This document shows positions 1 to 43,546 of a stretch of DNA of 43,546 nt, piece by piece; within the stretch, counting starts at the first letter, position 1; every line of letters starts with the position of its first letter. Under the pieces are notes generated by a model. It saw nothing but the letters and a program-made list of their open reading frames with translations. It did no database searches and had not been told where the DNA came from. Position numbers and translations under genes: made by a program. Origin of the DNA: Cytophagales bacterium (lineage in GTDB: Bacteria > Bacteroidota > Bacteroidia > Cytophagales > Microscillaceae); contig JAAFJG010000038.1 in NCBI GenBank assembly GCA_013298075.1, forward strand, positions 1 through 43,546, given 5' to 3'.

Positions 1-111
1 CGACGGAAAGTTCTTTTTTATAAATTGTGGACAGTCAAATGGTAACATAATATATTTATTTATTGGTATTTAATTCAACAAATATAATGCTTTTTTTTAA
101 CAATCCTTTTT

Positions 112-2340
112 TTGTATAGTAATAAAAAAGCATATAATCCAAAAAATGCCGATAAATTAGGCATCGTTTATACGCCTGCACAAGTCGTAAAATTTATGAT
201 TGAAAGCACAGATTATTTACTGGAAAAATATTTTCAGAAAAATTTGGCGGATAAAAACGTACATATTTTAGACCCAGCCACAGGAACAGGAACTTTTATT
301 ACGGATATTATTAGTTATATTCCCACACAATATTTGGAATATAAGTATAAAAACGAAATTCACGCCAATGAAGTGGCAATTTTACCCTATTATATTGCGA
401 ATCTGAATATCGAGTATATTTACGAACAAAAAATGAAAGGTAAATATGCAGAGTTTAAAAATCTTTGTTTTGTAGATACTTTGGATAATATTGATGCGTT
501 GAAATATGCAGGAAAACAAGCGGGAGTTTTTGGTGATTTGATGGAAAATGCACAAAGAATTAAATCTCAAAATGACAAAGAAATTTCTGTGATTATCGGA
601 AATCCACCTTATAATGCTCGTCAACAAAATTTCAATAATGATAATGCGAATCGTTTGTATGAAGATATTGACAAGCGAATCAAACAAACTTTTATCAAAC
701 AAGGTTCTGCTCAAAATCAAATTATTTTGTACGATGTGTACGTGAGATTTTATAGTTGGGCAATCGATAGAATTGCTAAAAATGGTATTATTGCGTTTAT
801 TACGAATCGAAGTTTTATCGATTCGAAGGCTTTCGATGGGTTTAGAAAAACGGTGCAAAATGAGTTTGACGAAATTTATATCGTAGATTTGAAAGGAGAT
901 GCACGCCAAAATAACGCCAAAGAACAAGGCGGAAATGTGTTTGATATTATGACGGGCGTGGCGATTGCGTTTTTTATCAAAACAGAAAAAACAGAGAAAA
1001 AAAATGCCAAAATTTATTATCATAGTTTGGGAGATGGATTAAAATCGAAAGATAAATTAGATATTTTGAATGAAAATAAATTTGAAAAATTAGATTTTGA
1101 TAGAATAAAACCAGATAAAAAACATAATTGGTTGAACCAAACTGACAATGATTTTGACGCTTTAATTCCTTTGATTGACAAAGAAGTAAAAGCAGGCAAA
1201 AAAGAAAATGCTATTTTTCAGTTGTATTCTTTGGGCGTTGCGAGCCATAGAGATGAATGGATTTTTGATTTTTCTAAGAAAAAATTAGAGAAAAAAATGA
1301 AATTTTTAATCGATATTTATTCAAAAACACTCAAAAATCCGAGTTTTTTAGATAAAAATAAAATTGCTTGGGATAGAGAATTATCGAAATATTTAGAAAG
1401 AAAAATCAAAAAAAAGTTTCAATCTGAAAAAATTATCAAAGCATCTTATCGCCCTTTTGTCAAACAATATTTTTATTTTGATAGACATTTGAATGGAATG
1501 ATTTATCAATGGGAAAATATTTATAACCCAGATGAAAATAAACATATTGCTTTTAACACAATGGCAAGCAACAAACCTTTTCATTGTTTGATTTCGAATG
1601 AAATAATAGATTTGCATTTTACAGGTGATTCTCAATGCGTTGCGATGTATCGTTATGCTGACGGACAAAAAATAGAAAACATCACAAATTGGGCTTTGGA
1701 GTTATTTGTGGCACATTATCAAGATAAAAAAATTACAAAACTATCGATTTTTCATTATGTGTATGCGGTTTTGCATACGCCTGTGTACTTAGAAAAATAT
1801 GCTCAAAATCTAAAACAAGATTTTCCTCGTATTCCTTTGTATGATGATTTTTGGAAATATGAAAAAGCAGGAGAGAGGTTAATGAATTTGCATTTGGATT
1901 ATGAAAATCGCCCCACTCCAATTCTTCCCAAAGTTGAGGGAGAACCAAAAATCGTAAAATTTGACGAAATAATCATTACTTATTTGCCTTTGGAAAGCCT
2001 TTTGCCGAAATTTAAAGTAGAAAATGAACAACAAAAACAAGATATTTTAAAAAATTTAAAACCAGAAATTAAATTAAAAATAAAAAATAATACGATTGAA
2101 ATTGATTCTTTAACAACTATTTCGAGTATTCCTGCAGAAGTTTGGGAATATAAATTGGGTAACAGAAATGCTATCGAATGGATTTTAGACCAATATAAAC
2201 CTTATAAATCTTCTGATAAAACGATTGAAGAGGAATTTACTCCTTATGACTTTTTAGACTATAAAGAAGAATTGATTATTTTATTGTTGCAAGTTATCGA
2301 AGTGAGTTTGGAAACGATGAAAATAAAAAAGGAATTGTAA
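112..2340 (+). CDS. Type ISP restriction enzyme fragment: adenine methyltransferase plus target-recognition part
   Basis: This is a 742-residue protein resembling the C-terminal half of single-chain type ISP restriction-modification enzymes (LlaGI/LlaBIII type). Near the N-terminus it has the amino-methyltransferase SAM motif (LDPATGTGTF, about residues 53-62), and near residue 165 the N6-adenine catalytic motif NPPY. The remaining ~400 residues would be the specificity domain. In full-length family members the text AYNPKNADKLGIVYTP lies mid-protein, after a nuclease and a helicase. Here it starts at residue 7, so that half is missing or lies before the window. The only start in frame is TTG at 112, just after a stop at 85-87. 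An ATG at 87 is out of frame by one base. Orphan methylation without restriction is the likeliest activity if it is expressed. Family assignment is confident; the start and intactness are not. Confidence 0.8.
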   Translation: MYSNKKAYNPKNADKLGIVYTPAQVVKFMIESTDYLLEKYFQKNLADKNVHILDPATGTGTFITDIISYIPTQYLEYKYKNEIHANEVAILPYYIANLNIEYIYEQKMKGKYAEFKNLCFVDTLDNIDALKYAGKQAGVFGDLMENAQRIKSQNDKEISVIIGNPPYNARQQNFNNDNANRLYEDIDKRIKQTFIKQGSAQNQIILYDVYVRFYSWAIDRIAKNGIIAFITNRSFIDSKAFDGFRKTVQNEFDEIYIVDLKGDARQNNAKEQGGNVFDIMTGVAIAFFIKTEKTEKKNAKIYYHSLGDGLKSKDKLDILNENKFEKLDFDRIKPDKKHNWLNQTDNDFDALIPLIDKEVKAGKKENAIFQLYSLGVASHRDEWIFDFSKKKLEKKMKFLIDIYSKTLKNPSFLDKNKIAWDRELSKYLERKIKKKFQSEKIIKASYRPFVKQYFYFDRHLNGMIYQWENIYNPDENKHIAFNTMASNKPFHCLISNEIIDLHFTGDSQCVAMYRYADGQKIENITNWALELFVAHYQDKKITKLSIFHYVYAVLHTPVYLEKYAQNLKQDFPRIPLYDDFWKYEKAGERLMNLHLDYENRPTPILPKVEGEPKIVKFDEIIITYLPLESLLPKFKVENEQQKQDILKNLKPEIKLKIKNNTIEIDSLTTISSIPAEVWEYKLGNRNAIEWILDQYKPYKSSDKTIEEEFTPYDFLDYKEELIILLLQVIEVSLETMKIKKEL

Positions 2341-2344
2341 ATAT

Positions 2345-2391
2345 TTAAAAAAAATATCCAAAAAAAATAAAAAAATATCCAAAAAAAATAT
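2345..2391. repeat. Short A-rich tandem repeat
   Basis: Two and a half copies of a ~20-bp unit built on AAAATATCCAAAAAAAAT lie between the methyltransferase stop and the promoter of the next gene. No terminator hairpin was seen here. Confidence 0.5.
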
Positions 2392-2398
2392 ATTTTTG
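2391..2398 (+). promoter_or_regulatory. Promoter -7 box of the DUF2147 gene
   Basis: TATTTTTG fits the Bacteroidota sigma-A -7 consensus TAnnTTTG and lies 22 nt before the ATG at 2421. Confidence 0.65.
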
Positions 2399-2420
2399 CA
2401 CATCTAAATTATAATTTTTT

Positions 2421-2849
2421 ATGAAAAAAACATTTTTAATAACATTTTTTTTAGTTTTTATAACTATAATCCAACTATCTGCCCAAGAAATGGTAGGCGA
2501 ATGGAAAACGATTGATGATGAAACAGGAAAAGCAAAATCCATCATCAAAGTCTATAAAGCACGTAACGGAAAATATTATGGGCAAGTTGTCAAACTTTTG
2601 GATAATTCAAAAGGAGAAAATCCGTTATGTACCAAATGCACAGACGAGAGAAAAAACAAGCCGATTTTAAATATGTTGATTCTCAATGACATGGAACTTT
2701 CAAGCAACCAATTATCAGGTGGAAAAATTTTAGACCCTGCAAAAGGCAAAGAATACACTTGCAAAATTTGGTTAGAAGGCGGAACTTTGAAAGTGAGAGG
2801 ATATTGGGGCGTTTTTTATCGAACTCAAACATGGTATAAAATATCATAA
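2421..2849 (+). CDS. DUF2147 family secreted protein
   Basis: A 142-residue protein with a signal peptide (MKK, hydrophobic stretch to about residue 18, cleavage near SAQ). The mature part begins MVGEWKTIDDETGKAKSIIK and contains a YYGQVVKL segment, a Cys pair (CTKC) and the closing FYRTQTWYK text, which together are typical of DUF2147. These are small periplasmic or outer-membrane-associated beta-rich proteins of unknown role. Length is normal. It has its own -7 box, and the glycosyltransferase gene follows after 53 nt on the same strand, so the two may be co-transcribed. Confidence 0.85.
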   Translation: MKKTFLITFFLVFITIIQLSAQEMVGEWKTIDDETGKAKSIIKVYKARNGKYYGQVVKLLDNSKGENPLCTKCTDERKNKPILNMLILNDMELSSNQLSGGKILDPAKGKEYTCKIWLEGGTLKVRGYWGVFYRTQTWYKIS

Positions 2850-2902
2850 AAACAAAGATTATAAAACAAAATTTATAAAATAAAAGTCATAAAACAAAAA
2901 TC

Positions 2903-3904
2903 ATGTTTTCTAAAATCATTATTAGTCGAACCGATAATTTGGGTGATGTGGTATTGACTTTGCCTTTGGCAGGTTATCTCAAAACGCAATTTCCAACTAC
3001 TGAAATTATTTTTATTGGTAAAAAATATACACAAAATATCATTAATTTATGTAGTTATGTAGATGTTTTTTTGGATAAAGATGAAATTATCAATGATAAT
3101 ATGATTTTAGAAAACATTAAAGCAGATGTTATTTTGTTCGTTTTTCCTGATAAACAATTAGCCAAAATCGCCAAAAAAGTAGGTATAAAAAATAGAGTTG
3201 GCACAAGTAATCGTTGGTTTCATTGGTTATATTGTAATAAATTAGCTTATTTTAGTCGAAAAAAATCTAATTTACACGAAAGCGAACTGAATTTTAAATT
3301 GTTAAAACGATTGTCTATCGACTATCATATCGAACTAAAAAATTTGTGGCAATATTATGGCACAAAAAATATAAGCGAAAATATTGACGAAAATATTAGT
3401 CAATATATCGATAAAAATAAATTTAATTTGATTTTACACCCAAAATCAAAAGGAAGCGCAAGAGAATGGGGGCTAAAAAATTATGAAAAATTGATAGAAA
3501 TTTTACCCAAAAATCAATTCAAAATTTTTATTTCGGGAGTTAAAGAAGAAGGAGAATTGATAGCCAAAGAATTACCACAACTCTTTGAAAATCAAGATGT
3601 TATCAATTTGACAGGCAAATTAAATATGCTTCAATTTTTACAATTTATTAGTTTGACTGATGGATTGATAGCCGCAAGTACAGGTCCGTTGCATTTGGCT
3701 GCCTTTTTGAATAAATTAGCGATTGGAATTTTTCCGCCTATGAAACCGATACACCCAACTCGATGGAAACCATTAGGAAAAAATGCTCATTATTTTTGTA
3801 TAGATAAAAATTGTAATGATTGCAAAAAAACGCAAAATTGTATATGTATGCAACAAATTACGCCCGAAGAAATTAAAGAAATGTTGATGGAAAATAAAAA
3901 GTAG
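2903..3904 (+). CDS. Glycosyltransferase family 9 (heptosyltransferase-like)
   Basis: A 333-residue protein of the GT9/WaaF-RfaF type. It shows the N-terminal pattern IISRTDNLGDVVLTLPLAG, the central sugar-nucleotide binding stretch NLILHPKSKGSAREWGLKNY, and the C-terminal STGPLHLAAFLN loop of heptosyltransferases. The C-terminus carries a Cys cluster (CIDKNCNDCKKTQNCIC), common in Bacteroidota members and possibly metal-binding. The expected role is addition of a sugar to a lipopolysaccharide core or similar surface glycan on the cytoplasmic face of the inner membrane; the exact substrate cannot be read from sequence. A hairpin follows 15 nt after the stop. Confidence 0.88.
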   Translation: MFSKIIISRTDNLGDVVLTLPLAGYLKTQFPTTEIIFIGKKYTQNIINLCSYVDVFLDKDEIINDNMILENIKADVILFVFPDKQLAKIAKKVGIKNRVGTSNRWFHWLYCNKLAYFSRKKSNLHESELNFKLLKRLSIDYHIELKNLWQYYGTKNISENIDENISQYIDKNKFNLILHPKSKGSAREWGLKNYEKLIEILPKNQFKIFISGVKEEGELIAKELPQLFENQDVINLTGKLNMLQFLQFISLTDGLIAASTGPLHLAAFLNKLAIGIFPPMKPIHPTRWKPLGKNAHYFCIDKNCNDCKKTQNCICMQQITPEEIKEMLMENKK

Positions 3905-3918
3905 TTTTTTAGAAAAAA

Positions 3919-3941
3919 TTCCTATAAAAAATTTATAGGAA
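3919..3941 (+). terminator. Hairpin after the GT9 gene
   Basis: A perfect 10-bp stem, TTCCTATAAA pairing with TTTATAGGAA, with a 3-nt loop. No long U tract follows, so it may only slow or end transcription weakly. Confidence 0.5.
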
Positions 3942-3964
3942 GTCTATCATTTTAAAAAATACAA

Positions 3965-4029
3965 AAATTTCGGCTAAATCCAAGAATTGAATTTTATATT
4001 ATCCTCCAGATAAATCTGGAGGCAATTCA
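3965..4029 (-). repeat. Copy of the CCTCCAGAT palindromic repeat, inverted
   Basis: Read on the minus strand this has the same core as three other places in the window (near 13830, 22071 and 42013): TGAATTGCC, then CCTCCAGATTTATCTGGAGG, then TTGGATTTAGCCGAA, a damaged version of the second palindrome. The outer terminal inverted repeats of the full-length copies are not recognisable here. Confidence 0.75.
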
Positions 4030-4100
4030 AAAAAATATTTCAAAACACGGATTGAGCGGATTAAAAGGTTTTTTTTCATTTTAAAAGTGTTAATAATTCT

Positions 4101-4138
4101 TCGGAGTTTATCAAATCTAAAATATTAACAAACTCCGA
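4101..4138. repeat. GGAGTTT/AAACTCC hairpin at a duplication boundary
   Basis: TCGGAGTTT pairs with AAACTCCGA (9 bp). The loop holds TATCAAATCTAAA, the same half-site family as the repeat at 7111. It lies 15 nt past the stop of the minus-strand Rpn C-terminal gene. Confidence 0.6.
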
Positions 4139-4153
4139 AAAAATAATCAAAAA

Positions 4154-4585
4154 TTATTTTGATAATTCTTTTCTAATTTGATCTATCTCGAAAATAGATA
4201 AATTAGTAATTTGATGAATAGTTTGATTATCCAATCCTAAATGAATACAGTTAATAGCGTTAATTTTATTTGCTCGTTTTACGCCTTTTTCCAAACCAAC
4301 TATTTCGCCTTTTTGAAAACCAATTACTTCGCCTTTTTGAAAACCTTCTTCACGATAAGTAATCATAGAATTTTTTAAATCTCTATAACTTTTTAAACTA
4401 TCTTCATAAGCCAACATCTCTTCAGAGGAATAGTTGGCAATTTCTGCAATCTCAAATACTTCCATAAATATACCTTGGTTTAAAATTTCGGGGGCATCTT
4501 CAAAATTTGAAATATTTTTTAGAATATACAACCATTTATCATAATCACTTTCGAGTTCATTTATGGTTTTAGTAAAATTAGGCAT
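4154..4585 (-). CDS. Free-standing C-terminal module of the Rpn/TIGR01784 nuclease (possible inhibitor, or a relic)
   Basis: About 143 residues starting MPNFTKTINELESDYDKW, almost identical to the C-terminal part of the neighbouring full nuclease. It lacks the catalytic N-terminal domain. The frame is open further upstream to an ATG at 4684, but the promoter box at 4644-4651 lies inside that stretch, so transcripts should begin downstream of it and the first usable ATG is at 4585. The deletion that removed the nuclease domain put the parent gene's promoter directly before the tail. It carries one extra octapeptide (GFQKGEVI) compared with the parent. In E. coli Rpn systems a C-terminal product made from an internal start inhibits the full-length nuclease. 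Whether this copy does so is inference; it could simply be a decaying duplicate. Confidence 0.6.
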   Translation of the reverse strand: MPNFTKTINELESDYDKWLYILKNISNFEDAPEILNQGIFMEVFEIAEIANYSSEEMLAYEDSLKSYRDLKNSMITYREEGFQKGEVIGFQKGEIVGLEKGVKRANKINAINCIHLGLDNQTIHQITNLSIFEIDQIRKELSK

Positions 4586-4643
4586 TTCTAAATAAATAAA
4601 ACGCAATTTATCATAAAATATTTTATTCGTTTGTAAGCATTTA

Positions 4644-4651
4644 CAAATATA
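4644..4651 (-). promoter_or_regulatory. Promoter -7 box of the truncated Rpn copy
   Basis: CAAATATA on the + strand reads TATATTTG on the minus strand. It is the duplicated equivalent of the parent promoter at 5773-5780, with identical surroundings. Confidence 0.6.
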
Positions 4652-4677
4652 AAAGTAAATATTTTTTGCTAATATAA

Positions 4678-4703
4678 TTGTCAATGTACCAAATATTTGA
4701 CAA
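4678..4703. repeat. TTGTCAA/TTGACAA hairpin
   Basis: A 7-bp stem with a 12-nt loop, duplicated at 5807-5832. It uses the same stem bases as the larger hairpins at 7161-7205 and 7284-7328. Confidence 0.6.
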
Positions 4704-4720
4704 TTTCAGGTTTGCATTTT

Positions 4721-4757
4721 TCGGAGTTTATCAAATCTAAAATATTGACAAACTCCA
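4721..4757. repeat. GGAGTTT/AAACTCC hairpin between the two Rpn copies
   Basis: Second boundary copy of the palindrome, followed closely by the 3' end of the full-length nuclease gene. Confidence 0.6.
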
Positions 4758-4773
4758 AAAAAATTATCAAAAA

Positions 4774-5721
4774 TTATTTTGATAATTCTTTTCTAATTTG
4801 ATCTATCTCGAAAATAGATAAATTAGTAATTTGATGAACAGTTTGATTATCCAATCCTAAATGAATACAGTTGATAGCGTTAATTTTATTTGCTTGTTTT
4901 ACGCCTTTTTCCAAACCAACTATTTCGCCTTTTTGAAAACCTTCTTCACGATAAGTAATCATAGAGTTTTTTAAATCTCTATAACTTTTTAAACTATCTT
5001 CATAAGCCAGCATCTCTTCAGAAGAATAGTTGGCAATTTCTGCAATCTCAAATACTTCCATAAATATACCTTGGTTTAAAATTTCGGGGGCATCTTCAAA
5101 ATTTGAAATATTTTTTAGAATATACAACCATTTATCATAATCACTTTCGAGTTCATTTATGGTTTTAGTAAAATTAGGCATTTCTAAATAAATAAAACGC
5201 AATTTATCATAAAATATTTTATTCGTTTCGATATTTAATAACATCACATCATGCTTGACCTGATTTCCTTCGCTTTCTTCTCCAATCGCATCAAATTTAA
5301 AATCCATCACAGCAATCGTATAAACATTTGCTAATTCGTAATTCCAAACAAAATCAGGTTCTCCGCTTCCTTTTTCGGCTTTTTTGTCTTTTTTTGCTTG
5401 CGATAAAATCACACTTGACGCATAAAAAACACCTCTATCTTTGAAATATTTTTGTTTTGCTTTTTGCATTTCGATAATAAAATGCTCGCCTTTTTCATTC
5501 TGACAATACAAATCAAAAATAGATTTTCTATCTTTTTCTTGTTTGCCCAAATGTTCATTTTTAAGGTATTTAATTTTAGTGATTTTAACATCAACCAATA
5601 AAGTATTCAAAAAATTGATGAGTAATTTCTTATTTACTTCTTCGCCAAACAACTTTTTAAAACCAAAATCTGTAAAGAAATTGATATATTTGCCCAATTT
5701 TTCTTCTGTTTTCTTTGCCAT
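4774..5721 (-). CDS. Rpn family / TIGR01784 PD-(D/E)XK nuclease
   Basis: A 315-residue protein beginning KYINFFTDFGFKKLFGEE, the usual opening of the TIGR01784/PDDEXK_2 family often mislabelled as transposase. The nuclease core is visible at SIFDLYCQNEKGEHFIIEMQ (about residues 67-86): the Asp of FDLY and the E-x-Q of IEMQ match the family's D...ExQ variant. The C-terminal ~140 residues form a helical region with octapeptide-like repeats (GFQKGEIV, GLEKGVKQ) and a closing helix-turn-helix-like segment. E. coli Rpn proteins are DNA endonucleases with antiphage and recombination effects. The gene has a good promoter 51 nt upstream and a truncated tandem copy downstream. Confidence 0.85.
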   Translation of the reverse strand: MAKKTEEKLGKYINFFTDFGFKKLFGEEVNKKLLINFLNTLLVDVKITKIKYLKNEHLGKQEKDRKSIFDLYCQNEKGEHFIIEMQKAKQKYFKDRGVFYASSVILSQAKKDKKAEKGSGEPDFVWNYELANVYTIAVMDFKFDAIGEESEGNQVKHDVMLLNIETNKIFYDKLRFIYLEMPNFTKTINELESDYDKWLYILKNISNFEDAPEILNQGIFMEVFEIAEIANYSSEEMLAYEDSLKSYRDLKNSMITYREEGFQKGEIVGLEKGVKQANKINAINCIHLGLDNQTVHQITNLSIFEIDQIRKELSK

Positions 5722-5772
5722 TTTTTATTCCATTAAATTTTTGAAATTTTATTCATTTGTTGTAAGCATTTA

Positions 5773-5780
5773 CAAATATA
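5773..5780 (-). promoter_or_regulatory. Promoter -7 box of the full-length Rpn gene
   Basis: Minus-strand TATATTTG, 51 nt before the ATG at 5721. Confidence 0.6.
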
Positions 5781-5806
5781 AAAGTAAATATTTTTTGCTA
5801 ATATAA

Positions 5807-5832
5807 TTGTCAATGTGCCAAATATTTGACAA
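5807..5832. repeat. TTGTCAA/TTGACAA hairpin upstream of the Rpn promoter
   Basis: Same palindrome as at 4678-4703, with one base changed in the loop. Confidence 0.6.
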
Positions 5833-5850
5833 TTTCAGGTTTGCATTTTT

Positions 5851-5886
5851 TGGAGTTTATCAAATCTAAAAAATTGACAAACTCCA
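5851..5886. repeat. GGAGTTT/AAACTCC hairpin, third copy
   Basis: TGGAGTTT pairs with AAACTCCA. It marks the outer edge of the duplicated region and lies just past the mtnA stop, where it may also act as the end of the mtnA transcript. Confidence 0.6.
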
Positions 5887-5898
5887 AAAAAAATAATC

Positions 5899-6999
5899 TT
5901 ATTTATATTCTGGAAATAAACTTAATAATCCATTTTCATTTGCCTCACAAATACCTCTTTCTGTTATCAAACCTGTTATCAAGCGAGCAGGTGTAACATC
6001 AAAACCATAATTAGAAGCGTTGCTGGTGATAGGTGTCAATAAAACTTTTTCTAATTTTGTGCCATTCCAACCGTAGATATACTTTACTTCGTCTTGACTT
6101 CTTTCCTCTATCGGAATTTCGGTCAAACCATTGCGAATTGTCCAATCAAGCGTGGAAGAAGGTAACGCCACATAAAAAGGAATTTTATTATCAAAAGCCG
6201 CCAATGCTTTCAAATAAGTACCAATTTTATTTGCTACATCACCAATTCGAGTGGTTCGGTCTGTGCCTACAAAAACCACATCAACCATGCCATGTTGCAT
6301 CAAATGTCCGCCTGCATTGTCCACAATAACTGTATGCGGCACGCCTGCTTGCGTAAGTTCCCAAGCCGTTAAATTTGAGCCTTGATTGCGTGGACGTGTT
6401 TCATCCACCCAAACGTGTATTTTCATTCCTTGTTGATGGGCTTGATAAATGGGCGAGCTAATCGTTCCCCATTCGATACAACCCAATCTTCCTGCGTTGC
6501 AATGCGTGAGAATATTAACTATTTCTCCATTTTTTGCTTGTTTGATTTTCTCCAAAATAGGCAATCCTGAAACGCCAATCATTCGGCAAACTTCAATATC
6601 ATCTTCTACTATTTGGTCGGCTGTTTTGGAAGCAATTTCAATTTTTTCTTGCCAATTTTTTCCTTCTTCTACTGCTTTTACTTGCCTTTCTATTGCCCAA
6701 AATAAATTGATAGCGGTAGGTCGAGATTCTCTCAAATCGTGGATATATTGATTAAAATATTCATTCGGATTTTTGTGTGTAGAGGCTTCTATGCACGCCA
6801 ACATCACGCCATAACCCGCAGTCGCACCTATGAGGGGCGCACCTCTAACGGTCATATCTTTAATAGCGGTTACAATTTCTTGACAAGTATGTATATCGAC
6901 AATAATTAATTCGTGTGGTAAACGGCGTTGGTCTATTACCTGAATAATTGTTGGAGCATTTTCTTTTCTCCAAATAGTTCTTTTTGCGTAAGTATTCAT
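5899..6999 (-). CDS. mtnA: S-methyl-5-thioribose-1-phosphate isomerase
   Basis: A 366-residue protein that isomerises methylthioribose 1-phosphate to methylthioribulose 1-phosphate in methionine salvage. Visible family motifs are TVRGAPLIGATAGYG near the N-terminus, the catalytic Cys in ILTHCNAGRLG, the catalytic Asp in FVGTDRTTRIGDVANKIGTY, and the closing NPASNYGFDVTP-like text (here NASNYGFDVTPARLITGLIT). The frame is open a little further up to a TTG at 7026, but that codon overlaps the promoter box at 7024-7031, so ATG 6999 (MNTYAKRTIW) is chosen. No other salvage gene is adjacent. Confidence 0.93.
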   Translation of the reverse strand: MNTYAKRTIWRKENAPTIIQVIDQRRLPHELIIVDIHTCQEIVTAIKDMTVRGAPLIGATAGYGVMLACIEASTHKNPNEYFNQYIHDLRESRPTAINLFWAIERQVKAVEEGKNWQEKIEIASKTADQIVEDDIEVCRMIGVSGLPILEKIKQAKNGEIVNILTHCNAGRLGCIEWGTISSPIYQAHQQGMKIHVWVDETRPRNQGSNLTAWELTQAGVPHTVIVDNAGGHLMQHGMVDVVFVGTDRTTRIGDVANKIGTYLKALAAFDNKIPFYVALPSSTLDWTIRNGLTEIPIEERSQDEVKYIYGWNGTKLEKVLLTPITSNASNYGFDVTPARLITGLITERGICEANENGLLSLFPEYK

Positions 7000-7023
7000 T
7001 GAATATTTTTTGTTTTTTTGATG

Positions 7024-7031
7024 CAAAGATA
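7024..7031 (-). promoter_or_regulatory. Promoter -7 box of mtnA
   Basis: Minus-strand TATCTTTG, 24 nt before ATG 6999. It decides the start by excluding the upstream TTG. Confidence 0.7.
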
Positions 7032-7110
7032 TTGAAAAATAAGATAAAAAAAATTTTTATTGGTGAAAATATAGTATTTTTTAATGTAGATTTGGAAGAT
7101 TATTTTTCAT

Positions 7111-7130
7111 TCAGAGTTTGTCAAGTCTAA
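7111..7130. repeat. Half-site of the GAGTTTGTCAAGTCT repeat family
   Basis: TCAGAGTTTGTCAAGTCTAA resembles the left arm of the hairpins at 4101, 4721 and 5851. No matching right arm follows directly, but the hairpin at 7161 carries GACTTGACAATCTGA, its near complement, so 7111-7205 may fold as one larger structure. Confidence 0.5.
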
Positions 7131-7135
7131 ATAAT

Positions 7136-7208
7136 AAAAATATTTTTTATTTGATAAGTAGTTTTTTCAGTTGTCAATGTCGAAGACTTGACAATCTGAA
7201 AAAACGGC
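7136..7208. repeat. 73-bp direct repeat containing a 17-bp hairpin, copy 1
   Basis: Identical to 7259-7331. It contains a long stem at 7161-7205: GTTTTTTCAG plus TTGTCAA pairs with TTGACAA plus CTGAAAAAAC, with one bulged T and a 10-nt loop. T and A tracts on the outer arms make it terminator-like on both strands. It lies in the 438-bp gap between the divergent mtnA and serine-hydrolase genes. Confidence 0.85.
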
Positions 7209-7258
7209 ATTTTATTTTTAAAATATAAATTTGAGCAGTTTTTTAGTCAAAAAAAATT

Positions 7259-7331
7259 AAAAATATTTTTTATTTGATAAGTAGTTTTTTCAGTTGTCAA
7301 TGTCGAAGACTTGACAATCTGAAAAAACGGC
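7259..7331. repeat. 73-bp direct repeat containing a 17-bp hairpin, copy 2
   Basis: Perfect second copy, 123 bp after the first, with the hairpin at 7284-7328. The 50-bp spacer (7209-7258) shows no gene. Confidence 0.85.
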
Positions 7332-7413
7332 TAAATATAATTTAAAAAGAATATTTCAAAAAAAAATATTTTCAATTTCTGTATCAATTCTCTAAAAATC
7401 ATCTATTTTTTTA

Positions 7414-7421
7414 TATCTTTG
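7414..7421 (+). promoter_or_regulatory. Promoter -7 box of the serine hydrolase gene
   Basis: TATCTTTG, 43 nt before ATG 7465. Confidence 0.65.
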
Positions 7422-7464
7422 CAAATAACTTTACAAATTTTTAGAAAATATTCACCCGCTCAAA

Positions 7465-8685
7465 ATGAAAAAAATAATTTTATTATGTATCCAATTTATA
7501 TTGACCGCTTGCTCTTATGCACAAACCAATATCGAAAAAGTAATGGAAAAATATCCCGAAGTTTTTAAAGAAATTATCAATAATAAAGAAAAATTTCCGT
7601 TAGAAATTATTTTTACACGCGTTATTAGAGATTCGTTAAATCAGCCAATGTTAGAAAATCATACTTATTCTACTTATTCGAATCTATATTTTAATCCTGC
7701 AAGTTTGGTTAAATTGCCTGTTTGTGCGTTGAGTTTAGAAAAATTACACGAACTAAAACAGCCAAAAGTTCATGCAAACACACGCATGGGAACAGGAAAA
7801 GAATTTGAATGTCAGACTGAAGTTGATGCCAAAGAAATAAAGTTAGAATATCCGCCAACGATTGCAAATTATATCGAAAAACTATTGTCTGTGAGCGATA
7901 ATGAAGGTTATACACGTTTATACGAGTTTTTAGGACAAAAATATATCAAAAGAAAATTAGAAGAAAAAAATTATTCTAAGACAAAAATTATTCGAAGGTT
8001 TACAAATTGTGATACTTTACAAAATCGTTATACAAATCCAATTCTTTTTTATAATGATATGGGAGAATTATTATATAGACAAGATATGGCTTTTAACAAT
8101 ACGCCTTTTTATCCTACTAAAACAGATTGGAAAATGCCCGAAAAACCAAATCCTATGAATATTTTTAATCCTGATTATGAAAATGAAATGAGTTTGAAAG
8201 AAGCACACAATATATTGATAGCCATTATGTTGCCTGAAAGTGTAGATTTTCAAAATCGTTTTAAATTATCACACCAAGATTATGAAATTTTATGGAAAAG
8301 TATGGGAAATTTTCCTGATGAAATAAAATCAAAATCAAATGAAGAAAATAAAGTTTTTTTTCCAGCCTATAAAAAATATTTATTTTATGGTAGAAATAAA
8401 GACGCAACTATTCAAAAAAATATTCGCATTTTTAATGTAGTTGGTTGGTGGGGAGGAGTCGTTACGGATTGTGCGTATATAATCGATTTTGAAAATAAAA
8501 TTGAGTTTTTTGTGTCTGCTCAAATTGGTATCAATCACAACGATATAGGCGAATCAGAAGCATATCAAAAATATAGTTTTCCATTTATGCAAAAATTGGG
8601 GCAAGGTTTGTATGAATATGAAAAATCAAAATTGAACGAAAAAAAATATTTACCAAACTTACATCGCTATCAAAAACTTTGGTAG
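7465..8685 (+). CDS. Secreted class A beta-lactamase-like serine hydrolase
   Basis: A 406-residue protein with an N-terminal signal sequence (MKKIILLCIQFILTACSYAQ). Cys16 sits in a partial lipobox (LTAC), so it could be a lipoprotein. The active-site pattern of class A serine beta-lactamases and PBP-like hydrolases is visible: S-L-V-K in NPASLVKLP (SxxK), S-D-N in LSVSDNEGYTRLYEFLG, and a VVGWWGG strand where the KTG box is expected. The KTG itself is absent and the protein is about 100 residues longer than a true beta-lactamase, so antibiotic hydrolysis is not assumed; a peptidase or cell-wall role is as likely. It stands alone with its own promoter and is followed by the hisD promoter region. 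Confidence 0.75.
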   Translation: MKKIILLCIQFILTACSYAQTNIEKVMEKYPEVFKEIINNKEKFPLEIIFTRVIRDSLNQPMLENHTYSTYSNLYFNPASLVKLPVCALSLEKLHELKQPKVHANTRMGTGKEFECQTEVDAKEIKLEYPPTIANYIEKLLSVSDNEGYTRLYEFLGQKYIKRKLEEKNYSKTKIIRRFTNCDTLQNRYTNPILFYNDMGELLYRQDMAFNNTPFYPTKTDWKMPEKPNPMNIFNPDYENEMSLKEAHNILIAIMLPESVDFQNRFKLSHQDYEILWKSMGNFPDEIKSKSNEENKVFFPAYKKYLFYGRNKDATIQKNIRIFNVVGWWGGVVTDCAYIIDFENKIEFFVSAQIGINHNDIGESEAYQKYSFPFMQKLGQGLYEYEKSKLNEKKYLPNLHRYQKLW

Positions 8686-8778
8686 ATTTACTTGTAATTT
8701 TATTTCTGATAAAACATATTTTCTAACTATTTTTGTTAAATTACGCCTAAAAAGTTATTTTTTTAATTAAATTTATTC

Positions 8779-8786
8779 TACCTTTG
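8779..8786 (+). promoter_or_regulatory. Promoter -7 box of hisD
   Basis: TACCTTTG, 41 nt before ATG 8828. Confidence 0.7.
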
Positions 8787-8827
8787 TATCTAAAATTACA
8801 CATAAGTTATTTTTAGAAACGAATTAT

Positions 8828-10102
8828 ATGAAAAAAGTAAAAAATCCATCACAAAAAGATTGGCATAAATATACCCAACGCGGAGGCGAAAGTTATAATA
8901 GTTTATATCAATCTGTGATACCAATTTTGAAAGATGTAAAAGAAAAAGGAGATATTGCTCTTAGAAAATACATCGAAAAATTTGATAAAGTAAAAGTTGA
9001 AAAATTCGCAGTTACCAAAGAAGAATTTGCAGAAGCAAAAAATTTAGTGCCTGAAGAATTAAAAGAGGCTATCAAAACCGCTAAATACAATATTGCTAAT
9101 TTTCATATTGCACAAGTAGAAACGGTTAAAAAAATAGAATCAACACAAGGAGTAGTTTGTTGGAGAAAAAATACGCCAATCAGTCGCGTAGGTTTGTATA
9201 TTCCTTCTCAGAGCGCACCTATGTTTTCAACGATTTTGATGTTAGGAATCCCTGCCAATTTGGCTGGTTGTAAAGAAATTGTGTTGTGTTGTACGCCACA
9301 CGAAAGCGGAAAAATACACCCTGTTTTGCTTTATACAGCAGAATTATTAAATATTCATCAGGTATATAAGTGCGGAGGTGCGCAAGCGATTGCGGCGATG
9401 GCATACGGTACAGAAAGTATTCCAAAAGTAGATAAAATTTTCGGACCAAGCAATCAATATGTAACTGCAGCCAAACAATTAGTGTCGGAAGAAGGTACTG
9501 CGATTGATATGACTGCAGGTCCTTCTGAATTATTGATTATTGCTGATGAAACGGCTACGCCCGCTTTTGTGGCGGCTGATTTGTTGTCGCAAGCCGAGCA
9601 TGGCGTGAGTAGTCAAGTGGTTTTATGTACGACTTCTGAAAAATTGGCGAATGAAGTATTGAAAGAAATCGAGATTCAAACACTCGTACAACCTCGTCAA
9701 GATATTATCAAACAGGCTTTGTCGCATAGTCATATTTTGATATTTAATGATACAATGGAAGCAATGAATTTCTCGAATGAATATGCACCTGAACATTTGA
9801 TTATCAACACAAAAGATTATGAATTATTGTCAGAAAAAGTAGTAAATGCAGGTTCAGTATTTTTGGGTAATTATTCGCCTGAAAGTGCGGGAGATTATGC
9901 CAGCGGACCTAATCATACCTTGCCAACAGAAGGATATGCACGTACTTTTAGTGGAGTTTCGGTGGATAGTTTTGTGAAAAAAATTACTTTTCAACATATT
10001 TCTCAAAAAGGTATCCAAAATCTTGGAAAAACGGTGGAAATTATGGCAGAAGCAGAAGGACTTTTGGCACATAAAAATGCTATTAGTTTGAGAATGAAAT
10101 AG
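8828..10102 (+). CDS. hisD: Histidinol dehydrogenase
   Basis: A 424-residue enzyme that oxidises L-histidinol to histidine in two NAD-dependent steps. Characteristic sequences are the GLYIPSQSAPMFSTILML stretch, CGGAQAIAAMAYGT, KIFGPSNQYVTAAKQLV, the zinc-ligand region LLSQAEHGVSSQ, the catalytic Glu-His pair in YAPEHLII, and GPNHTLPTEGYART. Length is normal. No other his gene lies next to it; it has its own promoter upstream and a hairpin downstream, so it looks monocistronic rather than part of a his operon. Confidence 0.96.
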   Translation: MKKVKNPSQKDWHKYTQRGGESYNSLYQSVIPILKDVKEKGDIALRKYIEKFDKVKVEKFAVTKEEFAEAKNLVPEELKEAIKTAKYNIANFHIAQVETVKKIESTQGVVCWRKNTPISRVGLYIPSQSAPMFSTILMLGIPANLAGCKEIVLCCTPHESGKIHPVLLYTAELLNIHQVYKCGGAQAIAAMAYGTESIPKVDKIFGPSNQYVTAAKQLVSEEGTAIDMTAGPSELLIIADETATPAFVAADLLSQAEHGVSSQVVLCTTSEKLANEVLKEIEIQTLVQPRQDIIKQALSHSHILIFNDTMEAMNFSNEYAPEHLIINTKDYELLSEKVVNAGSVFLGNYSPESAGDYASGPNHTLPTEGYARTFSGVSVDSFVKKITFQHISQKGIQNLGKTVEIMAEAEGLLAHKNAISLRMK

Positions 10103-10264
10103 TTTTTTGGATATAGATGGAAATAAAAAGTAAATGGAAGAAAAAGGGTAAAACATTGGATTCGATGGGTAATACTCTTGCTGTTGTTGTTCATGCGGTC
10201 AATCTTTCCGATAATTATGGGTAATATCAAAATTTAAAAAAATAATTTCCTAAAAAATAGTATC

Positions 10265-10298
10265 ATTACTCAAAAAATAAAATTATTTTTTGAGTAAT
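10265..10298 (+). terminator. Terminator-like hairpin after hisD
   Basis: ATTACTCAAAAAATA pairs with TATTTTTTGAGTAAT, about 160 nt past the stop. The arm is AT-rich and symmetrical, so it could work on either strand. The rest of the 354-bp gap up to the subtilase gene holds only the promoter box at 10354. Confidence 0.55.
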
Positions 10299-10353
10299 TG
10301 ATATTCACTCAAATAATCTTTTACAAATATTTGATTATAACGCAAATTACTTT

Positions 10354-10361
10354 TATATTTG
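10354..10361 (+). promoter_or_regulatory. Promoter -7 box of the subtilase gene
   Basis: TATATTTG, 95 nt before ATG 10457, giving a fairly long leader. Confidence 0.55.
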
Positions 10362-10456
10362 TGTTTCAAAATATTATTTTCTCTAAAAAACTTACTTTTA
10401 TGACTTTGAGAAGTATTAAAATGTATTTCTTATAAAGCAAAAAAACAATTTTACCA

Positions 10457-13400
10457 ATGAAATATTTAATTTTCTATTTTATCTTTTTTTTATTGTTGGT
10501 TCAAAAAATATTTGCCCAAAATATAGAAAAACCTTTTGCGTTTCCAAAAAATTTTAGTGAAACAAATTATTTATCGAACACTATTTTGATTTATACTAAG
10601 AATGATAATTTTGTTTTTTCTAATAACTTAAAAAACTATTTAGGAGAAATTAAAATCGAAAATATGCTCAATAGAAATAAATGGCAATCAAAATTACAAG
10701 GAAAATCTTCAGAAAAATTATTAAATATTCATTTTCTTACCTTTTCAAATCCTCAAAAAATTGAAAATGTTATCAATCTTATTAAAAAAGAAAATGATGT
10801 TTTGTTGGCTGACCCCGTTTATACCAATCACAAAGAATTATTAGTTCCCAACGACCCCTTGGCACAACCTACCACCGCACAATATCATCTCCAAAAAATA
10901 CAAGCATATCAAGCGTGGGATATTTCGACAGGAAATCCAAATGTTTTGATTGGAATTATTGACAATGGTGCAAATTTGGCGAATACAGATTTGAATGGAA
11001 ATCAATTTATCCCTGCTGGAGTAAACTTAGATGTAGCAGATAATGATGCTGATGTAACAGGTGGAATTCATGGCGATATGGTGGCTTTATGTGCGTCTGC
11101 GGTGCCTAATAATGGCGTTGGAGGAGCGGGAACAGGGTATAATTGTCGATTTATTCCTGTTAAAATTGCGCCCAATTCTAATTTAGTTTCTTATACTTCA
11201 GGATATGAAGGCATTATTTTGGCTGCAAATGTTCCAAATTGCAAAGTCATCAATATGTCTTGGGGGCGAATAGGTATTCCAAGCACGATTGAGGCTTTAA
11301 TTTTAGATGATGTAACGAATAACAAAGATATTTCGTTGGTGGCGGCTGCAGGAAATGACAATACTCAAAATAAATATTACCCTGCTTCTTATGATGATTT
11401 GGTGATTTCTGTAGGTGCGTCTGATGCGAATGATAGTAAAGCAAATTTTTCTACTTTTAATAACTCAGTAGATATTTTGGCACCAGGAAGACAAATTGTG
11501 GCGGCAGTAGGTACGTATGATGGCACTTCTTTTGCTGCTCCGATTGCAGCAGGTGCGGTGGCTTTGATGAGGAGTTTTTATCCAACTTTGAATCGAAAAC
11601 AAATCGAAGCACGTTTATTAAGCACCACAGATAATGTATATAGTTTGGCGGGCAATACAGCTTTTCAAGGACTTTTAGGTAAAGGACGTTTGAATATGTT
11701 TAGAAGTTTGAGTGACCCTTTTTTAGCGATTCGTTTGACTGATTATCAATTTCCAACAGGCACACGTAACTATTTATTTGGCGGACAAACGAGTAATATG
11801 GTTTGTACTTTTCAAAATTATTTAGATGCTTTGAGCAATGTGCAGGTTACTTTATCTACGAATAGTCCTTTTTTAACTATTTTAGACAACCAAACAATAT
11901 TGGGAAATTTAGCAAATAATAGTACTTTCACTAACAATACAGATATTTTAACTATTAAAGCCGCTAATAATACTCCTAATAATACGCCCGCCACTTTGAC
12001 TTTTCAATATACCGCAGGAACTTATACGTATTCCGAAACTATCAATATTATTTTAAATCCAGGTACGATTGATATTAACGATATATCTATGACTGTGGGT
12101 GATAAAGGCACTTTTTCTGTGTTTGGATTTGATTTTCCTTATGAAAAAACAGGTTTAACTTATAAAGGAGACGTTGTTTTGACGCAAACAGGTTTTATGT
12201 TGGCAGTGGGAGCAGATACGGTTTCAAATTCGGTCAGAAGTAATAATGCAAGTACTTTTGATGATAATTTTACAGCTTTATCACCCACAAAAATTACGAC
12301 TATCAATAGCAATTATATGGAAACAAGCACGACTTTTACTGATGCGATTGGGAATATAAAAGCCATCGGATTAGAAGTTATACAAAAAAGTTATGCGTGG
12401 AATTTTACGGCTTTGAAAAAAGCCATTGCCTTAGAATTTCAAGTAAAAAATAATAGTAATCGAGATATTTCTTCGCTTTTTACAGGAATGTTTGCGGATT
12501 GGGATATGCAAGATTTTAATAAAAATAAAGCAAGTTGGGACGAAACCAATCAAATGGGTTATGTTTGGCACACAGGTACGCCAAGCGAATATGGGGGAGT
12601 TGTTTTATTGACAAATCGCCCTTTGCCCAATCAAAAGGCAATTTTTAGAAATTATTTTGCTTTCAATAACGATACACTTGCCTCTGCGGGAGTGGTTAGT
12701 TTTGTAGATGGATATACAACTTTGGATAAATTTCTTACTTTGTCAGGGCAACCTTTTTGTACGTCCTCATGCGCTCCCGCAACCAAAGCACAAGCAGGCG
12801 AGAGCATAAACGGAAGCAATGTTTCTTATTTGGTGAGTACAAAATTGAGTAATTTGAAAATTGGAGAAACAAGAAGTGTGGCTTTTGCATACGTTACAGG
12901 CGATAATTTAGCAGAATTACAAGCAAATGCACAAGCGATTAGAACAAAATTTAAAGAAATAAAAACAGGTACAAAACCATTAGACCAAACTATCAATAAA
13001 TGTAAAGGCGAAAATATAACGATTACGCCCACCGTTGGCACAAGATTTAATTATTATACAGAAATTCCGACCAATCCAAATGCTACGCCGATTGCGAATG
13101 GAGCAAGTTTATTATTACAAAATTTGACTACTTCGACTACGATTTATGTTACGAATATTGACCAAATTTATGAGTCAAATTTTGCGACTATTCAAGTCAA
13201 TGTATCTAATTTGAGAGCAAATTTTACAATTCCTACGGGAAATATTACGACAAGTATTCCCCAAACTTTTACGCAAACAGCCACAGCAGCCATGACGTAT
13301 GATTGGAGTTTTAGATTTGGTACAAATAATAACAATGCAAATGTAACTTTTACCAATGGTACAAATAATAATTCACCGATACCGCAAGTTGTTTTCTCAC

Positions 13401-13762
13401 AAATAGGCACGTATCGTGTGCGTTTGCGTGTTAATTCGGCTGCGAGTTGTGTAGATTCTTTGGTGGTTAATATTAATGTTGTGTTAGATTTGACAACAAG
13501 TTTGGAAAATATAGCAGATAATTTACAAATTTATCCTAATCCAACTCGATTTGAAAAAGTTTTTATGACTATTCCGCAATTATTAGGCGAACAAAATCTT
13601 ACTTTATTAGATAATGTAGGCAAAGAAATTGAGCAAATAAAAGTATATTTTGAACCTGATAAACCTTCAGAAATTCCACTAAAAAATCTTCCCGCAGGTA
13701 TTTACTTTTTACGAATACAAATTGGAAAAGGAGTTTTAGTTAGGAAAATTATCATAGAATAA
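10457..13762 (+). CDS. Secreted subtilisin-family (S8) protease with T9SS sorting domain
   Basis: A 1101-residue multidomain exoprotease. A signal peptide (to about residue 21, IFAQN) and a propeptide are followed by the S8 catalytic domain at about residues 145-420: Asp in LIGIIDNGANL, His in GGIHGDMVALCA, Ser in GTYDGTSFAAPIAAGAVAL. Then come beta-rich segments, a region like a PKD or Ig-like domain (TYDWSFRFG, residues ~950-1010), and a C-terminal type A T9SS signal: NLQIYPNPT, NLPAGIYFLRI and the closing VLVRKIIIE. It should therefore cross the inner membrane by Sec and the outer membrane by T9SS, and be cell-surface bound or released. The stand-alone gene is followed by a MITE-like repeat. 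Confidence 0.92.
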   Translation: MKYLIFYFIFFLLLVQKIFAQNIEKPFAFPKNFSETNYLSNTILIYTKNDNFVFSNNLKNYLGEIKIENMLNRNKWQSKLQGKSSEKLLNIHFLTFSNPQKIENVINLIKKENDVLLADPVYTNHKELLVPNDPLAQPTTAQYHLQKIQAYQAWDISTGNPNVLIGIIDNGANLANTDLNGNQFIPAGVNLDVADNDADVTGGIHGDMVALCASAVPNNGVGGAGTGYNCRFIPVKIAPNSNLVSYTSGYEGIILAANVPNCKVINMSWGRIGIPSTIEALILDDVTNNKDISLVAAAGNDNTQNKYYPASYDDLVISVGASDANDSKANFSTFNNSVDILAPGRQIVAAVGTYDGTSFAAPIAAGAVALMRSFYPTLNRKQIEARLLSTTDNVYSLAGNTAFQGLLGKGRLNMFRSLSDPFLAIRLTDYQFPTGTRNYLFGGQTSNMVCTFQNYLDALSNVQVTLSTNSPFLTILDNQTILGNLANNSTFTNNTDILTIKAANNTPNNTPATLTFQYTAGTYTYSETINIILNPGTIDINDISMTVGDKGTFSVFGFDFPYEKTGLTYKGDVVLTQTGFMLAVGADTVSNSVRSNNASTFDDNFTALSPTKITTINSNYMETSTTFTDAIGNIKAIGLEVIQKSYAWNFTALKKAIALEFQVKNNSNRDISSLFTGMFADWDMQDFNKNKASWDETNQMGYVWHTGTPSEYGGVVLLTNRPLPNQKAIFRNYFAFNNDTLASAGVVSFVDGYTTLDKFLTLSGQPFCTSSCAPATKAQAGESINGSNVSYLVSTKLSNLKIGETRSVAFAYVTGDNLAELQANAQAIRTKFKEIKTGTKPLDQTINKCKGENITITPTVGTRFNYYTEIPTNPNATPIANGASLLLQNLTTSTTIYVTNIDQIYESNFATIQVNVSNLRANFTIPTGNITTSIPQTFTQTATAAMTYDWSFRFGTNNNNANVTFTNGTNNNSPIPQVVFSQIGTYRVRLRVNSAASCVDSLVVNINVVLDLTTSLENIADNLQIYPNPTRFEKVFMTIPQLLGEQNLTLLDNVGKEIEQIKVYFEPDKPSEIPLKNLPAGIYFLRIQIGKGVLVRKIIIE

Positions 13763-13788
13763 TAATTAGTTTAGAATAAAAAAAATAA

Positions 13789-13989
13789 GGCTTTTGGGAA
13801 ATTTGTGCGAACAATAAAAATGTATTTTTTGAATTGCCTCCAGATTTATCTGGAGGTTAATATAAAATTTAATTCTTGGCTTTAGCCGAAATTTTTATGT
13901 TTATTAAATGGATATTTTTCTATATTTTTTAAATAAAAGGCTATTTATATACAGACCAAAATTAACTCAGCAATAATTTCCTAAGAATC
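13789..13989. mobile_element. MITE-like element, copy 1 (201 bp)
   Basis: The ends are imperfect inverted repeats: left GGCTTTTGGGAAATTTGTGC; right, read inwards, GATTCTTAGGAAATTATTGC. Inside are the palindrome CCTCCAGATTTATCTGGAGG and TTGGCTTTAGCCGAA. The whole right half aligns with that of the copy at 22037-22229. No coding capacity. It fills most of the gap between the subtilase and the next gene. Confidence 0.75.
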
Positions 13990-14099
13990 AAAAATTAGGA
14001 AAAATAACTAAAAACATCCAAAAAATACGTTTTTCAGACTTTTTAAAAAATATTTTGAAAAAAAATAAAAAAAAATGCAACTTTTTAAAATCGTTTACG

Positions 14100-14107
14100 T
14101 ACCTTTG
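14100..14107 (+). promoter_or_regulatory. Promoter -7 box of the membrane/coiled-coil gene
   Basis: TACCTTTG, 58 nt before ATG 14166. Confidence 0.6.
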
Positions 14108-14165
14108 TATTGTATAGTAGTATGTATTACAAGGTATTATAAACATTAAAAAAATAAATAAATAT

Positions 14166-14507
14166 ATGGCTTCTTTTTGTATTATTTTGGTTAGTTTTTT
14201 GGAAATAGTTCGTGCTATTTTTCAACCAGAAATTATTGCACCGATTATGATTTTTTCGATTCCTATTTCGGCTATTTTGGGAAGTTATTATTATAAACTT
14301 CAAAAATTAAAAATTCAAAATAAAATTGGTTTAGCACCTGAAGATTTGGATTTATTAAGACAATCTTTAGCAGAAGGCAAAAATCTAAATGAAAGAGTGA
14401 AAAATTTGGAAACAATTATCACGAGTTTAGATAAAGAAATTTTGGCACTCAAAGCAGATGATGATAGCCAAAGAGTAAAAACATTAGCAGAAAAAGTGAA
14501 AGAGTAG
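14166..14507 (+). CDS. Small membrane protein with a coiled-coil tail (PspB-like architecture)
   Basis: A 113-residue protein. Residues 1-45 hold one or two hydrophobic membrane helices, ending in YYYKLQKLKIQNKIG. Residues 55-113 are charged and heptad-like (LRQSLAEGKNLNERVKNLET, then a DDDSQRVKTLAEKVKE tail). The layout resembles the phage-shock protein PspB but I cannot assign the family. Its last 48 coding bases recur at 17292-17339 beyond an inserted two-gene cassette. The far copy also ends in the same residues and a stop, but with GAA TAA instead of GAG TAG. The natural terminator of this gene is probably the hairpin at 17365-17400, now 2.9 kb away. Confidence 0.7.
   Translation: MASFCIILVSFLEIVRAIFQPEIIAPIMIFSIPISAILGSYYYKLQKLKIQNKIGLAPEDLDLLRQSLAEGKNLNERVKNLETIITSLDKEILALKADDDSQRVKTLAEKVKE
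14456..14503 (+). repeat. 48-bp direct repeat, left (att-like / target duplication)
   Basis: Perfectly identical to 17292-17339. It is the 3' coding end of the gene at 14166. Similarity fades over the next ~12 bases, with transitions in the last codon and stop codon. Confidence 0.9.
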
Positions 14508-14590
14508 TTTTATTTTACCTTTTTATAAAATCTTTGTTACTCTAATTTTTTGTGTGGTAGATAAATAATGAGATTTTTTCTTATTATTTT

Positions 14591-14626
14591 ATATAAAGCG
14601 GAGGCGTTAACGCCTCCGCTTTATAT
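14591..14626. repeat. Perfect 36-bp GC-rich palindrome
   Basis: A dyad-symmetric sequence centred on GTTAAC: AAAGCGGAGGCGTTAACG and its exact complement, flanked by ATAT on both sides. It is much more GC-rich than its surroundings. It sits inside the inserted cassette, 84 nt after the upstream stop and 221 nt before the ATPase start. It could be a terminator, an operator or a recombination site. The rest of the 340-bp gap shows no gene and no clear TAnnTTTG box. Confidence 0.85.
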
Positions 14627-14847
14627 GAAATTGTAAAATATTTTTCAGAAATTACACTATATTTTGATGTAAAAAATACTTCCACACTTTTAATTACAGT
14701 AACAGTAATTTTGAATAATTAAAATATATAAAAATACATAAATTTTATGTATATTTATCTGTTTTTATTCATAAAATCAACGTTTCTTTCTTCTTCTTCT
14801 TAAATTATCTATACATTTTTTTATATCTTATTACTAAAAAAAATATT

Positions 14848-16368
14848 ATGCTAACAAATATTACACTTGAAAATTTCAAGGCATTTCAGAAGTTAGATAA
14901 CCTAAAAGTAAAACCAATAACAATTCTTTGTGGGACAAATAGTTGTGGAAAAAGCTCTATATTACAAAGCATTTTGTTACTTAAACAAACATTGGAAAGT
15001 AAAAATTCTAATCAGAATTTAGTTTTAAACGGAGATTTTGTAAAATTACCATATTTTAAAGATGTTATATACAAAAAAAATTTGTCTAATCCTATTACAT
15101 TCGATTTCATATTTTGTGTTAAACCCAATATGCAAGATATAAAACAGACTAAAAGACTACCTATTGAGTTTTTATTGCGTGATTTAATAAACAACAAAAC
15201 TCCTCGTTTAAATTCTGAGTATATAATTGATTATAAGGTATCTTTAAAAACAATAAATGGACAAAATTTTGATGAGAATGAATATGTAAATTCGTTGGAA
15301 GTTTCGAATCTTTGTGTAAAAATTTCAGAAAAAACTAATAATGATAAAAATCTTGAAATTATTATTTCAGTAAATCATATCAAAGATGATTTATATGATA
15401 TTACGTGGTCAAATTTAAAAAATCGTTTTACTTCTTCCAAAGAAGAAAATCAAGAAAATGGTACAATGAAAATGAGAATGCAATTTGAAAATTTATTGCC
15501 AATTGTTTTCCGACCAGAAAATATTGATGAACAAAAAGAAAACAATTTTCAAAGTATCAGTTTTGCCTTGTATAGAATGAAAGATTTATTACAATATTTT
15601 TTCTCTTCATACAGCTATGTTGGACCTTTAAGAAAAAGTCATAATGAAGGTGGTGGTTCTTATTTTGGTGATAATATTGGCACCATTGGAAATAAAGGAG
15701 AGAATGCACCTTTTTTATATTTAAAAGAAAAAAAAAAAATACTAAAAAATCATTATTTTTACAATAAACAAGGTGATTCTTTTGAATTAAAGCAAAGTAT
15801 ATCACTTGAAAAAGGATTTGATGAATGGTTTAAATTAATGGGAATTGAAGGTTTTGATGGAACTGAAACCAAAAGAATAATTAGTTTATTTCTAAATGCA
15901 AATAAATTTGATAAAACGCAAATTGATATTAGTCAGGTTGGTTTTGGTGTAAGTCAAATATTTCCGATTGTTTTAGAAGGTTTACGAATGGAAAAAGGAT
16001 GTACTTTACTTTTAGAACAACCAGAAATACATTTACACCCAAATTTGCAAATGCAAATAGCTGATTATTTTGTCTCGTTGGCTCTTTCGGATAAACGTGT
16101 AATTGTTGAAACTCATAGCGATCATATAATTAATCGTCTTGTTAGAAGAATAGTAGAAGATGAAACCTTAAATTTAGCAGATTTAATTGGTATATATTTT
16201 ATTAAGCCATCAATTAATGGTTCTATCTATGAGGAAATATGTATTGATGAAACAAAAGGTATCACAAATTGGCCACCAGATTTTTTTGACCAGACTGCAA
16301 ATGAACAAATACGTATTATGCAAGCAGGATTAAAAAAACGCAAAAATAAGAGAACTAAAAGTGAGTAA
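14848..16368 (+). CDS. AAA/ABC-type ATPase with DUF3696 C-terminus (defence-type)
   Basis: A 506-residue OLD/RecF-like ATPase. Its N-terminus ITLENFKAFQKLDNLKVKPI is typical of the AAA_15/AAA_21 group. Walker A is GTNSCGKSS at residues 29-37. Walker B and the D-loop region is LLLEQPEIHLHPNLQMQIAD, followed by the H-loop ETHSDHIINRL. The C-terminus (GSIYEEICIDETKGITNWPPDFF) matches DUF3696. There is no TOPRIM domain, so any effector must come from the partner gene, which starts 5 nt after this stop. Such ATPases act as sensors or regulators in several two-gene antiphage systems. The gene lies within the cassette bounded by the 48-bp direct repeats. Confidence 0.85.
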   Translation: MLTNITLENFKAFQKLDNLKVKPITILCGTNSCGKSSILQSILLLKQTLESKNSNQNLVLNGDFVKLPYFKDVIYKKNLSNPITFDFIFCVKPNMQDIKQTKRLPIEFLLRDLINNKTPRLNSEYIIDYKVSLKTINGQNFDENEYVNSLEVSNLCVKISEKTNNDKNLEIIISVNHIKDDLYDITWSNLKNRFTSSKEENQENGTMKMRMQFENLLPIVFRPENIDEQKENNFQSISFALYRMKDLLQYFFSSYSYVGPLRKSHNEGGGSYFGDNIGTIGNKGENAPFLYLKEKKKILKNHYFYNKQGDSFELKQSISLEKGFDEWFKLMGIEGFDGTETKRIISLFLNANKFDKTQIDISQVGFGVSQIFPIVLEGLRMEKGCTLLLEQPEIHLHPNLQMQIADYFVSLALSDKRVIVETHSDHIINRLVRRIVEDETLNLADLIGIYFIKPSINGSIYEEICIDETKGITNWPPDFFDQTANEQIRIMQAGLKKRKNKRTKSE

Positions 16369-16373
16369 TTAAT

Positions 16374-17279
16374 ATGAATGTTATATTTGAGCCATCATTA
16401 CTTTTTATTTCAGATGAAAATTGGAAAGATGAAGAAAAACAAGATTTGTTTTTAGAACATTTGATAAATCATTTGGAAATGATTGATAGATTTGATATTT
16501 GCAAAGTCTGGTGGACTGATGAATTACAAACCATACTCATTGGAAATCCGAATATGCACCCTTGGTATGGCAGTGATTTACGAAATCCTATTATAGTAGC
16601 AATAAGCCAGAAATTCTATAATCGTGTAGATATTATTTCTGAAGCTGATACAGAATGTCAGGTAAATCCTAATTTAATTATTACTTACACCAATCAATTT
16701 GCAAACGACCATTTCTTAAAATTAGTTCATACTCTTATTGAAGATGGGTATAATTTTTATCTGTGTGTAGGTATTGAAAATCGATTAACTTCGCCAAATC
16801 AGTATTCATTTTTTTGTAAATGTCATCAAAATACACTTAATCCAATTTTGATAAATAGTGCAACTAATTGGTTTCTTTATTTAGATACTATTAGTAAGAA
16901 GTATTTTCCAACCTCGATTGAAGATTTCGACGATAAATTTAAGAAAGCAATCGAAATAACAGTTAATTGTAATTTTGTGAATAGTGTGATACTTTATGAA
17001 TATTCCTTTGAAACAGAGTTTAAAAAAAGTGTAGTAAATACTGAAAGAAATCAAACTGAAATATTGAAAAATATAGCAAAAAGATTAACATTAACAACAC
17101 CACAAGCCCAAGCAGATGGAAGTTTGCAAGATAAGGCTTATAAAGGCAAACAAAAAAAAGATTTAAGAAGAATGCGCATCACACAAGGAACAAGAGTCGA
17201 TTACAAATTATTTGAAAGTGAAAAAATAATTATATTTGTTAAATATTTTGATGAAGGTGATTATGATGATAGCCTATAG
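16374..17279 (+). CDS. Partner of the DUF3696 ATPase; unknown N-domain with RelE-like C-terminus
   Basis: A 301-residue protein, translationally coupled to the ATPase (5-nt gap). I do not recognise residues 1-205, which include a Trp/Asp-rich start and a Cys/His pair (FFCKCHQN). Residues ~210-301 read like the RelE/ParE/HigB toxin fold: an initial strand (YEYSFETEFKKSV), a helix, a basic stretch (YKGKQKKDLRRMRITQGTRVD) where RelE toxins have the RxRxGdYR strand, then KIIIFVKYFDEGDYDD. This would make the protein the toxic arm of an ATPase-controlled abortive-infection pair. That is inference from pattern only; no profile comparison was made. Confidence 0.7.
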   Translation: MNVIFEPSLLFISDENWKDEEKQDLFLEHLINHLEMIDRFDICKVWWTDELQTILIGNPNMHPWYGSDLRNPIIVAISQKFYNRVDIISEADTECQVNPNLIITYTNQFANDHFLKLVHTLIEDGYNFYLCVGIENRLTSPNQYSFFCKCHQNTLNPILINSATNWFLYLDTISKKYFPTSIEDFDDKFKKAIEITVNCNFVNSVILYEYSFETEFKKSVVNTERNQTEILKNIAKRLTLTTPQAQADGSLQDKAYKGKQKKDLRRMRITQGTRVDYKLFESEKIIIFVKYFDEGDYDDSL

Positions 17280-17291
17280 TTTTGTTTGTGT

Positions 17292-17339
17292 AGATGATGA
17301 TAGCCAAAGAGTAAAAACATTAGCAGAAAAAGTGAAAGA
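17292..17339 (+). repeat. 48-bp direct repeat, right (att-like / target duplication)
   Basis: Second copy of 14456-14503. It is followed by GAA TAA in the same reading frame, so it restores the tail DDDSQRVKTLAEKVKE and its stop codon but has no upstream gene body. Confidence 0.9.
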
Positions 17340-17364
17340 ATAATTTCATTGATTTAAAAAAATA

Positions 17365-17400
17365 ATTTTGGTAGTGTTACATTTATAACACTACCAAAAT
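17365..17400. terminator. Bidirectional terminator
   Basis: ATTTTGGTAGTGTTA pairs perfectly with TAACACTACCAAAAT (15 bp, 6-nt loop). It separates the rightward cassette from the leftward methyltransferase gene and was probably the original terminator of the gene at 14166. Confidence 0.85.
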
Positions 17401-17403
17401 ATT

Positions 17404-18369
17404 TTATGCTTTTGATTTTGATTCACATTCAATCAAAAAATATTGATAATACCAATTTTCATTGATAGGTTTTGTAGGCATTCTATCATCTTCATTGGCT
17501 AAAAACATCAAAAATGTATTATTTTTATCAAATACTTCCCAATAATCGTTGTTATGTTTCAAAGCCACAGGTATTTTTTTATCTGCAATTTCAAAAGAAG
17601 TAATGATAAAAATTTGTCCATTTTTATCGGTCTGCAAGGCAAATTTTCGCCCTTTTTCGTCTTTTTGATAAATACGCAAATCATAATCGTTTGCTTGCAA
17701 TTCTAACCAAGTTGAAAAATAAGGAGCGTGATAATTTTCATCTAATTGATGTTCTGCGGCATAAATAATTTTCCATTCATTTTTCCAATTTTCATTCAAT
17801 AAATCAATCGTATATTGATGTCCGTGTCTGGTAGAACAAGAAATAATCATTTTTCCATTGTCATTCAAATATTTTTTACCTTCTTTCAAAAGCGAATCTA
17901 ACACCCATCTTCCGTCTGCTCCCGCTTCATTCCAAGACGCACTCGTAGGGCGATGTTCCAAATCTTTTAAATCAGTAAAAAGCCAAGGTTGAACAGGTGG
18001 ATTCGATAATATCATATCAAATTTTTTGTTTTCTAATTGTAAAAAACAGTCACTCATTTCGCCATCTATGGTTCTTTTATTTAGTATGGCGTTTTGGATA
18101 GCATCATCGACTGCGTGTTGACTATAATCACTTACCATTACATAAGCATTTTTGATAGCACAATAAATACCTATAATTCCTGAGCCTGTTCCTAAATCTA
18201 AGACATTTTTTTCTTCGATATTATCTAAATATTGATAATTTTCTAAAAAATTTAACATTTCTACCGCACTATAAGGCGACCAAACATCAGGCGAAGTATA
18301 AATTTTGATTTCCTTTCCTGCAACTGAATACGTGTGAATGTTTTGAATTGATACTAATTTTTCTGTCAT
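17404..18369 (-). CDS. Class I SAM-dependent methyltransferase (HemK/PrmA-like small domain)
   Basis: A 321-residue protein. The SAM motif VLDLGTGSGIIGIYCA lies at about residues 55-70. The substrate-amine motif NPPVQPW is an NPPY-like form used by glutamine, RNA and protein methyltransferases of the MTS group. The start TSPDVWSPYSAVEML resembles the substrate-entry segment of PrmA- and TrmN-like enzymes. The last ~100 residues are an extra beta-rich region. The substrate cannot be named. It is convergent with the defence cassette and shares its terminator. Confidence 0.75.
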   Translation of the reverse strand: MTEKLVSIQNIHTYSVAGKEIKIYTSPDVWSPYSAVEMLNFLENYQYLDNIEEKNVLDLGTGSGIIGIYCAIKNAYVMVSDYSQHAVDDAIQNAILNKRTIDGEMSDCFLQLENKKFDMILSNPPVQPWLFTDLKDLEHRPTSASWNEAGADGRWVLDSLLKEGKKYLNDNGKMIISCSTRHGHQYTIDLLNENWKNEWKIIYAAEHQLDENYHAPYFSTWLELQANDYDLRIYQKDEKGRKFALQTDKNGQIFIITSFEIADKKIPVALKHNNDYWEVFDKNNTFLMFLANEDDRMPTKPINENWYYQYFLIECESKSKA

Positions 18370-18419
18370 TTTTTTATTTTTCTATTTTTGTTGATTTTTA
18401 TTTATTTTTTTATCGATAA

Positions 18420-18465
18420 AAAAAGAGTTCCAAAACTAATTATTATAAAAGTTGGTACTCTTTTT
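18420..18465. terminator. Symmetric hairpin with A and T arms
   Basis: AAAAAGAGT pairs with ACTCTTTTT (9 bp), then CCAA with TTGG after one mismatch. Its mirrored A and T tracts would terminate from either side. It opens a 390-bp gap (18370-18759) in which no credible protein gene is seen. Confidence 0.5.
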
Positions 18466-18501
18466 GTAATACTATATATGATTTGGTGTCATTTTTGTCA
18501 G

Positions 18502-18540
18502 AATGGGTGTGTTGTTCAGCAGGAACAACCCCCATTTTTT
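18502..18540 (+). terminator. Orphan rho-independent terminator on the + strand
   Basis: GGG...GTTGTTC pairs with GAACAAC...CCC around an AGCAG loop, followed by T6. No + strand gene precedes it, because the adjacent gene runs the other way. It may end a small non-coding transcript beginning somewhere in 18465-18500. A weak hairpin, ACAATTTT with AAAATTGT, lies further on at 18702-18728. Confidence 0.5.
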
Positions 18541-18759
18541 CAAAAAAACTTATACCACTTTCTAAATTTCTATTTTTTTAACTTCTACAAAGTGAAAAAA
18601 ATAAAAATAAAATTATTAATTAATGTTGGTACAAAATAAATCAAAAAAAATTTTTTTTAAAATTTTGGTGCCATGAATTATATTCAGGCGTTCAAATTTA
18701 CGTACAATTTTGACAATTCCAAAATTGTGGGTGATTTTTTTTAGTTTTTTATGAAAATA

Positions 18760-19938
18760 TTATAAATTATTGCCTTCCCAAGCCTTAATATAAGCAAAAA
18801 TATCAATTTCTTCTTTACTTAATTTTAATTTTCTTCTTTCCATCATTTTATTGGCCGTCTCTAATGCCTTTGATAATTCGTATTCGACTAAGCCATCACT
18901 TCCGCCCCATTGCAAAGATGGAATAAATTTTGTAGGAAAGTTGCCGCCATAAATATTACTACTCACGCCCACCACAGTTCCTGTATTAAACATTGTATTA
19001 ATTCCTGCTTTCGAATGGTCGCCCATCAAAAGTCCACAAAATTGTAAATGTGTATTGATTTCTTTTTTTTGTAAATAATTCCAAATTTTAACCTCACTAT
19101 AATTATTTTTGAGATTAGAATTATTGGTATCTGCTCCCAAATTACACCATTCGCCCAAAACAGAATTACCTAAAAAGCCATCATGTCCTTTATTGCTATA
19201 TCCAAATAAAACAGAATTACTAATTTCGCCACCTACTTTACAAGAAGGTCCGATGGTTGTATCGCCTCTCATTTTGCCTGCAGGATTTACGGTTGCGCCC
19301 TCGCACAAAGCAAAATTACCTTGAATAATACTTCCTTCGCTCACAACGCTATTTTTTCCGAGATAAATGACACCATTTTCAGCATTCAAAACGCAGGCTT
19401 TTAAATTTACGCCTTCTTCGATAAAAATATTTTCCTCATTATAAATGGCAGTATATTTATCGGTTATTTTTTGTGATATTTTGTTTTTGGTTAATAATTG
19501 AAAATCAGATTGAATTTGTTTTCCATTCATTGTAAAAATATCTGTAATTGATTTTAATTGCGTTATATTTCCTTGATAATCAATCACTTGTGAATTATTT
19601 TTATTAAAATCATTTCTATCAAAATCTTTTCCACGATAAGCAATTATTTGATTTTGATAGACTAAAATTATATTTTTGGGTAGATTTTGAATAGATTGAA
19701 TAAGTTCGTTATTAGGCAAAAAAGCACTATTGATAAACAAATTATCTTCTTGTATGGACAATAAAAATTTTTTTTGCAAATATGATTCAGTCAAAAAAGA
19801 GATTTTAGTGGCTAATAATTTTTCCCATTTTTCTGATAAAGTTAAAATTCCTACTCTGATATTGGATAAAGGTCGAGTAAAAGTAAAAGGTAAAAAATTT
19901 TGCCAATCTAAGGAAGTGTCGAATAAAATTGTGTTCAT
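18760..19938 (-). CDS. Alternative GlmU-type sugar nucleotidyltransferase/acetyltransferase
   Basis: A 392-residue protein of the Bacteroidota-specific family annotated as a putative UDP-GlcNAc diphosphorylase/glucosamine-1-phosphate N-acetyltransferase (TIGR03991). The N-terminus ILFDTSLDWQNFLPFTFTRPL replaces the usual GlmU nucleotidyltransferase start. Residues ~180-350 form a left-handed beta-helix of hexapeptide repeats (YLGKNSVVSEGSIIQGNFAL, LGEWCNLGADTNNSNLKNNY). It is expected to supply UDP-GlcNAc for peptidoglycan and lipid A in the cytoplasm. Length is typical. The lgt gene lies upstream on the same strand, but a terminator separates them. Confidence 0.88.
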   Translation of the reverse strand: MNTILFDTSLDWQNFLPFTFTRPLSNIRVGILTLSEKWEKLLATKISFLTESYLQKKFLLSIQEDNLFINSAFLPNNELIQSIQNLPKNIILVYQNQIIAYRGKDFDRNDFNKNNSQVIDYQGNITQLKSITDIFTMNGKQIQSDFQLLTKNKISQKITDKYTAIYNEENIFIEEGVNLKACVLNAENGVIYLGKNSVVSEGSIIQGNFALCEGATVNPAGKMRGDTTIGPSCKVGGEISNSVLFGYSNKGHDGFLGNSVLGEWCNLGADTNNSNLKNNYSEVKIWNYLQKKEINTHLQFCGLLMGDHSKAGINTMFNTGTVVGVSSNIYGGNFPTKFIPSLQWGGSDGLVEYELSKALETANKMMERRKLKLSKEEIDIFAYIKAWEGNNL

Positions 19939-19980
19939 TTTGATTTAATTTTAATAAAAAAAAATATTTTTACGTACTAA

Positions 19981-20020
19981 AAAAAAGGCAAAAATTTAAT
20001 AATAAACTTGTGCCTTTTTT
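19981..20020 (-). terminator. Terminator downstream of lgt
   Basis: AAAAAAGGCA pairs with TGCCTTTTTT (10 bp, 20-nt loop) and gives a T tract in the minus-strand direction. Confidence 0.75.
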
Positions 20021-20033
20021 GATATTTTCTCAA

Positions 20034-21125
20034 CTATTTTTTGACAGGATTTTTACGAATAAAAGAATAAACTAATACCAAAATTCCGATAATAACGCCC
20101 GGAATACTTAATATTTGCCCCATATTATACGTTAATTTATCTTCAAAACCAACTTGATTTTCTTTCAAAAATTCATACAAAAACCTCAAAACGAACAAAA
20201 TTATCAAAAATAATGCAAATAATTGTCCATGAGGCGTGTTTTCTTTTCTCAAATGATACAAAAAATATAAAAATAAACCCAATAAAAAAGTAGAAATGGC
20301 TTCGTATAATTGCGAAGGATGCCTCGGTATTCCATAAATATTGGTTTCTAATACTTGATAAGTTCCTTCTTGCGAAACTTTGGGCATCATCGGTTTGAAT
20401 TGCTTAAAATGTTTAGGTAATTCTTCTGATTTTTGAATTTGATGAAATAATTCTCCTCCTACTACAGATGCTCTTTCAGGGTCTGGCGTACCTTTGTAAT
20501 ATATTTTCAAAATCATCGGTTTATGCACTATTTTGTTCACAATCGTATCTTTTCCTTTGTCATCAGCACGCAAAGAAAGATAAGAAAAAGAGGCTTGTTT
20601 GCCATCAATATGTTGCAAAACACTTCTTAAACTATTTGTAAAAACAAAACTTTGAGCCACATCAGCAGGCTTTCCAATAATTTCGTGATTCATTAAATTA
20701 CCCATTCGAATCATTGCTCCACCAAAAGCAACTCCAATCACAATTCTATCTACTACCCATAAAAAACTTTGCGTTGGTCGTGTGCGTGAGTATAAATAAA
20801 GCCCCAATAAAATACCAATCGTTGCCCCATGACTTGCCAAACCACCTTCCCAAACGTATAAAATTTCGATAGGATTGGCTAAATATTTTGCTGGTTCATA
20901 AAAAAAACAATGCCCTAATCTAGCTCCTAACACAGTTCCGCCCACCATATACATCAACAAACTATCCAAATCATTTTCAGGTTTTCCTTCCAATTTGAAT
21001 ATTTTAGCCAAAATCAAATAACCAATTATAAAACCAGAAGCAAACAAAGGTCCGTACCAAACAGGAAAAGTAGTCCCCGGAATAATTTCAGGTGTGGCAG
21101 TCCAAATAATATAAGATAACATCAT
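20034..21125 (-). CDS. lgt: Prolipoprotein diacylglyceryl transferase
   Basis: A 363-residue inner-membrane enzyme that transfers diacylglycerol from phosphatidylglycerol to the lipobox Cys of lipoproteins. It has seven or so hydrophobic helices, the motif IRMGNLMNHEIIGKP, the GGLASHGATIGILLGLYLYSR segment containing the conserved His, and the late RHPSQLYEA motif. About 80 residues (roughly 175-255, soluble and charged) are inserted between conserved blocks, which accounts for its size against ~280 residues in proteobacteria; I recall such inserts in other Bacteroidota. It would act on GldD and the other lipoproteins in this window. Confidence 0.93.
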   Translation of the reverse strand: MMLSYIIWTATPEIIPGTTFPVWYGPLFASGFIIGYLILAKIFKLEGKPENDLDSLLMYMVGGTVLGARLGHCFFYEPAKYLANPIEILYVWEGGLASHGATIGILLGLYLYSRTRPTQSFLWVVDRIVIGVAFGGAMIRMGNLMNHEIIGKPADVAQSFVFTNSLRSVLQHIDGKQASFSYLSLRADDKGKDTIVNKIVHKPMILKIYYKGTPDPERASVVGGELFHQIQKSEELPKHFKQFKPMMPKVSQEGTYQVLETNIYGIPRHPSQLYEAISTFLLGLFLYFLYHLRKENTPHGQLFALFLIILFVLRFLYEFLKENQVGFEDKLTYNMGQILSIPGVIIGILVLVYSFIRKNPVKK

Positions 21126-21313
21126 TGCGTTTTTTTGAGTGATAAAGAAATTTTAAAAATAAATATTTCTATGTATTTCTTTTTATATATTTCTTTTTTT
21201 TGTTGTATAAATAATTTAATTTTTTTACGAATAAATTCATAAACTTTGATTGATTGATAAGTAAATATAATCAAAAAAACTTACATATTTTAAAAATAGT
21301 CGATACTTGCGTT

Positions 21314-21928
21314 TCAAATTTTTGTTTTTAAAAAAGCAATCAAAACATCTAAGCCTTTTTCAAAATGCAAATTATTGGGAATAATAATATCGGCTTTGGC
21401 TTTGTATGGTGCGATAAATTGTTGATAAGCAGGAAAAACATGATGCTCATATCGATACAAAACATCATCTAATGGATAACCTCTTTCTGTATTATCTCTC
21501 AAAATTCTTCTTTTTAATCCGATAAAATCTTCTACATCAATAAAAACTTTTAAATCGAATAAATTACTAATTTCTTCTTTATGAAAAATAAATAAACCTT
21601 CTACAATCAAAATGGGCGTGGAATGAATAACAATATTAGCAGGTTTTTTGTCCGCATTATTAAACGTATATTCTTGTCTTTCTACATTTTGTTCATTTCT
21701 CAAAGCAATAATATCATTTTTATACGCCTCCAAATCCAACGAATCAGGCAAATCAAAATTTAATACGCCATTTTCGTCTTGTTTTTGTTGTTCTCTTGGG
21801 CGATAATAATTGTCTTGCGAGAGCAAAGAAATAGTATCCACAGAAAAAGCATTCAAAAGTCCTCGCAAAATAGAAGTTTTTCCCGCACCACTCGCACCCG
21901 TAATGCCAATTATATAAGGTTTTTTCAT
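21314..21928 (-). CDS. udk: Uridine kinase
   Basis: A 204-residue P-loop kinase that phosphorylates uridine and cytidine in pyrimidine salvage. Walker A is GASGAGKTS at residues 10-18. Other family marks are SQDNYYRP, the NFDLPDSLDLE region, ILIVEGLFIF and the FIGLKRRILRDNTERGY lid. The promoter lies 16 nt upstream, inside the left copy of a 50-bp direct repeat that bounds the neighbouring restriction-modification cassette. The 190 bp between this gene and lgt shows nothing notable. Confidence 0.92.
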   Translation of the reverse strand: MKKPYIIGITGASGAGKTSILRGLLNAFSVDTISLLSQDNYYRPREQQKQDENGVLNFDLPDSLDLEAYKNDIIALRNEQNVERQEYTFNNADKKPANIVIHSTPILIVEGLFIFHKEEISNLFDLKVFIDVEDFIGLKRRILRDNTERGYPLDDVLYRYEHHVFPAYQQFIAPYKAKADIIIPNNLHFEKGLDVLIAFLKTKI

Positions 21929-21931
21929 TGT

Positions 21932-21981
21932 TTTATTTTTTCCACAAAATTATATATTTTTCATTAGAATAAAAAAAAATG
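21932..21981. repeat. 50-bp direct repeat, left (udk promoter region)
   Basis: Perfectly identical to 24517-24566. It begins 3 nt before the udk ATG and includes the udk promoter, so the cassette entered immediately upstream of udk. Confidence 0.92.
21945..21952 (-). promoter_or_regulatory. Promoter -7 box of udk
   Basis: Minus-strand TAATTTTG, 16 nt before ATG 21928. Its duplicate lies at 24530-24537. Confidence 0.6.
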
Positions 21982-22036
21982 TGCGAATATAATTTGAAAA
22001 TGATTAAAAAATCAATAAATGAAATTTGTTATTTTT

Positions 22037-22229
22037 GGTTCTTAGGAAATTTGTGCGGAAATGTTTTTTTTGAATTGCCTCCAGATTTATCTGGAGGATA
22101 ATAAAAAATTCAATCGTTGGCTTTAGCCAAAATTTCTGCGTTTCTCCAAATGATATTTTTGTATATTTTCAAAATAAATGGTTATTCATATTAGAACAAA
22201 ATTAGCTCCGCAATAATTTCCCAAGAACC
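22037..22229. mobile_element. MITE-like element, copy 2 (193 bp)
   Basis: Best-preserved copy. Left end GGTTCTTAGGAAATTTGTGC; right end, read inwards, GGTTCTTGGGAAATTATTGC, matching at about 18 of the first 20 bases. Inside are CCTCCAGATTTATCTGGAGG and TTGGCTTTAGCCAA. It lies inside the restriction-modification cassette, 26 nt past the endonuclease stop, and may serve as its transcription end. Confidence 0.8.
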
Positions 22230-22255
22230 TTATTTTTTTAACAAAATATTTATTT

Positions 22256-22951
22256 TTATTTATCCAAATCTTCTAAATTTTGTATTGCTACAAAATTTTT
22301 ATAATTTTCAATTTCCTTAAAAAAATGTTCAGGGGAAAGTTTTTGTTCCATCAAATCTGCAAAATCTTTTCCAAATGCAGTTTCAATATCTGTTTTTTGG
22401 ACTTTGTAGGTATTTTCATCAATATCAACTAAAAATATACACAGATTTTTTGGTTGGTGTACTTGTGGTGTATCATCGATGAGATTTAGATATTTTTGAA
22501 TATCTTTTTCACTAATAATTTCTATTTTGCTTGGGGTTTTTGTATTGTTTTTCTTGTAATAGGGCGTTTCATAACGCATTATAATTAAATGAACATAAGG
22601 AATTTTCTTTACTTGTATATTGGCGGTTTCGCCCATCATAGATTCAAAATAATTATTGATATTTTGCTTATAATTGCTTGTAATAAACTTTATACCTAAA
22701 CAAAAAATTGCTTTTTTGTCTTTCATTACAGTTACATCAATATTTTTTGGATAATATTTCCCTTCTAGCTTTGCTTCTTTTGAACCACCAGCCATTGAAA
22801 AATATGCATATTTTTCACCCCATATTTTTTTCAAAACATCGGTGATATAAGTATGAATTGGAATTAGTTTTTTTTTACTTCTTGCCCCAAACTCTTTATA
22901 TTTAGCAAAAGATTCACTAATTGATTTTAAAAAATATTCTTCTTTGTACAT
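22256..22951 (-). CDS. Putative type II restriction endonuclease
   Basis: A 231-residue protein directly downstream of an N6-adenine methyltransferase (11-nt gap, same strand), the usual place of a cognate endonuclease. A PD-(D/E)XK-like core is suggested by KNIDVTVMKDKKAIFCLGIK, with Asp of NID and Lys of GIK, followed by FITSNYKQNINNYFESMMGE, a pattern I associate with type II enzymes that recognise short palindromes. The acidic residue normally two before the Lys is replaced (Gly), so the catalytic set is uncertain. No recognition site can be predicted. The gene is part of the cassette between the 50-bp repeats. Confidence 0.72.
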   Translation of the reverse strand: MYKEEYFLKSISESFAKYKEFGARSKKKLIPIHTYITDVLKKIWGEKYAYFSMAGGSKEAKLEGKYYPKNIDVTVMKDKKAIFCLGIKFITSNYKQNINNYFESMMGETANIQVKKIPYVHLIIMRYETPYYKKNNTKTPSKIEIISEKDIQKYLNLIDDTPQVHQPKNLCIFLVDIDENTYKVQKTDIETAFGKDFADLMEQKLSPEHFFKEIENYKNFVAIQNLEDLDK

Positions 22952-22962
22952 CTTATAGTTTG

Positions 22963-24465
22963 TTAAAATAAGGTTTGAGGATTGTATGTTTTTATTTTAA
23001 ACTCTTTAATTTGTTTGGAAGTAATGGATTTATAACCACCCGAAAAATCTTTGCCTGTTAATCTAATATATTTATAAAATTCATCAGACTTTAAAGTATT
23101 TTCTATCAAATTCCAATCTGAAAATTCTTTATTTTTGATAATAAATAGACCTGAATACATCATTACATTTTTTGGCACTTTATAAAAATTTACTTGTCCA
23201 TTGACCAATGTACTCAAAACGATTTTTTCGTGATGAATGCTTTGCACTCCTTGACTTCTTCCAAATTCATACCACAAAGAACCTTTATCAATATCTCTTT
23301 TTTCAAGTTCTTTTTTATTATTGAGTAAATAATTATAAGCGTTTGGATATTTTTCTTGTAGTTTGTCTTCACTTATTGCTTTATATCGTTTATTTTCAAA
23401 TTCATAAGGAAATAAAATTACTTCATTTTCATTTATCTTTCCTTTAAATCTTGAACCTTTTATAATTGTTTTTAAAATACTTTTTTCAACTAAAAAATCA
23501 TTGAAATAAACTAATTCTTCATTATGTTTTTTTATTTTTGAAATAAAAATTTTATCTCTTAATGTAGCAAAACCATACTGCACATCAAAAAAATCTTTGA
23601 TGGCACAATTTCTATCTTTTTCTAAATTTGCTAAAAAATCTTCATCAATCGTATTCGAAAATGACCAATCATTTTTACTTAAATTTTCAAAATTAACGTT
23701 ATTTACGAACTCAATTTTATTATTTATGAGTTCTTTGTATTCAAAATGATTTTCAAGATAATTTTTTTGTATAATAGTGATGGCAGTATAGGTTGAAAAC
23801 CCTTTAAAAACCTTATTTGCTTTAAAATCAATCAAAGTTTTTACTATTTTTTCATTTTTCAAATATTTTCTAAATACATTGTATGAAGAATTATGCAAAT
23901 AACTATTTGGCGTAATGTAACCCAAAACTCCATTTCCATTCAGCATTTTAAAACCCATTTCAAAGAAAGATAAATAAATATCTATCGTACCAGACGAAAA
24001 CATAAATTCTTGTTTTAAAATATCTCTTGTTTTTACGTCAAGATTATGTATTCTGATATAGGGCGGATTTCCAACTACAAAATCAAAAAATAATAAATGG
24101 TCTTTGAAAAAGTCTAAAGTATTTTGATTATAAATTTTCCAATCTAAATTTTTATCAATAGAAAGTTTATTTTTTACTAAATTATTTAGATTTTGTATTG
24201 ATTTGTCAAATTCTATTATATCTAATTCTACGCCATAAATATATTTTTCCAACCTTTCAACGATTTCATTTGTATTTATTTGATTATCTAAACAAACCTC
24301 AATATATCTACACACGATTTCAGTTAAAAATACGCCATCGCCACTCGAAGGTTCTAAAATATATTTATCCAAAATATTTTCATTATGATAACCAACCAAA
24401 TCTAATATTTCTTTTACTATCCAATTAGGTGTAAAAACTTGTCCAAGTATTTTATGTTTTTCCAT
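22963..24465 (-). CDS. Type II N6-adenine DNA methyltransferase (gamma class, TaqI-like)
   Basis: A 500-residue enzyme. The start KILGQVFTPNWIVKEILDLV is typical of Eco57I/TaqI-like methyltransferases. Motif I appears as ILEPSSGDGVFLTEIV and the catalytic motif as DFVVGNPPYIR. A long C-terminal target-recognition part begins near residue 270 and ends FSGGYKSITSKQIKEF. It should protect host DNA from the endonuclease encoded next. Its own promoter lies 23 nt upstream. A second box, a duplicate of the udk promoter in the right-hand 50-bp repeat, lies 64 nt upstream and could add host-derived transcription. Confidence 0.9.
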   Translation of the reverse strand: MEKHKILGQVFTPNWIVKEILDLVGYHNENILDKYILEPSSGDGVFLTEIVCRYIEVCLDNQINTNEIVERLEKYIYGVELDIIEFDKSIQNLNNLVKNKLSIDKNLDWKIYNQNTLDFFKDHLLFFDFVVGNPPYIRIHNLDVKTRDILKQEFMFSSGTIDIYLSFFEMGFKMLNGNGVLGYITPNSYLHNSSYNVFRKYLKNEKIVKTLIDFKANKVFKGFSTYTAITIIQKNYLENHFEYKELINNKIEFVNNVNFENLSKNDWSFSNTIDEDFLANLEKDRNCAIKDFFDVQYGFATLRDKIFISKIKKHNEELVYFNDFLVEKSILKTIIKGSRFKGKINENEVILFPYEFENKRYKAISEDKLQEKYPNAYNYLLNNKKELEKRDIDKGSLWYEFGRSQGVQSIHHEKIVLSTLVNGQVNFYKVPKNVMMYSGLFIIKNKEFSDWNLIENTLKSDEFYKYIRLTGKDFSGGYKSITSKQIKEFKIKTYNPQTLF

Positions 24466-24488
24466 ATCAAAGTTTTATTTATAGAATG

Positions 24489-24496
24489 CAAAGATA
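24489..24496 (-). promoter_or_regulatory. Promoter -7 box of the type II methyltransferase
   Basis: Minus-strand TATCTTTG, 23 nt before ATG 24465. Confidence 0.6.
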
Positions 24497-24516
24497 TATT
24501 TTTTATTTGTATTATG

Positions 24517-24566
24517 TTTATTTTTTCCACAAAATTATATATTTTTCATTAGAATAAAAAAAAATG
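24517..24566. repeat. 50-bp direct repeat, right (duplicated udk promoter region)
   Basis: Perfect copy of 21932-21981, containing the -7 box TAATTTTG (24530-24537) pointing into the methyltransferase gene. Beyond it lies the 3' end of the MASE2-PP2C gene. Confidence 0.92.
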
Positions 24567-24617
24567 AGGTGATAAAGATGAAAAAATGTTGATTTATATT
24601 TTTTTAGAATTACTTTT

Positions 24618-26051
24618 TTAGGCGATTTGATTAGGAATAATTTTTAATCCAATCAACAAAATATCATCAGTTTGATGTTCTTTGCCTTCTGTTTTCCAAT
24701 TTTCTATTTCAGTATCAAGTATATTTCTTTGTTCTTCGAAAGGTTTTTGGTGGATATTTAATAACATTGGTTTTAATTTATTAATCATAAATTTTCTATT
24801 TTCTTGTCCGCCAAATTGATCTTGATAGCCATCAGAAAAAACATAAAAAGTAGTTTCACTTTTAATTTCTATGGTATGTTTCGTAAATACTATTTCTTCT
24901 TTTTGTTCTCCGCCAATATGTTTATTATCGCCTTTGATATGAAATAATTCGTTATTTTGGATATAAATTAAAGGATTTTTTGCGCCTGCAAAATCAACTT
25001 TATTCTCAATTTTATCAATCACAATCAAAGCAATATCCATTCCGTCACGATTTTTTGTTTCGTTTTGTCTTAATATTCGCCTAATTCCTTTGTTCATTTT
25101 ATTGAGAATTTCGTCTGCTTGGTCAATATTTCTGTTCATAATAATTTCAATCATCAAATCATTACCCAAAAAACTCATAAACGCACCTGGTATTCCATGA
25201 CCTGTGCAATCTACGGCTGCGACAAATATTTTTTGATTATGCTCAACCATAAAATAAAAATCTCCCGATACAATATCTCTTGGTTTGTATAAAATAAAAC
25301 TTTGTGGAATAATTTCTTGTAGATAACTCAGAGGATTTAAAACTGCTTCTTGGATTCTTTTGGCATAAGTAATACTTTGTGTAATATCGTCTTTTTGGCT
25401 TTCAATTTTATCTTTTTGCTCTGAAATGGTATCGACTGTCGTGGCTAATTCTTCATTGAGTTGATTTAGTTCTTCGTTCAATTCTTGAATTTCTGCCTTT
25501 TGAATTTTTAATTTATTTTTTGAATTTTTGAGCGAATTGGTTCTAAAATGCACAATATACGCCAAATAAGTAGGATATAATAAAGTCAAAACGCCGCTCA
25601 CCGCACTTAATTCGAAAGAAACATTCTCAAAAAAATGAAAACCAACCCAATAAACTATCAATAATAAATTAAAAATAGACAACGCAAAACCTATCAAAAA
25701 AACACGCAAACCGTGACCTAACATAATATTTGTCATCGTAAGCATAAAAAATAATAAAGATGGAGCAGAAAATATCGCAATAAAATTCCCAAAAATACCC
25801 GCAATGCCCGCATCTAAAAGCATACAATACCGTTCGTGCTGTTCATTAAAACCTGTCTTGAAATATTGTAGCCAAAACGCAATATGTGGATAAGTAAGAC
25901 ATAAACCCAATAAAACATAACATAAAATATGTATTTCAATATTTTGTTGGTAATAATGAACTACTAACAAAATAAATGCTATCAAATAACTAACAATGGC
26001 AGAAATATAATAAAACCAATGAATAAACAAAGGTTTTTGGAATGTATTCAT
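24618..26051 (-). CDS. MASE2-like membrane sensor with SpoIIE/RsbU-type PP2C phosphatase domain
   Basis: A 477-residue protein. Residues ~10-175 contain several membrane helices with the MASE2-type pattern YPHIAFWLQ, the charged HERYCMLLDAGIAGI and the GHGLRVFLIGFAL stretch, which lines up with the sensor of diguanylate cyclases such as E. coli DgcC. A coiled coil (about 180-235, KNKLKIQKAEIQELNEELN) links to a PP2C domain: SGDFYFM, AAVDCTGHGIPGAFMSFLG, GMDIALIVID and TDDILLIGL carry the metal-binding Asp residues. It should dephosphorylate a STAS anti-anti-sigma protein, such as that encoded at 31225. The promoter candidate is 97 nt upstream. Confidence 0.88.
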   Translation of the reverse strand: MNTFQKPLFIHWFYYISAIVSYLIAFILLVVHYYQQNIEIHILCYVLLGLCLTYPHIAFWLQYFKTGFNEQHERYCMLLDAGIAGIFGNFIAIFSAPSLLFFMLTMTNIMLGHGLRVFLIGFALSIFNLLLIVYWVGFHFFENVSFELSAVSGVLTLLYPTYLAYIVHFRTNSLKNSKNKLKIQKAEIQELNEELNQLNEELATTVDTISEQKDKIESQKDDITQSITYAKRIQEAVLNPLSYLQEIIPQSFILYKPRDIVSGDFYFMVEHNQKIFVAAVDCTGHGIPGAFMSFLGNDLMIEIIMNRNIDQADEILNKMNKGIRRILRQNETKNRDGMDIALIVIDKIENKVDFAGAKNPLIYIQNNELFHIKGDNKHIGGEQKEEIVFTKHTIEIKSETTFYVFSDGYQDQFGGQENRKFMINKLKPMLLNIHQKPFEEQRNILDTEIENWKTEGKEHQTDDILLIGLKIIPNQIA

Positions 26052-26148
26052 TGATTAAAAAGAAAAAATGATGATAGTTTTTTTGGTTTCTATTATTTAC
26101 AAATAAATTTTTTGGTTTATAAGTATTTTAGAATAAACAATTATAGTG

Positions 26149-26156
26149 CAAAAGTA
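26149..26156 (-). promoter_or_regulatory. Promoter -7 box of the MASE2-PP2C gene
   Basis: Minus-strand TACTTTTG, 97 nt before ATG 26051. Confidence 0.5.
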
Positions 26157-26184
26157 AGAAACAATGTTAAATATTCGATAAAAT

Positions 26185-26763
26185 TTATTGTTTCCATTCC
26201 AAAGTATTTAATAAATGAATAACATCTTTTTTGATAAAATCAATCACAGGTGCTAACGAATCATTTTTAGTGGCAACTTTGAAATATAAAGCACCTCTTA
26301 AAAAATGTTTCGTAGAATCTGATACATAAAATTGAAATTGACTTGGCACTTCGCCCTCCAAATCATAGACTGCAGCCGTTTTTTTAGAAGGCGTTTTGAT
26401 GATACTTTCTTGAACTCCTGTGGCTTTTATCATGTGTTTATTGATTAGTTTATGAGAATCATCAATAAATTCTTTCAAAAATTTTTTATCTTTTACAAAA
26501 GATTTATACGAAATTTGAACGTCTGCTTTGAACGCTGGATAAATAATATGAATCCAAAATGGCTCTGCTATTCTCGAAGAATCAGGACGAATAATGGCAT
26601 TGGTAGAAAATTCAAATTGATAAGGAGAATTTTTATCGAGTATTTTTTGGTAAGTTTGTTTGGGCAAATCTATTCGATTATATCCTCTTGGTTTAGGTGA
26701 ATAACTTTCTTCACTACACGCAAAAAAAGAGCATATAAATATAACAATGATAATTTTTTTCAT
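26185..26763 (-). CDS. gldD: Gliding motility lipoprotein GldD
   Basis: A 192-residue lipoprotein. The lipobox FFAC places the acylated Cys at residue 16, followed by the GldD signature YSPKPRGYNRIDLPKQTY and later PFWIHIIYPAFKADVQISYK. GldD is required for gliding motility in Flavobacterium, and its presence points to a Bacteroidota gliding/T9SS machinery, in line with the T9SS substrate at 10457. It is transcribed from its own promoter about 65 nt upstream. Confidence 0.92.
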   Translation of the reverse strand: MKKIIIVIFICSFFACSEESYSPKPRGYNRIDLPKQTYQKILDKNSPYQFEFSTNAIIRPDSSRIAEPFWIHIIYPAFKADVQISYKSFVKDKKFLKEFIDDSHKLINKHMIKATGVQESIIKTPSKKTAAVYDLEGEVPSQFQFYVSDSTKHFLRGALYFKVATKNDSLAPVIDFIKKDVIHLLNTLEWKQ

Positions 26764-26828
26764 TTTTTAGTTTTGATATTTCTGTTCTACGCATAACGTA
26801 AAAATATATTTTATAGTATATTTATCAA

Positions 26829-26836
26829 CAAAAATA
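26829..26836 (-). promoter_or_regulatory. Promoter -7 box of gldD
   Basis: Minus-strand TATTTTTG, 65 nt before ATG 26763. Confidence 0.5.
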
Positions 26837-26866
26837 TTTTCAAAACGTTAAAAAACGAATTTAAAA

Positions 26867-27259
26867 TTACTCTTCATATACTTTCAATGCCCATTCGATA
26901 TAGCCATCGGTTTCGTGTTGTGAAAATCCAAAATAATTGGCAATATCATAAATAATTTTTCTTTCTTGTGGCACAAATTTACCATCAACAAAAGCCAACG
27001 CCACTAACTCGACCATAACTGCAATTTTATTACGCGTTGCACTAAAAATATGAGCGATTTCAATATTATCTTTGGGTAATTTCAAAATTTCAATTTCTAA
27101 TTCTTCTTTGGTCATATCTTCTAAAATCTCCATTTCATACCGCATAGATTTATATTTGATGACTTCACTATGGGCAATTACTTCGTCAGAAGCGATTAAT
27201 AACTTTGCTAACGCCAAAAAAGCGGCTTTTTCTTGTGAATTAAATAAATTTAGAAACAT
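26867..27259 (-). CDS. TerB-like single-domain protein
   Basis: A 130-residue all-helical protein with the pattern of the TerB superfamily (LAKLLIASDEVIAHSE, then VALAFVDGKFVPQERKIIYD, acidic residues in place at the two metal-binding regions). It is soluble, with no signal peptide. TerB proteins bind metal at the membrane in tellurite/stress systems, but single-domain members like this are widespread and of unknown role. It may be co-transcribed with gldD downstream, although gldD has its own promoter candidate. Confidence 0.65.
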   Translation of the reverse strand: MFLNLFNSQEKAAFLALAKLLIASDEVIAHSEVIKYKSMRYEMEILEDMTKEELEIEILKLPKDNIEIAHIFSATRNKIAVMVELVALAFVDGKFVPQERKIIYDIANYFGFSQHETDGYIEWALKVYEE

Positions 27260-27354
27260 AGTTTTTACTTTAATTTATCGTATAAAATTGTTTTGAGAAT
27301 AATTGTAAATATTACAAAGATTATACTACAAAAAATTTTCCAATTTTTTTTTCT

Positions 27355-27425
27355 CCTTGGTCTGTGTGTCACAGACCGAGATAGCTTAGTAACTTTTATT
27401 TCGGTCTGTGTGCCACAGACCAAGG
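27355..27425. repeat. Double hairpin built on GGTCTGTG/CACAGACC
   Basis: Two small palindromes (GGTCTGTG-TGT-CACAGACC at 27359-27377 and GGTCTGTG-TGC-CACAGACC at 27403-27421) are themselves arranged as an inverted repeat with outer arms CCTTGG and CCAAGG. It can fold as two hairpins or one long stem, and is clearly richer in GC than its surroundings. Confidence 0.8.
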
Positions 27426-27433
27426 ATTAAAAT

Positions 27434-27474
27434 AAAAAAAACTCATCAATAATGAAGAATGATAAGTTTTTTTT
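27434..27474 (-). terminator. Hairpin with long A and T arms
   Basis: AAAAAAAACT and AGTTTTTTTT form the outer stem, interrupted inside by ATC/GAT. It lies between two minus-strand genes, before the stop of the secreted protein gene at 27484, and would end that transcript. Confidence 0.65.
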
Positions 27475-27483
27475 GGAATAATT

Positions 27484-27987
27484 TTACTTTCTATCTTTTA
27501 AAATTTTTCTTACTTTTTCAGCTTGACTTTTAATTTTTCCTGCTGATTTTCTTGATAAACTAAAGGTAGAAAGTTCCTTATCGTCATCAAACATTCCATC
27601 GTTATTTTTATCGTCTTTCATTTTAAAAGTTTCCGATTTTGTTTTTTCGGTATAGATTTTTTTCATTTCGGTCAATTCTGGTTTTGCTTTGCTCAAAGCG
27701 GGGCAATTATCAGCCAAAACAATCAATTCATCTAAATCTTTTTCCATTTCTAACAAGGACATCACTTGCGGTCCGCCGCCTTTTCCTGAGCTTGCTTTTA
27801 ATTTGTCGCAAGTTTCTGATACTTTTCCTAACCAAGAACCAATGCTAAAATTGGGTTTAATTCGGTTTACTTTGTCTTGATTTTCAGAAATACATTGTTG
27901 GATTGGTCTGTCAATCGTAGGATTACTTTGTGCTTTTAATGCGTAGGTAGTGAGGCAAAAAGCGACACAAATAAATATTTTTTTCAT
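27484..27987 (-). CDS. Secreted protein with an EF-hand-like acidic loop
   Basis: A 167-residue protein of unrecognised family. Signal peptide MKKIFICVAFCLTTYALKAQ. The segment ADNCPALSKAKPELTEMKK is shared with the gene just upstream (SCEHLKKAKPELDALKK there), so the two are paralogues. A calcium-loop-like stretch, DDKNNDGMFDDDKE, is present here but missing in the paralogue. The C-terminus is basic and helical. It probably forms an operon with the paralogue (21-nt gap). Confidence 0.7.
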   Translation of the reverse strand: MKKIFICVAFCLTTYALKAQSNPTIDRPIQQCISENQDKVNRIKPNFSIGSWLGKVSETCDKLKASSGKGGGPQVMSLLEMEKDLDELIVLADNCPALSKAKPELTEMKKIYTEKTKSETFKMKDDKNNDGMFDDDKELSTFSLSRKSAGKIKSQAEKVRKILKDRK

Positions 27988-28008
27988 TGGATTTTTTTAA
28001 TTTTTATT

Positions 28009-28521
28009 TTATAAACGAATAATTACCTGCGTAATTGCCATTTTCTTTCTAAATTTTTCTAAAACTTTTAACATTGCTTCTGTGTCTTCTTTTTTCATAG
28101 AAATTTTTCCTGTTCCTTTTCCATCAGAAAATACGTCTGCTCCTTCTGAGCCATCTTTTACTTTGGTTTCGAATATTTTTTTGAGTGCATCTAATTCAGG
28201 TTTTGCTTTTTTGAGATGCTCACACGAGTTTGCCAAATTGGCTAATTCGATGGCTTTTTTCTTTTCATCTGAAATATTTCCTACATATTCAGAGGTCATT
28301 CTTTGCGAAGTTTTTTTACAAAAATATTGTAATCGTGCTGTCCAATCTGCTAATTGAAAATCTTGTTCTAAGATTGTATTATCTTTTAAACAAGTTTTGA
28401 TTTGCGTTTCTAATTCTTTTTCTACTTTTGTAGGACGATTTTTTACGTCATAAGTAGTTTGTGCTATCAATAAAAGTTGTCCAAAATGGTACAACATACA
28501 AATAAGAAATATTTTTTTCAT
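28009..28521 (-). CDS. Secreted protein, paralogue of the neighbour
   Basis: A 170-residue protein starting MKKIFLICMLYHF, with a signal peptide ending near IAQ. The frame stays open seven codons further to 28542, but the MKK start is typical of signal peptides here. It has three Cys residues, of which CEHLKKAKPELDALKKIF aligns with the downstream paralogue. Where the paralogue has an acidic loop this protein has GADVFSDGKGTGKISMKKED. Function unknown. Confidence 0.7.
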   Translation of the reverse strand: MKKIFLICMLYHFGQLLLIAQTTYDVKNRPTKVEKELETQIKTCLKDNTILEQDFQLADWTARLQYFCKKTSQRMTSEYVGNISDEKKKAIELANLANSCEHLKKAKPELDALKKIFETKVKDGSEGADVFSDGKGTGKISMKKEDTEAMLKVLEKFRKKMAITQVIIRL

Positions 28522-28542
28522 AAATAAAAATAAGTAAAACAA

Positions 28543-28895
28543 AGATGATTCAGTAAAAATATAGGCAAAGTTAGTTCTTTTTTATGAAAATAATTTGATA
28601 ATTTTATTTTTTTCTTATACGTGTAATATTAAGTGAAAAAAAGATATTTTTTTGGGCTGATATTTTTATTTTGATATTACAATTTTTATCTCAAAAAAAT
28701 AAAATCAATATTTATTATTATACTAAATAAACATAAAAAACACTTTTTTCATAAAATATTGTTAAAAAAACTTATTTTTTTCAAATATATCTCAATAAAA
28801 CCTTATTTTATTTTTTATATTTTGTTTTTTTTATATTTTTGCAATGTTAATAAATTATGAAATAATTATTAAATTTTATCTACATACCAATCTTT
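28543..28895. other. Divergent intergenic region
   Basis: A 353-bp AT-only stretch between a leftward and a rightward gene. Apart from the promoter at 28834-28841 I see no gene, repeat or RNA structure. Confidence 0.6.
28834..28841 (+). promoter_or_regulatory. Promoter -7 box of the bestrophin-like gene
   Basis: TATTTTTG, 54 nt before ATG 28896. Confidence 0.6.
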
Positions 28896-29678
28896 ATGTT
28901 AAAAATATTAAAAAGCCTTGCTTTAATCATCAATTATAAAACTTTTTTAGTGATTACTATTTCTTGTATTTCTACTTATTTTTGCAGATATATGAAATGG
29001 GAAGCAGATTTTACAATGACTTTGGTGAGTGTTGCCATTGTTTTTCCTGTCGTTTTTTCTATTAGTAGTGCTTATCAAAGGCGTGAAAATGCACTCAAAC
29101 AATTAGCGATGTTAAGAAGTAATGCTTTGTCTTTTTTCTATTCGACACGAGATTGGACGCAAGACACAGCCGCACCTGTGATTGAAAGGATTAAAGAATT
29201 ACAAAAAAAATTGTTTACAAATATCCGTAATTTTTTAACGGCTCAGGAAAATGAAGCACGTAATTACGAAAAACCTATTTTTGAGTGTTTTTCTGAATTA
29301 TCAAAAAAAGTATCAGAATTAAAAGACCACGGCTTAACCGCCAGCGAAATCACACGCGTAGGACAATATCACAACAATATGATGATTTGTTTTAATGTGA
29401 TTAAAGGTATTTTTTATTATCGCACTCCTATTGCTTTGCGTGCTTATTATCGTTTTTTTATTTATGTTTTTGCTGTTTTATATGGTCCATATTTTGCCCA
29501 AATGAAACATTCTACTAATTTACCTGACTATTTGATTTATATAATGCCCACGATGTATAGTGCGATTTTGGTGAGTTTAGATAATATTCAATTTCATTTA
29601 GAACAACCTTTTGATGGCGTAGGCGAAGATGATATTCAGGTAAATGTAGAAGAATATACAAATTTATTGATAGATTAA
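28896..29678 (+). CDS. Bestrophin-like (UPF0187-related) membrane protein
   Basis: A 260-residue protein with two N-terminal and two later membrane helices. The C-terminal part (YYRFFIYVFAVLYGPYFAQM and the ending LDNIQFHLEQPFDGVGEDDI) strongly resembles bestrophin-type anion channels, where the LDxIQxxLExPFxG stretch binds calcium or forms the cytoplasmic neck. The middle (IKELQKKLFTNIRNFLTAQE) is a soluble helical region. Channel activity is inferred from family resemblance. Confidence 0.7.
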   Translation: MLKILKSLALIINYKTFLVITISCISTYFCRYMKWEADFTMTLVSVAIVFPVVFSISSAYQRRENALKQLAMLRSNALSFFYSTRDWTQDTAAPVIERIKELQKKLFTNIRNFLTAQENEARNYEKPIFECFSELSKKVSELKDHGLTASEITRVGQYHNNMMICFNVIKGIFYYRTPIALRAYYRFFIYVFAVLYGPYFAQMKHSTNLPDYLIYIMPTMYSAILVSLDNIQFHLEQPFDGVGEDDIQVNVEEYTNLLID

Positions 29679-29818
29679 GTAGTTATTTTTTCTTATATTT
29701 TTGAATAAATATTGTCATTATTTGTCTTAAAAACGTATAAAAATATCCTTTACATAAAAAAAACATACAAAAAAGCATTAAATTTATCATTTTTTTTGGT
29801 AAATTATAAAATCTGTAC

Positions 29819-29826
29819 TAATTTTG
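29819..29826 (+). promoter_or_regulatory. Promoter -7 box of the DUF3276 gene
   Basis: TAATTTTG, 50 nt before the GTG start at 29877. Confidence 0.6.
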
Positions 29827-29876
29827 AGCTGTAATTTTAAATTAAAATGTGTTTATAAATAACACAAAGTAAAAAA

Positions 29877-30197
29877 GTGGAAGAGAATAAAGAAAAAGTA
29901 GAAATTTACTCAAAAAGAGTAAAAGCAGGTAAACGTACCTACTTCTTTGATGTAAAATCAACGCGTGGCAATGATTATTACTTAACTATCACAGAAAGCA
30001 AAAAACGTTTTCATGAAGATGGCTTTGGCTATGAAAAACATAAAATTTTCTTATACAAAGAAGATTTTGAGAAATTTGTAGAAGCTTTAAAAGAAACTGT
30101 CGAACACGTAAAAACTGAGCTGATGCCAGACGTTGATTTTACACAATTTGATAGAGATAATTATGAAGTAGAAAGCGATAATTTTAAATGGGACTAA
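29877..30197 (+). CDS. DUF3276 (PUR-domain) nucleic-acid-binding protein
   Basis: A 106-residue protein matching the Bacteroidota DUF3276 family: VEIYSKRVKAGKRTYFFDVK, YYLTITESKKRF and FLYKEDFEKF, with an acidic tail. PUR-alpha-like folds bind single-stranded nucleic acid. The start is GTG at 29877: an in-frame stop lies at 29856-29858 and no ATG intervenes, while the family usually begins MEENKE or similar right here. A strong terminator follows. Confidence 0.88.
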   Translation: MEENKEKVEIYSKRVKAGKRTYFFDVKSTRGNDYYLTITESKKRFHEDGFGYEKHKIFLYKEDFEKFVEALKETVEHVKTELMPDVDFTQFDRDNYEVESDNFKWD

Positions 30198-30271
30198 TTT
30201 TTTATTCAAAATTTAGCACTCAATTAAATCCAAATATCAATGAATAATTATTATTGATAATTCAACTTATT

Positions 30272-30310
30272 AAAAGTTACTTTAATTTTTTTTAAATTAA
30301 AGTAACTTTT
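30272..30310 (+). terminator. Rho-independent terminator after the DUF3276 gene
   Basis: AAAAGTTACTTTAATTT pairs with AAATTAAAGTAACTTTT (17 bp, 5-nt loop). Confidence 0.88.
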
Positions 30311-30358
30311 TATCTATAAAATCTCCTAAAAAGTTAAAAGTTAAAAAATATAAAAAGA

Positions 30359-31111
30359 ATGAAAGATAATTTTCAAATTGCTCGTATTGCTGTGGTAGGT
30401 ATTTTTTTATTTATTTTGGCTGCTATTTTTTCTCTTTCTTATTATAATCCAAAACCAGAAAAAAAAATAAATACAGAAGAAAAATTAGCCACTAAACAAA
30501 TACCAAAAAAAATAGATTCTACTGAAATAATAGATACAAAACCTCAACATATTTTATTGATTGGAGAATCAATGGCACAAGGTTTGGAAATTTATCTTAA
30601 AAAATATGCCCTAGAAAATGGACATCAATTTACAAGCATTGCCCAAAAAAGTGTTTCTATGGTGCTTTGGGTAGGAAAAGATAGCACAGGAAGATTGAAA
30701 AATGAAATTCAAAAAATAAAACCAACTTTTGTATTGATTTCATTAGGCTCAAATGAATTGTTTGTAAAGGAAGAATATTTACCCGAATATTCAACCTATA
30801 TTCAAAACATTATCAATCAATTAGATAACACAAATTTTGTTTGGATTTGTCCACCAAATTGGAAAAAAGATTTTGGATTGACCGATTTGATTTTAGAAAA
30901 AGTAGGAAAAAAACGTTTTTTTCCTTCTCGTGATTTAGAAATTCCGCGCGCAGGCGATGGCATACATCCGACTATGCAAGGTTACGAATTGTGGGCAGAT
31001 AAAATTGCAGAATTTCTGATGACTAAGAGCAAACACAAAATTTTGATGGAAAAAATAACTGAAAATAAAAAAGAAAATAACGATACAACTCAAAAAAATA
31101 GCAAAAATTAA
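30359..31111 (+). CDS. Membrane-anchored SGNH/GDSL-type hydrolase
   Basis: A 250-residue protein with one N-terminal transmembrane helix (IAVVGIFLFILAAIFSLSYY) and an SGNH domain in the periplasm. Block I is ILLIGESMAQG (Ser nucleophile in GES), block III is SLGSNEL (Asn), and the catalytic Asp/His are in GDGIHPTMQGYELW. It resembles the SGNH hydrolases that modify surface glycans. The C-terminus is a Lys/Asn-rich tail. No promoter box was found within 100 nt; the preceding gene ends with a strong terminator, so a non-consensus promoter is likely. Confidence 0.78.
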   Translation: MKDNFQIARIAVVGIFLFILAAIFSLSYYNPKPEKKINTEEKLATKQIPKKIDSTEIIDTKPQHILLIGESMAQGLEIYLKKYALENGHQFTSIAQKSVSMVLWVGKDSTGRLKNEIQKIKPTFVLISLGSNELFVKEEYLPEYSTYIQNIINQLDNTNFVWICPPNWKKDFGLTDLILEKVGKKRFFPSRDLEIPRAGDGIHPTMQGYELWADKIAEFLMTKSKHKILMEKITENKKENNDTTQKNSKN

Positions 31112-31224
31112 ATAGAACTTTTTTGATTATTTTGATGTATTAAAAATAAAAATAAAATTTAAAAAAAATATTAAAAAAATGTAACTTTTTTCGAAAGTTT
31201 ACGTAAAAACGAATAAGCAACCGT

Positions 31225-31560
31225 ATGCAAATAAAAGAATATACCGAAAAAAACATTCACACAATAGAAATTATAGGCGATTTAGATGCTTCTTCTGCCA
31301 TTCAATTAGACCAAGTACTTGAAAAAGCGTTGCAAGATGGACGAAAAAAAATCTTAATCGATTGCCAAAATCTAATGTATATTGCCTCCGCAGGTCTGGG
31401 TGTTTTTGTTTCTCATATAGAAACTTTCAAAGAGCAAAATATACATTGTGCTTTGTATAATATGAGTGATAAAGTCAAAAATATCTTTCAGATTTTAGGC
31501 TTAGATAGTCTTTTAGTGATTGTAAAAGATAGAGAAACGGCACTGCACTCAATACAATGA
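31225..31560 (+). CDS. STAS-domain anti-sigma factor antagonist (SpoIIAA/RsbV-like)
   Basis: A 111-residue single STAS domain. The opening HTIEIIGDLDASSAIQLDQV and the phosphorylation loop LMYIASAGLGVFVSHI, with the conserved Ser of the SAGLG motif, are diagnostic. In partner switching the unphosphorylated form binds the anti-sigma kinase. It overlaps the next gene by 4 nt (ATGA), so the two are translated together. A PP2C phosphatase that could reactivate it is encoded at 24618. Confidence 0.9.
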   Translation: MQIKEYTEKNIHTIEIIGDLDASSAIQLDQVLEKALQDGRKKILIDCQNLMYIASAGLGVFVSHIETFKEQNIHCALYNMSDKVKNIFQILGLDSLLVIVKDRETALHSIQ

Positions 31561-31976
31561 TATATTATTATAAAATTAATTGTTTGCCCAAAAATCTTAA
31601 ATTGATTAGGGAGTTTGTTACGTCTGCTTTGAGAAATATGCCTCTTTCAGACATAGAAATCAACCAATTGGTATTGGCTGTAGATGAAATTTGTACTAAT
31701 TTAATGGTACACACTCATCATTACAATCCTAATAATTTTATAGAAGTGAGTATTTCTCAATTCCCAGAAGCAATTCAATTTGAAATTATAGATAAAAATA
31801 TTACCGATTTTGATATTACACAATATAAATTTTCGGGAATGACAAAAATTATTCAAGAAAGAAGAAAAGGTGGTTTAGGATTGTTATTAGTACATAAAAT
31901 TATGGACAAAGTAGAAATCCAACGAGAAAATTGTCAAAATACTTGGCGTTTATTAAAAACAATTTCACAAAATTAA
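31557..31976 (+). CDS. Anti-sigma serine kinase (RsbW-like HATPase)
   Basis: A 139-residue GHKL-type ATPase. The N box is VDEICTNLMVHTHH and the G box is RKGGLGLLLVHKIMDK; the first hydrophobic half resembles RsbW/SpoIIAB. It should phosphorylate the STAS protein encoded just upstream and sequester a sigma factor or another client. No sigma factor gene is adjacent, so the client is unknown; in Bacteroidota such pairs sometimes regulate non-sigma targets. Confidence 0.88.
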   Translation: MIYYYKINCLPKNLKLIREFVTSALRNMPLSDIEINQLVLAVDEICTNLMVHTHHYNPNNFIEVSISQFPEAIQFEIIDKNITDFDITQYKFSGMTKIIQERRKGGLGLLLVHKIMDKVEIQRENCQNTWRLLKTISQN

Positions 31977-31988
31977 AATATTTAAAAA

Positions 31989-32014
31989 AAGACGAAATTA
32001 CTTAATTTTGTCTT
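31989..32014. terminator. Convergent terminator
   Basis: AAGACGAAATT pairs with AATTTTGTCTT with one mismatch, between the anti-sigma kinase and the leftward NadR-type kinase gene. Confidence 0.6.
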
Positions 32015-32017
32015 GTT

Positions 32018-32560
32018 TTATCTTGTTTGTAAATATTTTTCTACGGCATCAATCGCATTGTCCAGTCTCATTTTTCCTACTCCTTCAATAATAACATAAT
32101 TTGCCTTTTTTTTGTTTAATTCATCAATATATTTTTCGTGTAATTCTCCACGCATTTCGCTATGTTCTCTTAATTCGTCATATTCCCAAATCAAATCAGG
32201 TTTCATCAATAAATAAAAATCATAATGATGCGTTTCATACAGCGTTAAAAACCAATCGGGACATCTTTGATACGCATTTTCTAACCAAATTTTGAATACT
32301 GTGGTGTCTGTATCTGTAAATAAAATAGAAAATGTATTGTTATTATTATTATTGTTATTTTCCTTTTCCTTTTCTTTTTCGAGTTCGATTTGTCCTTTAA
32401 TGATTTTCCAAACATCTTTTTCTGAATAATTTTTTCCAAAAGTATTCAAATAAATACGTGCATATTCTTCTACCCAAATGGTTTTAAAATAATCGGCTAA
32501 TTGTTTAGCAATTGTAGTTTTTCCTGTGGATTCTGTTCCTGTAATCGCAATTTTTATCAT
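32018..32560 (-). CDS. NadR-type nicotinamide riboside kinase-like ATPase
   Basis: A 180-residue AAA_28/NadR kinase-domain protein. Walker A is GTESTGKTT at residues 8-16, followed by VEEYARIYLN, the middle FTDTDTTVFKIWLE and the later DLIWEYDELREH. It probably phosphorylates nicotinamide riboside in NAD salvage; the adenylyltransferase half of NadR is absent. Residues ~60-75 are a low-complexity KEKEKE and eight-Asn run, encoded by an ATT/GTT triplet repeat at 32336-32359 and a TTTTCC-type repeat beyond it. Confidence 0.75.
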   Translation of the reverse strand: MIKIAITGTESTGKTTIAKQLADYFKTIWVEEYARIYLNTFGKNYSEKDVWKIIKGQIELEKEKEKENNNNNNNNTFSILFTDTDTTVFKIWLENAYQRCPDWFLTLYETHHYDFYLLMKPDLIWEYDELREHSEMRGELHEKYIDELNKKKANYVIIEGVGKMRLDNAIDAVEKYLQTR

Positions 32561-32576
32561 TTTCGATATAAAAATA

Positions 32577-32584
32577 CAAAAGTA
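32577..32584 (-). promoter_or_regulatory. Promoter -7 box of the NadR-type kinase gene
   Basis: Minus-strand TACTTTTG, 16 nt before ATG 32560. Confidence 0.6.
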
Positions 32585-32678
32585 AATAAAAAAATAGAAA
32601 ATTTAATGTTTTTTTTTGAATATTTACGTTAAAATAGAAGTAAGGAACTAAATAAAAAATAATATACCTAAAAAAACT

Positions 32679-32756
32679 CCCTCACCTTTGGGGAGGGCTG
32701 GGGTGGGGCATAATTTTAGCAAAAAGCCCCACCCTAACCCTCCCCAGCGGTGAGGG
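32679..32756. repeat. GC-rich 31-bp inverted repeat
   Basis: The arms 32679-32709 and 32726-32756 match at 27 of 31 positions (CCCTCACC, GGGGAGGG and GGGTGGGGC on the left; GCCCCACCC, CCCTCCCC and GGTGAGGG on the right), with a 16-nt AT loop. In a roughly 27% GC neighbourhood this is striking. The right arm and the next 50 bp recur in inverted orientation at 43263-43326. Confidence 0.85.
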
Positions 32757-32841
32757 AACTAAAAATAAGTTTTTTTGAGTGGGTAATTTATTCTTTAGAT
32801 GCTCCCTAAACCACAAATCAATTTCAATTAAGTTTATATCT

Positions 32842-33978
32842 ATGAAAAAAATATTTTTAGTTTTATTACTTTGCCAAACATTTTTTATGCTGGCTAATGC
32901 CCAACAAGTAACTGTATCGCATTATTTTACTGCAGATGATGATGGCGATGGCGTACCTAACACGCGCGATAAATGTCCCGATACAGATAAAAATTTGAAC
33001 GGAAAAGAAATGCCTGTAGATATAAAAGGAAAAAAATATATCGTAAAAATTGGTGATTTCAAAAAAAATGTAGAAACTCGAAGAAGACGAATTTTAGTCG
33101 AAATTAGTAAAATTGATAAAGAGAAACAGGCTATTCTCAAAACTATCAAAGGTACAAAAAACAAACTTGATGAAACGTCTACCAGAAGAGTTGCTACGAT
33201 TGATTCGATTGAAAAAATACAGAAAAAACAAATGTCCGATGTAGTTTTTGAAGCAAAAGTAAGCGTAAATGGAAAAATGGAAGAAGTAGAAATTCCATTG
33301 GGCGTTGATGAATTTGGTTGTTTGCCTGATAGAGATAGAGATGGCGTACCTGATTTGGTAGATAAATGTCCCGATTTATTTGGTATCAAAGCCTTAGATG
33401 GTTGTAATGATAGAGATGGCGATGGCGTACTTGATCACGAAGACGACTGCCCAGATGAACCTGGTTTGAAAAGATTAAAAGGCTGTCCAGATAAAGGAAA
33501 TGGCGATAGAGATGGCGATGGCGTGATAGATAGAGAAGATTTATGCCCTGATGTCAAAGGTACAAAAGCAAACAAAGGTTGTCCTGAGTTGGTGTCAAAA
33601 GAGCAAAAGAAAATCATAGAAGATGCTACAAAAGTGCTTTTTGAAGTAGATAAAGCAGATTTAAAACCTGAATCGAGTCAAATTTTGGATAGATTAGCCA
33701 ATCTAATTATGGAATTAAAAGCAAAACACGGCAATATTAAAATTCGATTAGATGGACACACAGATAATGACGGCACAAATGAACATAATTTAGATTTATC
33801 TCGCAATCGTGCAAGGTCTGTCAAAGATTATTTAGTAATGAAAGGTATTGAGGAAATATCTATTTCGACTGCAGGTTATGGAGAAGAAAAACCAATCGTT
33901 TCGAATGCAACTCCACAAGGTAAAAAGCAAAATAGACGTGTTGAAATTGCTATTACGAATACTAAAAACGATAAATAA
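32842..33978 (+). CDS. OmpA-family outer membrane protein with thrombospondin type 3 repeats
   Basis: A 378-residue protein. ATG 32842 is chosen because it begins a proper signal peptide (MKKIFLVLLLCQTFFMLANA); an upstream GTG at 32779 lies within repeat-derived sequence. A first calcium-binding repeat (DDDGDGVPNTRDKCPD) is followed by a charged ~95-residue linker, then three more repeats (DRDGVPDLVDKCPD, DRDGDGVLDHEDDCPD, DRDGDGVIDREDLCPD), then a C-terminal OmpA domain (VLFEVDKADLKPESS, RLDGHTDNDGTNEHNLDLSR, NRRVEIAI) that binds peptidoglycan. A terminator follows. Confidence 0.92.
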   Translation: MKKIFLVLLLCQTFFMLANAQQVTVSHYFTADDDGDGVPNTRDKCPDTDKNLNGKEMPVDIKGKKYIVKIGDFKKNVETRRRRILVEISKIDKEKQAILKTIKGTKNKLDETSTRRVATIDSIEKIQKKQMSDVVFEAKVSVNGKMEEVEIPLGVDEFGCLPDRDRDGVPDLVDKCPDLFGIKALDGCNDRDGDGVLDHEDDCPDEPGLKRLKGCPDKGNGDRDGDGVIDREDLCPDVKGTKANKGCPELVSKEQKKIIEDATKVLFEVDKADLKPESSQILDRLANLIMELKAKHGNIKIRLDGHTDNDGTNEHNLDLSRNRARSVKDYLVMKGIEEISISTAGYGEEKPIVSNATPQGKKQNRRVEIAITNTKNDK

Positions 33979-34014
33979 TTGATTTGAAAACTAATTTATC
34001 GGTTAAAAATAAAA

Positions 34015-34040
34015 AAACAAAGACGTTGCGGTCTTTGTTT
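34015..34040 (+). terminator. Rho-independent terminator after the OmpA gene
   Basis: AAACAAAGAC pairs with GTCTTTGTTT around GTTGCG, followed by more T's. Confidence 0.9.
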
Positions 34041-34080
34041 TTTTTATGTAGATATAGAATAATTTTTTTACAAAATATTT

Positions 34081-34776
34081 TTATTTTACTTTAATTTTTA
34101 AAGTTAATCCTTTTTGTAAAGTTTCAATATTTGGAGAAATATACACAGAATTTTCGTCAGATTTGAGGTCTAATTTGCCATCATTTGTAATTTTTTTGAG
34201 TTTTCTTTTTTCGAATGAGAATTTCATTTTGTATTCCATCATTTTCATCATTTCTTCACCCTCACCACCTGCTACTTTTTCATCTGTTTTTCCTTTGGGT
34301 CTTGCGTAGGTAAGTTCTTTTGATTTGAGCGAAAAGTATTGAAAAGGTTTTGCTGTTGTTGTTGTTTCTTTTTTGTTTTCTTTCTCAAACATAGTATTTT
34401 GAGATTCATTATTTTTTAACATTTTGTCATAAGCCTGATTTAAAGCAACTACATCAACAAAATCAAAGGTTACTTTATAACTTGTCTCGCCCAAAATATC
34501 CATTTTTACATTGGTGATACCTTTGATTGATTGAAGTTTATCCGTTCCTTCTTTTGTTTTTTTGAGTAATTCTTGCACGACTAATTTTATGCTATCTGGG
34601 GAATTTTTTTCTCCTTTTGATGCAGCAGCAGCTTGCATTAAATCAAGCATTTGTTTGAAGTCAATAGTAGAATTAAATTGTCCTGAGAAATCTTTTTTAA
34701 AGTAAATTTCTTCTGAGGTTTTGCAGCTTGTGAATAATATTACAAAGGCAAAACAAATTGCAATGATGTTTTTCAT
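34081..34776 (-). CDS. Putative lipoprotein of unknown function
   Basis: A 231-residue protein. ATG 34776 starts a lipoprotein signal (MKNIIAICFAFVILFTSCKT, acylated Cys at residue 18); the frame is open 24 codons further up, but that part lies across the promoter. The mature part is Lys-rich, with a pattern of amphipathic segments (IDFKQMLDLMQAAAASKGEK, MDILGETSYKVTFDFVDVVA) and no motif I can name. It has its own promoter 30 nt upstream. Confidence 0.7.
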   Translation of the reverse strand: MKNIIAICFAFVILFTSCKTSEEIYFKKDFSGQFNSTIDFKQMLDLMQAAAASKGEKNSPDSIKLVVQELLKKTKEGTDKLQSIKGITNVKMDILGETSYKVTFDFVDVVALNQAYDKMLKNNESQNTMFEKENKKETTTTAKPFQYFSLKSKELTYARPKGKTDEKVAGGEGEEMMKMMEYKMKFSFEKRKLKKITNDGKLDLKSDENSVYISPNIETLQKGLTLKIKVK

Positions 34777-34806
34777 TATTTTTCTTTTTTTGAGTAAATG
34801 ATTTTG

Positions 34807-34814
34807 CAAATGTA
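34807..34814 (-). promoter_or_regulatory. Promoter -7 box of the lipoprotein gene
   Basis: Minus-strand TACATTTG, 30 nt before ATG 34776. It decides the start. Confidence 0.65.
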
Positions 34815-34963
34815 GTAATTTTTTTGGTATTATTCGATACTGTCCCAATTTCGTTGCAAATTTATTTTTATGTTGAAAAAAAAAGTATCTATAACGATTT
34901 TATTTTAAATCTCTTGTAATGGATTTCGAACACTATCAATATATATATAATACCTAAAAAAAT

Positions 34964-34989
34964 ACTTCCACAATCATTTTCTAAGAACC
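34964..34989. repeat. Possible solitary end of the MITE-like element
   Basis: ACTTCCACAATCATTTTCTAAGAACC resembles the right end of the 22037-22229 element (CTCCGCAATAATTTC followed by CCAAGAACC) but with several changes and no partner. It could be a remnant or chance. Confidence 0.3.
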
Positions 34990-34990
34990 A

Positions 34991-35026
34991 AAAAAAGTAA
35001 GGTATTTCATTATATCTTACTTTTTT
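34991..35026 (-). terminator. Terminator downstream of the PGI/PMI gene
   Basis: AAAAAAGTAAG pairs with CTTACTTTTTT (11 bp, 14-nt loop). Confidence 0.85.
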
Positions 35027-35065
35027 ATTTTATAAACACTTGATAATCAAATACTTATTTTTATT

Positions 35066-36064
35066 TTAAAACTTCGCTAATTCATTTTTAAGATGATTAA
35101 TAACATCAATCTCAAAAGCATCAACTTGATTTAATTCTGATAAATACCAAGAAACCCAATCAAACAAATAAATTAAATAAATACTTTGTTCAATCAATGT
35201 ATTTCCTTTGGGTTTGATTTCTATGACTTTATTTGCTTTTTCCTCAAAAATAGGTTTACAAATATCCATTCTTTTCGCAACTCTCGCCATATCCAATTCA
35301 GAACGAACCAACCAAACCGTATGTTTTTGATACGTTTCTTTTGCCAATCCCCAACCGACCAATTCATTATGATTCATTTCAGGCATAATGTTGATATGGG
35401 CTAATTGTTTTGAATTTTCATTGATTTGTTGTTGCATTCTCACCAAAACCGCTCCCCATTGTCCATCAGCATACGCCAATAAATGATGTTGAAAAGCAGA
35501 TTTTGCCAATCTTTTAGCCACATCTTGCATATCAGGCAGATATAATTTTATTTTTTTGATACTATTTTCTACATCAGTTTCAAAAAAATTATCAATTAAA
35601 TCGTGTGCCAAAAAAGTATATAATAATTGAATCAAAGAATAACCCAAAAATGCACGCGGACAAGGCGCTTCGTTAGGAATTTGCACAAAACCAAAATTAT
35701 CTTGTTTTGCTTTTTCTACCAATTTTTCACCCGCCGTAATTGCAAAAATTTGTGCTTTTTGTGTTTGTGCTTGTGCCAACGCACTCAAAGTTTCTTCTGT
35801 GCCACCCGAAAAAGAACACGCAATCAACAAGGTATGTTCATTGACAAAATTTGGAATTGTGTAAGTTTTAGAGATAGAAATAGGCACTTTGATACGACTT
35901 TGCAACCAATTTTCTACAATATTTGCCCCAATACCTGAGCCACCTAACCCTGCAATAACAACGTTTCTAATTTCGTTTAAAGGCGTAATTTTTTTTATTT
36001 TTTTACCAATTTCAACAGCCTTTTCGAGTTGATTAGGAAAACCTATGATGAGTTCTTTTATCAT
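35066..36064 (-). CDS. Bifunctional phosphoglucose/phosphomannose isomerase
   Basis: A 332-residue SIS-fold isomerase interconverting glucose-6-P or mannose-6-P with fructose-6-P. The sugar-binding loop is GLGGSGIGANIVENW, followed by LIACSFSGGTEETLSAL. The catalytic Glu lies in MPEMNHNELVGW, the hallmark of the archaeal-type PGI/PMI family also found in Bacteroidota. It lies 18 nt after tpiA on the same strand, forming a small glycolytic operon. Confidence 0.88.
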   Translation of the reverse strand: MIKELIIGFPNQLEKAVEIGKKIKKITPLNEIRNVVIAGLGGSGIGANIVENWLQSRIKVPISISKTYTIPNFVNEHTLLIACSFSGGTEETLSALAQAQTQKAQIFAITAGEKLVEKAKQDNFGFVQIPNEAPCPRAFLGYSLIQLLYTFLAHDLIDNFFETDVENSIKKIKLYLPDMQDVAKRLAKSAFQHHLLAYADGQWGAVLVRMQQQINENSKQLAHINIMPEMNHNELVGWGLAKETYQKHTVWLVRSELDMARVAKRMDICKPIFEEKANKVIEIKPKGNTLIEQSIYLIYLFDWVSWYLSELNQVDAFEIDVINHLKNELAKF

Positions 36065-36082
36065 TTTTTTAGTTTTTATATA

Positions 36083-36844
36083 TTAAAAAGATTGTGCAAT
36101 CGTAATAAAATCTCTTGATTTAAGAGATGCTCCACCAATCAAACCGCCATCAATATCTGCACAAGCAAATAATTCTTTTGCATTTTGAGGATTGCAACTT
36201 CCACCATATAAAATAGAAATATTTTCAGCAATTTCTTGCGTATAGGTATGAGCAATATGTGTTCTTAGGTAGGCGTGCATTTCTTGTGCTTGGGCAGAAG
36301 AAGCCGTTTTTCCTGTGCCTATTGCCCAAATTGGTTCGTAAGCAATCACAATTTTTTGAATATCTTCTGTAGATAAATCAAACAATGATTCTGTGATTTG
36401 TTGAGCCACATATTCTAAATGTTTGCCTGATTCTCTAATAGTTAAACTTTCGCCACAACAAAAAATAGGAGTAATACCGACTTCTAATAATAATTTTGTT
36501 TTTTGTGCTAATTGTTCAGAAGTTTCATTAAAATATTCACGTCTTTCGCTATGCCCAATAATTGTATATTGCACGCCGACAGATTTTAACATATCTACAG
36601 AAGTTTCACCTGTAAAAGCACCACTTTTTTGGTGATAACAATTTTGCGAACCCAAACGAATATTAGAATTTTGTGGAATAAGTTTTTGTAACGAATTCAA
36701 ATGAATAAACGGAGGATTTATCACTAAAATTGCTTGATTTTTGAGTTCATCTTTAGCAATATTGATAATTTCAGAGGTAAGAGCCAAACCTTCTTCAAAG
36801 TTTTTATTCATTTTCCAATTACCTGCAACAATTTTTTTTCTCAT
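36083..36844 (-). CDS. tpiA: Triosephosphate isomerase
   Basis: A 253-residue (beta/alpha)8 enzyme interconverting dihydroxyacetone phosphate and glyceraldehyde 3-phosphate. Substrate residues are in AGNWKMNK, the catalytic His in TIIGHSERREYF, the catalytic Glu in AYEPIWAIGTGKTAS (hinge of loop 6), and the phosphate loop in LIGGASL. Length is standard. It is the first gene of the operon with PGI/PMI. Confidence 0.97.
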   Translation of the reverse strand: MRKKIVAGNWKMNKNFEEGLALTSEIINIAKDELKNQAILVINPPFIHLNSLQKLIPQNSNIRLGSQNCYHQKSGAFTGETSVDMLKSVGVQYTIIGHSERREYFNETSEQLAQKTKLLLEVGITPIFCCGESLTIRESGKHLEYVAQQITESLFDLSTEDIQKIVIAYEPIWAIGTGKTASSAQAQEMHAYLRTHIAHTYTQEIAENISILYGGSCNPQNAKELFACADIDGGLIGGASLKSRDFITIAQSF

Positions 36845-36880
36845 AATATATAATAATTTTCCTTTAAAATAAGTGTCAAA

Positions 36881-36918
36881 AAAATAATACGATACACATT
36901 TTTTGTTGTATTATTTTT
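36881..36918 (-). terminator. Second AT-rich hairpin before tpiA
   Basis: AAAATAATAC pairs with GTATTATTTT, between the Rpn terminator and tpiA; function uncertain. Confidence 0.45.
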
Positions 36919-36932
36919 GAGTTAAGAATATG

Positions 36933-36980
36933 AAAATATCATTCTAAAAAAGCAAAATTTTGTTCTTAGAATGATATTTT
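36933..36980 (-). terminator. Terminator of the second Rpn locus
   Basis: AAAATATCATTCTAA pairs with TTAGAATGATATTTT (15 bp, 18-nt loop), 6 nt past the stop of the small tail gene in the minus direction. Confidence 0.85.
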
Positions 36981-36986
36981 TGATGA

Positions 36987-37190
36987 TTATTTTTTAGCAT
37001 TTTGTTTAATGATTTCAATTACTTCTTGTTCTGTAATATCATAAGAATGAGCAATATCAGAAACTTTTATTTTCATATCATTCATTTTTAAAATACATCG
37101 CCTGCGTTCTTGTTCACGCCCTTTTTTGATACCTATTTCCATACCTTCAAGATATCGAATATCGGTTTCTATATCATATTCAAAAGCCAT
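36987..37190 (-). CDS. Free-standing C-terminal module of the second Rpn-type nuclease (RpnS-like candidate)
   Basis: A 67-residue protein, MAFEYDIETDIRYLEG then KKGREQERRRCIL then a helix-turn-helix-like end (MKIKVSDIAHSYDITEQEVI). It repeats the last ~75 residues of the gene just upstream, which contains the same MAFEYDIETDIRYLEG stretch internally. Its start lies 5 nt after the upstream stop. The 15 bases before its ATG (AAAAAATAAATATT) are identical to those before the internal ATG of the long gene, so a working internal initiation site appears to have been copied with the module. In E. coli a short product from such an internal start (RpnS) blocks the full-length nuclease. The inhibitor role here is inferred. 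Confidence 0.7.
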   Translation of the reverse strand: MAFEYDIETDIRYLEGMEIGIKKGREQERRRCILKMNDMKIKVSDIAHSYDITEQEVIEIIKQNAKK

Positions 37191-37195
37191 AATAT

Positions 37196-38086
37196 TTATT
37201 TTTTGGTATTTCGCTTGATGATTTCGATAACTTTTTGTTCTGTAATATTGTAAGAATGAGCAATATCAGAAACTTTTATTTTCATATCATTCATTCTTAA
37301 AATACCTCGCTCGCGCTCTTTTTCAGTGCCTATTCCCACACCTTCTTCACGCCCTATTCCCACACCTATTTCGATACCTTCAAGATATCGAATATCGGTT
37401 TCTATATCATATTCAAAAGCCATAATATTTATTTTTTGTTTAATTGTTTTCTGTAAATTTCTTAAATTTGATAAAACTTCTAATTGTTTGACGCATTTTT
37501 GTTTTTTGTCAAAAGTAACATCTATTTTAGAGATTTTATTAAGAATAATATCCACTATATTTTCGGGAGTTTGTCCTTTATAATCGGCTAATATTCCCAA
37601 AATAATCACTTCAGGAACATCAGAATTAATAAAATTATTAACGTCTATTTCCTGAAAATTAATCAATTTATAACGGAAATCTAACCCTTCATCTTTGATA
37701 AAAGTAATCATTTTTGATTTCCCTTTCCCCAAATAAATAACGTATTGTCTAATCGGAATATTGTGTAAAGTTCGAATGAAAGCTTGATAAAAATTCATTC
37801 GAAGTTGCATCGTTAAATGCTCTTTCACCTGAAATTCTACGTGCAAAATAAAATCATCAGCAGGATTTTTATGTTTTATTTTGGCTATAAAATCTGCCTC
37901 TGTTTCTAAAGTTTTTTGTAAAGCAGGCAGAATATACTCCATTTCTGTATTTTCTACATCAACTTGAAATAATTGCTTAAAAAAAGGTTTGATGGTTTCA
38001 ATCAAATTTTCCTTTAAAATTTTGTCATAAGCATTGGCATATTTCTTTTTTAAATTTTCGTCTGGCTCTAAATTTTCTTGGTTCAT
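37196..38086 (-). CDS. Rpn-type PD-(D/E)XK nuclease, second locus
   Basis: A 296-residue protein whose nuclease core is ADFIAKIKHKNPADDFILHV followed by the E-x-Q of VEFQ (about residues 63-86). Conserved features continue with NFYQAFIRTLHNIPIRQYVI. Residues ~220-296 form the tail MAFEYDIETDIRYLEG, two octapeptide-like repeats (GVGIGREE, GVGIGTEK) and a C-terminal HTH-like segment. An ATG in the tail (37424 on the minus strand) could give a 77-residue short product. A partial copy of the tail follows as a separate gene. No clear promoter box was found. Confidence 0.8.
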   Translation of the reverse strand: MNQENLEPDENLKKKYANAYDKILKENLIETIKPFFKQLFQVDVENTEMEYILPALQKTLETEADFIAKIKHKNPADDFILHVEFQVKEHLTMQLRMNFYQAFIRTLHNIPIRQYVIYLGKGKSKMITFIKDEGLDFRYKLINFQEIDVNNFINSDVPEVIILGILADYKGQTPENIVDIILNKISKIDVTFDKKQKCVKQLEVLSNLRNLQKTIKQKINIMAFEYDIETDIRYLEGIEIGVGIGREEGVGIGTEKERERGILRMNDMKIKVSDIAHSYNITEQKVIEIIKRNTKK

Positions 38087-38116
38087 ATTTTTATAAAAAT
38101 ATCTTAGTTGTATAAA

Positions 38117-38151
38117 AAACCTATACGTTTTTTTGAAAAACTTATAGGTTT
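38117..38151 (-). terminator. Terminator downstream of ispH
   Basis: AAACCTATA pairs with TATAGGTTT (9 bp), with flanking T/A runs. Confidence 0.75.
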
Positions 38152-38186
38152 ATAATTATTTTTTATTTTTGTTTATATCAATTTAA

Positions 38187-39083
38187 TCACTCACAAACTT
38201 CCAAATCATAAATTCTTTCCACAAAATCCGCTACTTGTTGCATCAACCAATTAGGCGTAGAAGTTGCTCCACAAATTCCTACTGATGAATTTTCTTGAAA
38301 CCAACTGACATCAATTTCAGTTTCATTTTCAATAAAATAACTTTGAGCGTTATTTTTTTTGCATACTTCAAATAATGCTTTACCATTCGAACTTTTTTTA
38401 CCACTCACAAACAAAATAATATCATATTGTGTCGAAAAAATGGTTAGTTGCGGCTCACGATTCGAAACTTGTCTGCAAATACTATCATTTGCCTCAAAAT
38501 ATTGTTCTGTATTATTAGAATTTTTTATTCTTTCTTCTATTTTACTTTTAATATGATAAAATCCTTCGGTACTTTTAGTCGTTTGGCTAAAAAGTTCGAT
38601 AGGTTTTGAGAAGTCAATTTTATCCAAATCTTCTTCATTGCTCACGATAATTCCTTCGTTATTAAGTTGTCCATTCAACCCAATAATTTCAGCGTGTCCT
38701 TCTTTTCCATAAATAACAATTTGTCCTTTTTTTTGCGTTACGGTATCATTATAAGCATTTTTGATACGATTTTGAAGTTTCAAAACCACAGGACAAGAGG
38801 CATCAACCAATTCAATATTATTTTTTAAAGCAATTTGATACGTTTCAGGAGGTTCGCCATGCGCTCTAATCAATACTTTACAATCAGTTAATTTTTGTAA
38901 ATCTTCTCTTGATATAATTTGCAAGCCTTTTTGGTGCAATCGTTTTACTTCCATATCATTATGAACAATATCGCCCAAACAATATAGATTTTTACTGTCC
39001 TCCAATTCTGCTTCTGCCATTTCGATAGCATATTCAACGCCAAAACAATAACCCGAATTTTTATCTATTGTTACTTTTATCAT
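38187..39083 (-). CDS. ispH: 4-hydroxy-3-methylbut-2-enyl diphosphate reductase
   Basis: A 298-residue iron-sulfur enzyme, the last step of the non-mevalonate isoprenoid pathway (HMBPP to IPP and DMAPP). The three cluster Cys are C13 (SGYCFGVEYA), C97 (VDASCPVV) and C203 (NDSICRQVSNRE). Substrate motifs are the IVHN and RAHGEPP histidines, FSQTTKSTEG, and SGKKSSNGKALFE. It follows a small secreted-protein gene after 11 nt, so the two are co-transcribed. Confidence 0.96.
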   Translation of the reverse strand: MIKVTIDKNSGYCFGVEYAIEMAEAELEDSKNLYCLGDIVHNDMEVKRLHQKGLQIISREDLQKLTDCKVLIRAHGEPPETYQIALKNNIELVDASCPVVLKLQNRIKNAYNDTVTQKKGQIVIYGKEGHAEIIGLNGQLNNEGIIVSNEEDLDKIDFSKPIELFSQTTKSTEGFYHIKSKIEERIKNSNNTEQYFEANDSICRQVSNREPQLTIFSTQYDIILFVSGKKSSNGKALFEVCKKNNAQSYFIENETEIDVSWFQENSSVGICGATSTPNWLMQQVADFVERIYDLEVCE

Positions 39084-39094
39084 ATTGATACTAT

Positions 39095-39454
39095 TTAATT
39101 TTTTTCTTCAAGCTGCACATAATATCTGGCAGTTTTTGTGCATCTAAAATCTAACTTATTTTTATATTTTTTGCTTTTTTGGTCAAAATTATTAGCCAAT
39201 TCATTTTCATTTTCGTCTAATATTTTAATGATTACTTGTTTTTTTGTATGTTTGATTTTAATTTTATAAACGCTCAAACTACTAAACATATAAGAAAATT
39301 TATTAACTCCGTCTATTTTATCGCCTTTGATAGGCATAAAGTGTTTGTTAGTTGCTCCTCTTGATTGTACCTCAAATGCTGCATCTTGTGCGAATGTTTT
39401 TTGGTTGATTAAAAATAAACAGCCAAATAATAAAGAAAATAAAAAGATTTTCAT
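39095..39454 (-). CDS. Small secreted protein upstream of ispH
   Basis: A 119-residue protein with a signal peptide (MKIFLFSLLFGCLFLINQKT, cleavage near AQD). The mature region is a short beta-rich domain (YKIKIKHTKKQVIIKILDEN, KARYYVQLEEK-like end). Family not recognised. It has a promoter 38 nt upstream and probably drives the ispH operon. Confidence 0.65.
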   Translation of the reverse strand: MKIFLFSLLFGCLFLINQKTFAQDAAFEVQSRGATNKHFMPIKGDKIDGVNKFSYMFSSLSVYKIKIKHTKKQVIIKILDENENELANNFDQKSKKYKNKLDFRCTKTARYYVQLEEKN

Positions 39455-39492
39455 ATTTTTTTAATTTTTTAAGTGTGAACAAATCTTAAACG

Positions 39493-39500
39493 CAAAATTA
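39493..39500 (-). promoter_or_regulatory. Promoter -7 box of the small secreted protein / ispH operon
   Basis: Minus-strand TAATTTTG, 38 nt before ATG 39454. Confidence 0.6.
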
Positions 39501-39563
39501 TACAAAAAATTAGATTATAACATATAATTACGATTTTTTTTTGAAAAAAATATATTTTTAGTT

Positions 39564-39571
39564 TATCTTTG
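39564..39571 (+). promoter_or_regulatory. Promoter -7 box abutting a start codon
   Basis: TATCTTTG ends only 4 nt before ATG 39576, so the transcript should begin at or next to the ATG (leaderless mRNA). Confidence 0.6.
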
Positions 39572-39575
39572 CACT

Positions 39576-40346
39576 ATGAAAAAAATTATTAGTTGGGTAA
39601 TTCGTTCTATTCCAAGAAAATATTTACAAATCATTAGTCCGATTGCCCTCAAAATTTTGGGCTTTTTTTATCGTGGAAAAGGCGTGCAATGTACGGTTTG
39701 TAGTCACGAATATAAACAATTTTTACCTTATGGAAGAGGAAATTCTGCTCGAAATAATGCCCTGTGTCCTTCTTGTCAAGCCTTAGAAAGGCATAGATTG
39801 ATTTGGTTATATTTGCAAGAAAAAACAGATTTTTTTCAATCTCCTAAAAAAGTATTGCATATCGCTCCCGAAAGTTGCTTTATTCATCGATTCGAAAAAA
39901 TGAAAAATTTGGATTATATCACGGCTGATATTGAATCACCTTTGGCAAAAATAAAAATGGATATTCACGAAATTCCTTTTCAAAATAATACTTTTGACGT
40001 GGCTTTTTGCAATCACGTGATGGAACACGTGGCTGATGACATCAAAGCTATGTCCGAAATTTATAGAGTTTTAAAGCCAAATGGTTGGGCAATTATTCAA
40101 ATTCCTTTCTTTGATTTGAACTTAAAAACGACTTTAGAAGATAAATCTATCATCACTCCCAAAGAACGTTTTGAAAAATATGGACAAGAAGACCACGTAC
40201 GTATGTATGGGCAAGATTACGGAAGAAGATTAGAAAAAGCAGGCTTTCAAGTCAATGAAGATGAATTTGTCAATACATTATCAACCGAAAAAATAAAAAA
40301 ATTCGCATTACCCAAAGGAGAAATTATATATTTTTGTAAAAAATAA
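39576..40346 (+). CDS. SAM-dependent methyltransferase (type 11) with N-terminal Cys cluster
   Basis: A 256-residue protein. An N-terminal Cys module (VQCTVCSHEY about residues 39-42, and LCPSCQALERHRL about 69-72) looks like a zinc ribbon. The methyltransferase domain follows: VLHIAPESCFIHRFE (motif I variant), ADIESPLAKIKMDIHEIPFQ, DVAFCNHVMEHVADDIKAM and the RVLKPNGWAIIQIPF post-motif. The glycine-rich loop of motif I is replaced by APES, which is seen in some type 11 enzymes acting on surface sugars. The substrate is unknown. The gene appears to be leaderless. Confidence 0.78.
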   Translation: MKKIISWVIRSIPRKYLQIISPIALKILGFFYRGKGVQCTVCSHEYKQFLPYGRGNSARNNALCPSCQALERHRLIWLYLQEKTDFFQSPKKVLHIAPESCFIHRFEKMKNLDYITADIESPLAKIKMDIHEIPFQNNTFDVAFCNHVMEHVADDIKAMSEIYRVLKPNGWAIIQIPFFDLNLKTTLEDKSIITPKERFEKYGQEDHVRMYGQDYGRRLEKAGFQVNEDEFVNTLSTEKIKKFALPKGEIIYFCKK

Positions 40347-40426
40347 AAAAAATTGCAAGCTATTTGCTAAGTAATAAAATTAGCAGTCATAAAAAATAAC
40401 TACAATAAATTTTTTTTTAAACCATT

Positions 40427-40693
40427 ATGAAAAACATTCAACTTAATAAAGTACTCACAGTAGAAGGAGGAAAAAGACAAAGTAAACCTTGTATTAGAGG
40501 TATGCGCATTGCTTATCAAGATATTATTGGGTGGTTAGAATCAGGAATGACTGTTGAAAATATTTTAAATGATTATCCTGAACTAAATCAAAGAGATATT
40601 ACGGCTTGTCTTCAATTAGCAGAAGATAAAGCAATTTCAGAAGTTATTTCTGATAATAACGAAAATACAATAATATCCAAAAAACTTGCCTAA
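40427..40693 (+). CDS. DUF433 antitoxin
   Basis: An 88-residue protein with the DUF433 (VapB45/MqsA-like) core: KPCIRGMRIAYQDIIGWLES, then NDYPELNQRDITACLQLAED. DUF433 proteins have an HTH-like fold and are found as the antitoxin next to DUF5615 PIN-like toxins, exactly as here. The C-terminal ~15 residues are charged and probably wrap the toxin. Confidence 0.88.
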   Translation: MKNIQLNKVLTVEGGKRQSKPCIRGMRIAYQDIIGWLESGMTVENILNDYPELNQRDITACLQLAEDKAISEVISDNNENTIISKKLA

Positions 40694-40764
40694 AAACCTA
40701 AAAAAACATTTTCAAAAATTATATGTAATTGATTATGAAAATTAAAAAAACAAGTCTATTCAAA

Positions 40765-41097
40765 ATGAAACTATTATTAGACCAAAACATTTCTTTCAAA
40801 ATCATAAAAATGTTAGAAATATCATTTCCAGAAATAATTCATGTAGGACGTTTGGGTTTGGGACAAACTGATGATGGAATGATTTGGCAATTTGCTTTGG
40901 TAAATGATTATATGATGGTTACTACAGATAGTTATTTTATGGAACGAAATTTAATATCAGGAAATCCAATTAAAATTATTCAACTCATGTTTAAAGATAC
41001 TTCGACTGAAAATACGGCTAAAAAACTATTCGATAACTACGAAAATATCAAAAAATTTTATTATGATACTAATTATAGCTATTTGCAAATTGTCTAA
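40765..41097 (+). CDS. DUF5615 PIN-like toxin
   Basis: A 110-residue PIN-like protein. The start MKLLLDQNISFKIIKMLEIS (first catalytic Asp) is the usual family start; upstream in-frame ATGs at 40729 and 40735 would add 10-12 atypical residues. Acidic catalytic residues are also seen in GQTDDGMIWQFAL and VTTDSYFMERNL. It is the presumed ribonuclease toxin of the pair with the DUF433 gene, 71 nt upstream by this start. Confidence 0.85.
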   Translation: MKLLLDQNISFKIIKMLEISFPEIIHVGRLGLGQTDDGMIWQFALVNDYMMVTTDSYFMERNLISGNPIKIIQLMFKDTSTENTAKKLFDNYENIKKFYYDTNYSYLQIV

Positions 41098-41194
41098 TAA
41101 TTATTTTCAATAAAAATCGTTAAAATATTCTTTTTTTTGGAACTTAAAACGTAAATTTTCGTTATACAAATATATCAATTAAAAAATTAAAACT

Positions 41195-41893
41195 ATGATG
41201 CTTTGGATAATTTTTGGTGTTACAATGATTGCGAGTTTAATCGTTCATTGGCAACTAAAATCAAAATTCGCTCGTTATTCTCAAATTGGATTACAATCAA
41301 ACTTAACAGGAGCAGAAATTGCAGATATGATGTTACGTGACCATAAAATTTATGATGTAAAAATTACATGCGTAGAAGGACATTTAACAGACCATTATAA
41401 TCCTGCTGACAAAACTGTCAATCTTAGCCCAGAAGTATATCACGGTAATTCTGCTGCCTCTGCAGCTGTGGCGGCTCACGAGTGCGGACATGCAGTACAA
41501 CACGCAACTGCTTATGCTATGTTAGAGTTTCGTTCGATGATGGTGCCTGTGCAAAATATTAGTGCTTGGTTTTTGAATATTTTATTTATTGTTGCCTTTT
41601 TTGGCGGATATTTTTTATATTCAGTGATTGATCCTGCTACTATTTTATTGTTTATTATTGCTGCCTATGGCGTGATTACTTTGTTTAGTTTTGTTACTTT
41701 GCCTGTAGAATTTGATGCAAGCAAAAGAGCATTGGTTTGGATGACGGATAAAGGAATTGTTACCAGACAAGAAAATGCGATGGCAAAAGATGCTTTGAAT
41801 ACGGCTGCTTTAACTTATGTAATTGCTGCATTGGGTTCTTTGTCTATTTTGTTGTATTATGTTGCCTCTTATATTGGTATAAGTAGAGATTAA
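41195..41893 (+). CDS. Zinc metallopeptidase, Zn_peptidase_2 / YugP family
   Basis: A 232-residue membrane protease. An N-terminal membrane helix is followed by the family start FARYSQIGLQSNLTGAEIA, then the zinc site AAHECGHAVQHATAY (HExxH-type: HECGH), and two further membrane helices after residue ~120. Function unknown in general; members resemble B. subtilis YugP. It ends with a clear terminator. Confidence 0.92.
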   Translation: MMLWIIFGVTMIASLIVHWQLKSKFARYSQIGLQSNLTGAEIADMMLRDHKIYDVKITCVEGHLTDHYNPADKTVNLSPEVYHGNSAASAAVAAHECGHAVQHATAYAMLEFRSMMVPVQNISAWFLNILFIVAFFGGYFLYSVIDPATILLFIIAAYGVITLFSFVTLPVEFDASKRALVWMTDKGIVTRQENAMAKDALNTAALTYVIAALGSLSILLYYVASYIGISRD

Positions 41894-41914
41894 AAATTAT
41901 AGATATATCAAATA

Positions 41915-41946
41915 AAAACCTATTTTTTTGAGTTAAAATAGGTTTT
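41915..41946 (+). terminator. Terminator after the Zn peptidase gene
   Basis: AAAACCTATTTT pairs with AAAATAGGTTTT (12 bp) and is followed by further T's. Confidence 0.88.
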
Positions 41947-41983
41947 TTTCTTTATTTTTTAGATAATAAATTTTCAAAAAATT

Positions 41984-42075
41984 TATGCGGAAAGCAAAAA
42001 TATATCTTGAATTGCCTCCAGATTTATCTGGAGGACAATATAAAATTCAACAGTTGGCTTTAGCCAAAATCCTCA
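41984..42075. mobile_element. MITE-like element, degraded copy
   Basis: AATTTATGCGGAAA matches the left end of the full copies. Then come TGAATTGCC, CCTCCAGATTTATCTGGAGG and TTGGCTTTAGCCAA. The right terminal repeat is not recognisable, though TTTCTCGAAATTATTT further on recalls the internal right side. The rest of the 459-bp gap (to 42352) is AT-rich and shows nothing else. Confidence 0.7.
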
Positions 42076-42352
42076 TCTTTCTCGAAATTATTTATCCGAA
42101 TTTCCGCAAGCATTGATAATATTTGGCAGCATTTTAATCTTGTTTTTTCAGACAAAATTTTATTTTTATTTTTAATATTTATTTAGAATTTTATATTGTT
42201 TTTATAAATTAAAACCAAATTAAATTTTAATAAAATAAATTAGATAAAAATACTGCGAAATTAAATTCTTATTAAAATAAAAATACCTAAACTTTGTTTT
42301 GAGGGTGCGGAATGTCAGATTTATCTACTTATATTCGCAATATAGTATAAAA

Positions 42353-43138
42353 TCAATTCGTTTTATGATGATAAATTTCAAAAACATCACTTTTAAATTT
42401 ATCAATCCATTTTGATTCTTCTTTGCTAATTCCTGATACTTTAGCAACTTCTTCCATCACAAATTGAAATTTTTGAATCACCTCAGCAGTCAATCCTTTG
42501 ATATTTTTTTTGATAAGATAAATGGCGTGTTCATACGTATGAGCAACATCTAAAATCATCATATCATCAATTACTTTAAATCGTTCTTCAGCCAACCAAT
42601 CAAATTCGCCCAATTTTTCTTTGACAACTTTTCTAAATGTATCTTTTTCTTCTTTGGTCAATACATTGTCAGCCTTTGCAATCACGTATGCTAATTGCCC
42701 AATGGTGCTATATAAATTTGCTTGTTCAGGGCTTAATTGGTGCATTTCGCTTTTCTTTTTGGCGTGAATAGACAACACATCATTTTCAAATGTATCAATA
42801 ATTTTTCTTTCTGCCTCGCTTACGCCCATCACAGAAGCAACTTTTTCTAATACATATACAAATTTACGAATCAAAACTCGATTCAATGATTTTTTATTTT
42901 CATCTATCAATTTGATAGCAATCGCATAGCTTGCGTGCAAATCTCTTGCGTGATTCGGTTGTTTATTGATGCGTTCCAAATGAGCCAAGGCAATTTCTTG
43001 TCCTTCGCCCATATCTTGAATCGCTACTTTAAACATTTCAATTTCTGTATCAGACACTTCATTATCTGCCAAAGTAATCGCATAAGCCAATTCCGCCAAT
43101 GCTTGATACAAATGTCGTTCTTCTATTGTTAGTTCCAT
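42353..43138 (-). CDS. Tandem TerB-like domain protein
   Basis: A 261-residue soluble, all-helical protein with two TerB-like repeats: residues ~1-130 (LAELAYAITLADNEVSDTEI, KVASVMGVSEAERKIID) and ~135-261 (IGQLAYVIAKADNVLTKEEK, KVSGISKEESKWIDKF). Each half carries the acidic residues of the TerB metal site (ADNEVSDTE; ADNVLTKEE). It is distinct from the single-domain TerB-like protein at 26867. Function unknown. Confidence 0.72.
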   Translation of the reverse strand: MELTIEERHLYQALAELAYAITLADNEVSDTEIEMFKVAIQDMGEGQEIALAHLERINKQPNHARDLHASYAIAIKLIDENKKSLNRVLIRKFVYVLEKVASVMGVSEAERKIIDTFENDVLSIHAKKKSEMHQLSPEQANLYSTIGQLAYVIAKADNVLTKEEKDTFRKVVKEKLGEFDWLAEERFKVIDDMMILDVAHTYEHAIYLIKKNIKGLTAEVIQKFQFVMEEVAKVSGISKEESKWIDKFKSDVFEIYHHKTN

Positions 43139-43175
43139 TTTTTGTATTTTTTAGTGTGTATATAAAAAATATTTG

Positions 43176-43183
43176 CAAACATA
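43176..43183 (-). promoter_or_regulatory. Promoter -7 box of the double-TerB gene
   Basis: Minus-strand TATGTTTG, 37 nt before ATG 43138. Confidence 0.6.
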
Positions 43184-43262
43184 CAAAATTTATTTTACAA
43201 CAACAAAATTTATGATAATTTTGATTTTTTCTTGTTTATTTTAATGACGAGATTTGTTTTAG

Positions 43263-43326
43263 GGATCATCTAAAAAATAAATTACCCACTCAAAAAACTC
43301 ATTTTTAGTCCCCTCACCGCTGGGGC
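43263..43326 (-). repeat. Inverted partial copy of the 32741-32805 repeat
   Basis: Reverse complement matches 32741-32805 at about nine of ten positions, including GCCCCAGCGGTGAGG, then GACTAAAAAT, then TTTGAGTGGGTAATTTATT and TTTAGATG. Only one arm of the GC-rich stem is present here. It lies in the 319-bp gap between divergent genes. Confidence 0.8.
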
Positions 43327-43419
43327 TTATCTTGTAGGGGTTATTTAGTTGTTTTGCTATTATTTAAAAAAAGTTTTTTTGTTTTTTGAAATAAATTTGT
43401 TTTTTGTATTATGTTTTTA

Positions 43420-43427
43420 TAATTTTG
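43420..43427 (+). promoter_or_regulatory. Promoter -7 box before the last gene
   Basis: TAATTTTG, 30 nt before ATG 43458. Confidence 0.55.
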
Positions 43428-43457
43428 TGGTACGTATAATATTTAACTTAAAAAAAT

Positions 43458-43546
43458 ATGTCAAAATTCAGTGGTATAGTTCCTTTTCGTCGTGAATTAA
43501 AAAAAGCTTAGACAAAGCCTTTGATTTAGCTTATTCTAAACCAAGT
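43458..43546 (+). pseudogene. Start of a gene, frameshifted in an A7 run, cut by the window end
   Basis: ATG 43458 opens MSKFSGIVPFRRELKKA and meets a TAG at once. One added A in the A7 run at 43499-43505 would continue the frame as SLDKAFDLAYSKPS to the window edge. A promoter box upstream and coding-like sequence on both sides favour a real gene with a frameshift (mutation, sequencing error or slippage) over chance. Product not recognised. Confidence 0.4.

Follow-up and report, generated by a model that had tools for sequence, protein, structure and literature searches.

Free-standing copies of the nuclease tail recur behind genes for Rpn-like nucleases in Bacteroidota, where they appear constrained as a class, and they do not keep step with the number of four-residue repeats carried by the nuclease itself. 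At some loci, the free tail and the nuclease tail are also mosaics of one another. Our best, if still tentative, explanation of these patterns is that the free tails would serve as alternative tail cassettes, exchangeable with the nuclease tail via a duplicated start block, rather than as matched extra inhibitor. The case that led to this proposal is a nuclease gene (L) and an adjoining tail gene (S) in the window, by which we mean the whole 43,546-nucleotide stretch of Cytophagales bacterium DNA that was analysed (contig JAAFJG010000038.1). The features of the locus are as follows.

37196..38086, minus strand: L, encoding a putative Rpn-like nuclease of 296 aa with an ATG start, a PD-(D/E)XK-like N-domain containing D65, E84 and Q86, and a C-terminal tail.
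37196..37423, minus strand: in-gene tail of L, a putative RpnS of 75 aa, with an internal ATG at 37423.
36987..37190, minus strand: S, a free-standing tail gene of 67 aa with an ATG start, equivalent to the C-terminal tail of L.
37374..37438, minus strand: start block copy 1, comprising 15 nt upstream and the first 50 nt of the in-gene tail.
37141..37205, minus strand: start block copy 2, the same sequence as copy 1, holding the L stop codon (37196-37198) and the ATG of S.
36930..36980, minus strand: A+T-rich hairpin 3' of S (-17 kcal/mol, z -6.1; inverted-repeat pair I4), where the joint transcription of L and S probably ends.
36845..38186, no strand assigned: stretch with L and S between tpiA and ispH, absent in two genomes of the same genus.

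The sequence-only reading that drew attention to this locus had proposed that S begins at a Met that also lies inside L, that both ATGs are preceded by the same 15 nt and that the genes are 5 nt apart. Each of these statements is borne out, as S is equivalent to the tail of L read from its internal ATG, the gap from the L stop codon to the ATG of S is 5 nt, and the identity upstream continues for 50 nt into coding sequence. The result is a perfect 65-nt direct repeat with a spacing of 233 that covers both starts (the run was taken from two printed copies of repeat family D2, which is 97 nt long at 93% identity), and it excludes a chance origin for the likeness of the two tails. The 15 nt upstream of the second ATG include the stop codon of L. 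The same reading had placed the start of S at 37190, where it is found, and the internal start at 37424 on the minus strand, where the ATG is present but lies one position away, at 37423. Its proposal that the tail had been copied together with its start is accurate for the start block; the remainder is not a plain copy, since the in-gene and free tails share 82% of their 67 aligned residues and S lacks 8 residues, or two 4-aa repeats. An imperfect inverted repeat (37246-37304, 77%) lies inside the L tail.

The locus shows an internal start predicted to yield a C-terminal tail, in the form of a start codon whose Met (M222) is invariant in all 22 members of the L alignment (A2) and whose counterpart is present in 105 of 107 Rpn-like genes in a wider set. 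Helix 1 of the tail contains 4-aa repeats that vary in number, and, as in E. coli rpnE/ypaA, there is a separate downstream gene equivalent to that tail. Neither RNA folding nor a G+C-based scan found a terminator at the L/S junction, which fits one transcript, and the two genes are apparently co-transcribed; the G+C-based scan of 36800-38300, whose rule would miss A+T-rich terminators, found none in that interval. The genes flanking the pair, which we take from their sequences to be ispH and tpiA, adjoin each other without L and S in both other genomes of the genus, separated by 110 nt (G001) and 77 nt (G002) according to their coordinates, with the junction sequence itself compared in G001 alone. 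The simplest reading is therefore that the pair was gained in the lineage of the window. Elsewhere in the window (27484-28542, minus strand), two adjoining genes encode secreted-looking proteins of 167 and 177 aa that by eye resemble tandem paralogues.

The active site of the Rpn PD-(D/E)XK nuclease fold has the form D...ExQ, and D65, E84 and Q86 are invariant across all 22 L proteins of the alignment. The window L scores 18.1 bits against TIGR01784, below the cut-off of 52.1, so the curated Rpn family model is not passed, and no Pfam family was matched at E 0.01. TIGR01784 is matched at E <= 0.01 by 17 of the 22 alignment members, the window L included (best 1.2e-11), and PF04754 was found in one of the 22. 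Because L falls below the TIGR01784 cut-off and has no Pfam match, yet its relatives match TIGR01784, we refer to it as Rpn-like. The AF2 model of L (pLDDT 77.9) matches EndoMS, PaqCI, McrC and HJC at Z 4-6, values not clearly above those of unrelated rows; its first half resembles PD-(D/E)XK nucleases and its tail a resolvase helix-turn-helix at Z 4-7, values that carry little weight by themselves. The model of S is weak (pLDDT 68.1) and contains three helices. Neither the sequence matches nor the fold matches listed included RpnA-S (PDB 7TH0 according to PMC10327210), where a weak or missing match is uninformative.

The arrangement at the window locus recurs in related bacteria. Tail matches were present in nine of the 15 genomes of the family that were searched, and of the 105 related nuclease genes whose tail start could be read, 30 have at least one free tail downstream, a biased frequency because most genome loci were chosen for holding tail matches; a complete free tail is present in 29 of those 30, and there are 34 complete L-S pairs in total. 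The 105 genes came from 61 loci in the genomes and from 62 out of a set of 80 named loci, the other 18 having been left out as duplicates of genome loci (16) or because they run off contig ends (L129, L134). At the 62 kept named loci, which were chosen by their nuclease, a free tail is found at ten, one of which (L150) has only a partial copy, and tail pieces at L143 and L158 were excluded by filters. Partial copies also lie behind an L at G010:C10 and G005:C75, and start-less pieces occur at other loci. All 34 complete free tails begin with ATG. Most free pieces from the genome loci start close to the position of the internal start: on a 279-position nuclease model, 44 of 53 rows begin within positions 182-216, a few of the rows being longer or decayed and some belonging to other Rpn genes. 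The 15 nt upstream are identical in 13 of the 34 complete pairs and differ by at most one mismatch in 17, while the other 17 have at least two differences; for example, the free tail of C13 starts behind a different upstream sequence. The largest array, at G000:C93 (L009 1656-2598), consists of a single nuclease gene followed by four free tails. The 30 nt before the nuclease's internal start recur before the starts of tails one to three, whose own sequences differ. With 75 TIGR01784 matches in 4.7 Mb, including tandem nuclease genes (C5, C143, C104), the genome of the window (G000) shows a large Rpn expansion. The window itself contains a second Rpn gene (4154-5721, minus strand), of the curated family (PF12784, TIGR01784), followed by a 176-aa partial copy that is 93.7% identical over 479 nt and has a tail longer by 24 nt, or two 4-aa repeats.

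Repeat number is where nuclease and free tail most often part. The length from the tail-start Met to a conserved IA is unequal in 29 of the 34 Bacteroidota pairs from the same locus, and in 19 of those 29 the difference is a multiple of four. Differences of this kind can be seen between tails that are otherwise the same: the aligned residues are 100% identical at G005:C15, where the free tail is 8 residues shorter, and at G000:C13, where it is 12 longer, and they are 99% identical at G000:C14, where it is 4 shorter. Eight further stretches of the window's genome were chosen for adjoining tail matches (L208 held only a partial piece and L211 none), and all six complete pairs found there, most of them from other Rpn clades and one of them the 4154-5721 pair of the window, are unequal by 4 or 8. 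In E. coli rpnE/ypaA, the lengths are unequal in all 24 sampled strains with a free gene, which represent nine distinct length pairs; this sample consisted of 25 matches chosen for differing span or identity plus K-12 (24 of the 26 with the free gene) and was drawn from two 60-row lists spanning 5371 records. In 4750 E. coli genomes, the best match covers at least 80% of the K-12 locus.

This mismatch needs no selection, since repeat number is hypervariable everywhere: even close pairs of nuclease genes are equal in length in only 5 of 63 cases. The idea that E. coli avoids equal repeat numbers was considered and rejected as not significant, the expected number of matches being 0.55 for the nine distinct pairs (P 0.55) and 2.3 for the 24 strains (P 0.06). 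The Bacteroidota pairs are equal more often than shuffled pairs (5 vs 1.2, P 0.006) and their lengths are correlated (0.51), which is what common descent would give. Among 14 young L-S pairs, three are equal in length, most clearly G000:C110a, whose two tails differ at a single residue of 86.

The free tails nevertheless appear to be maintained as genes. In the 26 of 34 L-S pairs with a synonymous difference below 0.45, dN/dS is ~0.11 over the start block (first 16 codons) and 0.43 over the remaining C-block, and the C-block value is 0.74 when free tails are compared with each other (50 pairs) and 0.61 for nuclease tails (63 pairs), comparisons that are on average more diverged than the L-S pairs. 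A neutral simulation at the observed synonymous distances predicts that 7.1 of 34 free tails would be open, whereas all 34 are, a set that was picked as complete, with three partial copies left out of the test. Judged by these rates and frames, the free-tail genes are constrained as a class. These observations bear on the possibility that S is debris, left when the end of the gene was recently duplicated in tandem and still to decay. Broken tail pieces certainly exist, at G010:C10, G005:C75 and L150 and in start-less form elsewhere, yet the excess of open frames over neutral drift (even for a set chosen as complete), the ATG start of all 34 and the low dN/dS of both blocks make this account very unlikely.

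Some tails also look as if nuclease tail and free tail had been swapped. The nuclease bodies of C93 and C107 are 92% identical (up to 200 residues) while their tails differ. Each nuclease tail has its likeness at the other locus, that of C93 in the free tail of C107 and that of C107 in the first free tail of C93. In this quartet, the informative sites of the start block group by locus (3 of 3) and those of the rest group crosswise (16 of 16). Over the rest of the tail, six of the 34 free tails are at least 5 points nearer to the L of another locus (45 sites for their own L, 182 for the other), and in these six the start block favours their own L by 20 sites to 6; only the start-block figure counts as a test, because the six were selected on the rest of the tail. 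Two of these six candidates have no start-block effect and three involve the same two loci. Across the same 26 pairs, the start block has fewer synonymous differences within a locus than the C-block (ratio 0.64, bootstrap 0.43-0.90), whereas the ratio is 1.22 between nuclease genes and 1.28 between nucleases and the free tails of other loci (the nuclease comparison also includes gene pairs within one locus). Constraint on translation signals alone was rejected as the whole cause of this likeness, since the start block is not synonymously conserved between genes, and the pattern points to homogenisation or crossover within loci. A cassette exchange like that of CDI systems, at a conserved seam, may underlie the C93/C107 mosaic and the pooled start-block signal, and none was seen at the window's own L/S locus. 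In E. coli, both strains read that lack ypaA have an RpnE with a ypaA-type C-terminus and the ypaA 3' flank; these single-tail strains may be ancestral, not fused.

Two other explanations assign the free tail an inhibitory function. The sequence-only reading took S for extra inhibitor, which would add RpnS against the neighbouring L and would require that repeat number be irrelevant in this clade. In its favour, the start is conserved, S is intact and probably co-transcribed behind the same start region as the in-gene tail, the C-block dN/dS of 0.43 in 26 pairs indicates constraint, and three of the 14 young pairs, with G000:C110a the clearest, are equal in length. The two-repeat mismatch at this locus tells against it, and given the unequal lengths in 29 of 34 Bacteroidota pairs and in 24 of 24 E. 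coli strains, together with the repeat rule described for RpnC-S in the parts of PMC10327210 considered here, we regard it as unlikely. A free tail could instead be an archive of immunity that neutralises nucleases of other repeat number (earlier forms, paralogues or incoming copies), as orphan CdiI proteins may do against neighbours. Beyond the start block, 11 of the 34 free tails are indeed nearer to the L of another locus than to their own, and the genome has 75 TIGR01784 matches. However, when compared with the 36 retrieved L genes of G000, G005, G009 and G010, only 6 of 31 free tails find in their own genome an L that equals them in length and reaches 70% identity over the C-block (2 of 13 in G000, 3 of 11 in G005, 1 of 4 in G009 and 0 of 3 in G010), and two of those are their own L, so this function also seems quite unlikely. 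The sequences of C93 and C107 make cross-immunity between the two attractive, but the idea was rejected because their repeat numbers are unequal. One scan of viral contigs, made with the tail alignment and with patterns that fit this tail type only, confirmed no relative, which counts against the archive and led us to reject a phage-borne inhibitor.

The cassette explanation is preferred because it accounts together for the mismatch, the mosaics and the common start block. According to this proposal, L would be an Rpn-type nuclease whose own tail (RpnS) is made separately from the internal start, and S would be a second tail in the same operon with a different repeat number, which makes it more like an alternative tail than an extra antidote. 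Recombination between the start-block copies could then place the free tail on the nuclease, and since each cassette has its own start codon at the front, the swapped nuclease would at once have a matched intragenic inhibitor. For the window locus, we infer that both tails would be translated and inhibitory, that S would be non-cognate to L and that swapping would be used rather than incidental. A broader claim, which we hold more loosely, is that free RpnS genes are non-cognate as a rule and form a store of tails from which nucleases might be re-tailed across the start block, switching repeat number and partner specificity safely; no dangerous intermediate would arise, because every cassette has its own antitoxin start. 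The repeat rule behind this non-cognate reading comes from one E. coli protein, RpnC. Several findings given above also tell against the cassette explanation: the hypervariable repeat number, the excess of equal Bacteroidota pairs over shuffled ones, the looser C-block of free tails when compared with each other, the mosaic candidates that lack a start-block effect and the pairs with two or more upstream differences. Should free tails prove to be mismatched alternatives, it would be wrong to regard them, K-12 ypaA included, simply as spare antitoxins, and this toxin-antitoxin family would gain a built-in, safe way of changing specificity.

The comparison of S with E. coli RpnS made by the sequence-only reading proves apt, as the same arrangement is published for rpnE/ypaA and rpnC: the portions of Zhong et al. 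(PMC10327210) considered here describe separate RpnS genes that follow rpn genes, so the L-S arrangement was already known and the window is another case of it. Those portions also report that the tail inhibits its own nuclease with cognate specificity, that adding one 4-aa repeat to RpnC-S leaves RpnC no longer counteracted, and that RpnE/ypaA-type fusions exist; in them, the questions of how the 4-aa repeats change and how downstream RpnS copies arise are left open. No later work on free-standing RpnS was found among the literature matches listed, as judged by title or the start of the abstract and with subscription papers mostly outside the scope. K-12 ypaA has one 4-aa repeat more than the RpnE tail, is 88.6% identical over the matching 140 nt and has the Shine-Dalgarno region copied. 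RefSeq labels the RpnE of K-12 as inactive and ypaA as a pseudogene, and across the sample (L179 2317-2502; L180-L204) ypaA is annotated as a pseudogene, incomplete or a hypothetical protein, yet it is open in 24 strains.

Like rpnE/ypaA and rpnC/RpnC-S, as far as those excerpts describe them, the window has a nuclease gene with an internal tail start and a second tail gene just 3' whose start signals have been copied. Unlike K-12, where the start has a Shine-Dalgarno sequence, the window start is A-rich; the nuclease domain is only distantly similar to that of the E. coli Rpn proteins (PF04754), and the Bacteroidota set includes arrays of up to four free tails, unlike E. coli rpnE/ypaA. In this respect it is reminiscent of the orphan cdiA-CT/cdiI modules, which in the sections of PMC3150448 considered are alternative C-terminal modules arrayed downstream behind a conserved seam and interchange with the main gene, as is proposed here for free tails; a deletion that joined an orphan module to cdiA is described there (PMC3150448). 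CDI systems exchange a toxin tip and its immunity gene, whereas the tail considered here would be both the putative inhibitor and the specificity part of an intracellular nuclease, and no homology is claimed. A further likeness is offered by EcoR124I/EcoR124II, a restriction system unlike Rpn, for which the cited passage names no free-standing tail genes and in which the number of 4-aa TAEL repeats sets specificity (cited in the same portions of PMC10327210), much as repeat number may do in Rpn tails.
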